IMG/VR virus record: IMGVR_UViG_3300037297_000078
Coordinates: 56,531 to 120,530 of that record
Reading direction: 5' to 3' (one strand)
Source: a virus
DNA: 64,000 nt
The position numbers and the translations under genes are program-made. The notes below the pieces were generated by a model. That model saw nothing but the letters and a program-made list of their open reading frames with translations, ran no database searches and was not told the origin of the DNA. Each line of letters opens with the position of its first letter. The first letter of the stretch is position 1. This document shows positions 1 to 64,000 of this stretch, in pieces.

Positions 1-72
1 AAGCTTCCCGTAAATTATCACTCCGTCACTTTCATCTATTTGAGATAGATCTATTTCTGAAAAAACCATCAT
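1..72 (-). CDS. 5' end of an unidentified gene, cut by the window edge
   Basis: An open frame starts at 72 on the minus strand and runs off the left edge (24 codons seen, MMVFSEIDLSQIDE...). A good ribosome binding site (AAAGGAG, about 10 bases upstream) supports the start. The second Met is an alternative start. It follows the 140-residue gene by one base, so it is probably in the same late operon. Too little is visible for a function. Confidence 0.6.
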   Translation of the reverse strand, partial: MMVFSEIDLSQIDESDGVIIYGKL

Positions 73-73
73 T

Positions 74-496
74 TTAAACAATCTCCTTTGTCGGGATTGG
101 CGTTGCTGCAGAATTATTTAAATCAGCCAGAGCCTCTATGCACTTTTGATAATGTTGGAAAGTAATTACTTCTCCTTGTCCAAAAATTCGGACCATTGCT
201 TCCATTACTCGCAAATCTGTCTTTTTGTCTAAAGTAACAGAAACATCTTTACATCTCTCTGTAATCTCTGCTTCTAATCTCAAACATTCATTTATGATGT
301 TTGAATACCCATCGATAACTTCTTGAGATTTTCTTCTTCGATCTTCAATACTGTTCCGCTCAACAGTTTCTTCTGAAGATTCTTTTACGTAAGGTAATAA
401 AACTTCTCTAGGTTTTTTTGGAACCCAGGTTACTGCACCAGCTGCATTCAGAATGTCTTTATCGTCCGGATTTAATAATGTTTTTAAATCACTCAT
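74..496 (-). CDS. hypothetical protein, late operon
   Basis: 140 residues, not recognised. The middle (about 40-90) is charged and helical (EETVERNSIEDRRRKSQEV...), which suggests a coiled coil or helical bundle. No clear Shine-Dalgarno sequence precedes it; the start lies two bases past the stop of the upstream 156-residue gene, so translational coupling is likely. It lies downstream of terminase in the same transcription direction, which suggests a virion or assembly role by position only. Confidence 0.7.
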   Translation of the reverse strand: MSDLKTLLNPDDKDILNAAGAVTWVPKKPREVLLPYVKESSEETVERNSIEDRRRKSQEVIDGYSNIINECLRLEAEITERCKDVSVTLDKKTDLRVMEAMVRIFGQGEVITFQHYQKCIEALADLNNSAATPIPTKEIV

Positions 497-498
497 GG

Positions 499-969
499 CT
501 AAACAACAACAGCTACTGTGTTCTCTTTATAGGCTACATTAAGAACAATATCTAATTTTGTCTCCGCAGGCGCATTTGGAGGAGAACTTATATAATACCA
601 AAACGGAACATATGTAGCTATGTCTCCTGCTGATTCAGATCCAATATTATCTAGGGAAATACTTGCACCCCAATCAATATCTTCCCATTCAGCTTCTGTT
701 ACTTGACCGCCGCCTTCGGCTAATTTTACTCCCCAACCAGTTTCAGAATAAATAACGTCCCCATAAGGGTTTGCATCAACAAGATCTCGTGGAGTAACAA
801 CAATATTCGAATACCATTTGGTAACATCATCGTTTTTAAGATAGAGTAAAACTTTATTAATGGTTCCGTTCTTCCCATTATGAGTAGTAGTTACTGGAGA
901 AGAAACATCTGAGTCTTTTGAAATCTCTACATAAGAACCAGAACTATTTTTATAATACCCTTTAATCAT
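499..969 (-). CDS. hypothetical protein, possible virion component
   Basis: 156 residues, rich in Ser, Thr, Val and aromatic residues, with short beta-prone stretches throughout and no membrane segment. AGGAGATATA just before the ATG decides the start. It lies eight bases downstream of terminase in the same operon. The composition (many Asn/Asp/Gly turns, a Pro-rich loop near 128-136) resembles a beta-structured virion decoration, tail or neck protein, but no family was recognised, so this is inference from position and composition. Confidence 0.75.
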   Translation of the reverse strand: MIKGYYKNSSGSYVEISKDSDVSSPVTTTHNGKNGTINKVLLYLKNDDVTKWYSNIVVTPRDLVDANPYGDVIYSETGWGVKLAEGGGQVTEAEWEDIDWGASISLDNIGSESAGDIATYVPFWYYISSPPNAPAETKLDIVLNVAYKENTVAVVV

Positions 970-977
970 TATATCTC

Positions 978-3900
978 CTAAAAGTTTGTCCTAGATGGTC
1001 GAGAATGCCGTCTTCGTTTTTGTTTTCTTTGTAAATATCTTAAGTGCTCTATCTCTTCTGTGTCAGTAGCCCAACCGGGCCTATTAGAAGCACGAAGATT
1101 CTCTACGTCTAATTTTCCAGCAAGAGAAGCATAACTAAGACTTCTTCTTTCTACTCCTTCTATATCTCTAGACGGAGGTGTTTCTACTAAACCTACTATT
1201 TTGTTATTAACTATCTTTTTCTTTTTTGGATGGATCGCTGCCGCTATATTCAATACAGGCCGTGTTAAGAAAAGCTCATTCTCGTTTAACATAAATGCAA
1301 CTATTGCTAAGTTAACCGCATCAAGCCGATGGTCTAAAACTTTTGGTTCTTCTAGCCCATAGACTGGATTCCCAGTAGAAGTATATCTTTCTACTTTATA
1401 GTTACGAAGCTGTGTCTCTAATATCCTGTCATGAGAAGAGATTAAAATTTTATTCTGCTCAAATAAACGAACAGAGGCGTTTACCATAAAGCTTTTTGCT
1501 GGTTTTTTCTCTTCCTTGTGGGTAATAGGATCTTTTACTATTATTGACGCGCCGGAATCATAAGCCCTTAATGTCTGTAGTAGTCTAGCTGTGTCTGGGT
1601 CTCCATTTGTAGTTGCATGTTTATGGGCTGTATGGTGCAACAACTCTAGATTTGTAGACCCGCCGCCACTATCCGCATAAACATATCTTGGATGCCATTT
1701 CTTATTTAAGGCAATCAGTTTTTCTACACCTGCAAGCTGTGTATATTCTGCATGCTCAAGCAATAAGGTCTCTACTATCTGGAACATCTTGCTAAATGGA
1801 TTATATCCTATAACGGCAAATTCAGTTCCGTGAACTTCGTTCCAGTCTGCTCCAAGAGCATAAACCCATAACGGATCATAAGTAAATTCTTCATAATGAT
1901 AATCATGAAGCGCCCTATCTACGTAAGATGGCTTATATACACCAGAACCCCCGTCGAGAAAATTTGCAAGGAATTCGCAATCCCATTGTTCTTCAGTAAG
2001 ATTTATCTTTTCTTTTTCTATTTGACGCCACCAAGGTAAAACCTTATAGGTGTAATGGAATTCTTTGTAGTTCGGGTCTTCTCTACAAAACTTATAAAAA
2101 GAACTTTTAAATGGAGTTGGAGTAGAAAATGCCGTTAAACGAACATCGGCAGAAGTATGTAAAATAGGAAGAATTGCTCCTTGCAAAGCATCTTCATCAA
2201 CGAATGCGCAGTTGTGAGTAAAAATACCTTCCGCAAAAAACCTATTTGCCGCTGTTGACGTTAGATTATAAACATCAACTAATTCACTGTTGTGTTTTGT
2301 ATTCGCTTTTTGAATTGGCAATTTTACATAATTCTCTTTCCATTTTATTGTATTAATATACTCTTCTGGAGAAAGAATTTTTTCTGAATATAATGGATGA
2401 TAGGTGTTTTTGTGGTATTTTATTGTAGATAATTTTATTCTTGTTATTTGGCTTATCTCTTTATTCTCAAATTTATCAATATATTTTCTTACTGTTCTGT
2501 TTTTTCGCCAACACTCTTGACTCCATAGTTTTTTGTAATGATTGAATAAAATAAACTTATTAGCAGAAACTGTCTTCTTTGCATTGTAACAATAGCCAAT
2601 TTTGTTTATAAAATTAGATAAATTTGTATGGGATCCAAAAACAACTACTTCACCAGTCCATCGTTCTTCATTTAAAAAAGGATCTGTGTAGTTTTTAAAC
2701 TTAAGAGAATGTTCAATCCCTATCTCTTCTAACAAAACAGAAATTTCGTTAAACCAGCTTTTACTCCACTCTTCTTTAGAGCTAATCATTTTTAATCGGA
2801 TTTGACTTGGAGTAATTTCGTTCTTTTGATATCTAATACCTGTCGCTTCAGCGCTAAACAATCCAGACAAAAATGCTGTTTTTATATAAGGTTTTCCATT
2901 TTTAATATAATCTGGAAGTTTCAGTTCTTGATAAACTTTTCTACCTTGCGGGCAAATATCTTTAAATATAGGATACAAATAAGTAGAATTAAAAGAAGCA
3001 CCAGTTCCTTTTATTCCTCTTTCTTTGTTTTCACATTCTTGAATCGTTATCTCATGTCTAGTATCACCTAAGAGCACACAGTCTTCTACTACTTGTTGTA
3101 GGTCTATTTCTTGTCCAGAAAACCCAACTGTTTCTCCAGATAACCATCCGTCTCCATAAATAAACCCTGCTAAACGAGCAATGATTACAGATCGATCAAA
3201 AGTTAGATTTTTGTGATATAGAGAAAATATAACCTCGTCTGCTTTTTCTGCTGGGACATCAAGTTTTCCATCAAAGATAGGATGGCTTGGGGTACATGTT
3301 ATAGACCCAAGAGCAGTTGATAAAGTTATTGTTTCTGATTGCCTAGTTCCCAGGGCAGAAACTTCTCCGTTAATAACACCCTTCTCGTCTCCTCCTAAAA
3401 CCGGAGACTTTAGTTGAAGTGTCTCAATTGGTCGTACTGCAAATTCAGATGTACTGACCAAAGACCCCGCAGGCAGGCATTCTTCTATGAAGATTAGATC
3501 GGCGTCCTGCCCGCGAACAGCAAGACCTTCTTTCTTGCCTTTTGCGCCTCCAGCAAAACCTCTTATCTCAGTTCCGTTTTCAAGTTCAATTCTAGGATGT
3601 GGAGCAGCTACACTATGCTTGACACTGTTTGCTAAAAATTGATTTGCATTAAGAGCATCTTTTATTCGGCTAAAAATTTCTTGAACATGGTTTTTTAACG
3701 GCCCGACTACTAATATTTTAATATTCGAATTCGTAAACGCTTGATATAGTATATCGACTACAACAGCTGCTGTTTTCCCTGTTCTTCTAGAAATTCGTAA
3801 AACACGTCTTGTGGCTGTACAACGAAGAACATCTTCTTGGTGTTTTCTTGCGATCCAAGGTTCTCTTTTGTCATTTTTTACGTATTTTTTTGCAAAAAAG

Positions 3901-4169
3901 ACCGGATCTTTAACCGATATAAGATCTTCTATCTCTTCATCAGAAAGAGATGCTTTAAGCGCGGGGTCAATTACGTCTTTAGGGATTCCCTTACAATTAA
4001 CAAGAAATTTTCCCTTAACAGGCTGATCGTGTTCGTCTACAGCCTTTTCGTATTTTTTAAGTTGTGCCCGAACACAAGCATGACATTGAGGAATAACTTT
4101 ATGAATATCAAAAGGTAAATCTATTAATTCCAGATCTGACAGATCGTTACTGGTAAATTCTTCTTGCAT
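978..4169 (-). CDS. terL: Terminase large subunit, interrupted by an intein
   Basis: DNA-packaging motor and nuclease. Residues 1-230 and 654-1063 form the host protein; 231-653 are an intein. Walker A is SRRTGKTA (about 127-134) and Walker B is ADLIFIEE (223-230), where the final acidic pair holds the catalytic Glu. The C-terminal half has the RNase-H-like nuclease signature: Asp in ALGADWNE, Asp in YVYADSGGGS and Asp in LDHRLDA. Without the intein the protein is about 640 residues, slightly long for TerL; the N-terminal 100 residues include a Cys-containing segment (CHACVRAQ). The start overlaps the previous gene as TAATG. Virion genes lie on both sides. Splicing should restore IFIEE-CAFVDED. 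Confidence 0.95.
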   Translation of the reverse strand: MQEEFTSNDLSDLELIDLPFDIHKVIPQCHACVRAQLKKYEKAVDEHDQPVKGKFLVNCKGIPKDVIDPALKASLSDEEIEDLISVKDPVFFAKKYVKNDKREPWIARKHQEDVLRCTATRRVLRISRRTGKTAAVVVDILYQAFTNSNIKILVVGPLKNHVQEIFSRIKDALNANQFLANSVKHSVAAPHPRIELENGTEIRGFAGGAKGKKEGLAVRGQDADLIFIEECLPAGSLVSTSEFAVRPIETLQLKSPVLGGDEKGVINGEVSALGTRQSETITLSTALGSITCTPSHPIFDGKLDVPAEKADEVIFSLYHKNLTFDRSVIIARLAGFIYGDGWLSGETVGFSGQEIDLQQVVEDCVLLGDTRHEITIQECENKERGIKGTGASFNSTYLYPIFKDICPQGRKVYQELKLPDYIKNGKPYIKTAFLSGLFSAEATGIRYQKNEITPSQIRLKMISSKEEWSKSWFNEISVLLEEIGIEHSLKFKNYTDPFLNEERWTGEVVVFGSHTNLSNFINKIGYCYNAKKTVSANKFILFNHYKKLWSQECWRKNRTVRKYIDKFENKEISQITRIKLSTIKYHKNTYHPLYSEKILSPEEYINTIKWKENYVKLPIQKANTKHNSELVDVYNLTSTAANRFFAEGIFTHNCAFVDEDALQGAILPILHTSADVRLTAFSTPTPFKSSFYKFCREDPNYKEFHYTYKVLPWWRQIEKEKINLTEEQWDCEFLANFLDGGSGVYKPSYVDRALHDYHYEEFTYDPLWVYALGADWNEVHGTEFAVIGYNPFSKMFQIVETLLLEHAEYTQLAGVEKLIALNKKWHPRYVYADSGGGSTNLELLHHTAHKHATTNGDPDTARLLQTLRAYDSGASIIVKDPITHKEEKKPAKSFMVNASVRLFEQNKILISSHDRILETQLRNYKVERYTSTGNPVYGLEEPKVLDHRLDAVNLAIVAFMLNENELFLTRPVLNIAAAIHPKKKKIVNNKIVGLVETPPSRDIEGVERRSLSYASLAGKLDVENLRASNRPGWATDTEEIEHLRYLQRKQKRRRHSRPSRTNF
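2211..3479 (-). mobile_element. Intein with LAGLIDADG homing endonuclease, inside terminase
   Basis: 423 residues (231-653 of the precursor). It begins with Cys (CLPAGSLVS), has the block B motif TCTPSHPIF, two LAGLIDADG-type helices (LAGFIYGDGW and FLSGLFSAEATG), and ends FFAEGIFTHN followed by Cys as the first C-extein residue. These are the standard class 1 splicing residues: Cys1, block B Thr/His, terminal His-Asn, +1 Cys. The insertion point is immediately after the Walker B acidic residues, a conserved site favoured by homing endonucleases. Both splice junction residues and both endonuclease helices look intact, so splicing and homing may both be active. Confidence 0.93.
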
Positions 4170-4942
4170 TACTTGTGGAGCATTACTCCTTCTCTTCCTA
4201 GAATAGAACGAGAATTCATTAGACCTCTATTCATTGCTTGTAGAGACTGTTGTCTCATTGTGTGCGCTCCTTGAGTCATAAAGGCAGTTTGGTTATTAAC
4301 CCAATTTAGTCCTCTTCTAGACCTTTCTCTTTCTACCATTCTATCCGGAATTCTAGACAAAGACTGAAATCCTTCGTCAGCTCCAATTGCTCCTAAAAGC
4401 CCTCCTGCTAAATACCCAACCCCAGCACCAATTGCAGTTCCAACACCAGGGATAAGACTACCAATAGCAGCACCAGTACCCATCCCGACCTTAGAACCTA
4501 TCTCCCAACCAACAAAACCAGCAGCTCCTCCAACAACTGCTCTGGCTTTCTCTTTCGGACTTCCAGGAGTTGTAAATGCAGGCATCGCTATAAAAGCAGT
4601 TATAAGGCCAGCCCCTGCAACCCTAGACAAAAGTCCAGTTTTAGTTCCAGCGCCAGCTGAAGCAGAAGCTTTCTTTAAACTATCTAAAACACCAGGATTG
4701 TCTGGATAAGCAGCGGCTATTCTTTTTAACCCGCTTATATGTTCTGGAGATCCATACTTGTGAGTTTTTCTAAATGGGCTAAGAAAGGCTTCTTTTGGTG
4801 TCGGTGCAAAAACAGTTGATGCAAAACCCTGTCTGGCAAAGGAAGAAGCAAATTGCTGTCTTCCAAAAGTATGGGCATTCCATGCGGCTCCTTGTCTCCA
4901 AGATGGATTAGAGCCATATGGGTTTGTATCAAACCAGTTCAT
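4169..4942 (-). CDS. Gly/Ala-rich membrane-active protein, probably virion-associated
   Basis: 257 residues. Residues about 100-190 hold two or three hydrophobic, Gly/Ala-rich segments (GAGLITAFIAMPAF; GAAIGSLIPGVGTAIG; GYLAGGLLGAIG) of the glycine-zipper kind. The N-terminal 60 residues are aromatic and Asn-rich and the C-terminal 60 are basic and Gln-rich. Its stop overlaps the terminase start (TAATG), so the two are translationally coupled. Proteins like this can be injected with DNA or line the portal, but that role is inference. No specific family recognised. Confidence 0.8.
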   Translation of the reverse strand: MNWFDTNPYGSNPSWRQGAAWNAHTFGRQQFASSFARQGFASTVFAPTPKEAFLSPFRKTHKYGSPEHISGLKRIAAAYPDNPGVLDSLKKASASAGAGTKTGLLSRVAGAGLITAFIAMPAFTTPGSPKEKARAVVGGAAGFVGWEIGSKVGMGTGAAIGSLIPGVGTAIGAGVGYLAGGLLGAIGADEGFQSLSRIPDRMVERERSRRGLNWVNNQTAFMTQGAHTMRQQSLQAMNRGLMNSRSILGREGVMLHK

Positions 4943-4948
4943 TTAAAT

Positions 4949-5380
4949 TTAATATCCGCGATTTGAGGAAAGGACAGAAGAACCAATATAGGCAGCAGAA
5001 CCAACGCCAAGAGCACCAGCCGCATAACCAGCAACTCGATTTGTCCTTAACGCATTTCTACCTATAAAACTACTTGCCGTACCTAGCCCTCTCATTCCTA
5101 GTTGAGCAGCATCGGCACCAAATCCAAAAGCAACCCCTGCTCTACCACCTGCATTCCTTAGTGCGCCTCCAATGGCCCAATTCCTTGCTGACTTCATTCC
5201 TCTAACTCCCATGTTGAGACCTTTTCTCATATATCCAGCCGCCCCCAATCCTCCTCCAAACTTATTTAAAGCCCCCCAGCCCAAACCACCCATTGCGGCT
5301 CCTCCGGCAGCTCCTCCCCAGTTTCCAGTCATTAATCCGCCAGCTAATCCACCAGCTAATGCTCTTCCTAAAAACGACAT
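4949..5380 (-). CDS. Small glycine-zipper protein
   Basis: 143 residues, very rich in Gly and Ala, with repeated GxxxG-like spacing from residue 6 to 50 and another hydrophobic segment near the C-terminus (VAGYAAGALGVGSAAYIG). Arg and Lys occur between the segments. The composition matches the next gene downstream, so the two may act together in a membrane. A good Shine-Dalgarno (AGGAGGATGATG region) precedes the ATG. Family not recognised; function by context only (virion or DNA-entry protein). Confidence 0.75.
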   Translation of the reverse strand: MSFLGRALAGGLAGGLMTGNWGGAAGGAAMGGLGWGALNKFGGGLGAAGYMRKGLNMGVRGMKSARNWAIGGALRNAGGRAGVAFGFGADAAQLGMRGLGTASSFIGRNALRTNRVAGYAAGALGVGSAAYIGSSVLSSNRGY

Positions 5381-5440
5381 ATCTCATCATCCTCCTAGTA
5401 GAAAGATCTATACAATTTAATTATACAATAATTTTTAATA

Positions 5441-7474
5441 TCACCCAAGTGTTGAAAACCTATTATGTCTTCGTCCTGCATTTTTTGCAGATTTAAAACC
5501 TAGTCCTGTTGCAGCCATAGAGGCTGATTGAAATTTCTTTATTCTCCTTACCTGAGTTCTTCTCTCTGCTGTACTTGCCATTACAGAAGGAGCTTTAACT
5601 CCCATTTGTAAATCCTGCTGAATTCTTGTTGGAGAATATTGTTGTGCAGCGGCGAAAGTAGAAGCAACATTATCTACCGGAGAGGCTAAAATCTCATTTG
5701 GAACTCTATTAAGCTGCAGAATCGTGTCTGCAAAAGCTTCTCTACCATGTTCTTCTAAAGTTCCTAATCCTGATGATGTTTTTGTCTGTATGACCGGAGC
5801 TTTAAATGCATTTGTTTTCGCTCGCTCCATAGAATTCTCAAACAATTCTGTTTGTGCATGAGCCAAATTAGATCCAGTTGGTTTTCTTGTTGCTTTTATA
5901 TATGGGACTATTTCTTCCTTGATACCAGTCCCCAAAGCTTTATCTGCTGCTAGTTTGGTTCTAAATAAAGTTTCTGATTCTGTAATTAAACCGGACGTAG
6001 AAGACGAAGACAAAAAAGAGCCATAGAAACGATGTATTTTTTCTGCTTCTGTTTTCTTTCCCTGGCCTTCAAGATAATGTGCGTAAAGACGAGAAACATC
6101 TAAAGTCTCTTGAAATTCTCTATCCGAAGTTTTTCTTCCTAAAACAGACTGTGCTGCTTCTTGAATAATATCTTCTCTGCCTTTCCAAACTTTTGCATGG
6201 ATTCCTTCTCCCTCTAATCTGTTTGCCATCCCGAAGTCAAGAATTCCAATATTGCCTTCTTTAGTCCTGAATAAGTTCTCTTTCCAAAGGTCTGTATGTG
6301 TAACTCCTGCTTGATGAACTTTCTTTAAGGAAGAATAGGCTTCTTTCGCTTCTTTAAGAGATAACCCACCCTTAAGAACTTCTCCTTCAAACTTTTCCAT
6401 AATAACTGCATTACCTATTCCGTATTCTTTTCCAGTTCCATAAAGAGAAGGAGCATTATATTGCCCGGCTTTAGACAAGGACATTTCCTCGGCCTGAATA
6501 GTTTTTTCCTGTAAATTATTAATCCATCCAGAAGCTTCTTCTTTAACTTTCGCTGCCCAACTTGCTTCTCTTGCTGGGTTATTTATCGCCGCCATAGAAG
6601 TATCGCTCATATTTCTGGCAGCCCTATCTAGTATTTGCTTCTCTATTCTCTCGTTTGTTGTTTTCTTAACAACGAAGGGAAGCTCTTCTGAAACCCCTTC
6701 TATTCCGTGTTTAATTGAAGCCGTATAGGCATAGGCATCTGCTGTCAAACCAGAACCTAATAGCTTACCTTCTCCTTGTAAAGCTTTAGAGATACCAGAT
6801 CTAAACAAATCACTTCTTCTAAATTTATCAAATGCGGCTTGTTCGTCCATTCCTTTATAGATAGAACGAGCCATTGCTCTTGCAGAATCCCAACCAGATC
6901 CAAATTCAGTTAGTTGTTTTCTTTGTGTTTCGGCCATTCCTCCATGAAATAAACCCTCAATTGAGTTCCAGTAGTCGTCTTTCCCAGAAAAGGAAATTCC
7001 CATTATTGCATGAGCCGCAATACTTCCTCCTACTCCTACTGCCAATGATTTCCATCCGGTAATGCCTTTCTTGCTGGCGACATGTCTAGCGACATCAAAA
7101 CCAGCAGAAGATACGGCGTTTGCCCAAAACTGACCTGGAAGTAATAGATTTGTAGCAGTAAAGATACCAGCATATCTAGCAGCTGTTTTTATATTCTTTT
7201 TTGTTAATAGTTTATTTAAGAGCGTTTTTGGTTCATTTCGAGCAACCCTAGAAATAGGAGTAACTCCAGAAGGCTCAACAAAACGCATTGGTCTACCATA
7301 TGGAAGATCATTGCTTTCTATTAGTTTTTGAGAATCTTTATAGGTTAGGGTAAAGCCAGCTTTGACTTTAGGAGTCGGAGCAGGTTCACGAAGAGTCTTT
7401 TCCCACGAACTAATAGATCGAAGATTTTCTTGGAGAAGTTCGTCATGTAAAAATACTTCCTTGAGCTTTCCCAT
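5441..7474 (-). CDS. Virion-operon protein with a kinase-like domain
   Basis: 677 residues. Residues about 95-165 hold hydrophobic Gly/Ala-rich segments. Residues 230-430 carry the signature of the protein-kinase/RIO/aminoglycoside-kinase fold: a nucleotide loop LLGSGLTADAYAY (239-250), VVKK with Lys270 or 271, a hinge-like VIMEKFEGE (357-364), a catalytic loop HTDLWKENLF (Asp395, Asn400) and DFG (413-415). All core residues needed for phosphotransfer are present. The C-terminal 250 residues are charged and unassigned. It lies between the membrane-active proteins and a Cys-rich gene in the late operon, so it may be packaged and delivered into the host. The substrate is unknown. Confidence 0.8.
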   Translation of the reverse strand: MGKLKEVFLHDELLQENLRSISSWEKTLREPAPTPKVKAGFTLTYKDSQKLIESNDLPYGRPMRFVEPSGVTPISRVARNEPKTLLNKLLTKKNIKTAARYAGIFTATNLLLPGQFWANAVSSAGFDVARHVASKKGITGWKSLAVGVGGSIAAHAIMGISFSGKDDYWNSIEGLFHGGMAETQRKQLTEFGSGWDSARAMARSIYKGMDEQAAFDKFRRSDLFRSGISKALQGEGKLLGSGLTADAYAYTASIKHGIEGVSEELPFVVKKTTNERIEKQILDRAARNMSDTSMAAINNPAREASWAAKVKEEASGWINNLQEKTIQAEEMSLSKAGQYNAPSLYGTGKEYGIGNAVIMEKFEGEVLKGGLSLKEAKEAYSSLKKVHQAGVTHTDLWKENLFRTKEGNIGILDFGMANRLEGEGIHAKVWKGREDIIQEAAQSVLGRKTSDREFQETLDVSRLYAHYLEGQGKKTEAEKIHRFYGSFLSSSSTSGLITESETLFRTKLAADKALGTGIKEEIVPYIKATRKPTGSNLAHAQTELFENSMERAKTNAFKAPVIQTKTSSGLGTLEEHGREAFADTILQLNRVPNEILASPVDNVASTFAAAQQYSPTRIQQDLQMGVKAPSVMASTAERRTQVRRIKKFQSASMAATGLGFKSAKNAGRRHNRFSTLG

Positions 7475-7477
7475 CTG

Positions 7478-8278
7478 TTAGAACTCACCACTCACCCAAT
7501 CTCCTTCTAATATCTTATTGTTTGTCTTTTCTCTAACTTTTTCAGCAACCTTTTCTATTTCAAAGTTTTCTTGTTTTTTAGCCATCTCTTCACTTCTTCT
7601 TCGAAGTTCTGCTAACTCTTTAGAAGCATCAGATCCTTCTTCTTTTTTAAGGGCTGCGGCCTTCTTGTACTTTTCTCTTCTAGTGGCAACAAATGAATCT
7701 AATATTTGATTCCGTTGTCTTTGAATTTTATCTTTTGCGTCCAACAATGGATGAATGACCAGCGTCTCTGATGTCATCTGCTCTGTCTCTGTTATGTTCT
7801 TCTTCAAAAGAGATCCAGCTTCTTGATCTGTACTCCCAGAAAGACCTAAATTAGCTCGAAAGTCAATAAGCTCCAATTCTACTAATTTATTCACCAGGCT
7901 CATTTCTGTCATTGAATCGACATCTACACCAAGCTCTTCAATGTAGTTTATAGTAAAAAGCTTGATCATCTCTACTTCAACATAGCATTGTTTTCCTAAT
8001 GGATAGCGGCCCATTTTATGAAAAGGACAAGTCTTATTAAGACAATTAACTCCATAGCAATGCAGAGGGATTGCTGCGGTAGTCCCGTAAGTCATGCGGA
8101 CTACAGTGTTCTTAAAAGCAAGGGCTTCTTCTGGGGTCATGGCTAAATCGCCATAATCATCCAAGTCCATCTTGAGAAAATTAAAGAAATCAGTCTTTTC
8201 AATCTTCCCATTTATCTCAATGGTATTATTTAGTCTTAATATCTCCCCACGAGGAGAACCTGATCCTTTTCCTCCCAT
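7478..8278 (-). CDS. Cys-cluster protein upstream of the virion genes
   Basis: 266 residues. A metal-binding cluster lies at about 75-100 (CYGVNCLNKTCPFH then QCYVE), with four to five Cys and two His in 26 residues. The C-terminal 80 residues are a charged coiled coil (KKAAALKKEEGSD... EELRRR). A protein combining a small metal site with a coiled coil immediately upstream of the terminase operon could be a terminase small subunit or a scaffold/assembly factor, but I recognise no family. The start is TAATG-coupled to the previous gene. Confidence 0.75.
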   Translation of the reverse strand: MGGKGSGSPRGEILRLNNTIEINGKIEKTDFFNFLKMDLDDYGDLAMTPEEALAFKNTVVRMTYGTTAAIPLHCYGVNCLNKTCPFHKMGRYPLGKQCYVEVEMIKLFTINYIEELGVDVDSMTEMSLVNKLVELELIDFRANLGLSGSTDQEAGSLLKKNITETEQMTSETLVIHPLLDAKDKIQRQRNQILDSFVATRREKYKKAAALKKEEGSDASKELAELRRRSEEMAKKQENFEIEKVAEKVREKTNNKILEGDWVSGEF

Positions 8279-8529
8279 TAACTACCCCACGTAGAATAAT
8301 TTGGATGGCAACCTTGACCGTACTCTGTCCTAAAATAGCCAGCATCGTCAAGCCAAGTCACATTATTATCTGAATATTCTGCGAACTTTGAAAACCATCG
8401 TCTATAAGAACATACCTCGTAATAAGGACAACCGGGATTGACAGTCAATTGCCAATCTGATCCAACTAGGTCATTCTCTAATTCTTGGTAGTCTTCTGCG
8501 GACGGATAAAAAACTTTTTCTTTATTCAT
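8278..8529 (-). CDS. Small Cys/Tyr-rich hypothetical protein
   Basis: 83 residues from the ATG at 8529 (MNKEKVFYPS). A longer frame is open upstream, but GGTGAAC six bases before this ATG and the eight-base overlap with the preceding stop favour this start. It has CPYYEVC and a C-terminal GCHP, which suggests a small metal site, and many aromatic residues. Not recognised. It ends TAATG into the next gene. Confidence 0.65.
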   Translation of the reverse strand: MNKEKVFYPSAEDYQELENDLVGSDWQLTVNPGCPYYEVCSYRRWFSKFAEYSDNNVTWLDDAGYFRTEYGQGCHPNYSTWGS

Positions 8530-9109
8530 ATAGTTCACCAAACCAATCATCTGGTAGCTCGGTAAAGTAGCTAGGATCTCCTGCTCCTTCCCAAACATGC
8601 CAGTCTGCTCCTGAAAACTGAACCAAATGAAGAAACTCTTCTGATACGTCTCTGTCAGAAAAACTTCTAGTTTCTAGTCCGTTAGTTAGTTCATAGCCGT
8701 CTATATAGTCACTAAAAGCACGAATTTCATCTGTTGAATAAGGATGACAGAGAACTACTCTACAGTTTACTTTTTTCGCATAAGGAATTACTCTATCTAT
8801 ATCTACTCCTTCTTTTGAATGAACATACCCTTCAATCGGCGCTTCAGGAATATTAATAAAGGCAATATGTGCGGTTTTGTACTTAGAAACATTACGAACA
8901 GAAATATCTAATTCTGCAAATCGGATGGGAGTAACGCCTAACTTCTTAATTTCTTTCATTGTTCCTTTTGAGGCGATATAGCTCCCGTGACAACCAACAA
9001 CACAATGAGAGTAGTTCCTTTTTCTACAGGCTCTTGCTAGAATACGAGCATATTCATCTCTGTACTCTATTCCATTTCCGTTAATATGAGTATGGGATAA
9101 AAGTCTCAT
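8522..9109 (-). CDS. PHP-domain phosphoesterase
   Basis: 195 residues. PHP-family (polymerase and histidinol phosphatase) metal motifs are visible in order: HTHINGNG near the N-terminus (motif I, H-x-H), GCHGSYIA, LCHPYS and SGADWHVW near the end. These would form a two- or three-metal site for phosphate ester hydrolysis. The first possible start is TTG at 9121, but the ATG at 9109 has a GAGG site directly upstream and follows the previous stop by one base, so I chose it. The substrate is not evident; it could act on nucleotides or on DNA/RNA 3' ends. Confidence 0.8.
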   Translation of the reverse strand: MRLLSHTHINGNGIEYRDEYARILARACRKRNYSHCVVGCHGSYIASKGTMKEIKKLGVTPIRFAELDISVRNVSKYKTAHIAFINIPEAPIEGYVHSKEGVDIDRVIPYAKKVNCRVVLCHPYSTDEIRAFSDYIDGYELTNGLETRSFSDRDVSEEFLHLVQFSGADWHVWEGAGDPSYFTELPDDWFGELYE

Positions 9110-9110
9110 T

Positions 9111-9455
9111 TTAATCCTCAAACAGTTCTAGTTGCTGCATTTGATAGGAATTCTTAGAAAAAGAAGCAGAAGTTTGTCTTACAAAGGCTTCTGCGTCAAA
9201 ATATCTAGCAAAAAGATAATATGGCATTTGAACCACTTCTTCTTGGTTTGCCATTGTGATCCATCCGGAATTTGTATCATTCCCGGCGATCTGGTAAACA
9301 GTTCCTTCTCTAAACCCTCTATAACTTTTTTGACAAATAGTTATTGCTCCTATAGGCGCATCAAAGACACATCTCTTGTTGTTAGGGTGAACAACCCACC
9401 AAGATTCACCTTTGAGAGGAGGCTCTTCTGCGGGATTTACTCTAATTAACGACAT
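9111..9455 (-). CDS. Hypothetical protein next to GroES
   Basis: 114 residues with a compact beta-prone N-terminal half (ESWWVVHPNNKRCVFDAP) and a charged C-terminal tail ending QLELFED. It overlaps the end of the groES-like gene by 14 bases, so it is in the same operon. The tail resembles clamp-binding or PCNA-box-like endings (QxxLxxF), but this is weak. No family recognised. Confidence 0.65.
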   Translation of the reverse strand: MSLIRVNPAEEPPLKGESWWVVHPNNKRCVFDAPIGAITICQKSYRGFREGTVYQIAGNDTNSGWITMANQEEVVQMPYYLFARYFDAEAFVRQTSASFSKNSYQMQQLELFED

Positions 9456-9735
9456 TGTCTTCGTCTTTCCTTACTACTCCATAAATATTACTTGCCTGAA
9501 TTAAATAACCAAACTCCTCACACTTCAAGCCAGAGGCAGAATAAATAAGAATAGTATCTCCTATTTCCGCATTAATTGTAGCCGCAACGTCATGTGACAT
9601 TTGAAGAATAACCGCTCTCTTGATTTTCTCTTCTTTTGTCAGAGGAACAATTATCCCTCCCTCAGTTTTCCTTTCATCCTTCGTCGGAATATCTACCAGA
9701 ATGTAATCATTTCTAACAAAAAACTTCTCACTCAT
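9442..9735 (-). CDS. groES: GroES-like co-chaperonin (Cpn10)
   Basis: 97 residues, the normal length for Cpn10. The mobile loop is clear (KDERKTEGGIIVP, about 20-31), followed by the barrel strands AVILQMS and GDTILIYSASG and a C-terminal NIYGVV. It would cap the host GroEL ring; phage versions such as T4 gp31 and CocO in RB49 help the capsid protein fold. It sits in the late operon close to an Hsp20 gene, a sensible pairing for virion protein folding. No GroEL gene is seen here. Confidence 0.9.
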   Translation of the reverse strand: MSEKFFVRNDYILVDIPTKDERKTEGGIIVPLTKEEKIKRAVILQMSHDVAATINAEIGDTILIYSASGLKCEEFGYLIQASNIYGVVRKDEDNVVN

Positions 9736-10026
9736 TTAAATCTCCTTTTTGTTTTCGTAATATCTCGCCCAATCATGATATAACGTTATAATCTGTTTGG
9801 CAATGCCTTCTGCTTCTTCTTCTATAAAAAATTGTTTCGCAATTTCTGCGTAACGACAATCTTCCCCGTTCTTCTCTAACCAAAAATTAAATTGTTTTAA
9901 AAATGAGTTCTTGTCGCTTCCCATAGCCTCAAGCAGATCGGCTAATTTACCAAGAAGTTCCGGGTTCATCAAAAGCTTAAGAGATTCCCGTAACTTTCCT
10001 AAATTTACAAGATTGTTGTTCCGCAT
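9736..10026 (-). CDS. Small helical hypothetical protein
   Basis: 96 residues, mostly helical and charged (LGKLRESLKLLMNPELLGKL; FFIEEEAEGIAKQII). Adjacent to groES with no gap. No metal site or membrane segment. Not recognised. Confidence 0.65.
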   Translation of the reverse strand: MRNNNLVNLGKLRESLKLLMNPELLGKLADLLEAMGSDKNSFLKQFNFWLEKNGEDCRYAEIAKQFFIEEEAEGIAKQIITLYHDWARYYENKKEI

Positions 10027-10027
10027 T

Positions 10028-10333
10028 TTAACGCCTTTGGGATCGTTTATCTAATTTTTCTTCTATTTTATTTATCTTTTCAAGAATTTCCTGATGTTGC
10101 TTTGTATGTTCTTCAAACAATGTCTTTATTTGTATGAAGTCTTTGTTCCTTACGTATTTGTCTGAAGTATCTTCCTTAATTTCTATTTTTACAGCATGAT
10201 CTCTGTCAGCGGCCCATTCCTTTATTTCAGAATGAGAGTTTGCCGCCCAAAGCACAACACCGGCAGTTAAAACAATGATTGAAACAATAAATGATATAAT
10301 TTTTACTAAATTAGAGCTAGTTCCATTTGCCAT
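10028..10333 (-). CDS. Single-pass membrane protein with coiled coil
   Basis: 101 residues from the ATG at 10333 (MANGTSSN); the ATG six bases upstream lies against the AGGAG and is too close to it. A membrane helix (VKIISFIVSIIVLTAGVVLW) spans about 9-29, followed by a charged region and a C-terminal coiled coil (HQEILEKINKIEEKLDKR). Topology resembles small phage membrane anchors, i-spanins or holin-associated proteins, but this is only a resemblance. Confidence 0.65.
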   Translation of the reverse strand: MANGTSSNLVKIISFIVSIIVLTAGVVLWAANSHSEIKEWAADRDHAVKIEIKEDTSDKYVRNKDFIQIKTLFEEHTKQHQEILEKINKIEEKLDKRSQRR

Positions 10334-10365
10334 ATGCATCTCCTATTAAAAGAGAATGATTCCTC

Positions 10366-10441
10366 AATAAGTTTAGCACATGACGGACCAAAACGCCAGA
10401 GGAAGGAGATGAAACCTCTGACGCAATGGCCTAAACTTATT
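10366..10441. ncRNA. Structured 76-base intergenic element
   Basis: An 11-base perfect inverted repeat (AATAAGTTTAG at 10366-10376, CTAAACTTATT at 10431-10441) closes an inner hairpin of eight pairs with one mismatch (10394-10402 with 10415-10423). The span is tRNA-sized, but no T-loop, anticodon stem or acceptor end is recognisable. It lies after the stop of hsp20 and before the next gene on the minus strand. It lacks a T-tract on either strand, so it is not a typical terminator. Possible roles: processing site, small RNA or mRNA-stabilising element. Confidence 0.45.
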
Positions 10442-10466
10442 CGCCAGAGATTATTATATCACTTAA

Positions 10467-10856
10467 TTAGTGTCGAGTTCCAAATAAGGACATTCTGGTC
10501 TTCTTTACCTCGATGGCAGGGATAATTATTCTCAAGAAACCATTCTCAAAAATAATTTCAGAATCAGACATGTTCAATTGACTCGTATATGCAATTTTAT
10601 GAGAAAACGAACAAGTAAATCTTTTTGAGATTTCTTCGCAATTGGCATTAGATCCAGAAATATACAAGAGCTTGTCATCACATTCGATATTAATATCTTC
10701 TTTTCTAAACCCTGCTAAAGCCATTTGAATCTCTACCTTTTCTAACTCTCCATCTTCATTATAAAATGGAATCTTCTCAATTGGTGGTTTTGCTTCTGTC
10801 GGCCAAGAAAAGAACAAATTGTAAAGATTGTCTGCTAAGATAGATGAACTAACCAT
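10467..10856 (-). CDS. hsp20: Small heat-shock protein (Hsp20 / alpha-crystallin)
   Basis: 129 residues from the ATG at 10856, which has GGAGGTG seven bases upstream (two longer starts lack this). The alpha-crystallin domain runs from about 27 to the end: EIQMALAGFRKEDINIECDD, LYISGS, and the conserved GFLRIIIPA strand. The N-terminal segment contains an amphipathic stretch typical of oligomerising sHSPs. It should hold unfolded proteins in ATP-independent fashion. Hsp20 genes are known from T4-like cyanophages and other large phages; here it is near groES in the late region. Confidence 0.85.
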   Translation of the reverse strand: MVSSSILADNLYNLFFSWPTEAKPPIEKIPFYNEDGELEKVEIQMALAGFRKEDINIECDDKLLYISGSNANCEEISKRFTCSFSHKIAYTSQLNMSDSEIIFENGFLRIIIPAIEVKKTRMSLFGTRH

Positions 10857-10944
10857 TCTAAACACCTCCATAAATGTTTTGGCATAATCGCCACTAACTA
10901 GCAAAATTGCTAGCAATCAAAATATAACACAAGAAATGTCCTTG

Positions 10945-11209
10945 TCAATTTTCTGCAAGATCTATTAATAATTCTAAGTCTACCATCCCCGCATGGTATT
11001 CGGCGTGACACCGATTACACAATAAAACGCACCCCTCTAGCTCTTCAATGACTTCTTTAGAAAAGGTAGCTTTCTCGCTAATTGCAAAGTTTTTTTTCGA
11101 AGGGGTTAATATGATGGAAATGGAGAGCAGCTAAGCATTTCTTGTAACCGCACAGTACGCAACTGCCGCCTTTATATTCTACGAGCTGCTTTTTGACTTT
11201 GTCGTCCAC
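10945..11209 (-). pseudogene. Frameshifted HNH endonuclease
   Basis: Two frames together give a small HNH protein: VDDKVKKQLVEYKGG, CVLCGYKKC, then LHFHHINPFEK, and in the +1 frame ISEKATFSKEVIEE, GCVLLCNRCHAEYH. This is the CxxC - HH - N - CxxCH pattern. The break is at a run of eight A residues (minus strand, about 11092-11099); seven would restore the frame. No good ATG is present, only GTG at 11209. It may be a decayed homing-type endonuclease or carry a sequencing indel. Confidence 0.6.
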
Positions 11210-11263
11210 ATTCCAATATAACTATTTTATTTAATAAACGCATAGATGTCAAGAAAAATCAGA

Positions 11264-11673
11264 TTATTCCCAAACAAAACCAAAATCTTTCATCCAGGGC
11301 TTGTTGTCTTTAACCTGAACAAATTTAGCAGCATCTTTCAAGGACCATTGTTTGTATTTTACTAGCCACAAAGCAACTGTTAGTCTTGATCTATTATGCC
11401 CATGGACACAGTGGATAAAAACATTTCCAGATCTGTTGTCAGCAATAGTTTTAGCCATGTTAAATACTTCTACAGCTTCGTTGATTGGATTGTCAGAGGC
11501 CAAAGTCTCTAGTGGATCAGACATCTTGACTTTGAATTGACAGACATCTCCAATTACCGGAGTGTCTTTTTCACAAACAGAAACAGTTGCTTTAATATTA
11601 TTTTTTCTTATAAATTCAGGTGTAACATCTTTTACTGCGCCATATAGCCGTCAATCTTAGTATTGTATTTCAT
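11264..11673 (-). pseudogene. Dual-specificity phosphatase-like gene with a frameshift
   Basis: The 86-residue 3' frame contains the Cys-x5-Arg phosphatase loop HCVHGHNRS followed by a helix (RLTVALWLVKYKQW), as in dual-specificity and tyrosine phosphatases. Upstream, an ATG at 11673 with a Shine-Dalgarno encodes MKYNTKIDGY, then hits a stop; in the shifted frame AVKDVTPEFIRKN, TVSVCEKDTPVIGD continues straight into the phosphatase. Two extra bases at TATAT (about 11641-11645) explain the break. Intact, it would be about 135 residues. The short frame alone, starting MSDPLE, could still be made but lacks the N-terminal strands. Confidence 0.6.
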
Positions 11674-11677
11674 TACC

Positions 11678-11908
11678 TTAAATACCTCCTGTTGATACAA
11701 CATTAGGTCTGTTATGCTTTTGATGACCGATAGTTGTTATTCTCATTTCAACAGTCTTTTTGTCCGACATGACCTCTATATAACGGCCAGGTTCAAGCTG
11801 AAGGTCAGACCATGCTGACCCGCAGAACGGCCACCCCAAACTATAATTGGGTTCAACCTCGTTCTGTCTTATAATTTCTCTAATCTCGTCTATTCTTGAT
11901 TGATTCAT
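11678..11908 (-). CDS. Small hypothetical protein
   Basis: 76 residues, not recognised. N-terminal helix (NQSRIDEIREIIRQNE) then a short beta-prone segment with one Cys. Ends five bases before the phosphatase start, so probably co-transcribed. Confidence 0.55.
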   Translation of the reverse strand: MNQSRIDEIREIIRQNEVEPNYSLGWPFCGSAWSDLQLEPGRYIEVMSDKKTVEMRITTIGHQKHNRPNVVSTGGI

Positions 11909-11921
11909 TACCTCGCTCCGA

Positions 11922-12320
11922 TCAATCAGTTAATGATTTAATCTTTCTTCTAAGCTCTGCAACTTCTAGCTTCTTATTAAGTTCTTGTTGGTTCTCTATT
12001 ATGTTTTTTGCACCAAGATTATATATCTCTGCTGAACTATGAGTAGAAACTTCTAGATATTTTTTCCCAAGAGAAGAGTTAAAAAAGTCAGTTAGTTCTT
12101 TAATCTCAGGAGCTGTAAAGTTTTTTAAGAAAATATCTTCTAAAAAGCCTTTAACCTCGTCCCAACCAGCACATTCTAGCATAAAATCTCTAAAAATATA
12201 CTCAAATTCTTTTAGTTCTGGATCCATTTCCAGTTGCTTGTCAATGTTCCCATTAAGAGCGTTAAGATAATTGTTTTTATAATTCATTGCCTTAAATAAC
12301 TTATCTATATTGCTATTCAT
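11922..12320 (-). CDS. DUF2059-like helical protein
   Basis: 132 residues, all helical. The stretch FTAPEIKELTDFFNSSLGKK (about 82-101) resembles the core of DUF2059 (acidic/helical segment, then Phe-Tyr-x-Ser-x-x-Gly-x-Lys). DUF2059 proteins are usually exported, but no signal peptide is visible here, so the assignment is tentative. A charged tail follows. Confidence 0.6.
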   Translation of the reverse strand: MNSNIDKLFKAMNYKNNYLNALNGNIDKQLEMDPELKEFEYIFRDFMLECAGWDEVKGFLEDIFLKNFTAPEIKELTDFFNSSLGKKYLEVSTHSSAEIYNLGAKNIIENQQELNKKLEVAELRRKIKSLTD

Positions 12321-12361
12321 TACTTTCTCCTTCTATATTCTCGAATTTAGAATAAGTTTAT

Positions 12362-12724
12362 TTAAAGATCTATCCACAGTTTTAAAAACTTTTTATTTAT
12401 CTCTTTTGGGTTAAAGCTGCCTCTAATCTCAAACGAAACACCAAGCGAGGCACAAAGACTAGGGGAAATTTTTTCCAACTGCTGAATCAGCAAGTTCATC
12501 TCTTGTCTGTTAAATATAGAACTTCCATAATAAGAAGCGTCTCCTTCAGCAGGAACATTAACCAAAAGTTCATATTCCGGTTCTTTCCAGTAGACAGCAA
12601 CCGAATCATTTTCTGGCCCAAGACTAATAGAAGGCCACTCTAGCTCTTCTTTAAATTCATCATGAAAATAATTCATGTGGTTTTCTAACATTTCAAGTGC
12701 ACGACTTAAAGCTGTTTTGTTCAT
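12362..12724 (-). CDS. Hypothetical protein
   Basis: 120 residues from the ATG at 12724, which overlaps the stop of the terminase-like ATPase gene as ATGA and has AAAGGA upstream. Mixed alpha/beta (LEWPSISLG, VAVYWKEPEYELLVNVP) with no catalytic motif. Not recognised. Coupled translation suggests it may work with the ATPase. Confidence 0.6.
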   Translation of the reverse strand: MNKTALSRALEMLENHMNYFHDEFKEELEWPSISLGPENDSVAVYWKEPEYELLVNVPAEGDASYYGSSIFNRQEMNLLIQQLEKISPSLCASLGVSFEIRGSFNPKEINKKFLKLWIDL

Positions 12725-13362
12725 TGACAATCCTTTTCTTGTAAAACCCACTGTCCATAAATTTCAGTTTGCACAACATCATCTTTTAAGTCCGTAACAA
12801 AATCTCTATAATTCTTTATTAAGAATTTTCCTCCTAAAGAAAATTTATTTGCGGGATAAGAATTCCAAAGATCAAAAAACAAACAACCTGTTTTTACCCG
12901 ACCTTTACTGTCAATCCAATAATTAACTACTTTTGGACTAGAAACAAAAAGTTTCCTACTTTCTGAATGACTAATAACTTCTTTAAGAAGAGACTCCTTA
13001 ATAAAGGCGGCTTCTTCTACGAGAATAAGGTCATAGAGCCTACCTTTTAGTTCATAAGAATTTCCAATAACCGGTATTCTTACTCCTGTTGAACTAGTAA
13101 TGTGAAAACCTCTATTTGGAGCAACTAAGGCAATAGATGTTTTAAATTGAAGATAATGATCTATTATAGATCTTATAAAAGTTGTTTTTCCACTTCTGCG
13201 CGGACCAAGAAGAAATAAGTCTCTATATTTAAAAAATGTATAACTTGGCGGTTTTCTAATTTTATCTAAAAGCCGCCAAAACCAATTCTCACTAGGCTTT
13301 TCAGGAAAAACTTCTTCTCCGCTTATAAATTGTTCTTTAAGATTCTCTAAGAAATCAATCAT
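12721..13362 (-). CDS. Terminase-like ATPase without a nuclease domain
   Basis: 213 residues. Walker A is GPRRSGKTT (about 53-61) and Walker B is YDLILVEEAAF (about 109-119), the arrangement seen in terminase large subunits, and the C-terminal segment DDVVQTEIYGQWV resembles the end of the TerL ATPase domain. The RNase-H-like nuclease domain is absent. A true TerL is encoded 9 kb away on the same strand, so this is a second, stand-alone paralogue-like ATPase. It could be an evolved accessory packaging or DNA-handling ATPase, or a remnant. Confidence 0.75.
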   Translation of the reverse strand: MIDFLENLKEQFISGEEVFPEKPSENWFWRLLDKIRKPPSYTFFKYRDLFLLGPRRSGKTTFIRSIIDHYLQFKTSIALVAPNRGFHITSSTGVRIPVIGNSYELKGRLYDLILVEEAAFIKESLLKEVISHSESRKLFVSSPKVVNYWIDSKGRVKTGCLFFDLWNSYPANKFSLGGKFLIKNYRDFVTDLKDDVVQTEIYGQWVLQEKDCQ

Positions 13363-13645
13363 TTTTAACTACTCTTTCTTTTGAAATTCTTAGTCTGTTA
13401 TTTTCTTTATTAAAAACAACTCTTATTCTAAACTCTGGCGTTCCTTTATATAAAATACGATATCCTGAAAATTCATTTGGCTTCAAGCCTAAATCTGAAT
13501 CATGTATAACAGAGACAGATTTAAATATTTCTTCTTCGCTCGGTAAACACTGAAATTTATCAAAAACAACTTCTTCAAAAGCGTCTTCTGTTGCTTGATA
13601 AATCTGTTCAATAATCTCTTTACCTATTTCATTAATACATTCCAT
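13355..13645 (-). CDS. Small hypothetical protein
   Basis: 96 residues from the ATG at 13645, preceded by GGAGGTTTTA; a longer frame runs into the tRNA flank and lacks a binding site. N-terminal amphipathic helix (MECINEIGKEIIEQIYQATED) then a beta-rich C-terminal half (EFRIRVVFNKENNRLRIS). Overlaps the ATPase gene start by eight bases, so they are coupled. Not recognised. Confidence 0.6.
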   Translation of the reverse strand: MECINEIGKEIIEQIYQATEDAFEEVVFDKFQCLPSEEEIFKSVSVIHDSDLGLKPNEFSGYRILYKGTPEFRIRVVFNKENNRLRISKERVVKND

Positions 13646-13699
13646 TAAAACCTCCAGGATCAATATCGCAAAAATATGACCGGTCGTCAAGGAATAATC

Positions 13700-13773
13700 G
13701 TCCCAGAGGATTGATTCGAACAATCTTCTTCTGATCCACAGTCAGACGCCTCTCCAAATAGGCCACTCTGGGA
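13700..13773 (-). tRNA. tRNA-His (GTG)
   Basis: Cloverleaf on the minus strand: acceptor TCCCAGA/TCTGGGA, anticodon stem TCTGA/TCAGA around CTGTGGA (T33 then GTG) and T-arm GATTG TTCGAAT CAATC. C at the discriminator position (13700) is the His identity base, but the -1 position is encoded as A rather than G, so G-1 would have to be added or processed. First of four tRNAs in a row. Confidence 0.9.
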
Positions 13774-13776
13774 TAG

Positions 13777-13849
13777 AGCCAGCGAGAAGACTTGAACTCC
13801 CAACAAAGGCATTACAAGTGCCCTGCTCTACCAATTGAGCTACGCTGGC
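13777..13849 (-). tRNA. tRNA-Thr (TGT)
   Basis: Minus-strand cloverleaf: acceptor GCCAGCG/CGCTGGC, D-arm AGCTCAATTGGTAGAGC, anticodon stem GGGCA/TGCCT around CTTGTAA (T33 then TGT), T-loop TTCAAGT. Normal length. Lies three bases from tRNA-His, so the set is probably one processed transcript. Confidence 0.92.
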
Positions 13850-13854
13850 AATAG

Positions 13855-13925
13855 TCCGGGATATCCGATTCGAACGGCGACTGAGGCTCCCAAAGCCTCC
13901 GTGTTTCCATTACACCATATCCCGG
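13855..13925 (-). tRNA. tRNA-Pro (TGG)
   Basis: Minus-strand cloverleaf: acceptor CCGGGAT/ATCCCGG, anticodon stem GAGGC/GCCTC around TTTGGGA (T33 then TGG), T-loop TTCGAAT. A short D-loop keeps it near 71 bases. Discriminator A. Confidence 0.9.
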
Positions 13926-13953
13926 TAAATATTAAGTTTTAAAAGAACATCTG

Positions 13954-14026
13954 CTCCCCAGGCTGGACTTGAACCAACAACCTAGCGGTTAACGGCCGCT
14001 TGCTCTACCGCTTGAGCTACTGAGGA
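13954..14026 (-). tRNA. tRNA-Asn (GTT), with C33
   Basis: Minus-strand cloverleaf: acceptor TCCTCAG/CTGGGGA (one G-T pair), D-arm AGCTCAAGCGGTAGAGC, anticodon stem AGCGG/CCGCT around CCGTTAA, T-loop TTCAAGT, discriminator G as usual for Asn. Position 33 is C rather than the near-universal U. Everything else looks functional. Confidence 0.88.
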
Positions 14027-14111
14027 ATACGGACCATCAAAGGATATGTAGCCTTGACAGTCCTCTTACCAAACTGGATTTGTATGGGGAAAAGAAACGG
14101 TTAGATTTTGA

Positions 14112-14163
14112 ATCTTATCTAACATCTTATCTAAAGAATATCATAAGCCTTTTTCTGAGTCAA
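14112..14163 (-). promoter_or_regulatory. Putative promoter and direct repeat upstream of the tRNA cluster
   Basis: On the minus strand TTGACT (14158-14163) is followed after 17 bases by TATTCT (14135-14140), a plausible sigma-70-type promoter for the tRNAs and late genes beyond. Just downstream, TTAGATAAGAT occurs twice in direct tandem (14112-14122 and 14124-14134), placed where an operator or leader motif could sit. The rest of the 14027-14170 gap holds nothing else I can support. Confidence 0.4.
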
Positions 14164-14170
14164 ACAGAAT

Positions 14171-14776
14171 CTAAGCTAACAAATCATAGTCTTCTCGTCC
14201 GCCTGGATAAACATAATCTTTTGTTTCTTCTTTATGGCAGATCATACAGACCCTTTGTTTCCAGGTCGTCCAGCCCGCAACCCACATCTCTCCTTTTGGC
14301 TCCCAACTAGTCCAATCATGCCCTCCATTCGCCTCACAATATTCATAAAGTTCTTCTTCTAGCTTTTCCCTGTATTCTTCTAAAAGCTCTCTATTCTTCT
14401 TCCTCTTCTCTGTAATTGAAGCTCTGGCTTCTTTGACTAACTCGGCCGTAATCTCGTTAATTGTTTTCCATGAGTCCAACAAAGCAAGATCGAATTCTTT
14501 ATCTATTTGCTTTTCTGACTCAATATGTAACGCTTGATATTCTCCGCGCTTGTCGTTAAGTCCGACCTCTAATGTCACTTCCCACTTACCAATGGTCCAT
14601 TCAACTTGTATTCTGTTGTCGTCTAGAGTTTCATAAACATATAGTGTTGGTAATTCAACACCGTAATTGTCAAGAAACATTTTCTCAAGCCATGCTAAAC
14701 CAACATAGTTATAAGCGTCCTGAGATCTCCTCTCATGTCTCTGCCTTATCTCTTTAAACTGTTCTGAAATATCCAT
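14171..14776 (-). CDS. Hypothetical protein with C-terminal Cys/His motif
   Basis: 201 residues. The N-terminal 110 residues (WLEKMFLDNYGVELPTLYVY..., IQVEWTIGKWEVTLEV) match a mixed fold seen in a recurrent family of short proteins of unknown role (LP...Y.Y.T..G.IQ.EW pattern). A charged coiled coil follows, then HDWTSWEP...RVCMICHKEE, a likely zinc site. It is the gene nearest the proposed promoter but reads towards the tRNAs. Confidence 0.7.
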   Translation of the reverse strand: MDISEQFKEIRQRHERRSQDAYNYVGLAWLEKMFLDNYGVELPTLYVYETLDDNRIQVEWTIGKWEVTLEVGLNDKRGEYQALHIESEKQIDKEFDLALLDSWKTINEITAELVKEARASITEKRKKNRELLEEYREKLEEELYEYCEANGGHDWTSWEPKGEMWVAGWTTWKQRVCMICHKEETKDYVYPGGREDYDLLA

Positions 14777-14777
14777 C

Positions 14778-15383
14778 TTACTTCCTTATTGGACTTTCTT
14801 TTATTTCAATTTTGAAAGAAGTTGGTTTGTTATCAGCACGAACCCATTGCCCCGTTTCGCTTTTCTGCATAATAAAAGGAAAAGTTGTAACTTTATGTTC
14901 CGTATATACTGGATAGACTTCACCGGTTTTCAGATCAACGTACATTATCCATGTTCCGTCAGTATTCTTTGAACTAAACAAGCCATTAGGTTCTGCTTGT
15001 TCGACAACAACAGAAAACTCATCTTCGCCAGGGTCGTCGCGATTATAAGAACCCTGAAGAGGATTAGTAAGACTCACGTCAGCAGGAAGAGCATAGCCAA
15101 CAGAAGGACCTTCGTATTTTGTCTCTCCGGTAATAGTCTCGATAATTGTATAGGTCGCCACAACCTGTGTCGTAGTAACATCATAAACTTGCTGGTAGAT
15201 ATCCCGAGGAATACTATAATCATAGATGTGCACCGGCTGAGCGTCCTGATAAATAGACTGTTGCCTTGCTACAATCTCTGCATCCTTGGCCTCAGACGAA
15301 TCGTTTTGGGTAGCACATGCCGTAAAAACAACTATTGAAAAAATAAAAATTACAAACAAAACTAACTTCATACTTTTCTTCAT
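14778..15383 (-). CDS. Putative lipoprotein
   Basis: 201 residues. Signal peptide with a lipobox (SIVVFTAC, Cys22), then a polar exported domain with beta-prone stretches (QVVATYTIIETITGETKY; GTWIMYVDLKTGEVYPVY). This predicts an envelope-anchored protein made during infection; roles such as superinfection exclusion are conceivable but unproven. Starts 12 bases downstream of the membrane gene 15396-15812. Confidence 0.75.
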   Translation of the reverse strand: MKKSMKLVLFVIFIFSIVVFTACATQNDSSEAKDAEIVARQQSIYQDAQPVHIYDYSIPRDIYQQVYDVTTTQVVATYTIIETITGETKYEGPSVGYALPADVSLTNPLQGSYNRDDPGEDEFSVVVEQAEPNGLFSSKNTDGTWIMYVDLKTGEVYPVYTEHKVTTFPFIMQKSETGQWVRADNKPTSFKIEIKESPIRK

Positions 15384-15395
15384 TATTCTTCTCCT

Positions 15396-15812
15396 TTACT
15401 TTATTAGTCTTTCGACTTCTTCTGGAACCTCACTTGAAGGAATGTTTGTCGTTTCTCTTTTCATCTGAGCAAGTATTGCTTTTTGCTGAGCATGAACAGC
15501 CGCCACAATACTGTTTTGTCCATTAGCTTCAGCCTCAGCAACCCTTATCTGCAAATTAGTATACTGAGTATACAAGTTCTGCAACTTCGCCTGTTTTGAT
15601 TCAGTATACTGTTGACTATATTGAACTACTTCGCGGTCAATGTCTTTGTCGACAATGTTGGTGCTTCTTAATCCCCAGCCAACAAGAACCAATACCGATA
15701 GAACCCCTAAAAACAAAGGCACAATTCTTCTGAGCGTCCAAAAAGACTCTTTGATGGCAAATCTTGCTTCCTCCCGATATTCTCTCGACCTGTCATTGTG
15801 ATTTTGTAACAT
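15396..15812 (-). CDS. Single-pass membrane protein with periplasmic coiled coil
   Basis: 138 residues. A membrane helix (IVPLFLGVLSVLVLVGWGL, about 30-48) follows a basic N-terminus, giving an N-in topology; the rest is a Gln/Ala-rich coiled coil (SKQAKLQNLYTQYTNLQIRV...). Next to the lipoprotein gene: an inner-membrane coiled-coil protein beside an outer lipoprotein resembles a two-component envelope-spanning pair, but the genes are not nested as classical spanins are. Confidence 0.7.
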   Translation of the reverse strand: MLQNHNDRSREYREEARFAIKESFWTLRRIVPLFLGVLSVLVLVGWGLRSTNIVDKDIDREVVQYSQQYTESKQAKLQNLYTQYTNLQIRVAEAEANGQNSIVAAVHAQQKAILAQMKRETTNIPSSEVPEEVERLIK

Positions 15813-15852
15813 TTTTATCTCCTTTTTTGTTTACTTACACAATGTTATATTG

Positions 15853-16278
15853 TTAATTTTCAACAACCTTAACAAACTCTAACTTTCGACAAACTAATTC
15901 TTGAAAGTTATCTTCTTTGTCAGACCAATTAATTTCAATCGCAACGATGTTTTCTTTAGAGACTTTAAATTCAATTATTGTATCGCAAGAAAAATTTTGG
16001 TTTTCTTTAGCTTTCTTAAGAGAAGTATAGACATGGAGTCCTTTATGTATTTCTCCATAATTTAGTTCTTCTTTGGTTGGTTTATTAGGTCTATCTACTT
16101 GAAAAACTTTTTGTTTTTTAAAATCCCATTTAAAATCATAAACAGGAGATCTATAGAAGTTTTCCTCTGGCCATTTTCTTAGAATTTTATAAACATATGC
16201 AAATCTTTTTCTAGATCCAAACCATTTGTTTAGATTCTTTTTATTTTCTTCTTGATCTTGTTTAATCCATAAACACAT
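15853..16278 (-). CDS. MCL family member 1 (subfamily B), only minus-strand copy
   Basis: 141 residues starting MCLWIKQDQ. Blocks in order: WFGSRKRFAYVYK (19-31), FYRSPVYDFKWDF (42-54), PTKEE, GLHVYTS (82-88), FKVSKENIVAIE, and LVCRKLEFVKV. All the family landmark residues are present, including Cys2, the block His and the C-terminal Cys. It is some 6 kb away from the other copies and on the opposite strand. Preceded by a clear GGAG site. Function unknown. Confidence 0.8.
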   Translation of the reverse strand: MCLWIKQDQEENKKNLNKWFGSRKRFAYVYKILRKWPEENFYRSPVYDFKWDFKKQKVFQVDRPNKPTKEELNYGEIHKGLHVYTSLKKAKENQNFSCDTIIEFKVSKENIVAIEINWSDKEDNFQELVCRKLEFVKVVEN

Positions 16279-16292
16279 TCTCTTCTCCTTGT

Positions 16293-16406
16293 TTATATTA
16301 AAGTATTAAAAATAGAATAAAATATAATCATCATAAATAATATAAATAAAATTCCTAATAAGATAGACCCTATTCTTTTAAATTCTTCTTTAAGATCTTG
16401 TTTCAA
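16293..16406 (-). CDS. Tiny membrane protein, TTG start
   Basis: 37 residues (start TTG with AGGAG seven bases upstream; the start overlaps the preceding TGA). N-terminal charged residues (KQDLKEEFKRIG) then one membrane helix (SILLGILFILFMMIIFYSIF). No known family. Confidence 0.5.
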   Translation of the reverse strand: MKQDLKEEFKRIGSILLGILFILFMMIIFYSIFNTLI

Positions 16407-17395
16407 CTTAATTCTCCTAAGTACTTATTAATATCTTTTGTTACTTTTTTAACATCTACCCCATAAAATCCCGCAGCATTTGCACAGCCAAATTCAAGCA
16501 ACCGATAACCACTAAACCCTTCTTTATCTTCAATAATGGCGACATCGGCAACAAACACATCATGAAAATCTTTAAGGTGGTCTTCTGCCCAAGGAATTAA
16601 ATCTGGCGGAATTGTCTTACTTACAGACAGACTTCCCCGGTACTTATACTGGCAAGCAGAAGAAACTTTACCGTTTACAAAAAACAACCTATATTCTAAA
16701 TGAATAATTTTTGGAGAAGCTATGATTATTGGCAAACTCGAAAGATAATCGGGATCTCCTCCAATAGAATCTAATACCTGAAATGATTGATAGACATGTC
16801 CGTCAAAGGCTTTATTATCGGCCGCTGGTCTAACAAAAAAGATTTCTCTGTTCATTCGGCTCGTTATGTTGTTATATTCTTTCGAAGTTACAAATTCTTT
16901 TAAAGTAATAACCTTAAAGTCATCATTGACCAAAAGATCCCTATATTTTTCTCCCCAGTAAAGATAGGTAAACTTCTCCTTGTCAAAGAATAACCCAGCC
17001 CTCTTCTCTTCAGAAAGCTTGTTGATCCAAGTTACCGATCCATAAAAAACATTAATTCCATCAACAGGAAATCCAGAAGTATTATTCTCAAAAGGAATTA
17101 CCGTATAAGGAACATAACAGCCTCCATCTTCTTCGCAAACTTCTTTAATTTGCTCCAGCCCTGTCGTGTCACATAAATTGCTTTGGCAAATCCAATTAAT
17201 CATTCTCTTGGTCTTTCTTATTATAATACCATCTTTTCCATAAAAAACATCAGATAAATATTCTGGGTGTTTTGTTAAAACTTCACAATCACAAAGTAAA
17301 CCCCCTTTGGTCCGCGCATAACTACACTTAGGATTATGGTCTTCAAAACTAGTCTCTTTGGCTAGCTGCCACGCTCTTGGAAAATCAATTGACAT
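16403..17395 (-). CDS. ATP-grasp protein, R2K-like
   Basis: 330 residues. The C-terminal half has ATP-grasp features of the R2K type: FFVRPAADNKAFDGHV, EYRLFFVNGKVSSACQYKY, VFVADVAII and the terminal YRLLEFGCANAAGFYG, where acidic and Asn residues would bind Mg-ATP. The N-terminal 60 residues carry a Cys/His cluster (CSYARTKGGLLCDC). Proteins of this kind ligate or amidate peptides or amino acids; the substrate is unknown. Confidence 0.75.
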   Translation of the reverse strand: MSIDFPRAWQLAKETSFEDHNPKCSYARTKGGLLCDCEVLTKHPEYLSDVFYGKDGIIIRKTKRMINWICQSNLCDTTGLEQIKEVCEEDGGCYVPYTVIPFENNTSGFPVDGINVFYGSVTWINKLSEEKRAGLFFDKEKFTYLYWGEKYRDLLVNDDFKVITLKEFVTSKEYNNITSRMNREIFFVRPAADNKAFDGHVYQSFQVLDSIGGDPDYLSSLPIIIASPKIIHLEYRLFFVNGKVSSACQYKYRGSLSVSKTIPPDLIPWAEDHLKDFHDVFVADVAIIEDKEGFSGYRLLEFGCANAAGFYGVDVKKVTKDINKYLGELS

Positions 17396-17404
17396 TATTT
17401 CTCC

Positions 17405-17827
17405 TTATTCACAGTCCTTAAAACAATTACAAGTGAAATCATAATTTACTAATTTCTTATATTCTTTAGATCTGGGGTTTAAACACAAAGCCTGATCAGA
17501 ATCGTCTTCGTCCTTAAAATCCCAATATTCACAACATTCACAAGTCTCACTTTTTAACTCAGCTATCCATTTATCTAAACAAGGAATACAGGTATAACAA
17601 GTTCCCCAAAATTCATGATCTACCAACGCAGTGTCTTTTACCGCTAACTCTCCCTTTGGTATAATGTGTAATTTACCATCTATTTGACCAAAATGACAAT
17701 CATGCTCTTTACGAGTTCTTACCATCTTTATGGTCTGACATGTAAGATCAACATCACGATCTTCATTATAATCCTGTAAATAATCCCTCAAAGGAAACCT
17801 TAGTTTTGGTACATTTGAATCTTTCAT
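17405..17827 (-). CDS. Cys-rich hypothetical protein
   Basis: 140 residues with many paired Cys (GTCYTCIPC, ETCECCEYW, FTCNCFKDC), indicating one or two zinc sites. Not recognised beyond that. It sits between the ATP-grasp gene and a charged protein, with a four-base overlap to the latter. Confidence 0.65.
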   Translation of the reverse strand: MKDSNVPKLRFPLRDYLQDYNEDRDVDLTCQTIKMVRTRKEHDCHFGQIDGKLHIIPKGELAVKDTALVDHEFWGTCYTCIPCLDKWIAELKSETCECCEYWDFKDEDDSDQALCLNPRSKEYKKLVNYDFTCNCFKDCE

Positions 17828-18525
17828 ATTCCACTCCCTAATGAAGCCTCAGTCTTCTCTTCCTCTCTCTTTTTATCCCTCTCTTCTTTCTCCTTACTTA
17901 AATCCTCTAACCATCCATCTAAATTATTTATATATTTAATAGGAATATCAAAAGGATAAAGACTATAGTCTTCTCCTCTTTCATATTCGTCGTAAATCAA
18001 CCGAATCGTGTCTTTATGAATCCAAGATTCAGCATATTCCGCTGAGTTGACCTTAGAGCCCCGATAATCATTTAAAATAAAAATTTCTTCCTGGTTTTCT
18101 CTAGCAAACTTATCAATTTCTTCAAAAGAGTCCTTTATTTTATTAATAAAACACTCCCTCTGGTTTCGACATGCTTCTTCTATTACTTTCATTAAACGAT
18201 CCTCAACAGCCTTTAAATTATCAGGAGATTTATCAAAAAAATCAAACTCATGTTGTTTTCTTGGTGGCAACACTAATGGCACTGGAGGAACCTCAACAGG
18301 TAGAGGAAGACCTCGATCCTCAACGAGAAGCTCCTGTTCTCTTCTAAAGGCCCTAGCTTCCTCCTCAGTCGGAGGTTGAATACTACAGTGCTCGTCTTCG
18401 TATTCTTCAATTGCATCAATCAGAGCTGCCCTCTCATCCCTCCTGGGGTCATCTATAGGGATATCAAAGATATCATCTAGTCTTAATAACGCCCTCTTGA
18501 AATCTTCTACTGTTTCTATTCTCAT
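17824..18525 (-). CDS. Hypothetical charged protein
   Basis: 233 residues, with helical, acidic ends and a Pro-rich middle (LPLPVEVPPVPLVLPP, about 74-89). The C-terminus is a Lys/Glu coiled coil. No domain recognised. Confidence 0.65.
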   Translation of the reverse strand: MRIETVEDFKRALLRLDDIFDIPIDDPRRDERAALIDAIEEYEDEHCSIQPPTEEEARAFRREQELLVEDRGLPLPVEVPPVPLVLPPRKQHEFDFFDKSPDNLKAVEDRLMKVIEEACRNQRECFINKIKDSFEEIDKFARENQEEIFILNDYRGSKVNSAEYAESWIHKDTIRLIYDEYERGEDYSLYPFDIPIKYINNLDGWLEDLSKEKEERDKKREEEKTEASLGSGI

Positions 18526-18540
18526 TGTTGTTTGCTCCCT

Positions 18541-18723
18541 CTATATTAATATACGAGACCGACACAAAACATAGAACCGATAAGTATTATAACGGTCTCT
18601 TCTCAAAGAAATAACATAAGGATAACTTTTGTTTACTTCATTATCACTTACAATTAAACAATCAAGCTGTTTGACGATGTTCGGTTCCGGTTCCGTAAAA
18701 CTCTCTGTTTCTATCTTAGTCAT
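18541..18723 (-). CDS. Small hypothetical protein
   Basis: 60 residues from the ATG at 18723, chosen because it overlaps the stop of the preceding gene (ATGACTAA) with AAGG upstream. No recognisable motif. Confidence 0.45.
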   Translation of the reverse strand: MTKIETESFTEPEPNIVKQLDCLIVSDNEVNKSYPYVISLRRDRYNTYRFYVLCRSRILI

Positions 18724-19066
18724 TGATGGCCTTGTCAAAATGCTTAACTAGATACTTAACTAGATCTCTGGTGTCAGGATCAATTTCATTATCATTACCT
18801 TCTTCTTCTGAATGGTCTAAATATTTAACCAACAAACCAGTATCAGGATCAATGGTATTGATGAATAATTCATCTCCAACAATAGAAATTGTTACTCTGT
18901 ATCGTTTCTTTAGAAAAGAATTATAATAATACTTGTCAATTAAAGCCTGAGTCTTTACTCTTAGATCGTTTTTTATTTTTTTAGTAATTTTCGTCCCACG
19001 ATAATCTTGGTTTGTCTCTCGAGATAACAGATTTAACTCTTTCATAAATTCTTGTGCTTTAGTCAT
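18716..19066 (-). CDS. Tandem paralogue 1, with internal repeat
   Basis: 116 residues. Shares with the adjacent gene the helix ...DKYYYNSFLKK, a strand, and the DPDTG element. Unlike its neighbour, its C-terminus repeats the element: IDPDTGLLVKYLDHS then IDPDTRDLVKYLVKH, so a 25-residue unit appears duplicated. Function unknown. Confidence 0.65.
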   Translation of the reverse strand: MTKAQEFMKELNLLSRETNQDYRGTKITKKIKNDLRVKTQALIDKYYYNSFLKKRYRVTISIVGDELFINTIDPDTGLLVKYLDHSEEEGNDNEIDPDTRDLVKYLVKHFDKAIND

Positions 19067-19340
19067 TAAATATCTCCTGTAGTTTTAAGTCTTCAACCCG
19101 TACTCCAGTGTCAGGATCTACTGTATCAATAGATAAAGCTGTTACACCACTACCAACAACTACCTTAAATTGTTTCTTTAAGAAAGAATTGTAATAGTAT
19201 TTATCAAAGAAGTTTTGAAACTTTACTCTTACTTCTTCTTTTGTTCTTTCATAGTTAGAAATAGGCTTTCCTACGTAATCTTCTTCTACTTGATCATATA
19301 ACTTCTTTAACTCTTTCTTAAATTCTTCTGATTTAGACAT
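19059..19340 (-). CDS. Tandem paralogue 2
   Basis: 93 residues from the ATG at 19340 (AGGAG eight bases upstream; a longer start at 19358 lacks support). Paralogue of the downstream gene: same order of helix, FDKYYYNSFLKK, strand and VDPDTGVRVEDL. Has one DPDTG unit. Overlaps that gene by eight bases. Confidence 0.65.
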   Translation of the reverse strand: MSKSEEFKKELKKLYDQVEEDYVGKPISNYERTKEEVRVKFQNFFDKYYYNSFLKKQFKVVVGSGVTALSIDTVDPDTGVRVEDLKLQEIFND

Positions 19341-19587
19341 CAGTAGTTCTCCTGGCATACTTATATTGATCCCTCATTTGTATTAATACACTCCCCTTTA
19401 CAGTACTCTTGTAAACTTCCTTTACTGTCCAAGTCTGATCTGATCCTTTTAGTCTAACTTCTTTTCCCTCGTGGGCTGTTTCTTTCAGAACCCAGGTAAC
19501 TAGGTTTTGGCCGGATTCTGAATAAAGAGAACATTGGATATAGTCTTTGTTTGGTTGGATGTGAGAAACAAACATTTCATCAAACAT
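19333..19587 (-). CDS. Hypothetical protein, first gene of the minus-strand accessory block
   Basis: 84 residues, beta-rich (CSLYSESGQNLVTWVLKETA; EVRLKGSDQTWTVKEVY). This is the most promoter-proximal gene of the block facing the divergent region. Not recognised. Confidence 0.6.
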   Translation of the reverse strand: MFDEMFVSHIQPNKDYIQCSLYSESGQNLVTWVLKETAHEGKEVRLKGSDQTWTVKEVYKSTVKGSVLIQMRDQYKYARRTTDV

Positions 19588-19972
19588 TGGTGATCCTTTC
19601 TTGATTCTTCACTTCCTTAAATTAGGCCATCAAGAGATGATTGTCAATATTATTATTGGGCGGGTTGGTAGAAAAATAATTTTTCTTATATATGGCGGTT
19701 TCAAGGAGAAAATTTTTTAAAACTTTGATTTTAGAGAATTAAGGTGGAGATTATGCCGAATAATAAAAGACCCTCTAGAATTGAGCTTCAAAGAGAGGCT
19801 TAGAGGGTTCTGTTACTTATACTATAACATAAATTTCTTAATAGGGGGCAAAATGGGAAAAATTTTATACATACCTAGCAAGTAATTCAGGACATCCCTG
19901 GGGGTCAAGGGTTAGCTGCCCCCTCCTTGACTCTTAGAGAATAAGCTGATAACCTCTTTTTAGGAGGTATTA
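19588..19972. promoter_or_regulatory. Divergent switch region with competing hairpins
   Basis: About 385 bases between the two divergent gene blocks. It holds an eight-base inverted repeat ACCCTCTA/TAGAGGGT bracketing about 23 bases (near 19769-19810), GGGGG/CCCCC (19900-19904, 19919-19923) overlapping GTCAAGG/CCTTGAC (19904-19910, 19925-19931) so that the pairings compete, and ACCTC/GAGGT (19952-19956, 19964-19968) that would hide the Shine-Dalgarno of the HNH gene. No promoter is certain. The rest shows no gene. Confidence 0.5.
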
Positions 19973-20647
19973 ATGAATACTAAACAAAAAAGAAACGAAC
20001 GAAAAACAAACTGGCTTCAAGAACACGGCCCCTGTGAAATTTGTGGATCTAGCGAGTCTTTACAGATCCATCACAAAGACCCCAGTCAGAAAGTTGCTTC
20101 AGAAGTTTGGTTGTGGAGCCAAGAGAGGAGAGAGGAAGAACTATCTAAATGCATGGTTGTTTGCGAGGAGTGTCATAAAAATATCCATGTTGAGATAAAA
20201 CGACAAAAAATAAAGACACAATATCATCCAGATAGAAAATTAATAAATTGCAAAAGATGCAAAAGAGATAGACCTCCGAAAGGCAGAGGTTTATGCGACT
20301 CTTGCTATAGAAAACACCAACGAGAGTCTAAGGTTATTATCTGTAAAGAATGTGGAGAAGAAAAACACCCTTTCACTAAAGACCTATGTAATGCTTGTTA
20401 CTCTAGGCTGTCTAGAAAAAACCCAAACAAGAGAAGGTTAATTGTCTGTAAATCTTGCGGAGAAGAAAAATACCATGAAGGTCTTGGCCTTTGTCAAAAA
20501 TGTTATAAAAAAGATTACATAGAAAAAAAGAAGAATCTTATTATCTGTGAAGACTGTGGAGAAGAAAAGCAACACCTGAGTCGTAATTTATGTGCAAAGT
20601 GCTATATGAGAAGAAAAAGAGCAGAGAATAAAGAAAAACCTATATAG
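19973..20647 (+). CDS. HNH endonuclease with four zinc-knuckle repeats
   Basis: 224 residues. HNH domain: CEIC (21-24), IHHKDP (32-37), CEECHKNIH (64-72). After it come four near-identical 30-35-residue repeats of the form CxxC-x10-11-LCxxCY (about 93-112, 124-143, 159-178, 192-211), probably each binding zinc and DNA. Free-standing HNH genes of phages are usually homing endonucleases; the repeat array could read target DNA. The SD can pair with a leader stem (see the region before it). Confidence 0.82.
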   Translation: MNTKQKRNERKTNWLQEHGPCEICGSSESLQIHHKDPSQKVASEVWLWSQERREEELSKCMVVCEECHKNIHVEIKRQKIKTQYHPDRKLINCKRCKRDRPPKGRGLCDSCYRKHQRESKVIICKECGEEKHPFTKDLCNACYSRLSRKNPNKRRLIVCKSCGEEKYHEGLGLCQKCYKKDYIEKKKNLIICEDCGEEKQHLSRNLCAKCYMRRKRAENKEKPI

Positions 20648-20764
20648 ACCTAAAATCAAAAAATTTTTCTAAACCCTAGTAAGTAATAATCAATCGCCCC
20701 ACCCCCCAAAGAGTTCGGAGCCGGCGGGGTTAATATTGCCGATAAGGCAAGAAAGGAACGAGTC

Positions 20765-21196
20765 ATGTTTTGGGACAAAGTAAAATCAGTAGTCAAGAAA
20801 ACAGTAGAGGTAGTGGAGAAGATTGATTCCTCTCTGGAGAAAGCGGAGAGGAAATGTCTGAAGGGAAAGAGTGTGGATGAAATAATTAAGTATGAAGAGT
20901 ACTCGGATAAAGTCTCGGATGCTATGTTGCATCCAGTAGAGACAGTTAAGAAAGTAAAGAATGTTAAAGTTAAAGAAAAGACTGTTGCTATCAAGAAGAG
21001 AGTTGGTAATAAGATTATCAGGCCGGTCGTGAAGAAGATGAGTGGTGTTACTCTTCGTTATAGAGTAGTTAAGACAGTTGTTAAGATAGTAGGTACTGTA
21101 TTTAAGAAGACTATCTCTATAGTAGATTCTATTCTTGTTGGTTTATTCGGCGGCGCGAAGAAAGAGATAGTCGTACGTAAAGTAGAGTCTAATTAA
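20765..21196 (+). CDS. Lys/Val-rich helical protein
   Basis: 143 residues with heavy Lys and Val content and alternating amphipathic segments (KVKSVVKKTVEVVEKIDSS; KTVVKIVGTVFKKTISIVDS). No known family. The leader holds a small hairpin (TTGCC-GATAA-GGCAA, 20736-20750) and AAAGG just before the ATG. Such amphipathic repeats could be membrane-active or nucleic-acid binding; inference. Confidence 0.6.
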   Translation: MFWDKVKSVVKKTVEVVEKIDSSLEKAERKCLKGKSVDEIIKYEEYSDKVSDAMLHPVETVKKVKNVKVKEKTVAIKKRVGNKIIRPVVKKMSGVTLRYRVVKTVVKIVGTVFKKTISIVDSILVGLFGGAKKEIVVRKVESN

Positions 21197-21226
21197 TCTA
21201 AATAAACAATAAGTAATGGTAATGTA

Positions 21227-21251
21227 GTAGATATACATAATGTATGTCTAC
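21227..21251. promoter_or_regulatory. 25-base imperfect palindrome upstream of a metalloprotease gene
   Basis: GTAGATATACAT-A-ATGTATGTCTAC is a palindrome with one mismatched pair. A second inverted repeat, TATCCTA/TAGGATA (21258-21264, 21275-21281), follows and would sit over the ribosome binding region of the gene at 21297. This pairing resembles hairpin III of the leader RNAs at 21995 and 23621. Operator or leader function is inferred. Confidence 0.4.
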
Positions 21252-21296
21252 ATAACCTATCCTATATATATATGTAGGATAAATGGAGAATGTATC

Positions 21297-21983
21297 ATGT
21301 TGGATAGAACAAAATATGCAGTGAGGGACGTAGTAGAGAAGATTAGCCCTGTTAAGGACTTTATGGTAGGCCAGGTCAAGATGAACTATAAGGTCTATGT
21401 TGATACTAAGGCGCTTATAGAGGAACAAGGAGTAGAAGGGCTTCTCTCTATGCGAGACATTGGAGAAACGACTATTAATGGTAGGAAGGTCTACCTCAAG
21501 CACTTCAATGGTATATTTGTACTGCAAGGACAGAAGGATATGCCAAGTGCTCTTGTTGGGAGAATTAATGGTGAGTTTGTTATTGTTGTCAACGACGCCT
21601 TTATGGCGGCGGACAAAGAAATACAAGAAGCAATTCTCGCTCATGAGATAGGTCACATCAAGTGTGGTCACTTGGATAATCCTAATCCCTTGAATATGTT
21701 CAAGAGGATGTTTGGTGCGGAGTCAACCATCAAAATAGAACTGGAAGCAGACAGAGTTGCTATTGATAATGGCCACCTTGATGGCCTTGTCAAAGTAATG
21801 GATAATATAGAAAAGTTCTATGACATGGCTGGCATGGGACATAAAGAAATTGTAGCACGAAGGCGACAGCTTAATATCGCGATAGAGAAAGAAACGCTCG
21901 GGACAAAAGAAACAAATAACCCTGCCTTACAAGCTCTTAGTCTTCTTGGAGTGGGTATATGTCCAGAAGGACATATAAAGTAA
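21297..21983 (+). CDS. HExxH zinc metalloprotease
   Basis: 228 residues from the ATG at 21297, which has GGAG at a fitting distance (an upstream ATG in the same frame has none). Zinc motif HEIGH at 116-120 in a strand-helix context (EAILAHEIGHIKCGH), followed about 30 residues later by IELEADRVA, the usual downstream Glu ligand of M48-like and other gluzincins. The protein has no signal peptide, so it acts in the cytoplasm. The target is unknown. Confidence 0.75.
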   Translation: MLDRTKYAVRDVVEKISPVKDFMVGQVKMNYKVYVDTKALIEEQGVEGLLSMRDIGETTINGRKVYLKHFNGIFVLQGQKDMPSALVGRINGEFVIVVNDAFMAADKEIQEAILAHEIGHIKCGHLDNPNPLNMFKRMFGAESTIKIELEADRVAIDNGHLDGLVKVMDNIEKFYDMAGMGHKEIVARRRQLNIAIEKETLGTKETNNPALQALSLLGVGICPEGHIK

Positions 21984-21994
21984 AAATGTTCTTC

Positions 21995-22066
21995 GGGCTT
22001 ATCAACTAGGTTGGTGGGCCTTGTAGAGCAATTTTGCTCTAATTTACTATCCTATATTTATAGGAG
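21995..22066 (+). ncRNA. Structured leader RNA, copy 1
   Basis: Three hairpins in a row: I, 21995-22005 with 22011-22021 (11 pairs including G-U); II, AGAGCAATTTTGCTCT (22025-22040); III, TCCTATA/TATAGGA (22050-22056, 22059-22065), where the 3' arm contains the AGGAG Shine-Dalgarno. The same order occurs again before the gene at 23707 with compensatory changes in I and III. It precedes the gene at 22081 and probably controls its translation. Confidence 0.7.
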
Positions 22067-22080
22067 AAAGAGAGATCGTC

Positions 22081-22272
22081 ATGTCAAAGAAGACCAATCA
22101 GAAGTTGTATGATTTATTCGTAGCAAGTGGTTCACTTAAGGATCAGCTTAAGAGGCAGGCTCTAACAAAGAAAGAGTATGCGGCGAGAATGAGAAAAATC
22201 AATAATCAAATGTTTTGTTGGCTTACTGTGGCAGGTATTGAGGATTTGGCTAGATCAGTTTTTAAGGACTAA
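22081..22272 (+). CDS. Small basic protein after the leader RNA
   Basis: 63 residues, helical and basic (MSKKTNQKLYDLFVASGSLK, KRQALTKKEYAARMRKIN). The ribosome binding site lies within hairpin III of the leader. Not recognised. It is the gene that separates the leader from the 22288 paralogue in the first module. Confidence 0.6.
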   Translation: MSKKTNQKLYDLFVASGSLKDQLKRQALTKKEYAARMRKINNQMFCWLTVAGIEDLARSVFKD

Positions 22273-22287
22273 CAAAGGAGAACTACT

Positions 22288-22533
22288 ATGATAATCACAA
22301 GAATGGCTTCAGACAAAGGGACTTTCGCAAGTGCTCTTATTAAGAGCGGCGTAAAGGGAGACAGGATCATCGAAGAAAGGTTGGACCTCAGTAAGTGGGT
22401 TCCTCCTTATAAGAAGCCTCAAAGAAGGTTTCTGGAAGATGATGTAATCCGATGTGGATACTGTGGTTCTGTTAAGCCTAGTGTCCGTAACTATAATGGG
22501 TGGCTTTGCTGCCCGGATTGTGGAGGAATCTAA
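22288..22533 (+). CDS. ITRMAS paralogue with zinc ribbon
   Basis: 81 residues. The N-terminal 46 residues share the order ITRMAS...SGVK.DRI.EERLDLSKW.PPYKK with the gene at 23707. The C-terminal 30 residues are a zinc ribbon (RCGYCGS... LCCPDCGG). The pair therefore shares a leading domain but has different C-termini. Function unknown. Confidence 0.65.
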   Translation: MIITRMASDKGTFASALIKSGVKGDRIIEERLDLSKWVPPYKKPQRRFLEDDVIRCGYCGSVKPSVRNYNGWLCCPDCGGI

Positions 22534-22644
22534 ATGGCTAAAAAGAAGAAACGTAATAAACAAATGAAAGAAGAGAAACAAGGTAAGAGAGTAAAGTCTC
22601 AGCCTGTTAAGAAAGGCTGGGAATATGTATCTGATTGGCCATAA
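22534..22644 (+). CDS. Tiny lysine-rich protein
   Basis: 36 residues, nearly all basic (AKKKKRNKQMKEEK...) with a short aromatic end (KKGWEYVSDWP). Its ATG directly follows the stop of the zinc-ribbon gene (TAAATGG); GGAGG lies 5 bases before that stop. Likely a small nucleic-acid-binding protein. Confidence 0.5.
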   Translation: MAKKKKRNKQMKEEKQGKRVKSQPVKKGWEYVSDWP

Positions 22645-22684
22645 GGGTCTCAATATTCGGCGTTTGCCGGGAAAGGAAAAAGTT

Positions 22685-23086
22685 ATGCCTCTAAGCATTA
22701 ACAAAAGCCAAGAAGAGAACGATATAATCCTTCAAAATTTTGTTGGTAATCGTGATAAGGTCTTTGTTTATAAAATTGTAGTAAAAAGTTCATGGGAAAA
22801 TTTTTATAGATCTCCACGTCATGGGGAATTTATTTGGGATTTCAATAAACACAATATATTTGAAATAAATAGATCTTCTAAACCGACTGAAGAAGAGCGG
22901 GAATCTGGAGAGATAGCGGAAGGACTTCATGTCTATGCTTCTTTCAAAGACGACTTTATGGGTTGGGATTTCTATGGTAGAAAAACTGTTAAATTCGAAG
23001 TTGAACGAGAAGACATTGTGGCTGTTGATGAGGCTCACGAAGAATTAGTTTGCAAAAAGCTGACTTTTGTAGAGTTTTCAAATTAA
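22685..23086 (+). CDS. MCL family member 2, Cys2 replaced by Pro
   Basis: 133 residues, start MPLSINKSQEEN. Family blocks: FVYK, FYRSPRHGEFIWDF, PTEEE, GLHVYAS, FEVEREDIVAVD and LVCKKLTFVEF. It belongs to subfamily A but has Pro at position 2 where nearly all others have Cys, and a shortened C-terminal region after DIVAV. The upstream ATG at 22625 in the same frame lacks a ribosome binding site; the one chosen has AAAGGAAAAAG before it. Confidence 0.75.
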   Translation: MPLSINKSQEENDIILQNFVGNRDKVFVYKIVVKSSWENFYRSPRHGEFIWDFNKHNIFEINRSSKPTEEERESGEIAEGLHVYASFKDDFMGWDFYGRKTVKFEVEREDIVAVDEAHEELVCKKLTFVEFSN

Positions 23087-23105
23087 CAAAGAAAGGAAAA
23101 AGAAA

Positions 23106-23609
23106 ATGAAAACATTGGTGATTATAACTATTCTGGTATTGGCGGCGTGCCAAGAAGAACAAGGTGGCCTGTATATCAATAGCTCATGTTCTCAGAGAGA
23201 GTATGGGCTTGTTGAACAGGCCGTTAATAAACTTAACAACGTCCTTGGTGACGAGTATATTGATTATCAGGTGGATTTGGCTGGCTGGGACAGACCAGCT
23301 AGACATCCGGATGATATAGATATAACAAACGACGGCAAGGATGTTGTGTATTGTTTGTCGTCGCCAACCTACAGAGGTGATGACAATACCTTAGGTATGT
23401 CAACCAAGTACGATATCCTTGTGATGTCATATAAGATTAAGTCTGAGAAACAATTCCTGTTTGATATAATGCATGAGCTAGTTCATTATATTGGGGTTGA
23501 GGAACATGTGTCTCATTCTGGAGATATTATGTCTGAGGGTATTATTTACTCTCCTCCTCAATCTTATACAGATGCTGATATTGAATTCATTCTAAATAAT
23601 CTAAAGTAA
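23106..23609 (+). CDS. Lipoprotein with HExxH metalloprotease motif
   Basis: 167 residues. Signal peptide with lipobox ILVLAAC (Cys15). Zinc motif HELVHYIGVEEH (123-134) then DIMSEG with a possible Met-turn Met142. This resembles metzincins, though the third position has Glu with the His one residue later than in the classical HExxHxxGxxH. Exported and membrane anchored. Could process host envelope or phage surface proteins; inference. Confidence 0.72.
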   Translation: MKTLVIITILVLAACQEEQGGLYINSSCSQREYGLVEQAVNKLNNVLGDEYIDYQVDLAGWDRPARHPDDIDITNDGKDVVYCLSSPTYRGDDNTLGMSTKYDILVMSYKIKSEKQFLFDIMHELVHYIGVEEHVSHSGDIMSEGIIYSPPQSYTDADIEFILNNLK

Positions 23610-23620
23610 AAGTGTTCTTT

Positions 23621-23692
23621 GAGTCTATCAATTAGATTGGTAGGCTCTATAGAGCAATTTTGCTCTGTTTAACTATCCTACTTTAGTAGGAG
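23621..23692 (+). ncRNA. Structured leader RNA, copy 2
   Basis: Same three-hairpin order as at 21995: I, 23621-23631 with 23637-23647 (11 pairs); II, AGAGCAATTTTGCTCT (23651-23666), identical to copy 1; III, TCCTAC/GTAGGA (23676-23681, 23686-23691) holding the Shine-Dalgarno. Several stem positions differ from copy 1 on both sides at once and keep pairing (for example G-C to A-T, C-G to U-G), which is covariation evidence for a functional RNA. Confidence 0.7.
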
Positions 23693-23706
23693 AAAGGGTA
23701 AACGTT

Positions 23707-24171
23707 ATGTTTATCACAAGAATGGCTTCTGGAATGAGGGCGCTTGCGGGCGCTCTGGTAAAAAGTGGTGTTAAAGAAGATCGAATTGTAGAGGAGAGGC
23801 TTGACCTCTCCAAGTGGACACCGCCTTATAAGAAGGCTATTGTCAAGAAGGGAAAAGGTAACGACATGAATAGGTTGATTGTCTTCATGGCGGCTTCGGC
23901 CGTAATGAACGATATGAATATTGAAGATATAGAGCTGTTCTTGGAAGAGCTTTATATTGAGGAGATTGAGGAGCGGAGAGTTGCTCGACGCGCCGCAGTA
24001 AAAAGAATTAAGAGTAAAGTAGTGTCTAAGATTGACAAAATAATCAATAAGGTTATGGGTAAAATCCGTAATCTTATTTGTATTGTCACTAAACAAACAG
24101 GAGATGTTGTTAATACAGCTCTTGTTGAGAAATGGACTAAAGAACTGGCTCTGGCCAGTAAAGAACTCTAG
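23707..24171 (+). CDS. ITRMAS paralogue with basic helical tail
   Basis: 154 residues. The first 46 residues match the gene at 22288 (FITRMAS, SGVKEDRIVEERLDLSKW, PPYKK); the rest is different: helices with RRVARRAAVKRIKSKVVSKI and a final charged stretch. Its ribosome binding site is in hairpin III of leader copy 2. A module here parallels 22081-23086: leader, ITRMAS gene, Cys2-lacking MCL gene. Confidence 0.65.
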   Translation: MFITRMASGMRALAGALVKSGVKEDRIVEERLDLSKWTPPYKKAIVKKGKGNDMNRLIVFMAASAVMNDMNIEDIELFLEELYIEEIEERRVARRAAVKRIKSKVVSKIDKIINKVMGKIRNLICIVTKQTGDVVNTALVEKWTKELALASKEL

Positions 24172-24198
24172 AGCACCTAGAGTAGAAAGGGAAGTATT

Positions 24199-24615
24199 AT
24201 GTCAATAGAAATTAAGTCAAGTCAAAAAGACAATAAAGAAGATCTTCAAGAGTTTCTTGGAGATCAACAAGAAGTTTATGTTTATAAAGTTCTAAGAGAA
24301 TGTTCGAGTAAAAATTATTATAGGTTTTCTTATCAGTCTTGTATTTGGGATTTCTCTAAACAACAAGTATTCCAGATTGATCGATCTTCAAGGCCAACTG
24401 AAGAAGAATTGAAGAAGGGAGAAATTTATAAAGGATATTGCGTCTATACTAATTTAGAGTCTGCCAAGCTTCAGAGATTCTATTGTGACGGAGTAATTGT
24501 AAAATTTAAAGTGGATAAGAAAGACGTTGTTGCTGTTGAGAATAATTGTTGCTTTGGGCTGAATTTTGAAAGTCTTGTCTGTCGTAAGCTGACTTTTGTC
24601 AGAGTCGTAAACTAA
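24199..24615 (+). CDS. MCL family member 3, Cys2 and block His both replaced
   Basis: 138 residues, start MSIEIKSSQKDN (Ser at position 2). Family blocks: FLGDQQEVYVYK, YYRFSYQSCIWDF, PTEEEL, GYCVYTNLESAK, VKFKVDKKDVVAVEN and LVCRKLTFVRV. The block His of GLHVY is Cys here (GYCVY) and the RS of FYRS has become RF. Two landmark residues lost together suggest a non-catalytic variant, if Cys2 and this His are catalytic. Confidence 0.75.
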   Translation: MSIEIKSSQKDNKEDLQEFLGDQQEVYVYKVLRECSSKNYYRFSYQSCIWDFSKQQVFQIDRSSRPTEEELKKGEIYKGYCVYTNLESAKLQRFYCDGVIVKFKVDKKDVVAVENNCCFGLNFESLVCRKLTFVRVVN

Positions 24616-24633
24616 TAAAGAAAGGAAAGTATT

Positions 24634-24810
24634 ATGAAAGAACAAGAAGGTCGCCATTGCTGTATGTGTGGCGAGTTCTATTACTATGACATTGGAGATG
24701 GTTCGGATCTTCGGTGCTGCTCTGAAGAATGTGAATTTGCATTGCTAGAGGAGATACACAAGGAAGAAGAACAACGTCTCTTAGACGAAGAGATGGAAAT
24801 CCCTTACTAA
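24634..24810 (+). CDS. Small zinc-finger-like protein A
   Basis: 58 residues. CCMCGEFYY... LRCCSEECEF, a CxxC-x(n)-CSxxC pattern like MYM/TRASH-type fingers, followed by an acidic helix. Similar layout occurs at 26860 and 38067. AAAGGAAAG precedes the ATG. Confidence 0.6.
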   Translation: MKEQEGRHCCMCGEFYYYDIGDGSDLRCCSEECEFALLEEIHKEEEQRLLDEEMEIPY

Positions 24811-24823
24811 AGAAAGGAAGTAA

Positions 24824-24994
24824 ATGGGTAGGTTAATACTATTTGTATTAGTTATTTGGATAATTGGAGCCTATATGTGTTCTGATTCAGAACCGGCGGC
24901 CCATAAAAATCCTACAATAGAATCTTATATTAAAGATATAAGACTTAGTAATGAAGTAGAAGAAGTGTTTAGAAATCCCTGGACTAACAGGTAG
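24824..24994 (+). CDS. Tiny membrane-anchored protein
   Basis: 56 residues. N-terminal membrane segment (GRLILFVLVIWIIGAYMC) then a polar domain (HKNPTIESYIKDIRL). Cys18 follows Met-Tyr rather than a lipobox, so lipidation is doubtful. Not recognised. Confidence 0.5.
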   Translation: MGRLILFVLVIWIIGAYMCSDSEPAAHKNPTIESYIKDIRLSNEVEEVFRNPWTNR

Positions 24995-25007
24995 AAAGGA
25001 AAAAGAA

Positions 25008-25328
25008 ATGGATGTTCTTGTATTATTTCTAGTTGCTGGCGCGGCAGCATTCAGCATTTGCTGGCTGGTGTCTTATGCGCCGCTAAAGTCAACAATCTTT
25101 GGGAAGTCTTATTCCCCAAGATTAGTTGTCTGTAAAATGCTAGTTCCATTTGATATTATAGTTACGTTTGTAATTGTAATTGGTGGACTAGTTGGTCTTG
25201 GAATGGCAGTTGGCATTAACCTTATGGTGTTTAATGTCTTTACTGCAATTGGAATTAGTGGAGGTGTTTGGATTCTTGATAGAAAACTTAAGCCTCGTTG
25301 GATTGAACAGTATAAACAGTTAAAGTAA
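25008..25328 (+). CDS. Small integral membrane protein
   Basis: 106 residues with about three membrane helices (VLVLFLVAGAAAFSICWLVS; IIVTFVIVIGGLVGLGMAVG; INLMVFNVFTAIGISGGVWI) and a basic C-terminus. AAAGGAAAAAG upstream. No family recognised. Confidence 0.6.
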   Translation: MDVLVLFLVAGAAAFSICWLVSYAPLKSTIFGKSYSPRLVVCKMLVPFDIIVTFVIVIGGLVGLGMAVGINLMVFNVFTAIGISGGVWILDRKLKPRWIEQYKQLK

Positions 25329-25343
25329 AGAAAGAAAAACAAA

Positions 25344-25520
25344 ATGAACAAAATTATTGTAATTGCTTGTTTAATTACAATATTCTGTCTGCTTATGCGG
25401 GAATGTTGTATTGTTGAAAAACTTCCTAAAGATCATCCTGCTTGTCAAGATGATTATCATTTGGCGGCGTTCATTGCAAAACAAGAACGTCCTCTAGTTG
25501 TCTATAAATGTGAGAAGTAA
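25344..25520 (+). CDS. Small secreted or membrane-anchored Cys protein
   Basis: 58 residues. N-terminal hydrophobic segment (IIVIACLITIFCLLM) followed by a polar region with Cys at CC, AC and YKC. Not recognised; overlaps nothing and ends one base before the receiver gene. Confidence 0.5.
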   Translation: MNKIIVIACLITIFCLLMRECCIVEKLPKDHPACQDDYHLAAFIAKQERPLVVYKCEK

Positions 25521-25521
25521 G

Positions 25522-25848
25522 ATGAATCTACTTATTGTAGAAGATAATACTCTTGTGGCAAGAATGCTTAAGAGAGTATTAAGTAAAGAATTCAACATTA
25601 GATTGGCTTATTCTGTAGAACAAGGCCTTAGATCTTTGTTAGAATATAACTTTGATGTTGTTCTAACGGATTGGGATTGTCCAGATTATGGTAATGGAAT
25701 TGAGATTGTTAAAGCTGCAGATATTCCTGTTGTTGTACATACAGGGAATTCAGATGTATTTATTCCTGGAGTCAAGGTTTTATCTAAACCTTGTTCTCCA
25801 AAAGTAATTTGTCAAGAGCTTTTAAAAGCTTGTAAAGAAAGGAAATAG
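25522..25848 (+). CDS. Stand-alone receiver (REC) domain
   Basis: 108 residues from the ATG at 25522. Response-regulator receiver fold: acidic pair EDN (7-9), phosphoacceptor Asp50 in VVLTDWDCPDYG, Thr74 in VHTGN, Lys89 in LSKP, with the alternating strand/helix layout. No output domain and no kinase gene nearby. It could act as a phosphate sink for a host kinase, a regulator, or a CheY-like shuttle. Lone receivers are uncommon in phages. Confidence 0.75.
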   Translation: MNLLIVEDNTLVARMLKRVLSKEFNIRLAYSVEQGLRSLLEYNFDVVLTDWDCPDYGNGIEIVKAADIPVVVHTGNSDVFIPGVKVLSKPCSPKVICQELLKACKERK

Positions 25849-25850
25849 TT

Positions 25851-26024
25851 ATGGACTGTCAGGAAGAATATACCAATGGTTTAGAAGAGTTAGACGATAA
25901 AGAACTGGTAGAGCTGTATTATTCTTTGTCCGGCGCGCCGGAAAGAACTCATGCTTCTGATATTGTCCTTGAAGAAATCAAGGACAGAAGAATAGAATTC
26001 GTTCGTATGTTTGATTTCAACTGA
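25851..26024 (+). CDS. Small hypothetical protein
   Basis: 57 residues, helical and acidic (EELDDKELVELYYSLSG, VLEEIKDRRIEFV), with GGAAATAG before the ATG. Not recognised. Confidence 0.5.
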   Translation: MDCQEEYTNGLEELDDKELVELYYSLSGAPERTHASDIVLEEIKDRRIEFVRMFDFN

Positions 26025-26037
26025 AAGGAAAACAAAA

Positions 26038-26184
26038 ATGAAAACAATAATCTTTATTATTGTTAGTCTGATCGTACTTGGTTGTTATGACATTGATATT
26101 GATATCCTTATCGAAGACACTGACAATCCTATCGTCATTCAGATTGATGACGAGGTTGATGCCGGTGATGATGGAGGTAATTAA
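26038..26184 (+). CDS. Tiny acidic lipoprotein
   Basis: 48 residues. Hydrophobic start and lipobox VLGC (Cys18), then a strongly acidic Asp-rich tail (YDIDIDILIEDTDNP). Predicted outer or inner membrane lipoprotein. One of several predicted lipoproteins in the region. Confidence 0.5.
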   Translation: MKTIIFIIVSLIVLGCYDIDIDILIEDTDNPIVIQIDDEVDAGDDGGN

Positions 26185-26187
26185 TTC

Positions 26188-26259
26188 ATGACAACCGCCG
26201 TAATAGTAGTAGTTATTATATTTGGAATAATGAAATTTATTGGTGAATTGATTCACTAA
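26188..26259 (+). CDS. Tiny membrane peptide
   Basis: 23 residues, almost entirely one membrane helix (TAVIVVVIIFGIMKF). Its weak ribosome site lies within the preceding gene's end. Real expression is uncertain. Confidence 0.35.
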   Translation: MTTAVIVVVIIFGIMKFIGELIH

Positions 26260-26274
26260 AGAAAGGAAAAAGAT

Positions 26275-26646
26275 ATGCAGAAAACATTTACCTGTAAATA
26301 TTGTGGTAAAAGAGAAGTTGTTAAGAATTGGCTTTCAGGGCCAGAATTGCTTGAGAAGAAACTCTGCTTTGGTTGTAATTTTGACCTGGAGTTTCTTAAA
26401 AAGAAAGATTATGTCATAGTTGATGGTGAGATTTATATTCTTAATCCGTCAAATCCAGAAGAGATGCAAGGGTGTGGAGGAAGAGGATATGGAAGGAAAA
26501 GATTTGTCTTTGGAATGCTAGAGACAGGAAAGCATCGCGTATGTTCTGATGTCTGGTACCTAGGCTTAGTTCGAGAGAAATGTAAGAACATGTTCCCTGA
26601 TACTGCTAAAATAGTCTATCCTAAACATAAGAATATTATTTCGTAA
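26275..26646 (+). CDS. Zinc-ribbon hypothetical protein
   Basis: 123 residues. CKYCGKR... LCFGCNFD at the N-terminus gives a zinc ribbon; the middle holds GCGGRGYGRKR; a second Cys pair lies near 90-105. Not recognised. Its stop codon overlaps a seven-base hairpin. Confidence 0.6.
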   Translation: MQKTFTCKYCGKREVVKNWLSGPELLEKKLCFGCNFDLEFLKKKDYVIVDGEIYILNPSNPEEMQGCGGRGYGRKRFVFGMLETGKHRVCSDVWYLGLVREKCKNMFPDTAKIVYPKHKNIIS

Positions 26647-26831
26647 CACGATATTCGTGTTTAATATTAGTGGAATTGGTTTTGTTTAAAAAAGCTGTAT
26701 CTCGGCTGTATAGCTGTATATAGCAAAACCAAACCAAACACCTGAAATTATTACATATTATTTTTTGTGGCTTTTATGGCTTTTGTGGTCATGGTTTGGT
26801 CAACAATAAGAATTCGTACAGTATTACTGTA
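26645..26831. promoter_or_regulatory. Hairpin after the zinc-ribbon gene and palindrome before the next
   Basis: AACACGA-TAT-TCGTGTT (26645-26661) overlaps the stop codon and is followed by a T-rich stretch, a possible weak terminator. TACAGTA-T-TACTGTA (26817-26831) is a 7-base palindrome near the ribosome site of the gene at 26860, an operator candidate. Between them I see nothing else. Confidence 0.4.
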
Positions 26832-26859
26832 GGAAAATAGCAAACAAGGAGAAAATGTC

Positions 26860-27024
26860 ATGGAATTGCGTAGATGTTGTATGTGTGGAAAGAAATTTGT
26901 TCAATATCTGGACGAAGATATTCAGGTAGTTTGTAGTGAGAAATGCCAACAAGAATATATTGATTGGCTAAAGAGTGATCTTGATGAACAAGAAACCCGC
27001 CAAGAAGAAGACCCAAAGTTCTAA
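26860..27024 (+). CDS. Small zinc-finger-like protein B
   Basis: 54 residues with CCMCGKKF... VVCSEKCQQEYIDWL, the same CxxC-x(n)-CSxxC layout as the protein at 24634. Acidic tail. AAGGAG upstream. A paralogue of that gene in another context. Confidence 0.6.
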   Translation: MELRRCCMCGKKFVQYLDEDIQVVCSEKCQQEYIDWLKSDLDEQETRQEEDPKF

Positions 27025-27507
27025 CTAACTACTTATTATCTATTTAAACGCATATACGGATTTAGAAGCTATAAGAGCTTAACCTATTATACATTATACT
27101 TATTATTTACAAACATACATATTATTATATGTTCAATGTTAGTAAGTTTAAAAAGTGTTAGTTATGCTCTTAAGGATCTTCTTGACTATAGTATTTCCTG
27201 AAGAAGCTATACTATCCTAATAATATAATTCCCTGAATATAAGATCCTAAAGAAGAAACTACTCCTAAATATGTATATTTGTCTTTTGAAAGAAACTTCT
27301 TCCCTGATGGCCCATAAAGAGAACTCTAATCTTCTATCAGAATAATGAGAATACCTCTAGAATCCTATAAAACTAAATTTAGGATAGACGGTACTCTTAA
27401 AGAAGAGAAATGGATTATAAGAGCTTCTAGGTATCTTAGAATTGAAATGTCATTATTAGTTGAGTTTAGTTTTAGACCAAGCCCCATGTAATAATCATCT
27501 CTTGATG

Positions 27508-27681
27508 GCCTATATGTTTAATATTATTAAGAAAACATATCCGGACAGTCGTTTTCAGCTCCTAACCAGTATCCCACATATGTTGATCACCTATAATGAC
27601 AAGAGCGTTTCTATCTCCGTAGAGCGTCCCCTGCCTCGGCCCTTCGGGCCTCGGCCAAATACAATTGTAAGATTCCGTTGA
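27508..27681 (+). CDS. Weak candidate ORF
   Basis: About 57 residues from the ATG at 27508 (MAYMFNIIKKTYPDSRFQLL, TYNDKSVSISVE). The amino-acid pattern looks protein-like, but no ribosome binding site is visible and the frame runs through a GC-rich hairpin near its end. It may be a decayed gene. Confidence 0.22.
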   Translation, partial: AYMFNIIKKTYPDSRFQLLTSIPHMLITYNDKSVSISVERPLPRPFGPRPNTIVRFR

Positions 27682-27723
27682 TTGGATTGAGAGAGAGATA
27701 AGAGGGAAAATTTTGCTTTGCCT

Positions 27724-27818
27724 AGTGTATTTGGTTCATATTTTACTAGATCCAATGTAATTAGTGTATTTGTTATGTTTTCAGTGTATTTTGACCATCT
27801 ACTACTAGATCCAATGTA
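27724..27818. repeat. Degenerate 35-base repeats and AGTGTATTT elements
   Basis: Two copies of a 35-base unit ending ACTAGATCCAATGTA (27725-27759 and 27784-27818). A third, less exact copy lies at 28397-28431 (ACTAGATCCAACGTA). AGTGTATTT occurs three times (27724, 27763, 27783). The second and third copies include TTGAC, so the unit could be a phage promoter; otherwise it could be an iteron. Confidence 0.55.
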
Positions 27819-27866
27819 CAAGTATTGATCTTGGCCCTCAGAGATCTCTAGTCTTGGTATTTGGAG

Positions 27867-27886
27867 CTATATAAATATTTATATAG
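27867..27886. repeat. 20-base perfect palindrome before the gene at 27902
   Basis: CTATATAAAT/ATTTATATAG is a perfect palindrome directly upstream of GAAAGGAG and the ATG at 27902. It resembles the SD-adjacent stems of the leaders at 21995 and 23621 but is purely AT. It may be an operator or a start-proximal hairpin. Confidence 0.5.
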
Positions 27887-27901
27887 AAAGGAGACAATGT
27901 A

Positions 27902-28087
27902 ATGAATAAAAGAATATATAAGAAGATAAGCAGACTGGTACAAGGCTGGACTACATTTGCAGGCAAAGGTGAATGGAAACTTCTTCTCGACCTCCATAGA
28001 AAAGGACTGATATATGACTGGTACTATCTCTGTAAGAGAGATAGAAGTAAAGAATGGTCTCCTGTTAGGAAATCTATAAGGAGCTAA
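27902..28087 (+). CDS. Small basic hypothetical protein
   Basis: 61 residues, Lys/Arg/Trp rich (MNKRIYKKISRLVQGW, WKLLLDLHRKGLIYDWYYLC). GGAG precedes the ATG. Not recognised. Confidence 0.55.
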   Translation: MNKRIYKKISRLVQGWTTFAGKGEWKLLLDLHRKGLIYDWYYLCKRDRSKEWSPVRKSIRS

Positions 28088-28125
28088 CAAGACCATTACC
28101 CGGCGCTCCGGAAAAGGAAAAAGAT

Positions 28126-28370
28126 ATGAAAAAATAGAAAAATGTTCTTGTCATTATTGTAAAGAAGGAATGAGTAGCCATGTTCACCAGAATCCAAAAC
28201 TAATAGGAGCAGCAGTGGTCTGTCAGGTTTCTATTAATTGGATTTGTTATCCAGAACTAAGGCGGACCTTTGAAAGTCTTCCTGCTACTGATAGTTGTTG
28301 GCATGAACTTATTGGGTTACTAAAAGAATGTAACTCTGTAATTACAGAATATATGAGAGAAAAAGTATAA
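28126..28370 (+). pseudogene. Small Cys-containing gene broken by a frameshift at codon 2-4
   Basis: ATG at 28126, with AAAAGGAAAAAG upstream, is followed by six A then TAG. One more A would give MKKIEKCSCHYCKEG joined to the open frame MSSHVHQNPKLIGAAVV to the stop at 28370 (81 residues, CSCHYC zinc-like motif). As it stands only a late start at 28170, with no good binding site, could be used. Candidate phase-variable or decayed gene, or an indel error. Confidence 0.5.
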
Positions 28371-28396
28371 ATTCATTACTGGAGCTTACCAAAAAT

Positions 28397-28431
28397 ATCT
28401 ATTTTGACTATCTAATACTAGATCCAACGTA
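28397..28431. repeat. Third copy of the ACTAGATCCA repeat
   Basis: Unit similar to those at 27725 and 27784, ending ACTAGATCCAACGTA, with TTGACT at 28404-28409 and an AT-rich stretch following. Lies between the frameshifted gene and MCL copy 4. If a promoter, it would drive the MCL pair. Confidence 0.45.
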
Positions 28432-28464
28432 AATATAAGTATTTATAGGGAAAGGAGAAAAGAT

Positions 28465-28722
28465 ATGTGTCTATGGATTTTAGAGGATCAAGAGCAAAAC
28501 GAGAAAGAGCTTTGCTATTACCTCATCTGTAAAGGACTTCATGCCTACACTAATTTAGAAGAAGCCAAGTATTGGAAAGAAGAGGATGAACCAATTATTA
28601 AATTCAAGGTCAAGGCAGAAAATATTGTTGCTGTTGAGAACGGTTGTTCTAAACAAAAACATAATTTTCAACGGTTAGTTTATACTAAACTAGAATTCGT
28701 TGAGATTATAAGAGAAGATTAA
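28465..28722 (+). CDS. MCL family member 4, internally deleted
   Basis: 85 residues. Starts MCLWILEDQEQNEKEL then jumps to CKGLHAYTNLEEAKYW, FKVKAENIVAVEN and LVYTKLEFVEI: about 58 residues between the DQ..N block and GLH (including VYK, FYRS and WDF) are missing in frame. The C-terminal Cys is Tyr. It has a GGAGAAAAG site. Probably non-functional or dominant fragment. Confidence 0.65.
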   Translation: MCLWILEDQEQNEKELCYYLICKGLHAYTNLEEAKYWKEEDEPIIKFKVKAENIVAVENGCSKQKHNFQRLVYTKLEFVEIIRED

Positions 28723-28733
28723 GGAGGGATATC

Positions 28734-29168
28734 ATGTGTTTATGTATTAACTCTAATAAAGAACAGAACAAAAAAGATCTTCAAGAGTTTATCGGAGATC
28801 AAGAAGAAGTGTTTGTTTATAAAATTTTAAAGAAGTGGTCGCATGAAGACTTCTATAGATCTCCATATTATGAATTTAGTTGGGACTTTAAGAACCAGAA
28901 AGACTTTGAAATAGAGAGACCTTCAAAACCAACTGAAGAAGAACTAGAGTTGGGATCAATCGATAGAGGTTTTCATGCTTATACTAATCTTGAGGCAGCA
29001 AGTAGAGATAAAAAGAAATTGCATAACTACTCGTTACTCTCCTTAATAATAATTAAGTTTAAAGTAAGAGTGGAAGATATTGTTGCTATTGAAAACGACC
29101 TCGGGAAAGGAAACTTTCAGGAACTTGTTTGTAGAAAATTAGAGTTTATTGAAATTATAAGAGACTAA
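28734..29168 (+). CDS. MCL family member 5 (subfamily A)
   Basis: 144 residues (MCLCINSNKEQN). Blocks: FIGDQEEVFVYK, FYRSPYYEFSWDF, PTEEE, GFHAYTNLEAAS, FKVRVEDIVAIEN, LVCRKLEFIEI. All landmarks kept. Starts 11 bases after the internally deleted copy with AAGGAGGGAT upstream; the two form a tandem pair. Confidence 0.8.
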   Translation: MCLCINSNKEQNKKDLQEFIGDQEEVFVYKILKKWSHEDFYRSPYYEFSWDFKNQKDFEIERPSKPTEEELELGSIDRGFHAYTNLEAASRDKKKLHNYSLLSLIIIKFKVRVEDIVAIENDLGKGNFQELVCRKLEFIEIIRD

Positions 29169-29225
29169 TAAGATCATTACTGGGCGCTCTAGAAAGGAAA
29201 AGATAACAATATTTAAGGAGAAAAC

Positions 29226-29703
29226 ATGGCTAAAACCTAAGTTATCTTTATTAGAACAATTACTAAAAATATTTTCGTCAGATATTTTAAATAAGTCTAG
29301 TGAACCACACTGTGTAGTTTATCTTGTCCAGAATTTCATTATAGACTTGGGATACAAGTTTAAATGGAATGGTGGTTTTATCTTTTCTAAAGAGCTTGAA
29401 AATGATTTAATAGAGCTGGCCAATTCTAATAGCATAGAAAGAAGTACTCTTAAGACCTCAGCCTCGTTTTCACAAAGAGTATGGCGTCAATTAGAGGCTT
29501 TCGTTGTACTTCTTGATGGAAATACTTTCGAGTCAGAAGACGAAAGATTACGTTGGATGTGTTTTATAGCTTTATTTACCATGTATTCAAAGACAAACCC
29601 GAGAAGACTAGAGTTTGTTGAGTGGATTCATAAAACGCATAGCGATTTGAAAGATTTTACGGTAGGATTAGGTAAAGTGAATGTATTACTGTCCATTCTG
29701 TAA
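29226..29703 (+). pseudogene. Gene broken by a frameshift at codon 4
   Basis: ATG at 29226 with AAGGAG upstream reads MAKT then stops. Removing one A of the AAAA run restores a frame continuing MAKPKLSLLEQLLKIFSS into the open frame that runs to 29703 (total about 158 residues; helical, Trp/Phe-rich, e.g. WRQLEAFVVLLDG). A downstream start at TTG (29347) would give a shorter protein. Function unknown. Same kind of break as at 28126. Confidence 0.5.
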
Positions 29704-29998
29704 GAAAGAACTAAGGCAAGGGCCTTTAGAAATGTACCAAACCCTTGAAGAACACTGTTTTGATCCTAATGAAGAAGAATATGAAATTGAACCACGTGAA
29801 ACCTGGATCTGTGGTTGTAATTTTTCATTAGGTTGTTTCTGGGGTTCTAATGGTGAACTCTTTACTAGAACTAACCTGCCGAAAGGAAATAACGAAATTA
29901 TCCGTAAAGCAAAATTTACATCATGTATTGGATCTCTCTGGAGAGAGATAGATGAAGAAATCTATAGAGAAAAGATCTATCAAAGGAAAGAATCATGA
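29681..29998 (+). CDS. Cys-rich hypothetical protein
   Basis: 105 residues. N-terminal YYCPFCKKEL and later ICGCNFSLGC give one or two zinc sites. The start overlaps the preceding gene by 23 bases. Ends ATGA into the polynucleotide-kinase-like gene. Not recognised. Confidence 0.6.
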   Translation: MYYCPFCKKELRQGPLEMYQTLEEHCFDPNEEEYEIEPRETWICGCNFSLGCFWGSNGELFTRTNLPKGNNEIIRKAKFTSCIGSLWREIDEEIYREKIYQRKES

Positions 29999-30432
29999 AA
30001 GTAATAATTATGAGAGGTTTGCCAGGCGCTGGGAAAAGTACTTTTGTTAAAAAGAACTACCCAGATGCAGTAATATGTTCTGCTGATAAGTATTTCATAA
30101 ATAAGCATGGAGAATACAAATTTGATCCTGGTCTTATTGGAGAAGCACACATACATTGTTTACAGACATTTTTGTATTTTATTACCACTCTCAAAGAAAA
30201 ACTTATTGTAATAGACAATACAAATGTTACAACAACTGAATGGATTCCTTATTACAGAATCGCAGAAACAATGGGATATAGCTGTGAAATTATTGAAGTC
30301 TTTGCAGATCCAAAAATCTGTGTTGAAAGAAATATCCATGGAGTTCCTAAATCAACTATTGATAATATGGCAAGAAAATGGCAACCAGTCCCAAAATGGA
30401 TAAAGAACGTGGAGAAGGTAAACAATGATTAA
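29995..30432 (+). CDS. P-loop kinase, polynucleotide-kinase-like (AAA_33)
   Basis: 145 residues. Walker A GLPGAGKST (about 8-16), SADKYF, VIDNTNVTTTEW and the late ERNIHGVPKSTIDNMA, the order of a 5'-polynucleotide kinase or related AAA_33 kinase. It would phosphorylate 5'-OH ends of RNA or DNA, or a small metabolite. With the RNA ligase at 43700 it could repair nicked tRNA or RNA. Overlaps neighbours by four bases at each end. Confidence 0.78.
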   Translation: MKVIIMRGLPGAGKSTFVKKNYPDAVICSADKYFINKHGEYKFDPGLIGEAHIHCLQTFLYFITTLKEKLIVIDNTNVTTTEWIPYYRIAETMGYSCEIIEVFADPKICVERNIHGVPKSTIDNMARKWQPVPKWIKNVEKVNND

Positions 30433-31381
30433 AGATGTACTCTATCTACCTAGTGGTAGAATCTTTATTAGTGACTTGAACGGTTACATAATTGAATCTA
30501 CTGAAATGAGAGACGTCGCAGTAGACGGCAAGCTTCATAAGATAGTAAGAGAGACTCAAGATCCACAAGTAATATGGAAACATCTTGTTCCCTATAAAGA
30601 AAAATGGTTACTAACAGTAAGTACACAACGTGGATGTATTCATAATTGTCAGTTTTGTGATGTTGCCCCTTTACCTTTTAAGGGAAATCTCACACGAGAT
30701 GAAATCCTAGATCAAGTTATTAGTATACTTAAAAATACTCCTTATGTTACTCAAAGCAACAAAGTAAAGATAGGGTTTGCTAGAATGGGCGAGCCTGCAT
30801 GGAATGTAGAAAATGTTCTTGATGCAATGAAACTTCTACCTCAAATATCAGAACATCAAGGACGTGACTTTAAATGGCTTCCTTGCTTTAATACAATACT
30901 TCCCCGAAAAGCAAATGTGTTAAGCCAAGTAATAGATTTTAAAGAATCTACTTATGATGGAAGACTTCATTTACAAATTTCTTGTAATTCAACAGACGAG
31001 AATAAGAGAAAAGAGTTATTTGGCGGCGCGGATGTAATAACTCTGCCTGAAATAGTATCAGAGGTGAACAAACAAAAAATAACAAGCCGAACAGTTACAT
31101 TAAATTTTATTGTTATGCAAGGAGTAGAAGTTTCTGTAGGAAAGCTAAAGAAAATGGGGCTTCGAGGTGACAAGTTTACTGTTAAACTTATTCCACTTAA
31201 TAGTACAAATAATGCAAAAGGGAATGAGCTAAAGACAGTAGCAAACTATTCAAACTATGATAAGCTGATTGAAATCGGCAATCAGTTTAGAGAAGCAGGT
31301 GTTCCTGTTGTAATTGATGCAATTGCTAAATGTGAAGAGGCTGGATTGTGTTGCGGACAGCTTGCCCAAATATATCTGTAA
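30425..31381 (+). CDS. Radical-SAM protein, RlmN/Cfr-like
   Basis: 318 residues. Iron-sulfur motif GCIHNCQFC (Cys71, 75, 78), MGEPAWN (GEP), and C-terminal LCCGQL (Cys309 or 310 in the place of the RlmN methyl-carrying Cys). In RlmN the sequence before the cluster is LCVSSQVGC; here it is LTVSTQRGC, so the other catalytic Cys is Thr64. The N-terminal RNA-binding domain is short. It may modify RNA by a changed mechanism. Confidence 0.72.
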   Translation: MIKDVLYLPSGRIFISDLNGYIIESTEMRDVAVDGKLHKIVRETQDPQVIWKHLVPYKEKWLLTVSTQRGCIHNCQFCDVAPLPFKGNLTRDEILDQVISILKNTPYVTQSNKVKIGFARMGEPAWNVENVLDAMKLLPQISEHQGRDFKWLPCFNTILPRKANVLSQVIDFKESTYDGRLHLQISCNSTDENKRKELFGGADVITLPEIVSEVNKQKITSRTVTLNFIVMQGVEVSVGKLKKMGLRGDKFTVKLIPLNSTNNAKGNELKTVANYSNYDKLIEIGNQFREAGVPVVIDAIAKCEEAGLCCGQLAQIYL

Positions 31382-31974
31382 TAACTAATTTTGGATGTAG
31401 AGCCAACTGTTGGTATTGTATATGGAAAGGACATGAACTTGAATATGTTAATGAGAAGACAAACTGGAAGAAACTAGAGAACTTTTTAAGTGAGAACAAA
31501 AATAAAGGAAAAGTTTCTCTATCTGGCGGCGGTGATTGTCTCTATAAATATCATCATCATATTGAATGGTGGAATAAGTTCTTTAAAATAACAAACAACC
31601 TCAATATGTTAGTAGACGTTCATACACGAGAACAGTTCAAGCTTTCATCTTTCTGGGAAAAGATAAATAGATGTGTGTTTTCAAGTGATTTACTAGAGAA
31701 TAATAAAGAATACTTAGAATATTTATCAAACCTAACAAAAATAAGAATAACCCACCTTGTTACCCATAAAACAACTTTTAAAATGGTTGAAGATTATCTA
31801 GGTTTCCAAGAGCAAATAGGCTGCCAATTTACTATTAAAGAATTAATTGGATATGACGACAAAGGTATGTACAAAAAGATAAGAGACAAATATCCAGATA
31901 TTTATTACTTAGATGCGGGCGATTATAATATCTATTATATGCCTGACAATTCAATTCGAGATTCATTTCTATAA
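31348..31974 (+). CDS. Second radical-SAM protein
   Basis: 208 residues. GCRANCWYC (CxxxCxxC) near the N-terminus and KVSLSGGGDC as the SAM-binding GGE-like motif, then strand/helix repeats of a partial TIM barrel. The start is unclear: TTG at 31348 with GAGG upstream overlaps the previous gene by 34 bases. It is shorter than most activating or QueE-like enzymes. Coupled to the RlmN-like gene. Confidence 0.68.
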   Translation: MLRTACPNISVITNFGCRANCWYCIWKGHELEYVNEKTNWKKLENFLSENKNKGKVSLSGGGDCLYKYHHHIEWWNKFFKITNNLNMLVDVHTREQFKLSSFWEKINRCVFSSDLLENNKEYLEYLSNLTKIRITHLVTHKTTFKMVEDYLGFQEQIGCQFTIKELIGYDDKGMYKKIRDKYPDIYYLDAGDYNIYYMPDNSIRDSFL

Positions 31975-31993
31975 TAAACCAAAAGGAGAAATT

Positions 31994-32453
31994 ATGAAAA
32001 AGACAATTTATTTAGCTAATCCTTACAGCTTTTCAAAGCAAGCAAAGGAAAGACTATTACCTCCAATCATCGAGGAGCTAGAGCTACTTGGCTTAGAGGT
32101 TTGGGAACCATTTGAGCGCAATAACCAGGAGGATCTAACTAGCAAGCCAGGATGGGCCTATATAGTTGGACAAAAAGATTACGAAGATGTTCGAAAGAGT
32201 GATGCAATTTTTGCAATTGTAAATGGAACTCCTCCTGATGAAGGAGTTATGGTTGAACTAGGAATGGCAATTGCTTTAGGAAAGCTAACCTTTCTATTTA
32301 GAGATGACTTTCGAAGATGTACCTGATAGTGAAAGATATCCTCTTAATCTAATGTTATTTACTGGGTTGCCAGAAAATACATGGAGAGACTTCTTCTATG
32401 AATCAATAGAAGAAATTAGAGATCCTAAAAAAGCCCTCTGTAAATGGGCCTAA
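31994..32453 (+). pseudogene. Nucleoside 2-deoxyribosyltransferase-like gene with a frameshift
   Basis: ATG at 31994 with AAAGGAG. Frame 1 gives KKTIYLANPYSFSKQAK, VGQKDYEDVRKSDA, VMVELGMAIALGKL and RDDFRRCT then stop at 32326. In the +1 frame DSERYPLNLMLFTGLPENTW continues to a stop at 32453. One extra T near 32322 explains this. The active-site Glu (ELGMA) remains; the C-terminal third is lost if translated as read. Confidence 0.62.
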
Positions 32454-32469
32454 TATAAAAGAATAAATC

Positions 32470-32787
32470 ATGACAAAAGAAGAATTACTAAAAACAGTAG
32501 GACATTTTACTTGGGGGTTTTCCTCAAAATTCTTCATAGAAACCGAGGTTGGTAATTTTATCTGGTCAGACCCTGAATATAATGGAGATAATTCTCTTAC
32601 TTATTTTAAAGGCTCTTATGAAGAATGGACAAAGGAAGAGAACATTCCATTTGGAAGAGATAAGGGATTTCATATTATTAAAAATTATTGTGGAGAGGAT
32701 GTTGTTCTTAAAGCAAAGGTTGTCCGTAAAATAGACAGAATAAAAAGTGGTTTCTACCGAGTAATAGAGGGTTGGAAAAATGAGTGA
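32470..32787 (+). CDS. Hypothetical protein
   Basis: 105 residues, mixed alpha/beta, aromatic (GHFTWGFSSKFFIETEVG; NFIWSDPEYNGD). No known motif. Overlaps the next gene by eight bases. Confidence 0.55.
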   Translation: MTKEELLKTVGHFTWGFSSKFFIETEVGNFIWSDPEYNGDNSLTYFKGSYEEWTKEENIPFGRDKGFHIIKNYCGEDVVLKAKVVRKIDRIKSGFYRVIEGWKNE

Positions 32788-33166
32788 ACAAAAGACTATT
32801 TTCTTTATAGGAGATATTGTTGAAGAAAATGGGAAAACCATCAAACAAAACAATATGGAGCGAAAGCATAATATTCCAATAGACACTCTTGTTGAAGTTA
32901 AATTCGACAGATGGCATGGAGATGGCGCTTGTGAAAAAGTTCATGCAAGATTATGGGTTGTTGAACATGGAAGAGATTGTGATAGAACTCCTCTATATTC
33001 ACTTTCTTCTTGCAAATTAGAAGGACTGAATGAGATTAGGCAATATTTTGGTAAATTCGCAGTAGAGGTTCATCATGGGTTTTCAGAAGAGTCTCTAACT
33101 GTTATAGAAGTAACAGATAAACTAAAGCAAGGTTATGGCGAGTTACAGTGGGAAAAAGATGAGTAA
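32780..33166 (+). CDS. Hypothetical protein
   Basis: 128 residues with a beta-rich core (LVEVKFDRWHGDGACEKVHA, LWVVEHGRDCDRTPLYSL) and a single HGRDCD cluster. No family recognised. Confidence 0.55.
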   Translation: MSEQKTIFFIGDIVEENGKTIKQNNMERKHNIPIDTLVEVKFDRWHGDGACEKVHARLWVVEHGRDCDRTPLYSLSSCKLEGLNEIRQYFGKFAVEVHHGFSEESLTVIEVTDKLKQGYGELQWEKDE

Positions 33167-33434
33167 TAGAAATCCTTGGTATAAGCACAATCCTTGTAAA
33201 CCACAAGAATGGACAAGTACAAAAATAATTGACGACATTAAGTATCCATTTTTACCAGCAGCTCCGGCAAGCAAAGGAAGAAAAAAAGGATATGCTCTTA
33301 TTGCTCTTGATGACAAGATCAAAAAGTTTCATAGATTTTTAATAGAGAAACAGGTCAAAAGGGATCTTTTACCCTTTGAAACGATCCATCATATTGATTG
33401 GAATATAAGGAGGAGTAATGGAATTGCTATCTAG
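33159..33434 (+). CDS. Partial HNH-like protein
   Basis: 91 residues from the ATG at 33159 (ATGAGTAA overlap with the previous stop). The C-terminus has ETIHHIDWN, the first half of an HNH motif (HH-x-D-x-N), but the frame ends just after it (RRSNGIAI) inside the next gene, before the usual second zinc or Asn-His region. Looks truncated. Confidence 0.5.
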   Translation: MSNRNPWYKHNPCKPQEWTSTKIIDDIKYPFLPAAPASKGRKKGYALIALDDKIKKFHRFLIEKQVKRDLLPFETIHHIDWNIRRSNGIAI

Positions 33435-33624
33435 AATATTAATTGTAATGATTATAGCTGTTGCAGTTTTCGTCTCTATGGTGTTTATAAGGGATAATAA
33501 TTTCTATGAAGGACAAGCGGTCCAAATCTATAATCAACAAGTAGAAGCTTACTATAAGAAAGGAGAAGATCAATATCCAATTTGTTCTGACGGATCTATT
33601 CATAAACTTTTTAAGAGAGACTAG
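33418..33624 (+). CDS. Small membrane protein, paralogue of 41272
   Basis: 68 residues. One membrane helix (LLSRILIVMIIAVAVFVSMV) then FYEGQAVQIYN...YYKKGEDQYPICSDGSIHKL. The gene at 41272 shares FYKGQATQI, YKKNE and CSDKTVHKL. AAGGAGG upstream. Confidence 0.6.
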   Translation: MELLSRILIVMIIAVAVFVSMVFIRDNNFYEGQAVQIYNQQVEAYYKKGEDQYPICSDGSIHKLFKRD

Positions 33625-33637
33625 AGAGGAAAAAGAA

Positions 33638-34105
33638 ATGTCAATAGTTTATCGACAAGGTGATGTTATCGTGGCGGCTCAAGAAGCGGCCAAAACCAAC
33701 AAAATTATTATTCCTCATGTTTGTAATAACAGAGGAGGATGGGGAGCTGGATTCGTCCTTGCAATAAGCAAGACTTGGACAGAACCAGAAAAATCCTACC
33801 GAAAACTGCATAACTATGTACTAGGAGAAACTCAATTTATTAAGATCCCACAAGAAAACATTACTATTGCAAATATGATTGCTCAAGATGGGTTTGGAGG
33901 AAGAAATAATAGAATTCCTTTGTCCTATATGGATCTGAATTTTTGCCTAGAACGAGTATTTTTGCAGGCAAGAGATAATCAGGCTCATATTTATGCTCCA
34001 ATGTTTGGTTGCGGGCTCGCTGGAGGAGACTGGGTTGTGATTGAGAAAACCATTCAAAGTTTTATTGAGAAAACAAGTGTTCCAGTATTCGTTTATAAAT
34101 ACTAA
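33638..34105 (+). CDS. Macrodomain protein (ADP-ribose binding)
   Basis: 155 residues. Macrodomain signatures: HVCNNRGGWGAGFVLAIS, ITIANMIAQ and YAPMFGCGLAGGDW, forming the ADP-ribose pocket. Macrodomain proteins remove or read ADP-ribose or act on ADP-ribose-1''-phosphate. It could reverse host ADP-ribosylation or recycle NAD breakdown products, linking it to the NAD genes at 52-54 kb. Confidence 0.82.
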   Translation: MSIVYRQGDVIVAAQEAAKTNKIIIPHVCNNRGGWGAGFVLAISKTWTEPEKSYRKLHNYVLGETQFIKIPQENITIANMIAQDGFGGRNNRIPLSYMDLNFCLERVFLQARDNQAHIYAPMFGCGLAGGDWVVIEKTIQSFIEKTSVPVFVYKY

Positions 34106-34142
34106 ATTCTTCTTCCAAAAACAGACCAGGGGAATACACAGA

Positions 34143-34337
34143 ATGAATAACAAGAAGAAAACTAAATGCAGCGATAGTGGGCATAGATGCCTAGCCGAAA
34201 AAGACAAAATACACGAATGCGATTATTCTGAAAAGTGTATTTTGTACAAAGATTGCAGATATTGTGTATTTGCTGGCGAAGAAGAATGTTTTAACCAGGA
34301 TGCCTGGCCAGAAAATCAAGAAAATAATCTTAAGTAA
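34143..34337 (+). CDS. Small Cys-rich protein
   Basis: 64 residues from the ATG at 34143. Contains CSDSGHRCLAEK, CDYSEKCILYKDCRYC and EECF: seven to eight Cys, probably two zinc sites. A longer frame starting at 34041 overlaps the macrodomain gene and lacks a ribosome site. Confidence 0.55.
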   Translation: MNNKKKTKCSDSGHRCLAEKDKIHECDYSEKCILYKDCRYCVFAGEEECFNQDAWPENQENNLK

Positions 34338-34390
34338 ATTCTTCCTTAGATAAACTTCTCTCCAAAAAATCCAAAATAAATTTCAATGAA

Positions 34391-34416
34391 AGATCTAGAT
34401 GGGTAAAGCTAGATCT
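34391..34416. repeat. Hairpin in the leader of the gene at 34444
   Basis: AGATCTAG/CTAGATCT (34391-34398, 34409-34416) around a 10-base loop. Further on, ACCT and AGGT (about 34424-34437) could pair and cover the AAGGAGG site. A leader control element is inferred. Confidence 0.4.
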
Positions 34417-34443
34417 TAAAATCTACCTGTAAGGAGGTAAAAG

Positions 34444-35307
34444 ATGTCATTACAAGAAAAATATTCTGATCTTCTCCAAACAAATAATTCAGTTATTAAT
34501 GAAGAGTTCGGATTCTGGTGGAATCTTGGAGTCGAGCTTAAAATAGTGGATCAAGAGCATCGATTAACAGAAATGTATAACGGACTAAACGAAGAAGATC
34601 TTCGTTATTGTCTGTCTCAAATGAAGAAGATCGAGCAGCAGGCAAAGACCGCCGGAGATAAGAAGAAAGCCGCTCTTCGAGAGAAGTATCGTCCCTTACT
34701 TGAATGGAAGAATCGTTTAGAAGCAGATATTGAAGAAAAGATGATAAAGATTCGTGAGCTTGAGAAAGAAATTGATCTTTCTCTTGTAAACGAAGAAGAA
34801 GACTATTCTCTTGAAAAACACAAGAAGGTTGATCCTATTCAACAATATCTTATGAATAATGTTCATAAGATGAGTTTTAATGAGTTAGAAAATGCCCTTG
34901 AATCTGTTGAGGTGCTTTTCTCAGAATCCGAGAAACATAATCTTTATAGAGAGATTGATTATGTTACTTTTGTAGAATGTTCTTTTGCTCTTTTGGCGCG
35001 GCTTATCAGGATGAAAGATAAGGCAACATATATTATAAGAGGAATTAAAATAGTTAAGCCTTATGAATCTGGATATATGGACGAATACAAAAGATTCAGG
35101 TCTATGTACCAAAAGCTTCAAGAGAAAGCGAAACAGAAGCGTGAAGCAGCTATGGTGTTCTACGAGTTTATGTCTCAAGGACATCTCACTGAAGATGATA
35201 TTATTTCTGCAATTGATAGTCGGCGAAAGTGCCAAAAGATTCTTCCTGAAATCGCCACAAGAAAATCAAAAATTACTTCTTTCCATTCGTTTCCAAAAGT
35301 AGCATAA
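34444..35307 (+). CDS. Helical hypothetical protein, transcript end
   Basis: 287 residues, highly helical with a long coiled coil (LREKYRPLLEWKNRLEADI, EKMIKIRELEKEID). No motif. It is the last gene before a terminator, with an AAGGAGG site. Confidence 0.65.
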   Translation: MSLQEKYSDLLQTNNSVINEEFGFWWNLGVELKIVDQEHRLTEMYNGLNEEDLRYCLSQMKKIEQQAKTAGDKKKAALREKYRPLLEWKNRLEADIEEKMIKIRELEKEIDLSLVNEEEDYSLEKHKKVDPIQQYLMNNVHKMSFNELENALESVEVLFSESEKHNLYREIDYVTFVECSFALLARLIRMKDKATYIIRGIKIVKPYESGYMDEYKRFRSMYQKLQEKAKQKREAAMVFYEFMSQGHLTEDDIISAIDSRRKCQKILPEIATRKSKITSFHSFPKVA

Positions 35308-35319
35308 TAAGAACCCTAG

Positions 35320-35356
35320 AGCCCTCTTTGGAGGGCTTTAGTTGTTTTAGAAAGAA
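35320..35356 (+). terminator. Rho-independent terminator
   Basis: AGCCCTC-TTTG-GAGGGCT hairpin (35320-35337, seven pairs) followed by TTTAGTTGTTTT. Ends the 34444 transcript. The T-run is interrupted, so strength is moderate. Confidence 0.75.
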
Positions 35357-35362
35357 AATCCC

Positions 35363-35668
35363 ATGATAGAATGTATTACTTTGGCAAGCCAATCATTAGT
35401 TGATGAGATAAATATTTATACAAACTATATTGAGAATTCAGGTATAGTACTTAGTCTAGACCTGGCTATACAACTTTTAATATTGGAAAAAGATGAATTC
35501 AAATTAAACTTTTGGAGAATTTCTTATTGTTCTTTAGAATATGGTTTTAATAAAGAATTCTTTGGCTATAAACCAGTAAGCAATGATCGGTTTCTAGATT
35601 ATTGTTTCCAAGTATTTGGAGGATATAGTGAATTTCAAAGTTATCATTGCTGGCGGAAGAGATTTTAA
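35363..35668 (+). CDS. Hypothetical protein
   Basis: 101 residues. Starts MIECITLASQSLV with some likeness to the start of the gene at 36513 (MIKYITLFSEGLL). Otherwise not recognised. The start is 11 bases after the AAAGAAAAT site following the terminator. Confidence 0.55.
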   Translation: MIECITLASQSLVDEINIYTNYIENSGIVLSLDLAIQLLILEKDEFKLNFWRISYCSLEYGFNKEFFGYKPVSNDRFLDYCFQVFGGYSEFQSYHCWRKRF

Positions 35669-36044
35669 TAACAAAAAACTTCTTTTTCATAAAGCAGATT
35701 TGCTTTTAAAAGAACAAATTAGAAAAGAGAACAAAATTATTATTGTTAGCGGCGGAGCTAATGGTGCAGATAAACTTGGAGAAGACTATGCTGAAGCCAG
35801 AGGATTCTATATAAAGGTTTATCCTGCTAATTGGGACGATATTACAAATAAGCCTCTTTCAGAAATTAGAACTCGAAGAGACGGCACTAAGTACTGGTCC
35901 AAAGCTGGACCAGAACGAAATATCCAAATGGCCAAATACGGAGATGCTCTTATTGCTTTCTGGGATGGAAAATCAAAAGGTACTAACCATATGATTAATA
36001 TTGCAAAAGGAAAAGGTCTTGCTGTAAGAGTTATTAATTACTGA
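35628..36044 (+). CDS. SLOG-superfamily protein (DUF2493-like)
   Basis: 138 residues from GTG at 35628, chosen because GGAGG lies five bases before it. Signatures of the YspA/DUF2493 branch: KVIIAGGRDFNN, IIIVSGGANGADKLGEDY and AGPERNIQMAKYGDALIAFW. These Rossmann-like proteins bind nucleotides. Function in phages unknown. Confidence 0.75.
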   Translation: MNFKVIIAGGRDFNNKKLLFHKADLLLKEQIRKENKIIIVSGGANGADKLGEDYAEARGFYIKVYPANWDDITNKPLSEIRTRRDGTKYWSKAGPERNIQMAKYGDALIAFWDGKSKGTNHMINIAKGKGLAVRVINY

Positions 36045-36058
36045 TTGAGGAAAACAAA

Positions 36059-36502
36059 ATGTGTTTATGGATCCGAAATAATCAAGAAGAAAACGACAAA
36101 GATTTAAAAGAATTTCTTGGGGATCGACAAGAGATCTATGTCTATAAAATTTTGTATAAAAATCCAGACAAAGATTTTTATAGATCTGAATATTATGAAT
36201 TTTTTTGGGATTTCAAGAAACAAAAAGTTTACAAGATAGATAGACCTTTAAAGCCTACGAAAGAAGAATTAAGTTACGGAGAAGATGGAATAAATTGGGG
36301 AGAAATACACAAAGGGTTTCATGTCTATACTGATCTTGAGACCGCTAAAGCCACTTGTGGTTATTATCGTAGAGAAATTGTTAAATTTAAAGTACTTAAA
36401 GAAGACATTGTCGCAATAAACAATAATTGGTTCTTTTCTAAAAAATATCTTAAAGAACTAGTATGTAGAAAATTAATGTTTGTAGAAGTTTTAGAAGATT
36501 AA
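36059..36502 (+). CDS. MCL family member 6 (subfamily A)
   Basis: 147 residues (MCLWIRNNQEEN), slightly longer by an insertion (GEDGINWGEI) before the GFH block. Blocks: FLGDRQEIYVYK, FYRSEYYEFFWDF, PTKEE, GFHVYTDLETAK, FKVLKEDIVAIN, LVCRKLMFVEV. Complete landmarks. Confidence 0.8.
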   Translation: MCLWIRNNQEENDKDLKEFLGDRQEIYVYKILYKNPDKDFYRSEYYEFFWDFKKQKVYKIDRPLKPTKEELSYGEDGINWGEIHKGFHVYTDLETAKATCGYYRREIVKFKVLKEDIVAINNNWFFSKKYLKELVCRKLMFVEVLED

Positions 36503-36512
36503 GGAGAATTCA

Positions 36513-36767
36513 ATGATAAAGTATATAACATTGTTTTCAGAAGGATTACTAAAGAAGATCGAAGATAACTCTTTTGTTATGTGGGGGTCCACTAAAACTC
36601 CTCCAACATTCGCAGATGAATGGATAAAGAAATTAGCAAAATCACTTGTTTTAACTAAGGAAGGACTTTTTTTCTCCTATCAAGAACCTGATTATGTACT
36701 ATTTGGAGAAAGAGTGTCTCAAGAAACCTTTATCGAAAAATGTAAGGAGATGTTTCTAAATGACTAA
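36513..36767 (+). CDS. Small hypothetical protein
   Basis: 84 residues, mixed (MIKYITLFSEGLLKKIED..., PDYVLFGERVSQETF). Overlaps the next gene by eight bases. Shares its first residues with the gene at 35363. Confidence 0.5.
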   Translation: MIKYITLFSEGLLKKIEDNSFVMWGSTKTPPTFADEWIKKLAKSLVLTKEGLFFSYQEPDYVLFGERVSQETFIEKCKEMFLND

Positions 36768-37029
36768 GTATCAAAGATCCGCAATTAAGACTTTTGTAAA
36801 CAATATCAAGAGTAAGACTAGTGAATTAAATGGTATTAACTCTTTTATTAAAGATAAAGATTTCGAGAGTTATACAGTACGTTTAATACAGCAAGTCTTA
36901 TTAGAAGTTCAAAATATTACTAGACAACTACAAGATTCTGACAACAAATATAACCCAGTAATTGCTAATATATATGAGTTAAAAATAATATTGGACGAAA
37001 TTGAAAAACCTCTTCAAGAAGAATTCTGA
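36760..37029 (+). CDS. Helical hypothetical protein
   Basis: 89 residues, nearly all helix (IKTFVNNIKSKTSELN, EVQNITRQLQDSDNKY). Its stop overlaps the next start. No known motif. Confidence 0.55.
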   Translation: MTKYQRSAIKTFVNNIKSKTSELNGINSFIKDKDFESYTVRLIQQVLLEVQNITRQLQDSDNKYNPVIANIYELKIILDEIEKPLQEEF

Positions 37030-37676
37030 TGAAACGAGCTTGTAAGAACTGTAAATTCTTTTTCAAAATACCTGTTGGTAGTGACGGACTATGGGATTTT
37101 ACTAAAGAAGCTTGCGCTATAAAAAAGCTAGACTATCACTTGTATAAAAAAACAACCTGCGACTCCTATAGTCCAAAAGAAACAAACAAGGAGAACAAAA
37201 TGAAAGAGATTTGTCACTCATGTATTCACTTTGATCTAAACCGTCTATATTGTAATAAAAAAAGAAAGTCTACATGGAGTGCTAATTATTGTATTCAGTT
37301 TGAAACAAAGAAAGAGAAAGAAATAGAAAAAACATGTAAAAGCTGCAAGTATTTTTCTGGACAAGGTCATTATAATGGATACTGCCATCGATTATTAATA
37401 GATAGGAATAAGAATCATTACTGCAGTAATTATGAACAAAAGGAAAATTCTATGGAAGAAACAGGAAATATTTGGTATGTACATAATCCTTTTACAGGAT
37501 ATACAAGGCATGTTCATACATCTCGCGGCTCCGCTGAAGATGAAGCTAAAAGACTTGCAAAGGAAAATCCAGGAGTTCTATTTCAGGTTTTAAGGAGAGA
37601 ATCTACTTTTATCTCAAAGCCGATTGAGATTAGACGTTATCCTGATAATGAAGAGGACGTTGAATTTCCTTTCTAG
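37029..37676 (+). CDS. Protein with three Cys-rich repeats
   Basis: 215 residues. Three repeats with the pattern CxxCxxF/Y...C...CxxY: CKNCKFFF..., CHSCIHFD..., CKSCKYFS..., each about 40 residues, likely zinc-binding. A C-terminal domain (IWYVHNPFTGYTRHVHTSR...) follows. Not recognised as a family. Confidence 0.65.
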   Translation: MKRACKNCKFFFKIPVGSDGLWDFTKEACAIKKLDYHLYKKTTCDSYSPKETNKENKMKEICHSCIHFDLNRLYCNKKRKSTWSANYCIQFETKKEKEIEKTCKSCKYFSGQGHYNGYCHRLLIDRNKNHYCSNYEQKENSMEETGNIWYVHNPFTGYTRHVHTSRGSAEDEAKRLAKENPGVLFQVLRRESTFISKPIEIRRYPDNEEDVEFPF

Positions 37677-37686
37677 AGAGAAGTAA

Positions 37687-38070
37687 ATGACTAAATCAAA
37701 CTGTCATATTGAAAAAACAAAAGAAGATTACGTTTTCATTTGTAACTACAATACTTGTAGAAAAGAGTGTAGTTTTTCAGATACAACTGACGAAAAATGT
37801 GAGTATAATCCATTAAATAGTAGTTGTAGTAATTGCTGTTCTTATCTAAAAGTAGATGATTTTGTGGACGAATGTACAAACACAAAAGCTCAAGAACAAG
37901 AACTAGAAAATATAGCAAATTGGATTCAAAATCTAATTAAAAAGAATAAGCCAAGAATTATAAGGAGATGTCTTCATTGCGGCGAGCCGCTTAAAGATCA
38001 ATTAGATTTCTTTTGCGATCATGGATGTGAAATGAAATTTATTACAGAAATGGAAGAGAAATATAAATGA
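37687..38070 (+). CDS. Cys-rich protein ending in a zinc finger
   Basis: 127 residues. Cys-rich N-half (FICNYNTCRKEC, SSCSNCCSYL) and a C-terminal finger RCLHCGEPLKDQLDFFCDHG resembling the small fingers at 24634, 26860 and 38067. Overlaps the next gene as ATGA. Confidence 0.6.
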   Translation: MTKSNCHIEKTKEDYVFICNYNTCRKECSFSDTTDEKCEYNPLNSSCSNCCSYLKVDDFVDECTNTKAQEQELENIANWIQNLIKKNKPRIIRRCLHCGEPLKDQLDFFCDHGCEMKFITEMEEKYK

Positions 38071-38204
38071 AATGTCTTAGTTGCGGAGAAGATTTAGATC
38101 CAATACAAGTAAATCAGATCTTTTGTGATGAATATTGTGAAGAAAGTTTCTACTTTAGTTTGTACGAAGATCTACATAAACAAGAAATAGAGGAAGAAGA
38201 ATAA
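38067..38204 (+). CDS. Small zinc-finger-like protein C
   Basis: 45 residues: KCLSCGEDLDP... IFCDEYCEESF, a CxxC-x(n)-CDxxC finger with an acidic tail. Stop overlaps MCL copy 7 as TAATG. Confidence 0.6.
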   Translation: MKCLSCGEDLDPIQVNQIFCDEYCEESFYFSLYEDLHKQEIEEEE

Positions 38205-38638
38205 TGTGTCTATATATTAAAAAAGACCAAGAAAAAAATGAAAGAGATCTAAATAATTTTCTAAGGGATTGTGAAAAAGTTTACGTATATAAAATTTTAA
38301 GAAAAGGCATATATAGAGGCTTTTATAGATCTATTCATTATCCTAATTGTATCTGGAATTTTAAGAAACAAAAAGTTTACTGGATAGATAGATCTTCTAA
38401 ACCTACAGAGTATGAACTTAATCTTGGAGAAATAAGTCAAGGACTTCATGTTTATGTCAGTTTTAGAATAGCTCAAGAATATTTTCGTCATTTTTATTCT
38501 TGTCTATCTGATCTAGTAATTGTAAAGTTTCGGGTTAATAAAAGAGACATTGTTGCTATTCAAAATGATTGGATTTTCGAAGAGCCTAACTTTAAACAAC
38601 TAGTCTGTAAAAGACTAGAATTTGTTGAAGTTGTATAA
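38204..38638 (+). CDS. MCL family member 7 (subfamily A)
   Basis: 144 residues (MCLYIKKDQEKN). Blocks: VYVYK, FYRSIHYPNCIWNF, PTEYE, GLHVYVSFRIAQ, FRVNKRDIVAIQN, LVCKRLEFVEV. Coupled to the small finger protein by TAATG. Landmarks complete. Confidence 0.8.
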   Translation: MCLYIKKDQEKNERDLNNFLRDCEKVYVYKILRKGIYRGFYRSIHYPNCIWNFKKQKVYWIDRSSKPTEYELNLGEISQGLHVYVSFRIAQEYFRHFYSCLSDLVIVKFRVNKRDIVAIQNDWIFEEPNFKQLVCKRLEFVEVV

Positions 38639-38662
38639 GACGAAGGATAAAAGATAGACAAA

Positions 38663-39022
38663 ATGAATATTGAAGTAATGTCTGAAGAATATAAAAAAGA
38701 CATTGAGAAACAAGAACAGTGTTTTTCAAAGCTACAAATCCTCGTAGACAAGTTTTCTGTTGAAGAAGATACTCCAATAGAAGAAACTTTTGCAATCTCT
38801 ATTCTAAAGATTCTAGAAGGAGTTTTTGAATGGCCAGATTTTCAATCTGTTAAAAACCTTATATATCAATTTTGCCATGATAGTTGGCCTTCGGAAAATA
38901 TTTATAGAGTAATTCTTACCTGCGAACAAAAATGGAATGGTTTTGATAATGGTTTTGAATGGGATATTGTAGATTCCGTTTTTACAGATTTAGAAGATTA
39001 TTCTATGAATAAGCTGGCTTAG
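38663..39022 (+). CDS. Hypothetical protein
   Basis: 119 residues, acidic and helical (VMSEEYKKDIEKQEQC; ETFAISILKILEGVFEWP). No motif. Ends before a region with inverted repeats. Confidence 0.55.
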   Translation: MNIEVMSEEYKKDIEKQEQCFSKLQILVDKFSVEEDTPIEETFAISILKILEGVFEWPDFQSVKNLIYQFCHDSWPSENIYRVILTCEQKWNGFDNGFEWDIVDSVFTDLEDYSMNKLA

Positions 39023-39084
39023 TATAAAAGTTAATTGAGTTAGTAATAAAATTAGTTAAATAAATTAGATATTTAACACATGTT

Positions 39085-39131
39085 TTCTGGGTAATATATC
39101 CAGAATATTTATAAACTGCCAAAATTTGGCA
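39085..39131. promoter_or_regulatory. Inverted repeats before the SSB-like gene
   Basis: TTCTGG...CCAGAA (39085-39090, 39100-39105) flanking an AT-rich spacer, and the palindrome TGCCAAA-A-TTTGGCA (39117-39131). They sit 17-60 bases before the ATG at 39148 and could be operators or a leader hairpin. No promoter is certain. Confidence 0.4.
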
Positions 39132-39147
39132 AAGAAAGGAAAGAAAA

Positions 39148-39720
39148 ATGATGAAGAAAGTTGGATTGTGGAGTGACGTTCAAGGGATCATTGGAAACAA
39201 GGAATGGCAACGCCCGACTGAGAAGTGGATTACTAACTCAAAAGGAGACAGAATGAAGATTAATTATTTTGTTCTCCTTTGCCAGAACACTATGGCCGGA
39301 AAGAACGAGAATGGATATTTTCCTCAAGAGCCAGTAACAGTCTACCTTCCTCAAGGGGAAGCTGGACGAAGGGTCTTTAAACAATTGACAGCAGGAAGGA
39401 GAGTTATCGTTAAGGGGCCGCTGCAAGCAAAGCCCAGGAGTTCTAGTAACGATAATATCTTTGCGAATTTGGAAATTCAAGCACAAGAAATTGAATTCCT
39501 TGATCGGCCCCTTAATCGAGTAATTAGATCTTTTACTCAGGAGGTTGCAGAAAACAGTAATATCTTTGTAGAAATGTTTGCAAAGATTAGAGAAAATGTT
39601 CTAGACATAGAGTCTTTTACAAAAGAGTTCAGTGATAGGCTTGAACGATTTGCCGTTCAAAAGTATCACGATGGACGAATCATTCTTGACGAAGAAGGAG
39701 TTCCTAAGAAGAACAACTAA
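39148..39720 (+). CDS. ssb: Single-strand DNA-binding protein (OB-fold)
   Basis: 190 residues. OB-fold strands with VGLWSDVQGIIGNKEW, KINYFVLLCQNTMAGKN, VTVYLPQGEAGRRVF and AGRRVIVKGPLQ. The layout fits an SSB-like protein coating phage ssDNA. The usual acidic tip ending DDDIPF is not seen; the tail is basic/Asn-rich, so interactions may differ. The remaining 80 residues form a charged helical region. Confidence 0.68.
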   Translation: MMKKVGLWSDVQGIIGNKEWQRPTEKWITNSKGDRMKINYFVLLCQNTMAGKNENGYFPQEPVTVYLPQGEAGRRVFKQLTAGRRVIVKGPLQAKPRSSSNDNIFANLEIQAQEIEFLDRPLNRVIRSFTQEVAENSNIFVEMFAKIRENVLDIESFTKEFSDRLERFAVQKYHDGRIILDEEGVPKKNN

Positions 39721-39795
39721 AACAAATAACCAAATCTTTCCTTCTGCTTAAAAATCTCCTATAATTAAAATATAGTTTCTGTCTATAATTTACTT

Positions 39796-39836
39796 CCCAC
39801 CTGGATAGCCCAAAAGCCCCAGGTGGGGTTATTTTT
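39796..39836 (+). terminator. Rho-independent terminator after ssb
   Basis: Nine-pair hairpin CCCACCTGG (39796-39804) with CCAGGTGGG (39819-39827) followed by GTTATTTTTT. Two TATAAT-like hexamers lie in the 39740-39795 stretch, but no -35 element is convincing. Confidence 0.8.
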
Positions 39837-39856
39837 TAAACCAGAGAGTTATTAAA

Positions 39857-40357
39857 ATGGGAGATTCTAGAAGATTTAACTTGTTTGCTAAATTTATTAA
39901 GGATAACTTTCCCCCAGAGAAATATCCAAAAGTCGCAGATATTGCGGGAGGAAAAGGATATTTACAAACAGCTCTTAGATCTTATGGTTATAATGTAACA
40001 ACCTTTGATAAGAGAAAAGGTAGAAGAAATAGACCAAATAGGTTTCAGTATCAATATAGATATTTCGATAGGAACATTGAAGAAGAGTTTGATCTTCTTG
40101 TAGGAATGCACCCAGATGAAGCAACTGATGTTATTATTGCCGAGGCCGCGAGAAGAAAAACCCCGTATGCAGTAGTACCATGTTGTGTAAAACCAACTGT
40201 TTCTAATATTGAATTTAGAAATGCTTATAATTACACAAACTGGATCAAACATCTTAAAAACTTTGCAGCTAAATTAAACTTAACTGCTAATGAAGCTTAT
40301 TTAAGAATGACAGGTAAAAGACTAGTTTTATATGGGTCTACAAGAATAGGAGACTAG
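39857..40357 (+). CDS. SAM-dependent methyltransferase-like protein
   Basis: 166 residues. Class I motif I-like loop VADIAGGKGYL, then VTTFDKRKG, LLVGMHPDEATD and VVPCCVKPT, the last like METTL25/methyltransf_32 proteins. Substrate unknown. GAGAG before the ATG. Confidence 0.65.
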   Translation: MGDSRRFNLFAKFIKDNFPPEKYPKVADIAGGKGYLQTALRSYGYNVTTFDKRKGRRNRPNRFQYQYRYFDRNIEEEFDLLVGMHPDEATDVIIAEAARRKTPYAVVPCCVKPTVSNIEFRNAYNYTNWIKHLKNFAAKLNLTANEAYLRMTGKRLVLYGSTRIGD

Positions 40358-40358
40358 T

Positions 40359-40769
40359 ATGTGCTTACATATTTCGTATGATCAAGAACAAAATGAAGAA
40401 GATCTTCAAGATTTTCTTGGTAATAGGAAAAATATATTTGTCTATAAAGTTCTAATAAGGAGACTATATGAAAATTTCTATAGATCCTTTTATCGTCCTG
40501 AATTTGAGTGGGATTTTAGAAAACAAAAAATATATCAAGTAGATAGACCTAACAAACCTACCAAAGACGAACTCTATAATAGTCAAATAGAAAAAGGTCT
40601 TCATGTCTATACTCACCTTAACATGGCTAGGTATTTTCGTGAAATTCATGAAGGATCTGAAACAATTGCAAAATTCAGAGTTGAGAGAAAAGATATTGTT
40701 GCTGTTAACAATGGATATCATGAAGCGGTTTGTACTAAATTAACTTTTATAAAAGTTTTAGAAAACTAA
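40359..40769 (+). CDS. MCL family member 8 (subfamily A)
   Basis: 136 residues (MCLHISYDQEQN). Blocks: FLGNRKNIFVYK, FYRSFYRPEFEWDF, PTKDE, GLHVYTHLNMAR, FRVERKDIVAVNN, and AVCTKLTFIKV. Landmarks complete. Starts one base after the preceding stop. Confidence 0.8.
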   Translation: MCLHISYDQEQNEEDLQDFLGNRKNIFVYKVLIRRLYENFYRSFYRPEFEWDFRKQKIYQVDRPNKPTKDELYNSQIEKGLHVYTHLNMARYFREIHEGSETIAKFRVERKDIVAVNNGYHEAVCTKLTFIKVLEN

Positions 40770-40779
40770 GGAGAAAGAT

Positions 40780-41052
40780 ATGTGTAAATGGGGCAATACA
40801 ACATTAGTTCCGGTATTTATTCCGGCAAGGCTTAGTCGTACAGGGAAAGACGCAGCAAAGCTAGCGGATATAGATACTTGTATAGCACCATTAGTCCGAG
40901 CGCTAAATGCTGTAGGACTTATAACTGTAGCTTCATGCTGCGGGCATGGAAAACAGCCTGGATCAATTATTTTTAGTGATGACTCTGAAATAAGAATATG
41001 TACATTTGAACAAGCCAGAATTATAGATAAATATTTTCCAAGTATTACATAA
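40780..41052 (+). CDS. Conserved phage hypothetical protein
   Basis: 90 residues (MCKWGNTTLVPVFIPARLSR...). Matches a pattern I associate with a widespread phage family: GNTT..., IDTCIAPLVRALN, TVASCCGHGK. Cys and His in CCGHG could bind metal. It is not an MCL-family member despite the MC start. Function unknown. Confidence 0.65.
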   Translation: MCKWGNTTLVPVFIPARLSRTGKDAAKLADIDTCIAPLVRALNAVGLITVASCCGHGKQPGSIIFSDDSEIRICTFEQARIIDKYFPSIT

Positions 41053-41068
41053 CTAAAGGAGAAACAAT

Positions 41069-41266
41069 ATGAATCTAATGTTAGATATTAAAAAGAAGAT
41101 TGACAATATGTCCTATGAAGAAATGCTAAGATTATGGCGATTTGCAAAACTAGGAAATCCTTTATTCATAGGTGAAACCGGCATTTATTTTAAGAAACAG
41201 ATGTTTGAGAAATCAAAGAATGTTGATACTGTTCTTATTTCTAAAAAAGTAGGCCGGGAAGGATAA
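41069..41266 (+). CDS. Small hypothetical protein
   Basis: 65 residues, helical (NLMLDIKKKIDNMSYEEMLR) then GNPLFIGETGIYFKKQMFEK. Found in the same compact cluster as the conserved protein before it. No motif. Confidence 0.5.
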   Translation: MNLMLDIKKKIDNMSYEEMLRLWRFAKLGNPLFIGETGIYFKKQMFEKSKNVDTVLISKKVGREG

Positions 41267-41271
41267 AAATA

Positions 41272-41472
41272 ATGGAAAAGATAATAAAACTTTTTCTTGT
41301 ACTTCTTATGATTATTGTAACTATATTTATATTATCAGCTTTTGCAGATGTAATATTTTATAAAGGACAAGCTACTCAAATATGCAACGGGAAAATAGAA
41401 ACAATCTATAAAAAGAATGAGAACCATTACGTACTTTGTTCTGATAAAACCGTTCATAAACTTTTAAGGTAA
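41272..41472 (+). CDS. Small membrane protein, paralogue of 33418
   Basis: 66 residues. A membrane helix (IIKLFLVLLMIIVTIFILSAF) followed by FYKGQATQI...YKKNEN...LCSDKTVHKL. Same order as the gene at 33418. Confidence 0.6.
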   Translation: MEKIIKLFLVLLMIIVTIFILSAFADVIFYKGQATQICNGKIETIYKKNENHYVLCSDKTVHKLLR

Positions 41473-41487
41473 TTAAAAAATAATTAA

Positions 41488-41568
41488 GGATGATTACCCA
41501 AGTGGCCAAAGGGAGAAGATTTTTAATCTTCTGCGTAAGCTTCGTGGGTTCGAGCCCCACACCATCCT
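41488..41568 (+). tRNA. Type II-like tRNA with anticodon TTT
   Basis: Acceptor GGATGAT/ACCATCC (one A-C mismatch at pair 6), D-arm CCC...GGG with three pairs, anticodon stem GAAGA/TCTTC around TTTTTAA, so anticodon TTT (Lys codons). The variable region is about 12 bases long, and the T-arm GTGGG TTCGAGC CCCAC follows. Long variable arms are typical of Leu, Ser and Tyr tRNAs, not Lys. Confidence 0.7.
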
Positions 41569-41599
41569 CTAACTTCTAAAAGGAGAAGGAGATATTCAA

Positions 41600-41878
41600 A
41601 TGGGAACGAGTACACATATTCTCGGCATTAAACCGCCTGATGAAGACTTTAAAAAAATGTTCAAGGCTTATAAAGCTTGTATTGATGCCGAAGTAGATGT
41701 TCCAAAAGAAGTACTAGAATTCTTTAATTATATAGATCCAGATCCTTCAGGAATAGTAGTTGATCTTCCTGCAGATTGTAAAAAGCCATATAATACAGAT
41801 AACGAACAAGGTTTTGAGATAAATATAAAGGATCTGCCTAAAGATATAAAAATTATCAGATTTTATAATAGTTGGTAA
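41600..41878 (+). CDS. Conserved phage hypothetical protein
   Basis: 92 residues (MGTSTHILGIKPPDE...). Pattern I associate with a recurrent phage family: GIKPPDE, FKKMFKAYKACIDA, IDPDPSGIVVDLPAD, KIIRFYNSW. Function unknown. AAAAGGAGAAGGAG before the ATG. Confidence 0.7.
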   Translation: MGTSTHILGIKPPDEDFKKMFKAYKACIDAEVDVPKEVLEFFNYIDPDPSGIVVDLPADCKKPYNTDNEQGFEINIKDLPKDIKIIRFYNSW

Positions 41879-41942
41879 AGACACAACTTAGTTAGGAAGC
41901 TATTTACACTAAATTAATCTTCATCAAAATAAAGGAGAAGAA

Positions 41943-42407
41943 ATGGATATTCAAGAAAGCATTAATAGAAGCCAAAAGAAGTACAGAAAATATCGAGAAG
42001 AGTCTTTGAAGAAATCAAAGAGAATTAAGGAACTAAGAAAAATAGCAAAAGAGAATAAAGTAAAGTATTTCGAAATTGATTTTAGTACTATTGATTTTGG
42101 CAATAAGTCAAAAAGGATTATTGCGGGAGTAGATTTAACTAGTCATCGAATAGCATTTGCGGTCTGTTCAGAAAAAGACGAATTTAAGGCCGGAGTTGCC
42201 AAAAATCTTATCAATAGCCGACTATATGATCATTATGAGAATCAATCTTTATGGTTTTCAAAGAGTTTTAATTCAACTATTATTTTAGAGGCAGTTGCAT
42301 ATATAGGAGAATCTAGTTTTCCAAATAACCATATCTTTTCAACAATAAAGAAAGAAATTGGATTGAAAAAAGATAGTTTTTCTGTATATGTTGAGCCACT
42401 GCAATGA
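41943..42407 (+). CDS. Hypothetical protein
   Basis: 154 residues. Charged helical start (SQKKYRKYREESLKKSKR), then beta-rich IIAGVDLTSHRIAFAVCS and WFSKSFNSTIILEAVAYI. Not recognised. Confidence 0.6.
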   Translation: MDIQESINRSQKKYRKYREESLKKSKRIKELRKIAKENKVKYFEIDFSTIDFGNKSKRIIAGVDLTSHRIAFAVCSEKDEFKAGVAKNLINSRLYDHYENQSLWFSKSFNSTIILEAVAYIGESSFPNNHIFSTIKKEIGLKKDSFSVYVEPLQ

Positions 42408-42799
42408 TTATGGAAATTATACAACATAGAGAAAGTAAAACTTCTATCTTCTTCTGTTTAGAATTTGAAAGAAAAGGAGAAAAAGGATGTAGCTATTCTT
42501 TTCCTTGTAACGAGGGTGGAGAACTAGAAGAACTCAATGCAGCTGCTTACTTTAACTACCAAAAATGTATTAATAATCCAGATAGATATATCAACAAAGG
42601 AGTACAAAAACATAGCTGTTTATGTATTACCCCAAGAATTGGTAGATGTGAATGTGGAGAAGAAATATATTTAGATGGATTCACAAATTCTTGTGATTGT
42701 GGCAGAATGTATAACTGGGCTGGTCAAGAACTAGCTCCAGTTAGCCAGTGGGGAGAAGAAACAGGAGAACATCCCTCAGATATTTTGAGAATAAAATGA
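42404..42799 (+). CDS. Conserved Cys-rich phage protein
   Basis: 131 residues (MIMEIIQHRESK). Contains CECGEEIYLDGFTNSCDCG and WAGQELAPVSQWGEETGE, a pattern I associate with a recurrent phage family; Cys pairs likely bind zinc. Overlaps the preceding stop and ends ATGA. Confidence 0.68.
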   Translation: MIMEIIQHRESKTSIFFCLEFERKGEKGCSYSFPCNEGGELEELNAAAYFNYQKCINNPDRYINKGVQKHSCLCITPRIGRCECGEEIYLDGFTNSCDCGRMYNWAGQELAPVSQWGEETGEHPSDILRIK

Positions 42800-43047
42800 A
42801 ATACCACACAGATAAAAATGGAAATAAAACCCTAATTAAAGACTTAGAGACAAGTCATCTAAAAAACATCATAAAGTATATAGAAAGAAGAGCTAAAGAA
42901 GGGATAGTTTTAAGATATGGAGGTGGCGGGCCAGATGTAGAAGATATGTGGTATGACGAAGATCATTTATTCGACGAAGAAGCAAAAAGCTACTTGAACT
43001 ATAACACCTATCTAAATGAACTAAAATCTAGAACAGATCGAGGATAA
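42796..43047 (+). CDS. Small hypothetical protein
   Basis: 83 residues from the ATG at 42796 (ATGA coupling). Contains RYGGGGPDVEDMWYDEDHLF, an acidic segment. Not recognised. Confidence 0.5.
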   Translation: MKYHTDKNGNKTLIKDLETSHLKNIIKYIERRAKEGIVLRYGGGGPDVEDMWYDEDHLFDEEAKSYLNYNTYLNELKSRTDRG

Positions 43048-43048
43048 A

Positions 43049-43252
43049 ATGAAAATATTCACTCCCGTCAAAAAGATCTATAATGTTTTTAAAACAAAAT
43101 TCTCTCTCTGTTTTAAGATTTTTAAAATCTTATCAATTCTATTTGCTTTTCTTATAACTATATTTTTTATTGTTCCTGTTGTTCTTCTATTCTCTCTTAT
43201 TACTTCTTATTTGTCACAAAAGAAAGAAGAAGAATATGTGTTTGTATATTAA
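43049..43252 (+). CDS. Small membrane protein
   Basis: 67 residues with one strong membrane helix (ILSILFAFLITIFFIVPVVL) and a basic N-terminus. It overlaps the start of MCL copy 9 by 17 bases. Confidence 0.5.
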   Translation: MKIFTPVKKIYNVFKTKFSLCFKIFKILSILFAFLITIFFIVPVVLLFSLITSYLSQKKEEEYVFVY

Positions 43253-43682
43253 AAGAGACCAAAAAGAAAATAAAAGAGATCTTCAAGAGTTTCTTGGTGA
43301 TCAAGAAAAAATCTTTGTTTATAAAATTTTAGAAAAGCGGCCAAACGAAGACTTCTATAGATCTTTGGTTTATAGCCACTTTACTTGGAATTTTTCTAAA
43401 GAGAGAATATTTTGTGTAAACGTAAACTCTAAACCCACTAAAAGAGATCTAGAAGAGGGTGAAGTTTATCTTGGCTTTCATACTTATACAAATCTTAAAA
43501 TAGCTAGAGAACGTCAATACTATTCTAGTATGAGTATTGTAAAGTTTAAAGTAAAAAAACAAGACATTATTGCTGTCGAAAATAGAGCAGACAATCCAAT
43601 AAATTGTCTAGATCTTAGAAAACCAACCCCTAACTTTCAAAGATTAGTTTGTAGAAAATTAGAATTTGTTGAGATTTTATAA
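43236..43682 (+). CDS. MCL family member 9 (subfamily A)
   Basis: 148 residues from the ATG at 43236 (MCLYIKRDQKEN); a longer frame begins in the membrane gene. Blocks: FLGDQEKIFVYK, FYRSLVYSHFTWNF, PTKRD, GFHTYTNLKIAR, FKVKKQDIIAVEN, LVCRKLEFVEI. Starts inside the end of the previous gene. Confidence 0.78.
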   Translation: MCLYIKRDQKENKRDLQEFLGDQEKIFVYKILEKRPNEDFYRSLVYSHFTWNFSKERIFCVNVNSKPTKRDLEEGEVYLGFHTYTNLKIARERQYYSSMSIVKFKVKKQDIIAVENRADNPINCLDLRKPTPNFQRLVCRKLEFVEIL

Positions 43683-43699
43683 CTGAAAAGGATTAGAAA

Positions 43700-44977
43700 A
43701 TGGCATATAAAGCAGTTGTATGTAAACTAAAGAATGTCCGGTCTCATCCAAATGCTGATAAACTGAATTTAGCCCAGGTCGCTAATTACCAAATTATCAT
43801 TAGCAAAGAATTTCAAGAAGGGGATTTAGGAATTTACTTTCCTACTGATGGACAATTAAGCCATGAACATTGTATGAGTACCCGGCTTTATAGAAAAGAT
43901 CCTTCAACAAATGAACCAATGGGAGGATTTTTTCGGCCTAACAGAAAAGTAGAGACCATTAAACTAAGAGGAGAATATTCTAACGGATTTTGGCAACCAA
44001 TAGAATCTTTTGCCTGGTGCGGCCCAAATAAACTTAAAAATGGAGACGAAATAACTCATATTAATGGACATCTGTTATGCGAGAAGTATTACACTCCAGC
44101 TACCCGTCGACAAATGGGAAATAAAAAGCAGAAGAAAAAAGCTAAGATTTCAATTGATTTCCCTGGCTTTAAGCAACACTTTGATACAAGTCAGCTAAGA
44201 ACAAATATTAAAAGAATTCCAGAAGATGCAATTATCATAATAACTACAAAGCTTCATGGAACTAGCGGCCGTACTGGTCGTCATCTATCTTCTGTCAGAG
44301 GAAAAAATTGGTTCTGGAACTTAGTTAATAAGTTCAAAAAACCCGAATGGAAATATGTTTCCGGTTCTAGAAGAGTTACCTTTGTTAATAAGATAGAAGA
44401 CAGTTATTACAAAAAAACAGATTTTAGAGATATCATTCACCGAAAGATTAAATCAGTTGGTCTCCATAAAGGAGAAACCCTATATTATGAGATTGTTGGA
44501 TATCAAGATAATGATATTCCCTTAATGGGGGTCTATAATACAGAAAATAAAGATTTAACTAAACAATATGGAAAAAATATTGTTTTCTCATATGGATGTT
44601 CTACTGACAAAGGAGGAGATTTAGGACAGAAATATGATATTTATATCTATCGAATAACTTATACTAGTCTTGATGGATATGAAATAGATTTGTCCTGGCC
44701 ACAAATGGTAAGAAGAGCTGGACAACTAGGATTTAAAACTGTTCCTCATTTAGAAACTTTTGTTCTGCAAAATAAGATAGATCTTGTAGAAAAGTGTAGA
44801 TTATATGCAGCAGGAGCCGATCCAATAGAAAAGACACATCCAATTGAAGGAGTTGTTGTTCGAGTAGAACATCCTCTCTTAATAGACTTCTTTAAGTGGA
44901 AAAGTGATGAATTCTGCGAATTAGAAAATATCAGAAAAAATGATGATCAATATGTGGATCTAGAAGAGATTTCATAA
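43700..44977 (+). CDS. RNA ligase, DRB0094/Rnl-like
   Basis: 425 residues. The N-terminal OB-like segment is followed by the nucleotidyltransferase motifs: I KLHGT (Lys184), VSGSRR, LYYEIVGY (III-like), EGVVVRVE (IV) and FFKWKSDEF (V). It would seal nicked RNA via an adenylate intermediate. Together with the P-loop kinase at 29995 it makes up the two steps of RNA end healing and sealing. The nearest families are Rnl2-type and DRB0094-type. Confidence 0.8.
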   Translation: MAYKAVVCKLKNVRSHPNADKLNLAQVANYQIIISKEFQEGDLGIYFPTDGQLSHEHCMSTRLYRKDPSTNEPMGGFFRPNRKVETIKLRGEYSNGFWQPIESFAWCGPNKLKNGDEITHINGHLLCEKYYTPATRRQMGNKKQKKKAKISIDFPGFKQHFDTSQLRTNIKRIPEDAIIIITTKLHGTSGRTGRHLSSVRGKNWFWNLVNKFKKPEWKYVSGSRRVTFVNKIEDSYYKKTDFRDIIHRKIKSVGLHKGETLYYEIVGYQDNDIPLMGVYNTENKDLTKQYGKNIVFSYGCSTDKGGDLGQKYDIYIYRITYTSLDGYEIDLSWPQMVRRAGQLGFKTVPHLETFVLQNKIDLVEKCRLYAAGADPIEKTHPIEGVVVRVEHPLLIDFFKWKSDEFCELENIRKNDDQYVDLEEIS

Positions 44978-44992
44978 AAATAGGAAACTAAA

Positions 44993-45418
44993 ATGTGTCT
45001 ATTAATTCAACGAGATCAAGAAAAAAATGAAAAAGATCTAAACAGGTGGTTCGGGTCTCGGACTAAATTCGCATATGTTTATAAAAGGTTGCGTAAATGG
45101 CCTACTCATAAGAAGGGGCTTTTTAGATCTCCTGTTTTTGAATTCATATGGGATTTTAATAAAACTAAAACATATCAAGAAGATAGATCTAATAAGCCTA
45201 CTGAATGGGAACTAGAAACAGCAAGAGTCCATAAAGGTTTTCACGTCTATGTTAATCTTGAAACAGCCAAGAAAGAAAAAATTTATTGTGATGAAGTAGT
45301 TGTAAAATTTCGCGTTAATAAAGAAAATATTGTTGCTATTGAAAATAGATCTATTCCTAATTATAGTTTTCTTGAATTAATTTGTACCAAGCTAGAATTT
45401 GTTAAGGTAATCGAGTAA
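44993..45418 (+). CDS. MCL family member 10 (subfamily B)
   Basis: 141 residues (MCLLIQRDQEKN). Blocks: WFGSRTKFAYVYK, RSPVFEFIWDF, PTEWE, GFHVYVNLETAK, FRVNKENIVAIEN, LICTKLEFVKV. First of the tight run of B copies. Coupled to the next gene by TAATG. Confidence 0.8.
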   Translation: MCLLIQRDQEKNEKDLNRWFGSRTKFAYVYKRLRKWPTHKKGLFRSPVFEFIWDFNKTKTYQEDRSNKPTEWELETARVHKGFHVYVNLETAKKEKIYCDEVVVKFRVNKENIVAIENRSIPNYSFLELICTKLEFVKVIE

Positions 45419-45732
45419 TGACAATAAAAGAACTAACAGAGATAGGAAAACAGAAATGTTTACAGTCTATTTGTAAATTTAGAGTTTCTGCAATTGGTTT
45501 AAATAAAGATGGTCAAATCGTGGCGCGAGCAATGAATATTCCAAGATTTCGTCATAAAGGCGGTGGGATCCACGCCGAGATGCAGTTATTTAAACTAGCG
45601 AAGCAAAAAGGAATAAAAACTATACTGATATGTAGAACTTCTAAGAGGGGAAAAATATCTCCTATAAATCCATGTCCTGCTTGTAAAAAAATAGCAGAAA
45701 AACTTAATATTAAAATAGTGTCTCTTTATTAA
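45418..45732 (+). CDS. Small deaminase-like protein
   Basis: 104 residues. Zinc-deaminase signature: HAEMQLF and NPCPACKKIA, as in cytidine/dCMP deaminases, preceded by RVSAIGLNKDG. It is shorter than usual, keeping only the core strands and two helices. Substrate unknown; could act on nucleotides. Confidence 0.7.
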   Translation: MTIKELTEIGKQKCLQSICKFRVSAIGLNKDGQIVARAMNIPRFRHKGGGIHAEMQLFKLAKQKGIKTILICRTSKRGKISPINPCPACKKIAEKLNIKIVSLY

Positions 45733-45742
45733 GGAGAAATAA

Positions 45743-46051
45743 ATGAATAATAAATTTCAATGTCCAGCATGTGGTACCAAAAATGGACTTCCTTGTAGAT
45801 GCTGGGATTTTAAGACAAGTTTACACTATATGCAGCTTTCTCCTAATGGATTAGAAAAGTCACTTGAGTATTTTGGACTGCAAAAAATCAATAGAGATAT
45901 AGAGAAAGAAATTAGGCTGTTAAAACTAAAGATAAAAGTACAAGAAAGATTTAAGAAAATAAAAGAACAGAAGAGAAAGAAATTTATTAAGATCAAGCCG
46001 AAATATGATGCGATTTTTTATGGAGGAGTTAATTGGCTAGATAGCCTATAA
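45743..46051 (+). CDS. Zinc-finger and coiled-coil protein
   Basis: 102 residues. CPACGTK and CRCW at the N-terminus, followed by a Lys-rich helix (EIRLLKLKIKVQERFKKIKE). Not recognised. Confidence 0.55.
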   Translation: MNNKFQCPACGTKNGLPCRCWDFKTSLHYMQLSPNGLEKSLEYFGLQKINRDIEKEIRLLKLKIKVQERFKKIKEQKRKKFIKIKPKYDAIFYGGVNWLDSL

Positions 46052-46061
46052 GGAAGATAAA

Positions 46062-46463
46062 ATGTGTTTACATATTTGCCTAGATCAAAAAAAGAATGAA
46101 AAAATTTTAAAGAGATGGTTTGGACGAAGACAAAAATTCGCCTATGTTTATAAGGTTTTGCAAAAACGGTCAAATGAAGACTTTTATAGATCTACTCTTT
46201 ATCAGAATTTTAAATGGGATTTTAGAAAACAGAAAATATTTGAAGTCGATAGATCTTCTAAACCCACTGAAAAAGAACTATATTTTGCAAAAATAAATAA
46301 AGGTCTTCATGTGTTTACAAGTCTAGAAAAAGCTGAATCTTACCGTTCTTTTCTCGACGAAGTAATTGTAAAATTTAGAGTTAATAAAGAAGATATTATT
46401 GCTGTTGAGTCTTATATAAGAGAAGCTGTTTGTAAGAGATTAGGGTTTGTTAGAGTTTTATAA
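46062..46463 (+). CDS. MCL family member 11 (subfamily B)
   Basis: 133 residues (MCLHICLDQKKN). Blocks: WFGRRQKFAYVYK, FYRSTLYQNFKWDF, PTEKE, GLHVFTSLEKAE, FRVNKEDIIAVES, AVCKRLGFVRV. His-containing block reads GLHVF. Confidence 0.8.
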   Translation: MCLHICLDQKKNEKILKRWFGRRQKFAYVYKVLQKRSNEDFYRSTLYQNFKWDFRKQKIFEVDRSSKPTEKELYFAKINKGLHVFTSLEKAESYRSFLDEVIVKFRVNKEDIIAVESYIREAVCKRLGFVRVL

Positions 46464-46472
46464 GGAGTTAAA

Positions 46473-46565
46473 ATGTTTTTGGCATTAGGAACACTTGTCG
46501 CAACTTTTTCTATAATTCTAACAATTATTTTACTAACTTCAAGAGAAGAAAAGGATAAGCCTTAA
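46473..46565 (+). CDS. Tiny membrane protein
   Basis: 30 residues: a membrane helix (LALGTLVATFSIILTIILL) and a charged tail. AAGGAG upstream; TAATG overlap with the next start. Part of a two-gene unit repeated at 46644-46728. Confidence 0.45.
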   Translation: MFLALGTLVATFSIILTIILLTSREEKDKP

Positions 46566-46633
46566 TGGAAGAAGATCTTAACAAAATCAAAAACTCAGTA
46601 AAAGATATACTAGAATTTATCAAAGTTTTATAA
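46565..46633 (+). CDS. Short copy of the 46728 protein's N-terminus
   Basis: 22 residues: MEEDLNKIKNSVKDILEFIK resembles the start of the gene at 46728 (MIEDIEKIKGSVKETLEFIK). A truncated duplicate. Confidence 0.4.
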   Translation: MEEDLNKIKNSVKDILEFIKVL

Positions 46634-46643
46634 AGGAATTAAA

Positions 46644-46718
46644 ATGTCTTATGGTTTAATGATTATAATTACTTTTTGTGTAATTTCTATTATAATTATC
46701 GCTTTAACTAGTTGTTAA
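46644..46718 (+). CDS. Second tiny membrane protein of the repeat unit
   Basis: 24 residues: SYGLMIIITFCVISIIIIAL then TSC. Same position relative to the following gene as 46473. AAGGAATTAAA upstream. Confidence 0.4.
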   Translation: MSYGLMIIITFCVISIIIIALTSC

Positions 46719-46727
46719 GGAGCTTCA

Positions 46728-47282
46728 ATGATAGAAGATATTGAAAAAATTAAAGGTTCAGTAAAAGAAACACTAGAGTTTATTAAAACAGTAAAAGAAT
46801 ATTTAAATACACAATTTGGGATCTTGGGGCCGGACAGTCAAATAAAGACAATAGAGGAATGGAAGAAATTTTTTAAAATTGAAATTCCTGAACATATCTC
46901 ATTACAGCAGTTAGTTGAGCTTTCTGCCAAAGCCGCCAATAAATATCAAGAAGCCTCTGATCTTAGAGAAAGAGAAACAACAACTCTTGCAATTCTAGAA
47001 CAATCAAGACAGGATAAATACCATACTGCTTATAATGAAACAAGAAGAGAAAGTGAAGCAAAATATAATAAGCCATTAGCGGCTGAAAGCTGTAAAAATG
47101 CAGCTTTGTTGGTAGTAAAAGAACTAGAACAGGCTATTAATACTCAAAAAGTTACGAAGGATTTCTGGAGTAAAACTTGTGAAAGTCTAACAGAAGTTAG
47201 GAAACATCTAGAGCTTATTAGTTACGCTCTTGGTGCAGAAATAAGAAACCAAAGAGATATTATCATAAAAGCAGGAAACTGA
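46728..47282 (+). CDS. Helical hypothetical protein
   Basis: 184 residues, nearly all helical with coiled-coil segments (LREREITLAILEQ-like; RRESEAKYNK). AAGGAG before ATG. No family recognised. Duplicated start at 46565. Confidence 0.6.
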   Translation: MIEDIEKIKGSVKETLEFIKTVKEYLNTQFGILGPDSQIKTIEEWKKFFKIEIPEHISLQQLVELSAKAANKYQEASDLRERETTTLAILEQSRQDKYHTAYNETRRESEAKYNKPLAAESCKNAALLVVKELEQAINTQKVTKDFWSKTCESLTEVRKHLELISYALGAEIRNQRDIIIKAGN

Positions 47283-47283
47283 A

Positions 47284-47709
47284 ATGTGTTTATGGATTGA
47301 ATCAGATCAAGAAAAAAATGAAAAAGACTTAAATAAGTGGTTTGGATCTCGTAAAAAGTTTGCCTATGTTTACAAGATTTTAAAAAAGTATCCAGATGAA
47401 GACTTTTATAGATCTAAACATTATCAACACTTTATCTGGAATTTCAAGAAACAAAAAGTATATGAAGTAGTTAGAGATCTTAAACCTACTGAAAACGAGC
47501 TAAAAAGAAGATACATAAACTTTGGACTTCATGTTTATACTGATCTAGAAACCCTAAAAGTTTATCCAGATCCTGACGAGGTAGTTGTAAAATTTCGCGT
47601 AAAGAGAGAAGATATCGTTGCTATTCAGAACCATTGTATTTATGACAAATATAAACTCAATGAACTGGTATGTACTAAATTGGAATTTGTTAAAGTTCTA
47701 GAAAATTAA
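47284..47709 (+). CDS. MCL family member 12 (subfamily B), used as the reference copy
   Basis: 141 residues. C2, VYK (29-31), FYRS (41-44), WNF (52-54), PT (68-69), GLHVYT (81-86), KFRV (103-106), DIVAI (110-114), Cys130 in LVCTKLEFVKV. Complete landmarks and typical length. Cargo on both sides: helical protein before, HslV-like after. Confidence 0.82.
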   Translation: MCLWIESDQEKNEKDLNKWFGSRKKFAYVYKILKKYPDEDFYRSKHYQHFIWNFKKQKVYEVVRDLKPTENELKRRYINFGLHVYTDLETLKVYPDPDEVVVKFRVKREDIVAIQNHCIYDKYKLNELVCTKLEFVKVLEN

Positions 47710-47710
47710 T

Positions 47711-48250
47711 ATGACAATAATTGCCACATATAAAGACCTAAAAACAAAAACCTATTGGATAGGTTCTGATTCTGTTGGAACAAACTTTTCCACTAAACAA
47801 GACTACGGTTCTAAACTAATAAAGAAGAGTAATTATACAATTGGATATGCAGGTTCATATAGAATTGGCAATATATTGGAAGAACTAGATCTTCTACCAA
47901 AAAAGATAATATCTACTGAAGATCTAAAAGATATTAGAGATTTACTTCAATTAGAACTAGAAGAGAGAAATGTTTCATATGGAATAAGTGAAGGACAAGA
48001 ATCTTTTACTCTTTTATTAATTTGTCCTCTTGGTATATTTGAAATATCAGATTCTCTATACTTAATTAACTGTAAAGATAATTTTAGTACAGCGGGACAA
48101 GGCGGTGAAGTTGCTCTAGGAGCACTTTTTGTTTTAGCTAAAGAAAAAACCGAAGGACGTCAGGCAATTACAATGGCAATAAAATCAGCTATTAAATATT
48201 GTACTCAATGTGGAGGAAAGATCTATATCCACTCAGTAAAATATAAATAA
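47711..48250 (+). CDS. Proteasome/HslV-like Ntn-hydrolase
   Basis: 179 residues. After Met removal the chain would begin Thr (TIIATYKD), as in HslV. GSDSVGT, GSKLIKKSNYTIGYAGSYR and FSTAGQGGEVALGALFVL correspond to the HslV core. Likely an N-terminal-nucleophile peptidase or derivative. No partner ATPase is seen nearby. Confidence 0.72.
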   Translation: MTIIATYKDLKTKTYWIGSDSVGTNFSTKQDYGSKLIKKSNYTIGYAGSYRIGNILEELDLLPKKIISTEDLKDIRDLLQLELEERNVSYGISEGQESFTLLLICPLGIFEISDSLYLINCKDNFSTAGQGGEVALGALFVLAKEKTEGRQAITMAIKSAIKYCTQCGGKIYIHSVKYK

Positions 48251-48268
48251 GAAGAATAAGGAAAGAAA

Positions 48269-48673
48269 ATGTGTTTATTAATTAGCTCAGATCAAGAACA
48301 AAACGAAAGAGATCTTAAGAAATGGTTCGAATCTCGTAAAAAATCTGCTTATGTTTATAAACTTCTTTATAACCGACCAAATGAGAATTATTGGAGATCC
48401 CCATATCATTCTGAATTCATTTGGAATTTTAAGGAACAAAAAGTATTTCAAGTAGATAGACCTTTAAAACCAACTAAAGACGAATTAGATTATGGGGCAA
48501 TCGATAAAGGGCTTCATGTCTATATTTCTCCCAGAGAAGCGAAGAAAAATAAATATCCTGATGAGATAATTATAAAACTTAAAGTACTTAAAGAAAACAT
48601 TGTTGCAATAGACAACAATTCTAAACAAGCTGTTTGTACTAAATTGGAATTTGTTAAAGTTTTTGTAATTTAA
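48269..48673 (+). CDS. MCL family member 13 (subfamily B)
   Basis: 134 residues (MCLLISSDQEQN). Blocks: WFESRKKSAYVYK, YWRSPYHSEFIWNF, PTKDE, GLHVYISPREAK, LKVLKENIVAIDN, AVCTKLEFVKV. WFG is WFE and FYRS is YWRS. Confidence 0.8.
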   Translation: MCLLISSDQEQNERDLKKWFESRKKSAYVYKLLYNRPNENYWRSPYHSEFIWNFKEQKVFQVDRPLKPTKDELDYGAIDKGLHVYISPREAKKNKYPDEIIIKLKVLKENIVAIDNNSKQAVCTKLEFVKVFVI

Positions 48674-48735
48674 ATAAAGAGTATACTTTCTTTATAAAAC
48701 TGATAATATTAATATTAGATTTATAAGGAGGTCAA

Positions 48736-48993
48736 ATGAATCAAGAAAACAAAACAATCTTCAATTCAAAAAAATTTGCTGCATTTTTTGTCAGCATTGG
48801 AGTTCTTGCAGGTATTTTAATCACAGCTCTTGTTACTCAATCATTTACATGGCCAATGGTTATGTTTATGAGTGCGGGAATGCTTGCCCTAGCTTTCTTA
48901 TGTATCTCTTATGTTTCTACACAAGGAACATTAGATAAGTTTGTAGAGCTAATGAAAGGGATTTCGGGAAATGTTAAAGACCATTTGGAATAA
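48736..48993 (+). CDS. Small membrane protein, possible holin
   Basis: 85 residues with two membrane helices (FAAFFVSIGVLAGILITALV; MVMFMSAGMLALAFLCISYV) and charged ends. Size and topology fit a class II holin, but this is only topology. Overlaps the next gene by 23 bases. Confidence 0.6.
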   Translation: MNQENKTIFNSKKFAAFFVSIGVLAGILITALVTQSFTWPMVMFMSAGMLALAFLCISYVSTQGTLDKFVELMKGISGNVKDHLE

Positions 48994-49354
48994 ATTTAAA
49001 AGTCTCAAATGGTGGCAAAAAATTCTTGCTTTTATTCCATTTTTATTAGCAATTATAGTAGCTTATCTACTTCTATTTACAAATAGAGATAGCTTAAATA
49101 GAAAGCTACTTGAGCTAAATGAAAATAGAGTAGACAAAGATGTTAAAGACTTTAATTCTTCAGAAGAAGAAAGAATAAAACAAATAGAAGAATTAGAAAA
49201 CGAACGAGAAAAGGTTCTGAGAGAACGAAAAACTATAGAAAAAAGAATTACTGAGAAAGAAGAAAAAGCCAATGAACTCTTTGAAAAAATTGATAGTACC
49301 AATCCTAATGTTAACGATATCAACAATCTCTTCGACCAGCTTCGCCGAAAATAA
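48971..49354 (+). CDS. Membrane protein with coiled coil, spanin-like
   Basis: 127 residues. A membrane helix (ILAFIPFLLAIIVAYLLLF) then a long coiled coil (EEERIKQIEELENEREKV). Resembles an inner-membrane spanin. The next gene starts inside its last third. Confidence 0.6.
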   Translation: MLKTIWNKFKSLKWWQKILAFIPFLLAIIVAYLLLFTNRDSLNRKLLELNENRVDKDVKDFNSSEEERIKQIEELENEREKVLRERKTIEKRITEKEEKANELFEKIDSTNPNVNDINNLFDQLRRK

Positions 49355-49793
49355 TATTGAGCTTCCTCAACAATATATTTTAAATATTCAGCCAAGCGGG
49401 AATTATAAGATTGAGAAATCTAAGTTCCTAAAAGAAGAATATATTGTTGCCTTTTCTCCTCAAGGTGCTGTTAATATTGCAAAAATTTATCAGCAATATA
49501 TAAATCTCTTAGAGCAAAAAGAAGAGTTTAATAATCTAATTACAAATTATAAATCAGAAGTTGAAATTTTAAATAGAGAAATTAGTGTATTTAGGCTTTC
49601 TAATACTAGCTGTAAGATTATTCTAAATAAAGTACAAGAAGATAGAAAAGAAATTTATGATCTATACAAAGAAGAACTAGAAGAAAAAAGCAAAGAAGAA
49701 AGACGAAAAAAGATTAAATTGATTCTTTTTACTAGTGGAGGAGTTTTAGCCGGAGCTGGAATCGGAATGCTATTAGGAGTTTTTCTAATATAA
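49272..49793 (+). CDS. Exported coiled-coil protein with C-terminal membrane helix
   Basis: 173 residues. Cleavable signal peptide (STSFA|EN), coiled coil, and a C-terminal Gly-rich helix (LFTSGGVLAGAGIGMLLGVF). Starts 83 bases inside the preceding gene. Together the three genes could be a lysis or envelope set, although no lipobox and no endolysin is seen. Confidence 0.6.
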   Translation: MNSLKKLIVPILMLTISTISSTSFAENNIELPQQYILNIQPSGNYKIEKSKFLKEEYIVAFSPQGAVNIAKIYQQYINLLEQKEEFNNLITNYKSEVEILNREISVFRLSNTSCKIILNKVQEDRKEIYDLYKEELEEKSKEERRKKIKLILFTSGGVLAGAGIGMLLGVFLI

Positions 49794-49809
49794 ATTAAAG
49801 GAAAAAGAA

Positions 49810-50235
49810 ATGTGTTTGATAATTTCATATAATCAAGAAGAAAACGAAAAAGATCTAAAGAGATGGCTTGGACGAAGACGAAAATTCGCTTATGTTTATA
49901 AAATCTTACGTAAATATGACGATGAAAACTTCTATAGATCTGAAAATTTTCATGATTTTATTTGGAACTTCTCTAAACAAAAAATTTATCAAGTGAATCG
50001 GCTCTCTGAACCCACTCATTTTGAACTGACATTTAGAGAAATAAATCAAGGTCTTCATGTCTATACTAATCTAGAAATAGCTCAACGCTACTATTGTACT
50101 AATCGAGTAGTTGTAAAATTTCGGGTCTTAAAAGAAGATATAATTGCAGTCCAAAATGGATGTTACTGGAAAAGTAATAATTTCACAGAACTAGTTTGTA
50201 AAAGACTAGAATTTATTAAGGTTATAGAAGAGTGA
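49810..50235 (+). CDS. MCL family member 14 (subfamily B)
   Basis: 141 residues (MCLIISYNQEEN). Blocks: WLGRRRKFAYVYK, FYRSENFHDFIWNF, PTHFE, GLHVYTNLEIAQ, FRVLKEDIIAVQN, LVCKRLEFIKV. Its last 33 residues are the closest match to the remnant at 61131. Confidence 0.8.
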   Translation: MCLIISYNQEENEKDLKRWLGRRRKFAYVYKILRKYDDENFYRSENFHDFIWNFSKQKIYQVNRLSEPTHFELTFREINQGLHVYTNLEIAQRYYCTNRVVVKFRVLKEDIIAVQNGCYWKSNNFTELVCKRLEFIKVIEE

Positions 50236-50369
50236 CAATAGGCTTAATTTTTATTCTTATTGTAAGTTTTTTATTATATAAAACATTGAATCTAAAGAAA
50301 GAAAGAAAAAATGTTTGTCGAAAGACTCCGACCAAAGAAGAGAAGGGCTCAAACCTACCTAGCAAATAG
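50232..50369 (+). CDS. Possible small membrane protein, GTG start
   Basis: 45 residues: TIGLIFILIVSFLLYKTLNL then a Lys/Arg tail. It would start inside the MCL 14 stop and overlap the next gene; no good ribosome site. Confidence 0.3.
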   Translation: MTIGLIFILIVSFLLYKTLNLKKERKNVCRKTPTKEEKGSNLPSK

Positions 50370-51306
50370 ATTATTTAAAACAGAAGGTTTTGTAGTTGGC
50401 CTTTCAGGACCAAATCCCATAAAAGCAGTAGAACAATATAAAGGAAAAGAAATAGGATCAGAATATCTTTTGTTCGAGGAAGATCCATTTACTTTTAATG
50501 TCGCCGCACATAAACTTGGAAGTAATGTAAGATATAATATCCCTACTGAAGCAGTAACCTCTATGCGAAAAAATAATAGGAATATTAATTCTTACAATCC
50601 AGCTGAAATACTAGTCTTGTATAAATATATTATTAGTCAAATAGACAAATCATTAGAAGAAGTCTTAAAAGAAATAAATATCTCAGAACCAACTTACCAA
50701 AGATATAAACATTCCTTTGACTGGCAACATTTATTTGGTTTTCATACAACACTTCTTATAGAAAATAATATTTCCGTAAAGTATGGAGATATTAAATATT
50801 TGCCAAGATTTAAGAATGTTTTACATTATACAGTTGGATTAGATTTAGATTTTTGTAAATCATTAGATAATGAAATACAAAAGATAACTATAAAAAGCAT
50901 AAATGCTTTATTAAAAAATACTAGATTTAAGAAAGTTTGGGTTCGTACGACCAATTCTTTAGTAGTTAATCATAACAAAGAAGAAACAGAAAGGAGAATA
51001 GATGAAATAAAAAGGTCGGTTTTGGAAAATAATATTAAGCTTGAAAAAGAAGACATTATAACTTATAGAGATACAAGACCAATGCTAACATGGCAAATGG
51101 TCCTAACAAAAGGAGAGAATGAAATGAAGACAACTAACCAAGCAACAACTGTCCGAGTACTTCCTTTGGCGACCCAAGATATGATCGCCGATCTTGTTCG
51201 TCTGGGCTATGGAACAGATGACCTTGCCAGAGCCTTCAGGGTTCGTCCTATGGCAATTGCAGGAGTTAAGGCTGCTATCACCCGGCAGAGGAACAAGAGG
51301 GGTTAA
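50311..51306 (+). CDS. Two-part protein with HTH-like C-terminus and internal start
   Basis: 331 residues. Residues 1-270 are AT-rich in codon choice and unassigned (GFVVGLSGPNPIKAVEQY, YLPRFKNVLHYTVGLDL). At 51124 an ATG with GGAGAGAATGAA in frame begins a 60-residue C-terminal segment (MIADLVRLGYGTDDLARAF; RPMAIAGVKAAI) that looks like a helix-turn-helix and is richer in G and C. The C-terminal part may be a separate product or a fused gene. Confidence 0.6.
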   Translation: MFVERLRPKKRRAQTYLANRLFKTEGFVVGLSGPNPIKAVEQYKGKEIGSEYLLFEEDPFTFNVAAHKLGSNVRYNIPTEAVTSMRKNNRNINSYNPAEILVLYKYIISQIDKSLEEVLKEINISEPTYQRYKHSFDWQHLFGFHTTLLIENNISVKYGDIKYLPRFKNVLHYTVGLDLDFCKSLDNEIQKITIKSINALLKNTRFKKVWVRTTNSLVVNHNKEETERRIDEIKRSVLENNIKLEKEDIITYRDTRPMLTWQMVLTKGENEMKTTNQATTVRVLPLATQDMIADLVRLGYGTDDLARAFRVRPMAIAGVKAAITRQRNKRG

Positions 51307-51336
51307 AACGCATTCTGAGCATTCTGAGAGGATCTA

Positions 51337-51507
51337 ATGTTAAGGATCATAAATTATAGATGTCCAAAGTGTAATTATGAAGAAGAAGAACTTCAAGAAG
51401 AAGCTTCAAAAGAGAAAAAGTTCTGTCCTAATTGTAAAACTAAACTAATAGAATTTAATTTTAAAAATAATACACAAAGAGTCTATATTTGTGATCCTCA
51501 ACATTAG
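51337..51507 (+). CDS. Small zinc-ribbon protein
   Basis: 56 residues: CPKCNYEEEE and FCPNCKTKL, a zinc ribbon, then a short beta tail. GAGAGGATCTA precedes the ATG. Just before, CATTCTGAG is repeated twice directly (51311-51328). Confidence 0.55.
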   Translation: MLRIINYRCPKCNYEEEELQEEASKEKKFCPNCKTKLIEFNFKNNTQRVYICDPQH

Positions 51508-51540
51508 TATCCCAAGAAAAAATCTAGAAAGTTAAAAAAT

Positions 51541-51957
51541 ATGTGTTTATATATCAAACAAGATCAAAAAGAAAACAACAAAGATCTCAAAAAATGGTTC
51601 GGGCGAAGAACTAAATTCGCATACGTTTATAAAGTCTTAGGGAAAAAACAAGACGAAAGTTTTTATAGATCTATTCATTTCCCAAACTTTATTTGGGACT
51701 TTAATAAACAGAAAATATTTAAAGTCAATAGATCTTCTAAACCCACTAAAGAAGAACTAAAATGGAAGGGACTTCATGTTTTTACTTCTTTTAGAGTTGC
51801 CAAAATTTTTACAGATTATATGAGAGGTGAAGAAATTGCAAAATTCAAGGTTTCTGATGAAGATATTGTTGCTGTTGAGAATAAGCTCTATCATCAGTTT
51901 AGTTCTGAAGAACTAGTTTGTACTAGATTAGAATTTGTTGAAATAGTAAAAAATTAA
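51541..51957 (+). CDS. MCL family member 15 (subfamily B)
   Basis: 138 residues (MCLYIKQDQKEN). Blocks: WFGRRTKFAYVYK, FYRSIHFPNFIWDF, PTKEE, GLHVFTSFRVAK, FKVSDEDIVAVEN, LVCTRLEFVEI. Shortened between PTKEE and GLH. Ends one base before the nicotinamidase gene. Confidence 0.8.
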   Translation: MCLYIKQDQKENNKDLKKWFGRRTKFAYVYKVLGKKQDESFYRSIHFPNFIWDFNKQKIFKVNRSSKPTKEELKWKGLHVFTSFRVAKIFTDYMRGEEIAKFKVSDEDIVAVENKLYHQFSSEELVCTRLEFVEIVKN

Positions 51958-51958
51958 G

Positions 51959-52888
51959 ATGCCCTATAAATATAATTTAGAATCATGTCCTAAGTCATCT
52001 ACTTGGCTTTCAAATGGTGGAAGATGTGGTTGGGCTCATGAGTGTTCATATTGTTCTGAAGATCCAGACAACAAAAACAAAAACAAAGAAAAAACAATGG
52101 AAAAGATTCATCTATTATTAATTGATCCACAAAGAGATTTTTGTGATCCAACCGGAAGTCTTTATGTTGGCGGCGCGGATGAAGATATGAAAAGACTTTC
52201 TGAAATGATTAAAAGAATGGGAAAAGATCTTTCAGATATCTCTGTTACTCTAGACCAACACCATAAAATGGATATAAGTCATCCTATCTGGTGGAAAAAT
52301 TCTGAAGGAAAAAATCCAGATCCTTCTACTATTATTACTTCTTCAAACATAGAAGAAGGAATTTGGACTCCTACAATATCCTCTTTACGATCAATAATGC
52401 TTCAGTATGCAAAAGAACTAGAAAGAAAAGGTAGATACCCTCTTTGTATCTGGCCAGAACATTGCCTTCATGGAACTTCTGGAGCAACAATCACAGATTG
52501 CATAAACGAATCTTTAAATGAATGGATCTTAAAAACAAAGAATAACATAAACTTTATTAATAAAGGATTAAATCCTTTTGTTGAACACTATAGTGCCATA
52601 AAGGCAGAAGTAGAAGATCTATCTGATCCTACAACTCAACTAAATACAAGACTAATCCGAGCTTTAAAAGAAGCAGATTTAATTTTATTGGCAGGAGAAG
52701 CTCTTAGTCATTGTTTAGCAAACACTGTTCGAGATCTTTCTAATGAATTTACGAAGGATCATATCAAGAAAATAGTCCTACTCACAGATGCAAGCTCTTC
52801 TGTTGCTGGTTATGAAAGTCTTGGAGAAGATTTTATTGAAGAATTAACCGCAAAAGGGATGCAGCTAGCAAAAACAACTGACTTTTAA
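51959..52888 (+). CDS. pncA: Nicotinamidase-like hydrolase
   Basis: 309 residues. Isochorismatase-family core: LLLIDPQRDFCDPTGSLYVG (catalytic Asp), WPEHCLHGTSGATI (metal/substrate region) and LAGEALSHCLANTVRDL (nucleophile Cys). It converts nicotinamide to nicotinate. The first 46 residues form a Cys-bearing extension (CPKSSTWLSNGGRCG...), so ATG at 52097 (Met47) is an alternative start. Next to pncB. Confidence 0.83.
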   Translation: MPYKYNLESCPKSSTWLSNGGRCGWAHECSYCSEDPDNKNKNKEKTMEKIHLLLIDPQRDFCDPTGSLYVGGADEDMKRLSEMIKRMGKDLSDISVTLDQHHKMDISHPIWWKNSEGKNPDPSTIITSSNIEEGIWTPTISSLRSIMLQYAKELERKGRYPLCIWPEHCLHGTSGATITDCINESLNEWILKTKNNINFINKGLNPFVEHYSAIKAEVEDLSDPTTQLNTRLIRALKEADLILLAGEALSHCLANTVRDLSNEFTKDHIKKIVLLTDASSSVAGYESLGEDFIEELTAKGMQLAKTTDF

Positions 52889-52899
52889 AAGGTAATGAA

Positions 52900-54039
52900 A
52901 TGATTATTACATCTTTACTAGATAATGATCTATATAAATTTTTTATCCATTGGTATGCAATTAAATATGGAGAAAATGACATTGTAGAATTTAATTTTAT
53001 CAATAGAGGAAAAACTAAATTTACAAGTGAGATGTATACAGAAATAAAGCAAGAAATTCATGATTTTATTAAATTTATGAGATTAGACTCTTGTGAACTA
53101 TCTTATCTAAGATTTCTAAATCTTTTCCCAAGTCAATATTTAACCTATCTTAAATACTTTAACTTTAAAAATTCTTCTGTAGATATAAATATTACAAATA
53201 TTTCTGGAAATCTTTCTTTATCCATAAAAGGATATTGGCATGACTGTACTCTTCTAGAAGTTCCACTAATGGCAATCATATCAGAAGTTTACAATAAACA
53301 TAATTCTACAGAAAGTTTAGATAAGGTTTTAATAAAGGCTAGTAGAAAAGCACTAAATAAAAAAGTTTTTCTTGAAAATTCAATTTCTTTTTCTGAGTTT
53401 GGCACGAGACGCCGATATTCGAAAGAAGTACAAAAACAAATTAACCAAATTTATAATTGTCCAACAAGTAATCTTTTAATGGGAATGACCTTTAATAAAC
53501 CCATTGTAGGAACTCAGCCTCATGAACTATATATGTACGAGGCGGCTAAAAATGGATATAAGAAAGCATATAATATTGCAATTGATAGATGGAAAGAAAC
53601 CTTCAAACATAGTAATACAATCTTGACAGATACTTTCTCTTCAGCTTCTTTCTTTCGTATGTCTAAAAATGATCCTATTTTAGGAGAAAATCTTTCATTT
53701 AGACAAGACTCTGGATCTCCTTTCGAATATATAGATCTAGTTACTAATACTTTTAATAAGAAACCCGTAGAAATTATTTTTTCAGACGCGCTAAATATAA
53801 ATAAAATTAGTAAAATTCTAGGTTATCTAAAAGACAAGCCTTGGATTACACCAAAGTTTGGAATTGGCACTAACCTTACTAACGATATTGAAGGAGTAGA
53901 ACCTCTTAATATTGTAATTAAATTAACCAAAGTTAATAACAAAAAGACTATAAAAATTTCAGATTCATCAGGAAAATATCTTGGCCCAAGTGAAGAAATT
54001 AATAAATGTTTAAAAGAACTAAATATTAGACTTCCTTAA
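52900..54039 (+). CDS. pncB: Nicotinate phosphoribosyltransferase
   Basis: 379 residues. Family landmarks: LLDNDLYKFFIHWYAI, SFSEFGTRRRYSKEV, GTQPHELYMYEA, FRQDSGSPFEY, IIFSDALNIN and FGIGTNLTND. It makes nicotinate mononucleotide from nicotinate and PRPP. With pncA it gives a two-step salvage to NAMN; the remaining steps to NAD would use host enzymes. Confidence 0.85.
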   Translation: MIITSLLDNDLYKFFIHWYAIKYGENDIVEFNFINRGKTKFTSEMYTEIKQEIHDFIKFMRLDSCELSYLRFLNLFPSQYLTYLKYFNFKNSSVDINITNISGNLSLSIKGYWHDCTLLEVPLMAIISEVYNKHNSTESLDKVLIKASRKALNKKVFLENSISFSEFGTRRRYSKEVQKQINQIYNCPTSNLLMGMTFNKPIVGTQPHELYMYEAAKNGYKKAYNIAIDRWKETFKHSNTILTDTFSSASFFRMSKNDPILGENLSFRQDSGSPFEYIDLVTNTFNKKPVEIIFSDALNINKISKILGYLKDKPWITPKFGIGTNLTNDIEGVEPLNIVIKLTKVNNKKTIKISDSSGKYLGPSEEINKCLKELNIRLP

Positions 54040-54054
54040 GAAAGAGAAAAAACA

Positions 54055-54465
54055 ATGTGTTTGCGTATTAAGCCAGATCAAATCCAAAACGAAAAAAATC
54101 TAAAGAAATGGTTCGGGTCTAGAAAAAAGTTCGCCTATGTCTATAAGATTTTGCGAAATTATTCAGGTGAGTCTTTTTATAGATCTATCTGGTTTCCTGA
54201 TTATTTTACTTGGCATTTTAAAGAACAGAAAATATATCAAGAAAACAGACCTAATACTCCTACTGAATATGAATTGAGTTTTAAAAAGATAAATAAAGGT
54301 CTTCATGTTTATACTTCTTTCAAAGAAGCCAAAAGACATCAAATATATTTTGGTGAGGCAATTGTGAAATTTCGCGCAAACAAAGAAGATATAGTTGCTG
54401 TAAATAATAGTCATCGTGAAGCTGTTTGTACTAAGCTAACCTTTGTCAAAATTATTGAAGATTAA
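54055..54465 (+). CDS. MCL family member 16 (subfamily B)
   Basis: 136 residues (MCLRIKPDQIQN). Blocks: WFGSRKKFAYVYK, FYRSIWFPDYFTWHF, PTEYE, GLHVYTSFKEAK, FRANKEDIVAVNN, AVCTKLTFVKI. WDF is WHF here; KFRV is KFRA. Confidence 0.8.
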   Translation: MCLRIKPDQIQNEKNLKKWFGSRKKFAYVYKILRNYSGESFYRSIWFPDYFTWHFKEQKIYQENRPNTPTEYELSFKKINKGLHVYTSFKEAKRHQIYFGEAIVKFRANKEDIVAVNNSHREAVCTKLTFVKIIED

Positions 54466-54475
54466 AGGAGCTAAT

Positions 54476-54670
54476 ATGGAAATTAATGGAACTTTAAAAC
54501 TAGAATATTGGATCATAAACAAGATCACAAATAAATATTACGAACGTAGAGAAGTTAAGCTTGATGAAGAATCTGTCTTAGCTGGTGTCCGAGATGAATT
54601 ATCAGTACCAATTAATTGTGATATGGAAAATGAATTTTATTTTGGCGATTTCAATATAATTATTGGTTAA
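54476..54670 (+). CDS. Small hypothetical protein
   Basis: 64 residues from the ATG at 54476 with AAAGGAG; a longer frame overlaps MCL 16 without support. Beta-rich (GTLKLEYWIINKIT; FYFGDFNIII). Not recognised. Single cargo between two MCL genes. Confidence 0.5.
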   Translation: MEINGTLKLEYWIINKITNKYYERREVKLDEESVLAGVRDELSVPINCDMENEFYFGDFNIIIG

Positions 54671-54693
54671 TAAGAAGAATAAAAGGAAATAAA

Positions 54694-55089
54694 ATGTGTT
54701 TAGATATCCATTATAGCCAAAAAGATAATAAAAAAGAACTTAAAACTTTTATCAAAAATCGAAAAGAGATCTTTGTTTATAAAATTCTTCAGAAATGGGA
54801 AGATGAAGATTTCTATAGATCTTGGATTCATTATTCTTTTACCTGGGACTTCGATAACCAGAAGACTTTTGAAGCAGACAGACCTAACCAACCAACTAAA
54901 GAAGAACTAGAATATGGTCAGATAGATATTGGAATTCATGTCTTTATTAATCTAGAAAAAGCTAAAAACTGGAGAGAAGAATCTGATAAAATTGTCAAGT
55001 TTCGAGTAAAAGCAGAAGACATAGTGGCCATAAACAACATTCACAAAGAAGCGGTTTGTAGAAGATTAGAATTCGTAAAAGTTGTCTAA
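54694..55089 (+). CDS. MCL family member 17 (subfamily A)
   Basis: 131 residues (MCLDIHYSQKDN). Blocks: FIKNRKEIFVYK, FYRSWIHYSFTWDF, PTKEE, GIHVFINLEKAK, FRVKAEDIVAINN, AVCRRLEFVKV. An A copy inside the B region. Block His in GIHVF. Confidence 0.8.
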   Translation: MCLDIHYSQKDNKKELKTFIKNRKEIFVYKILQKWEDEDFYRSWIHYSFTWDFDNQKTFEADRPNQPTKEELEYGQIDIGIHVFINLEKAKNWREESDKIVKFRVKAEDIVAINNIHKEAVCRRLEFVKVV

Positions 55090-55104
55090 GACAAGGAGAA
55101 ACTA

Positions 55105-55533
55105 ATGTGTTTAAAAATTAAATTAGATCAAAAACAAAATAAAAAAGATCTAAAGAAATGGTTTGGTAATAGGAAGAAGTTCGCTTATGTTTATAAAATC
55201 TTAGAGAAAGAGTGTTTAGGTCATTATATATCTGTATTTAGGCGTAATTTTGCTTGGGATTTTAACAAACAGAAAGTATATCAAGTGGATAGACCTTCTA
55301 AGCCAACTCAAATAGAATTAGAAAAGCAAGCAATAAATAAAGGCCTCCATGTCTATACTTCCTTAAAAGCAGCCAAAATATATAAAATTTGTGCTTGCGA
55401 TGTAATTGTAAAATTTCGGGTTAGAAGAGAAGATATTGTTGCTGTCGATAATAATAGAGTAAATAAAAAATATAATCTTACACAAGCTGTTTGTAGAAGA
55501 TTAGAATTCGTTAAAGTTTTAAAAGAAAACTAA
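55105..55533 (+). CDS. MCL family member 18 (subfamily B)
   Basis: 142 residues (MCLKIKLDQKQN). Blocks: WFGNRKKFAYVYK, FRRNFAWDF, PTQIE, GLHVYTSLKAAK, FRVRREDIVAVDN, AVCRRLEFVKV. FYRS is replaced by a divergent segment (HYISVFRRNF). Tandem with the previous copy. Confidence 0.8.
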   Translation: MCLKIKLDQKQNKKDLKKWFGNRKKFAYVYKILEKECLGHYISVFRRNFAWDFNKQKVYQVDRPSKPTQIELEKQAINKGLHVYTSLKAAKIYKICACDVIVKFRVRREDIVAVDNNRVNKKYNLTQAVCRRLEFVKVLKEN

Positions 55534-55542
55534 GGTGAAAAA

Positions 55543-56622
55543 ATGCTAGAAAAGACAATGAAAATAGTTATTAAGAAGAAAATAAATGACTGGCTAGAGT
55601 CTATCGAAGACAAAAAATTAGTAACAGAAATTGAAAAGAATATTATTCTAACTGGTGGAGCTATTGTATCTCTAGTTAATAATGAGACTCCAAATGACTA
55701 TGATTTGTATTTTAGAGATAGAGATACAGTAAAGAAGATTGCACAATATTATTGTGATAAATGGAATAAGTCTCATCAAGGCCAAACAAACAAGATCGGC
55801 ATTCCTTTTAAAGCTTTTGTATTAGATGGTAAAGAATTTAGCCGAGTTGGAGAAAATAAAGTTAAGATAGATAGTTCTAAAAAAGATCTAATAGAATTCT
55901 TCAATGGACAAGATATTTTAATTGACGGAGATTATGAAGAAAATAAATTTTCTGGCCAAACAAGAAATGTAATTTCAATTGTTGGAAAAGACCGCATTAA
56001 GATTTGGATTCCTTCTGATGGAGTTGTTTCTGATATAAATTCTGTTGACGAAAACTATTATGAAGAAGAAGATCTTTTACCAGAGCCGGATAAAATACTA
56101 GAAGATCTTGATAATTTAGATAGTAAAGAATTAGAAAAACCAGAAAAATATAAACCCGTTGTGCTTACTTCGAATGCAATTTCCTTATCGAATAAAGTAC
56201 AACTAGTAATTAGATTTTGGGGAGAGCCGGATGAAATACATAAAAACTATGATTTTACTCATTGTAAGGCATATTGGGATTCCAAAGAAGGAAAAGTTAA
56301 TATCTCTGCTGAAGTATATGAAGCAATTATTAACAAAACTCTTAAGTATACTGGAAGCCTTTATCCCATCTGTTCACTATTTAGACTTAGAAAGTTCATT
56401 AAGAGAGGATGGAATATAAACGCGGGCCAGATATTAAAAATTGCTTGGCAAATATCTGAACTGGATCTTACCAATATAGATGTACTTGAAGAACAACTTG
56501 TTGGAGTAGATAGTCTCTACTTTCTATCTTTAATTAACGCCCTAAAGACAAAACAAGAGAAAGATCAGAATTTTGACATTACTCAAGAATATGTAACTTC
56601 TATCATAGATAAACTTTTTTAA
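55543..56622 (+). CDS. Pol-beta-type nucleotidyltransferase-like protein
   Basis: 359 residues. Near the N-terminus TGGAIVSLV...NDYDLYFRD gives the GG and DxD signature of pol-beta-fold nucleotidyltransferases. Later stretches are acidic (EDLLPEPDKILEDLDN) and a C-terminal half with FTHCKAYWDSKEG. It may add nucleotides to RNA or a protein; related families act on tRNA ends and in toxins. Distinct from the gene at 62363. Confidence 0.65.
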   Translation: MLEKTMKIVIKKKINDWLESIEDKKLVTEIEKNIILTGGAIVSLVNNETPNDYDLYFRDRDTVKKIAQYYCDKWNKSHQGQTNKIGIPFKAFVLDGKEFSRVGENKVKIDSSKKDLIEFFNGQDILIDGDYEENKFSGQTRNVISIVGKDRIKIWIPSDGVVSDINSVDENYYEEEDLLPEPDKILEDLDNLDSKELEKPEKYKPVVLTSNAISLSNKVQLVIRFWGEPDEIHKNYDFTHCKAYWDSKEGKVNISAEVYEAIINKTLKYTGSLYPICSLFRLRKFIKRGWNINAGQILKIAWQISELDLTNIDVLEEQLVGVDSLYFLSLINALKTKQEKDQNFDITQEYVTSIIDKLF

Positions 56623-56639
56623 ATATAGAAAGAAAATAA

Positions 56640-56882
56640 ATGACACTATTAGAAGAATATTTTAATCGTAAATATCCAATGGTTATATATTGGATAGAAG
56701 AAGAGAATAGTTCAGGATACTATTTTGCATATCTTCTTGATTTTGGTTATTGTGCCTGTAGTGCAACAGGAGACACAATAGAAGAAGCACTTCAAGAATT
56801 AGAACTTGTAAAAAAAGATATAATTCAGCACTTTTGGGAAACTGGTAAAGAGATTCCAGATCTATCAAAAACTCCATTTTAA
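56640..56882 (+). CDS. HicB-like protein without HicA
   Basis: 80 residues: YPMVIYWIEEENSSGYYFAY and ACSATGDTIEEALQELELVKKDI, the UPF0150/HicB fold. HicA, the usual toxin partner (about 60-80 residues, RNA-binding), is not seen adjacent. Could be an orphan antitoxin, perhaps neutralising a host toxin. Confidence 0.7.
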   Translation: MTLLEEYFNRKYPMVIYWIEEENSSGYYFAYLLDFGYCACSATGDTIEEALQELELVKKDIIQHFWETGKEIPDLSKTPF

Positions 56883-56893
56883 AAGTTAAGATC

Positions 56894-57397
56894 ATGAAAA
56901 AGATATTTTTAATTTCAGATACTCATTTTGGTCATAAGAATATTCTTTCTTTTGCCGAGCGCCCATTTGAAGATCTAAAAGAAATGGAAGAAAAATTGAT
57001 CTCTAACTGGAATTCTGTTGTTGGAAAAAATGACACAGCTTATCATCTAGGGGATTTTTCATTTGAGAAGTTTGATAACACAAAGAGAATCTTTGATCAA
57101 CTAAATGGAATTAAACATCTTATATTAGGAAATCATGATAGAAGAAGTAGTAGAACTTATTGGAGAAGAGTTGGTTTTGATATTGTCTCTGGAAACCCGA
57201 TATTAATTCGTAAAAAATATCTTCTTTCTCATGAACCTATAACTTATAACATTGGAGACTTTATAAATATTCATGGCCATACACATGCAGGAAACCATAG
57301 ACCTTTTGACTCAACTAACCAACATATAAATGTAAGTGTTGAGGCAATTAATTATAAACCAATAGAAATAGAAGAGCTAAATATAGGAAAAAGATAG
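56894..57397 (+). CDS. Calcineurin-like metallophosphoesterase
   Basis: 167 residues. Motifs: SDTHFGHKN, HLGDFSFEK, ILGNHDRRS, LLSHEP, INIHGHTHAGN. A dimetal phosphoesterase; substrate unknown. Phage relatives often act on nucleotides or DNA ends. Confidence 0.82.
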   Translation: MKKIFLISDTHFGHKNILSFAERPFEDLKEMEEKLISNWNSVVGKNDTAYHLGDFSFEKFDNTKRIFDQLNGIKHLILGNHDRRSSRTYWRRVGFDIVSGNPILIRKKYLLSHEPITYNIGDFINIHGHTHAGNHRPFDSTNQHINVSVEAINYKPIEIEELNIGKR

Positions 57398-57733
57398 ATG
57401 AATACTAAAATCGATCATGAACTTACCAATGAGATGGTCTGTCCATATTGCGGACACGAGAATATTGATTCACAAGAATATCGTTATGATGAAGGATTAG
57501 TAACATGTGATAGATGCGAAAAAGAATTCTATTACTATCGTCAGATCGATGTATCTTACACAACCCGTCAGTGTTCTTGTGCTAATGGTGATGCACCTCA
57601 CCAGTGGAGGAGTCAAGCAATAGAGTTTGACGATGGCGAAATATTACTAAAAGGTCTCTATAGGTGTGATATATGTCAAATAGAAAAGACCTTCCCAAAT
57701 GAGACTCGGAAGTCTTTTAGTCGTTATATTTAA
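57398..57733 (+). CDS. Zinc-ribbon hypothetical protein
   Basis: 111 residues. CPYCGHENI, CDRCEKEFYYY, CSCANGDAPHQW and RCDICQIEKTF suggest two zinc ribbons. Starts one base after the phosphoesterase stop. Not recognised. Confidence 0.6.
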   Translation: MNTKIDHELTNEMVCPYCGHENIDSQEYRYDEGLVTCDRCEKEFYYYRQIDVSYTTRQCSCANGDAPHQWRSQAIEFDDGEILLKGLYRCDICQIEKTFPNETRKSFSRYI

Positions 57734-57744
57734 AACAATAACCT

Positions 57745-57820
57745 AGATCGGTGGTGCAAATAGACGTATACATCCGTAGACTGTGGTGTATTAGTCCGGG
57801 TTCAAGTCCTGGCCAATCCA
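57745..57820 (+). other. tRNA-like element, degenerate
   Basis: A clear T-arm (CCGGG TTCAAGT CCTGG) and acceptor-like 3' end CCAATCC-A are present. The 5' acceptor AGATCGG pairs at only five of seven positions. The anticodon arm is poor: TACAT/CTGTG around CCGTAGA would give GTA (Tyr) with C33. The D-arm is unclear. A decayed or unusual tRNA. Confidence 0.35.
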
Positions 57821-57843
57821 CAAACATAGGAGAATATATTTAA

Positions 57844-58092
57844 ATGAAAACTTACAACAAAGAAAATTTCAAAATCAAGGAATACTCTAGATATAGAAGG
57901 CCTTATTCAATTATTACTCTAGAAGGATTAATTGAAGAAATAATTATAAGAGCGGCAGAACTATTAGAAAAAGACAATATTACTCCAATGTATGAACATA
58001 TGAGATTAAAAATCAAACAAATAAAAATAGATCCAAAAAATGATGCTAATGGAATGATAATGTTAATAAAATCAAACTATGCAGGAGACTAA
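57844..58092 (+). CDS. Small hypothetical protein
   Basis: 82 residues, helical (TLEGLIEEIIIRAAELLEKD). Follows the tRNA-like element. No motif. Confidence 0.5.
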   Translation: MKTYNKENFKIKEYSRYRRPYSIITLEGLIEEIIIRAAELLEKDNITPMYEHMRLKIKQIKIDPKNDANGMIMLIKSNYAGD

Positions 58093-58368
58093 ATGCCATA
58101 TATTAAAGAAGAAGATAGAAAGAAATTTAAAGACTGTCCAACTTCCTATTCTAATCTAATTCTTGAACTTGCTTCTCGTTGTACAAATGAAGGAGAACTA
58201 AATTATCTAATTACTTCTCTATGTTTACATTATCTTAACAAAAAAGGAGAATCTTATAAAAGATATAACTCTATAATAGGAGTTTTAGAATGTGCAAAGT
58301 TAGAACTCTATAGAAGATATGTTTCAAAATATGAAGATAAAAAGATAGAAGAAAATGGAGATCTGTAA
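58093..58368 (+). CDS. Small helical hypothetical protein
   Basis: 91 residues (EEDRKKFKDCPTSYSNLI...). Starts directly after the previous stop and its stop overlaps the next start. No motif recognised. Confidence 0.55.
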   Translation: MPYIKEEDRKKFKDCPTSYSNLILELASRCTNEGELNYLITSLCLHYLNKKGESYKRYNSIIGVLECAKLELYRRYVSKYEDKKIEENGDL

Positions 58369-58640
58369 TGAGATATCAGGAAAGCAAATTTGTTGATGCT
58401 TGGCAATGGGATGAACTTGGAGATACTTTTGTTGAAATAAAAGCTCCTATTATAAGTTGCTGCACCTCTACTATATATAACGATAAAGAATGTGATTTCA
58501 TTATGAAAAACCTCTATATTGAAACAATACATGGAAAACGTGAAGTTAAAAAAGGTAGTTGGATCGTTCGAGATAGTTCCGGATTTCGCGTTTATAGTGA
58601 TGAATATTTTCAAAGAATATTTAAACCAGTTGAGGACTAA
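58368..58640 (+). CDS. PGDYG-like small beta protein
   Basis: 90 residues. REVKKGSWIVRDSSGFRVYS resembles a phage PGDYG-type strand pair (G-x-WIV-x-D-x-x-G), and SDEYFQRIFKP the end. Function unknown. Confidence 0.6.
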   Translation: MRYQESKFVDAWQWDELGDTFVEIKAPIISCCTSTIYNDKECDFIMKNLYIETIHGKREVKKGSWIVRDSSGFRVYSDEYFQRIFKPVED

Positions 58641-58643
58641 AAA

Positions 58644-59081
58644 ATGGAAATAGATGCAAAAATTGATATTTTGTTTTGCAAAAACAATGAAAGCCCACAT
58701 GGGATCGGACTGCAAATAAGAATCTATGATGACACCGCTAATGTTGAATTTGTAAACTTATTCCTAAAGCCAGAAAACCTAATTGATGCTTTTGGTAGAC
58801 TGATTAGAACCCCCGTTGATTTTTGTGAAGTAAAGAATTTAGATAAAGTAGGGAGAACTCATATTATAAAAACAATAACTTGTTTAATGCCAAAAGCAGA
58901 CTTTGACAACAGAAAAGAAACCGCTTATCAAACAGCAAAAGAATATTGTAAAGAGTTTTATGGGAAAGATTGGATTGTAAGAAATTATTTTAGTTCTCAA
59001 GACAGTTTCTTTGAAAAAGATGGAAAAGAATACTGCCATGCAACAATAGAAAAATGGATTGACTCAGAAGATAAGGACTAA
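58644..59081 (+). CDS. Hypothetical protein
   Basis: 145 residues, beta strands (DDTANVEFVNLFLKPEN) and helices (ENLIDAFGRLI; TAYQTAKEYCKEFY). Not recognised. Confidence 0.55.
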   Translation: MEIDAKIDILFCKNNESPHGIGLQIRIYDDTANVEFVNLFLKPENLIDAFGRLIRTPVDFCEVKNLDKVGRTHIIKTITCLMPKADFDNRKETAYQTAKEYCKEFYGKDWIVRNYFSSQDSFFEKDGKEYCHATIEKWIDSEDKD

Positions 59082-59084
59082 ATA

Positions 59085-60398
59085 ATGGCTAGACTTGAAA
59101 TTCCAATTAGCAAAGACTATGTTCCAACTTGGGGAACTTGGGAAGCCATTAGAGAGGCTGTTCAAAACGGTCTCGATGAAAACGAAAGAGGATTTCCATT
59201 AAAAGTTTCTCACAAGAACGGGACATTAAATATCTTTAATCAAGGAGCTGACATTTCTTCTCAAGCTCTTATTCTTGGAAAGACAAACAAAAGAGGTTCT
59301 GAGTTAAGAGGCCAGCATGGAGAAGGACTAACTCTTTCTCTATTGACCGCCGCCAGAAATAAAATAGATATTAAAGTTCTTACACAAACAGAAGTATGGA
59401 CTCCTTCTCTTGGTTGGTCAGATAATTACCAAGATAATATTCTTTTAGTAAAGACAAGAAAACTAAGACAAGATCGGGATGGAGTAGAAGTCCAAATAAA
59501 GATTGATAAAAAGACTTGGAACAAAACTAGAAAGTTATTTATGGACTTCTCTTCACTGTCAGACAAAGATATTGTTAAATGTGAGAGAGGATCTCTTATC
59601 TTAAATCCAGATTACAAAGGACAGATCTTCTCCAAAGGCATTTATGTAATGACAGAGAATTCTTTCTCTTTTGGATATGATCTTAAACATGCTGATCTAG
59701 ATAGAGACCGCAGCATGATAAGAGATTTTAACCTAAGATGGGAAACATCTAAAATTCTTAAGGAAGCCGCAGCAAGAGACCCAAAGATCTTTGAAAAAGT
59801 ATATAAACTACTAGAAGGAAATTCTAAGGAGATTGAATATCCAGAACAACATTTTGGTGAAGAATCTAGTTTTAAAGATAAAGTAGCAGAACATTTTAAA
59901 CAAGAACATGGAGAGAAAGCTGTTCCTGTTACTTCTATTCAAGATTCTATTAATATCCAACATATTGGTAGAAGCGGGATTTTGGTAAACGATTCTCTAA
60001 AAAGAATATTGGATTCTTCTAGTAAAATAGAAAACCCAACAAAACTTAAAGATGAAATAGAGTTTGCTACTAGCCATATATATAACTGGGAAGAACTTGA
60101 AAAAGAAGAACAAGATAATCTTCTTAAATCTGCAGAACAAATAAACAAAATTGAAGGAATAAATATATTAGATCATACTACTATTGTAGATTTTCATAAA
60201 CCTAGTCTTCTTGGAGCCGCTGGTAATGGAAAAATAAAAATAGCTAAGAAAATACTTCCAAATGTAAAAGAAGTATTAAAGGTTCTTATCCATGAAGAAG
60301 CCCATCTAAGATCTGGATCGAAAGATGGAGAAAAAGCTTTTAGCGATGAACTACAAAATTTGTGGACCGAAATTTATTTTGCAAATATTGAAATTTAG
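59085..60398 (+). CDS. GHKL ATPase with a C-terminal HExxH motif
   Basis: 437 residues. N-box REAVQNGLDE (Glu24, Asn28) and GQHGEGLTLSLL (about 76-87) are GHKL/HSP90-type ATP-lid features; the second glycine box typical DxGxG is weak (NQGADIS). At the C-terminus HEEAH (403-407) lies in a strand-helix context (VLIHEEAHLRSG) with a later Glu (AFSDEL). This joins an ATPase to a zincin-like motif in one chain. Confidence 0.68.
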   Translation: MARLEIPISKDYVPTWGTWEAIREAVQNGLDENERGFPLKVSHKNGTLNIFNQGADISSQALILGKTNKRGSELRGQHGEGLTLSLLTAARNKIDIKVLTQTEVWTPSLGWSDNYQDNILLVKTRKLRQDRDGVEVQIKIDKKTWNKTRKLFMDFSSLSDKDIVKCERGSLILNPDYKGQIFSKGIYVMTENSFSFGYDLKHADLDRDRSMIRDFNLRWETSKILKEAAARDPKIFEKVYKLLEGNSKEIEYPEQHFGEESSFKDKVAEHFKQEHGEKAVPVTSIQDSINIQHIGRSGILVNDSLKRILDSSSKIENPTKLKDEIEFATSHIYNWEELEKEEQDNLLKSAEQINKIEGINILDHTTIVDFHKPSLLGAAGNGKIKIAKKILPNVKEVLKVLIHEEAHLRSGSKDGEKAFSDELQNLWTEIYFANIEI

Positions 60399-60406
60399 GA
60401 GAAAAA

Positions 60407-60682
60407 ATGGAATTTAAGATTGGAGATAAAGTTAAACTTATAGATAAATCTGGAAAAGTACGTGGGTGCGGTCAAGTAGAAAGTATTCTATATACTGTTG
60501 CACAAATAAAACTTGACCCTTCCTCTAAAGAAAATTTAAAAAAATATTGTTATGGATCTTATATTGATTGGTTACTCTCTCATTTAAAACTAGTAGAGAA
60601 AAATTTTGAAGAAGAAACACAAGAAGAAGATCATAAAGGTCAAATATATAATCCATATAATAATTCTTGGAGTTTTCTCTAG
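60407..60682 (+). CDS. Small hypothetical protein
   Basis: 91 residues, beta-rich start (KIGDKVKLIDKSGKVRGC) then acidic. A tiny SH3/KOW-like start is possible. No family recognised. Confidence 0.5.
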   Translation: MEFKIGDKVKLIDKSGKVRGCGQVESILYTVAQIKLDPSSKENLKKYCYGSYIDWLLSHLKLVEKNFEEETQEEDHKGQIYNPYNNSWSFL

Positions 60683-60684
60683 AA

Positions 60685-60993
60685 ATGCCAATAAAAGTAA
60701 CAGCATGGTCATGTAAGTTTAAATGTGGCGCTAAGGTTCAAACAGTTAAAAACCGTATTGTAGATCATGAAAAACGTTGTATTTTAAATCCCGCCACTAA
60801 ATGTTGTCCAACATGTAAACACAATTATAAAGAATGGGAAACCCATTATGAATGTCATCGTTTTGGAGAACCAATTGACTATGAATATCCAATCTGGTGT
60901 TGTGAAATAGAGAAATTTCCATGTGACGAAAAAGGATATTTCACCAAAACATTTGTTAGAGGTTGTGATTATTGGAAACCAAAAGAAGGATAA
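60685..60993 (+). CDS. Cys-rich hypothetical protein
   Basis: 102 residues from the ATG at 60685. Ten or more Cys with CKFKCGAKV, CCPTCKHNY and CCEIEKFPC: likely several zinc sites. Upstream Met in the same frame lacks a ribosome site. Confidence 0.55.
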   Translation: MPIKVTAWSCKFKCGAKVQTVKNRIVDHEKRCILNPATKCCPTCKHNYKEWETHYECHRFGEPIDYEYPIWCCEIEKFPCDEKGYFTKTFVRGCDYWKPKEG

Positions 60994-60995
60994 TA

Positions 60996-61130
60996 ATGGA
61001 ACTTGAAGCAAGTGAATGTAATTGTTGTATTTACTTTTATAATAGATGGTGCATATTAAAAATCCCCAATGTCTCAGAAATAACTTTTGAAAATTGCGCA
61101 TTTTTTCAATTAGTAGAGAGGGAAGAATAA
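60996..61130 (+). CDS. Tiny Cys-rich protein
   Basis: 44 residues: ECNCCIYFYNRWCIL then NCAFFQLVEREE. Follows the previous stop by two bases. A partial zinc site resembling those repeated at 37029. Confidence 0.45.
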   Translation: MELEASECNCCIYFYNRWCILKIPNVSEITFENCAFFQLVEREE

Positions 61131-61232
61131 AAAGATATTGTCGCTACCCAAAATGGATGTTATTGGGAAAATCAGAATTTTAAAGAAGCCGCTTGTCGAA
61201 AATTAACATTTGTTAAGATTATAGAAAAATAA
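61131..61232 (+). pseudogene. 3' remnant of an MCL gene
   Basis: 33 codons plus stop: KDIVATQNGCYWENQNF, KEAACRKLTFVKIIEK. The order matches the C-terminal quarter of MCL copies (closest to copy 14, EDIIAVQNGCYW...CKRLEFIKV). No start codon or upstream blocks remain. It shows a deleted copy and so recent turnover of the family here. Confidence 0.75.
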
Positions 61233-61257
61233 AAACTTTCAAAAAGGAGAAAGAAAA

Positions 61258-62286
61258 ATGTCAGCAGAAATAGATTCAATTTTTTATACTGGAGAAAAAC
61301 CATGGTGGGAAATTGCAGATACTCCCTGGAGAGGGATGGGAACCTACCTCTCAGAGCCAGTTGAGTCTCAAGAAGCAATTATTGCAGGTGGATTAAACTG
61401 GCAAGTGGAATTAAATGAAGTATATAGTGATATTTTTCCAAAAGAACCAGGTCTTTCTCCTATAAAAATACATATCCCTCGTTGTCGTTCTGTTATTAGA
61501 ACTGATAAAAACATTCCTTTAGGAACTGTAGGAAAAAACTATTATCTTCTTCAGAATGCTGATGCTTTCAAGTTTGCAGATTCTTTGGTTAAAGATGGTT
61601 CTCTTAGATATGAGGTCACTGGGGCGCTTGGAGAAGGAGAAAGAGTCTGGCTTCTTGGAAAACTCGGATCATATGATGTTGTTCCTAATGACAAAGTAGA
61701 TCAATATCTTTTCCTTTATAATGTTCATGATGGCTCAGGATCTCTTAGAGTTTTATTTACCCCTATTAGAGTTGTTTGTGCCAATACAGCAAGAGCAGCT
61801 TTACAGGCAGGAGAAAGAGACGGAGTTCGTTTTCGACATACCTCCAATATGATGGAGAAAATCAAACAAGCACAAGATCTTCTTGGAATTTCTAATGAAG
61901 TATATAAGGAATATAGGGATTTTACTAAGTTTATTGCAACTGTTCAGCTAAATAATAATAAAGTAGAAGAACTAGTTAAAGAAATTATTCCAAATCCAGC
62001 CAAACAAGCAAAAGAAGAACAAGCTTTTGGATTTGTAGAGGAAGTATCAACAAAAACAAAGAACAAGAGAAATAAGGTTATTGAGCTTTTTGAGAATGGA
62101 ATCGGACAAGATCTTCCTGGAGTCGCCGGGACTGGCTGGGCTCTTTATAACGCAGTAACACAATATCTTAATTATGAAGCTGTCGTTAGAGGAAGTAATA
62201 AGTCAAATAGAAGGCTTGAGAAAATTCTTAGTCCGAAGCAGCCAGAAATGTTAGAAAAAACAGTTTCTCTTTTGAAAGCTATATAA
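61258..62286 (+). CDS. DUF932 phage protein
   Basis: 342 residues, typical of DUF932 (KPWWEIADTPWRGMGTYL, IIAGGLNWQVE, YYLLQNADAFKFADSLVKDG, TPIRVVCANTARAALQ). Common on large phages and plasmids; function unknown. Clear ribosome site. Confidence 0.82.
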   Translation: MSAEIDSIFYTGEKPWWEIADTPWRGMGTYLSEPVESQEAIIAGGLNWQVELNEVYSDIFPKEPGLSPIKIHIPRCRSVIRTDKNIPLGTVGKNYYLLQNADAFKFADSLVKDGSLRYEVTGALGEGERVWLLGKLGSYDVVPNDKVDQYLFLYNVHDGSGSLRVLFTPIRVVCANTARAALQAGERDGVRFRHTSNMMEKIKQAQDLLGISNEVYKEYRDFTKFIATVQLNNNKVEELVKEIIPNPAKQAKEEQAFGFVEEVSTKTKNKRNKVIELFENGIGQDLPGVAGTGWALYNAVTQYLNYEAVVRGSNKSNRRLEKILSPKQPEMLEKTVSLLKAI

Positions 62287-62289
62287 AAA

Positions 62290-62373
62290 ATGAAATTTCA
62301 ATCAAAAAGATATAGAGTTATAAATATTTTAAAGAAAACTAAAGCAAAAGGATTTTCTAACAATGAATATTGA
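62290..62373 (+). CDS. Short paralogue of the gene at 63859
   Basis: 27 residues: MKFQSKRYRVINILKKTKA, GFSNNEY. Lines up with MLFESSVYRVEKIIKPTKAS at 63859. Ends early, so a truncated copy; its 3' end runs into the next gene's start. Confidence 0.4.
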   Translation: MKFQSKRYRVINILKKTKAKGFSNNEY

Positions 62374-63337
62374 AAAACTAAAAGTATTAGAGATTATTAC
62401 TGGTTCCAATTTATATGGAACTGCAACTCCTTCTTCCGATAAAGATTATGTTGGAATTTTTATTCCTCCAATTGAATATTATCTTGGTCTCCATAAAATA
62501 GAAGAACAAGATTGTTCAATTGTCTCAAAACACAAGAACGGAAGAAATACCTTAAATGCAATTGATAGAAAATTCTATGAAATTAAAAAATATTTCAAAC
62601 TAGCACTAAATTCCAATCCTAACATATTGGAATTACTTTTCGCGCCAAAAGATAAAATAATCTATGTTGACAAAATGGGACAATCTATCTTAGACAATAG
62701 AGATTTATTTACAAGCCAACTCTGTAAGAAATCCTTTCTTGGATATGCTTCTTCTCAAAAACATAAAATGATTATAAAAGCAGATAACTTAATTGCTTTA
62801 GAAAATGGACTAGGATTTTTAAGTCTTTTTCCTGATAAAGCAACTCTATCTGAGGTTCTTAATAAAGAAATAGAACTCTTTCAAGATCCACTTGATTATC
62901 AACCATTACCGTTTATAAACCATTCAAGTTCTCACATAAAATGTGGAGATGTTTGTTTTGAACGAAATTTATATGTAAAGAAAGCCAAAAGAATAATAAG
63001 AGATAGACTTCAACAAGCTTCTTGGAGATCTGAAGGAATTTTAAAGCACGGAATGGACAATAAGTTTGGATCTCACCTAATTAGACTACTTTATGAATGT
63101 AAAGAACTTCTAGAAGATGGGAAAATTACATTTCCATTAAAAGAAAGATCTTTAATTCTTGATATTAAAGAAGGAAAATATAAACCTAAAGAAGTAATTA
63201 ATTTAGCCGAAGAGTTAGAAAAAGAAATTGCCCTTTGTAAGACAGACTTACCAAAAATTGGTAATTTCAACAAAGCAGAAGAACTTTTATTAGATATTCT
63301 ACAAACAAAATTTATAAGAGGTAATAATGAGATTTAA
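62363..63337 (+). CDS. Pol-beta-type nucleotidyltransferase (COG3541-like)
   Basis: 324 residues. ITGSNLYGTATPSSDKDYVG gives the GS...D-x-D signature, followed by LGLHKIEEQDCSIVS and helices of a MNT-like fold (QLCKKSFLGYASSQK). Family members are called RNA-repair or tRNA nucleotidyltransferases in phages. Start overlaps the previous stop by 11 bases. Confidence 0.73.
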   Translation: MNIEKLKVLEIITGSNLYGTATPSSDKDYVGIFIPPIEYYLGLHKIEEQDCSIVSKHKNGRNTLNAIDRKFYEIKKYFKLALNSNPNILELLFAPKDKIIYVDKMGQSILDNRDLFTSQLCKKSFLGYASSQKHKMIIKADNLIALENGLGFLSLFPDKATLSEVLNKEIELFQDPLDYQPLPFINHSSSHIKCGDVCFERNLYVKKAKRIIRDRLQQASWRSEGILKHGMDNKFGSHLIRLLYECKELLEDGKITFPLKERSLILDIKEGKYKPKEVINLAEELEKEIALCKTDLPKIGNFNKAEELLLDILQTKFIRGNNEI

Positions 63338-63857
63338 GGCAGTTTGTTTTGAAAGAAGTAATACTTGGTATGGATGGTTAATAAGAAAACTAACAAGATG
63401 TAAATATAACCATGTATATATTCAGTATGAATCTGAAGATTGGAAAACAAATCCTAAAGATATATCTCTATGGGATTTAGATATTACTCCAAGAGGCGTA
63501 ATGCCTATTCTAAGCCAGAAAAGAAATGGAGATATAGTAAGATATGTTCCGGCGTCAAAAGAGACTAGAGACACTCTGACAAGAGCTATGATAACTTATA
63601 GATGGAGATTAGGAAATGCTTATGATTGGGTTGGCTTGTTTTCAGGTCTAATAAGGCTTCTTATTTGGCGGGTCACCGGTAAAAACCTATTTAAGTCTAT
63701 TCATAGTAAAGGTAGAATGTTCTGTTCAGAAATGGTTTCTACCATTATTAAAGAAGCAATTGGATGGAAAACGATTCCCTCAGAAACATCTCCTGCTGAT
63801 GTATTAGAATTTGTTACGGATTCAAAAATCTTTAAACAACATCAAAAAGGAGCCTAA
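63327..63857 (+). CDS. Permuted NlpC/P60-like cysteine peptidase
   Basis: 176 residues. Layout as in YiiX/YebB-type: His in YNHVYIQY early, Cys in MFCSEMVSTII late (permuted order), DWVGLFSGLI between. Such proteins cleave peptide or acyl groups. Overlaps the previous gene by 11 bases. Confidence 0.7.
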   Translation: MRFKAVCFERSNTWYGWLIRKLTRCKYNHVYIQYESEDWKTNPKDISLWDLDITPRGVMPILSQKRNGDIVRYVPASKETRDTLTRAMITYRWRLGNAYDWVGLFSGLIRLLIWRVTGKNLFKSIHSKGRMFCSEMVSTIIKEAIGWKTIPSETSPADVLEFVTDSKIFKQHQKGA

Positions 63858-63858
63858 A

Positions 63859-64000
63859 ATGCTTTTTGAGTCTTCTGTTTACAGAGTAGAAAAAATAATA
63901 AAACCAACAAAAGCAAGTGGTTTTAAAAACATAGAGGTAGGAGATATAATAATATGTTCTATTTGGTTACATAGCACTATAAAAACAATTTCAAGGAGTG
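63859..64000 (+). CDS. Partial gene running off the right edge
   Basis: First 47 codons visible (MLFESSVYRVEKIIKPTKAS, IEVGDIIICSIW). The gene at 62290 is a shortened relative. AAAAAGGAG precedes the start. Too short to name. Confidence 0.5.
   Translation, partial: MLFESSVYRVEKIIKPTKASGFKNIEVGDIIICSIWLHSTIKTISRS

Follow-up and report, generated by a model that had tools for sequence, protein, structure and literature searches.

Introduction

Among the closest described systems are the start-associated sequences (SAS) and extended SAS (ESAS), which are inverted repeats found in mycobacteriophages of cluster K (PMC3203893); clusters EF and EG of the Microbacterium phages have comparable elements (PMC7302621). 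Repeats of this type lie in the intergenic gaps of these phages, immediately before the Shine-Dalgarno sequence (SD) or the start codon of some non-structural genes (PMC3203893, PMC7302621). In cluster EG, they usually lie 14-22 bp before the start codon (PMC7302621). The SAS of cluster K is conserved in sequence over many copies, and the authors of that study saw little evidence that hairpins form in the mRNA (PMC3203893). More generally, structured standby regions strongly change initiation rates (PMC3936740), and according to works cited in PMC3997798, 5' stem-loops can stabilize mRNAs.

For the element analyzed here, the best description is that of a duplicated leader RNA, so far unnamed, in which one hairpin abuts the SD. 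The element lies in a stretch of 64,000 nucleotides (the window) that comprises bases 56531-120530 of a virus record of 120,530 bases; all positions below are those of the window. Judging by its sequence, the record is divergent tailed-phage DNA. It has a gene for the large terminase (978-4169, minus strand). When compared with annotated phages, this gene is most similar to the terminase of Moorella phage MTATph1, which it matches in two pieces at 33% identity. The ends of the gene match terminases and the middle has no match, so the gene appears to be split by an intein-like insert. The DNA of the 20-26 kb region has no match among annotated phages. There are five tRNA genes in the window: those for His, Thr, Pro, and Asn are clustered at 13700-14026 (minus strand), and the one for Lys is separate, at 41488-41569 (plus strand). 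We predicted genes with a home-made caller, and individual starts may be wrong.

Two copies of a leader with three hairpins

The first-pass annotation had reported leaders at 21995-22066 and 23621-23692, each with hairpins I, II, and III in that order. These coordinates are correct, and both copies are able to form all three hairpins. The hairpins are part of a longer ungapped repeat of 112 nt (21973-22084 and 23599-23710, 79% identical). Within this repeat, and on the plus strand, leader copy 1 (21985-22083) extends up to the ATG of a 63-aa ORF, and copy 2 (23611-23709) extends up to the ATG of a 154-aa ORF.

Hairpin I (21995-22021 in copy 1 and 23621-23647 in copy 2) has 12 pairs and a UAG triloop, and in copy 1 its pairing probability is about 1. 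Its stem had been described as having 11 pairs that survive differences on both sides; the length was one pair short, but pairing is indeed kept, as the 8 substitutions in copy 2 are all compatible with it. Hairpin II (22025-22040 and 23651-23666) is a 7+2+7 palindrome, AGAGCAATTTTGCTCT, which is invariant between the copies, as had been noted. Hairpin III (22050-22065 and 23676-23691) has 6 pairs and ends 15 nt before the ATG in both copies.

A comparison with shuffled controls, which had been proposed as a check, came out in favor of structure: both leaders fold better than dinucleotide shuffles, with z scores of -3.2 for copy 1 and -3.95 for copy 2 (1 of 200 shuffles in each case). If folded as an isolated 101-nt sequence, copy 2 favors another structure in which hairpin II is dismantled. 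With longer flanking sequence on either side, hairpins I, II, and III form in both copies; the SD of copy 2, in this longer fold, pairs with the early coding sequence.

Pairing is kept through substitutions

The two copies differ by 23 substitutions across 99 columns, and 24 of 24 pairs are intact. Three pairs are changed on both sides: two in hairpin I and one in hairpin III, where the innermost U-A pair of copy 1 is a C-G pair in copy 2. Another four pairs of hairpin I are altered on one side, and none is broken. The covariation that had been claimed for hairpins I and III is thus present. When we placed the 23 substitutions in randomly chosen columns of the 99 and held the counts of transitions and transversions fixed, all 24 pairs survived in about 0.05% of trials (P ~ 5e-4), and about 18 pairs were kept on average. 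Also, all 10 of the substitutions in the stems are transitions, compared with 7 of 13 elsewhere (Fisher test, 0.019). For hairpin I alone, with only transitions allowed, the chance is 0.05-0.07. In a column-shuffle control, which has little power with only two sequences, 76 of 500 shuffles reached the observed values.

Of the 12 pairs in hairpin I, four are G-U in copy 1 and two in copy 2. Because it relies on G-U pairs, the symmetry belongs to the RNA of the plus strand and not to the DNA. Overall, the structure of the leader RNA is probably real and its fold conserved.

The first-pass annotation had looked to further homologues with compensatory changes, and we found none in the collections that we searched, which leaves two sequences as the basis of the covariation. 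A covariance model identified no third copy of the leader in the whole 120.5-kb record. We found no homologues of the leader in IMG/VR (using DNA patterns, and also the proteins encoded around the leaders, the terminase, and an 18-copy protein family), in GTDB genomes (using protein and a DNA pattern), or in annotated phages (using DNA and protein). The leader is absent from contig G001, on which members of the 18-copy family also occur, and from Moorella phage MTATph1. Seven matches to the DNA patterns covered just the tip of hairpin I and had E values of 2-3 with the covariance model, so we rejected them as chance. The DNA patterns require an exact match and would miss diverged leaders, and our searches of these collections were limited, so the lack of homologues is a poor guide to the distribution of the leader. 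Only the tRNAs in the window match Rfam at the gathering score; no described riboswitch or leader family does. (A permissive Rfam search of 21180-23760 gave only weak chance-level matches, and these were outside the leaders.)

The 18-copy family comprises paralogues of a protein of about 140 amino acids that starts with MCLxI, with genes from 15853-16278 (minus strand) to 55533 (plus strand). Another 7 members are on the IMG/VR contig IMGVR_UViG_3300037297_000275. The predicted fold of this protein (pLDDT 91) resembles predicted phage proteins, several of which are labelled as rIIB or DUF7666, and it has no significant match in the PDB.

Genes around the leaders

It had been suggested that a conserved leader RNA lies directly before two genes, and our analysis supports this. 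The 63-aa ORF that follows leader 1 (22081-22272, plus strand) has no family match. The 154-aa ORF that follows leader 2 (23707-24171, plus strand) is 73% identical over its N-terminal 44 amino acids to the ORF at 22288-22533. The domain that these two ORFs share has the form MxITRMAS...EERLDLSKWxPPYKK. In one of the ORFs this domain is followed by a zinc-ribbon-like tail, and in the other by a tail that looks helical and is unrelated to the first. We found no relatives of these proteins in IMG/VR or in GTDB genomes.

Over the shared domain, the paralogous ORFs are 68% identical at the nucleotide level (43% at third positions), compared with 79% for the leaders. If leader and ORF were duplicated together, then selection has slowed the divergence of the leader; that they were duplicated jointly is our assumption, and the 63-aa ORF sits between leader 1 and the paralogous ORF at 22288. 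Directly upstream of each leader is a metalloprotease-like gene with an HExxH motif (21297-21983 and 23106-23609). These two genes are not detectably related to each other, so we rejected them as part of the duplication.

The likely Shine-Dalgarno sequences

Hairpin III had been said to hold the SD. An AGGAG is indeed mostly inside this hairpin in both copies, but it is 14 nt from the ATG, and it is probably not the working SD. Among 123 predicted genes with an SD, the spacing between the SD and the start codon is mostly 5-8 nt. A spacing of 14 nt occurs in just 3 of the 123, and two of these three are the AGGAG of the leaders. Immediately after hairpin III, both leaders have an AAAG(A/G)G that is 8 nt from the ATG: AAAGAG at 22067-22072 in copy 1 and AAAGGG at 23693-23698 in copy 2, both on the plus strand. 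Given their sequence and the spacing habit of this phage, these are the likely SDs. Because AGGAG falls outside the preferred spacing and a normally spaced AAAG(A/G)G is available, hairpin III is probably without a working SD. We conclude that AAAG(A/G)G is probably the main SD, and that hairpin III, contrary to the earlier claim, probably does not mask the SD.

A local class of hairpins that abut the SD

Several sibling genes have a similar layout, with a hairpin that is followed by GAAAGG or a similar sequence (the genes at 20765, 22685, 26275, and 27902) or by ATGGAG (the gene at 21297). Among genes with an upstream gap of at least 30 nt, hairpins that end at -19 to -13 precede 17 genes if stems of at least 5 pairs are counted (8.7 expected) and 9 genes if stems of at least 6 pairs are counted (3.2 expected). 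This enrichment is absent before genes with short gaps, and it derives from the plus-strand genes at 19.9-29 kb, a stretch that was picked after the data had been seen. For these genes, the 3' end of a hairpin is at about -16 in 8 of 13 cases, versus 2.5 expected, and none of 100 shuffles reached that. In a repeat run with a narrower range of positions, the count for this same post hoc cluster was 7 of 12 genes (leaving out the gene at 21297) versus 1.8 expected, with none of 300 shuffles as high; the rest of the genome showed no enrichment in that run (5 versus 4.7 expected). Since hairpins end about 16 nt before the ATG of other genes at 20.7-28.5 kb, we place hairpin III in a local class of hairpins that abut the SD. 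Contig G001 lacks such a class upstream of its genes.

The first-pass annotation had also raised the possibility of a third, partial copy of the leader at 21258-21281. We do not believe that this is a copy: it consists of a type III hairpin only, the triloop hairpin upstream of it (21227-21251) is unrelated, and the covariance model has no match there. Rather, the region before the gene at 21297 (21227-21281, plus strand) has a related layout, with an 11-bp triloop hairpin and a type III hairpin, and no hairpin II.

A different repeat, TACTAGATCCAAYGTA, occurs three times on the plus strand (27744, 27803, and 28416) in a gene-poor stretch, where 0.06 occurrences are expected. It is possibly a promoter or a binding site.

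Proposed role of the leader

We propose that the two copies are a duplicated 5' leader RNA, intercistronic and on the plus strand, which has been kept as a structure and which tunes ribosome access to, or mRNA stability of, the small gene that follows. We give this proposal about an even chance of being right. An old duplication would have created the two copies, and these would have been preserved as RNA structures. We infer that the leaders are transcribed, that ribosomes use AAAG(A/G)G as the SD, and that translation or mRNA stability is affected. Hairpin III, which abuts the 5' side of the SD, would help to define the landing site of the ribosome, and it might also shield the start region from ribonucleases. 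Hairpins I and II, both strong structures further upstream, would keep the start site apart from the preceding cistron. Two observations do not sit well with this proposal: the downstream SD of copy 1 (AAAGAG) is weak, and the identity of hairpin II is not explained by tuning alone. If functional, the leader would be a further structured cis-RNA, unnamed so far, from a lineage of phages that is poorly sampled. It would also suggest that one gene cluster of this phage marks its start sites by the position of a hairpin and not by sequence.

Alternative explanations

The identity of hairpin II would be explained if it had a double duty, as it would in a bistable translational switch, which we consider rather unlikely. 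In the ON state of such a switch, hairpins I, II, and III would be formed and the SD would be open. In the OFF state, a UGUUCU (21987-21992 in copy 1 and 23613-23618 in copy 2, plus strand) would pair with the 5' arm of hairpin II, and the freed 3' arm (UUGCUCU) would pair with the SD around hairpin III. This UGUUCU is conserved in both copies, and joint complementarity arises in just 0.08% of permutations of the flanking columns, although we set up this test after the fold had been seen. In the 99-nt copy 2, the OFF fold is the predicted ground state, with pairing probabilities of 0.77 for UGUUCU and 0.75 for the SD. However, OFF pairing is negligible in copy 1 (0.01), where it is interrupted by a G-A mismatch, and with a longer downstream context, both copies form hairpins I, II, and III and the fold that masks the SD is lost. 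Because the OFF fold is predicted only for copy 2 and is lost in a longer context, the switch stays a minority reading. A specific model, in which UGUUCU and both arms of the invariant hairpin II swap partners so as to open or close the SD, with opposite ground states in the two copies, seems quite unlikely to us. If there is a switch, it would be a compact one, acting on translation in a phage by a strand-exchange mechanism.

The first-pass annotation had suggested that a translational switch binds a phage protein or a small molecule, and we found no positive evidence for this. Binding of the leader by a protein or a ligand, such as autoregulation by a downstream product, is improbable. Hairpin II is unchanged while hairpins I and III vary, as would be expected for a binding site, but the leaders have no match in Rfam, the downstream ORFs do not belong to any known RNA-binding family, and each leader is directly followed by a different gene.

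Nor do we have much faith in an intrinsic terminator or attenuator, in which hairpin II would halt part of the transcription. A scan for terminators does list 22024-22041 in copy 1, but not the hairpin in copy 2. An intrinsic terminator in both copies would combine a GC-rich stem with a U tract; the stem is present but the U tract is weak, as the sequences that follow hairpin II (AAUUUACU in copy 1 and GUUUAACU in copy 2) are poor for this purpose.

There is also a small chance that the leaders are functionless remnants of a duplication. This would fit with there being only two copies and no homologue, and the leader's own duplication has no independent estimate of its date. However, random substitutions would have broken pairs (with 18 or so of the 24 kept, on average), the changes in the stems are all transitions, and the leader is more conserved than its neighbors.

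Finally, we rejected a DNA operator, in which the palindrome of hairpin II (7+2+7 and identical in both copies) would bind a repressor, as highly improbable, because this palindrome has no other site in the 120.5-kb record; also, the leaders lack a good promoter, and hairpins I and III conserve RNA pairing that includes G-U.

Comparison with known systems

The proposed expression-tuning leaders share with structured standby sites (PMC3936740) an arrangement of hairpins just upstream of the SD with single-stranded spacers. The stabilizing stem-loops of the ompA, papA, and aprE mRNAs (works cited in PMC3997798) are also near the ribosome-binding site. As described there, those stem-loops act at the 5' end of the transcript, whereas our leaders sit between co-directional genes. 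The targets of RegB from phage T4 are GGAG sequences in the start regions of early genes (PMC3014915). In the leaders, the base of hairpin III contains a GGAG, also in an intergenic region of a phage, but this GGAG is partly paired and off the SD spacing.

The likeness to SAS and ESAS is one of position only: before selected genes of the cluster at 19.9-29 kb, an inverted repeat lies directly upstream of the start-site motif, with its 3' end at about -16. The 13-bp motif of SAS (GGGATAGGAGCCC-type) is absent from the leaders, and there are just two full copies of the leader in the record. In contrast to SAS and ESAS, the sequence here varies between genes and only the position and the pairing are shared; in the two full leaders, pairing survives substitutions.
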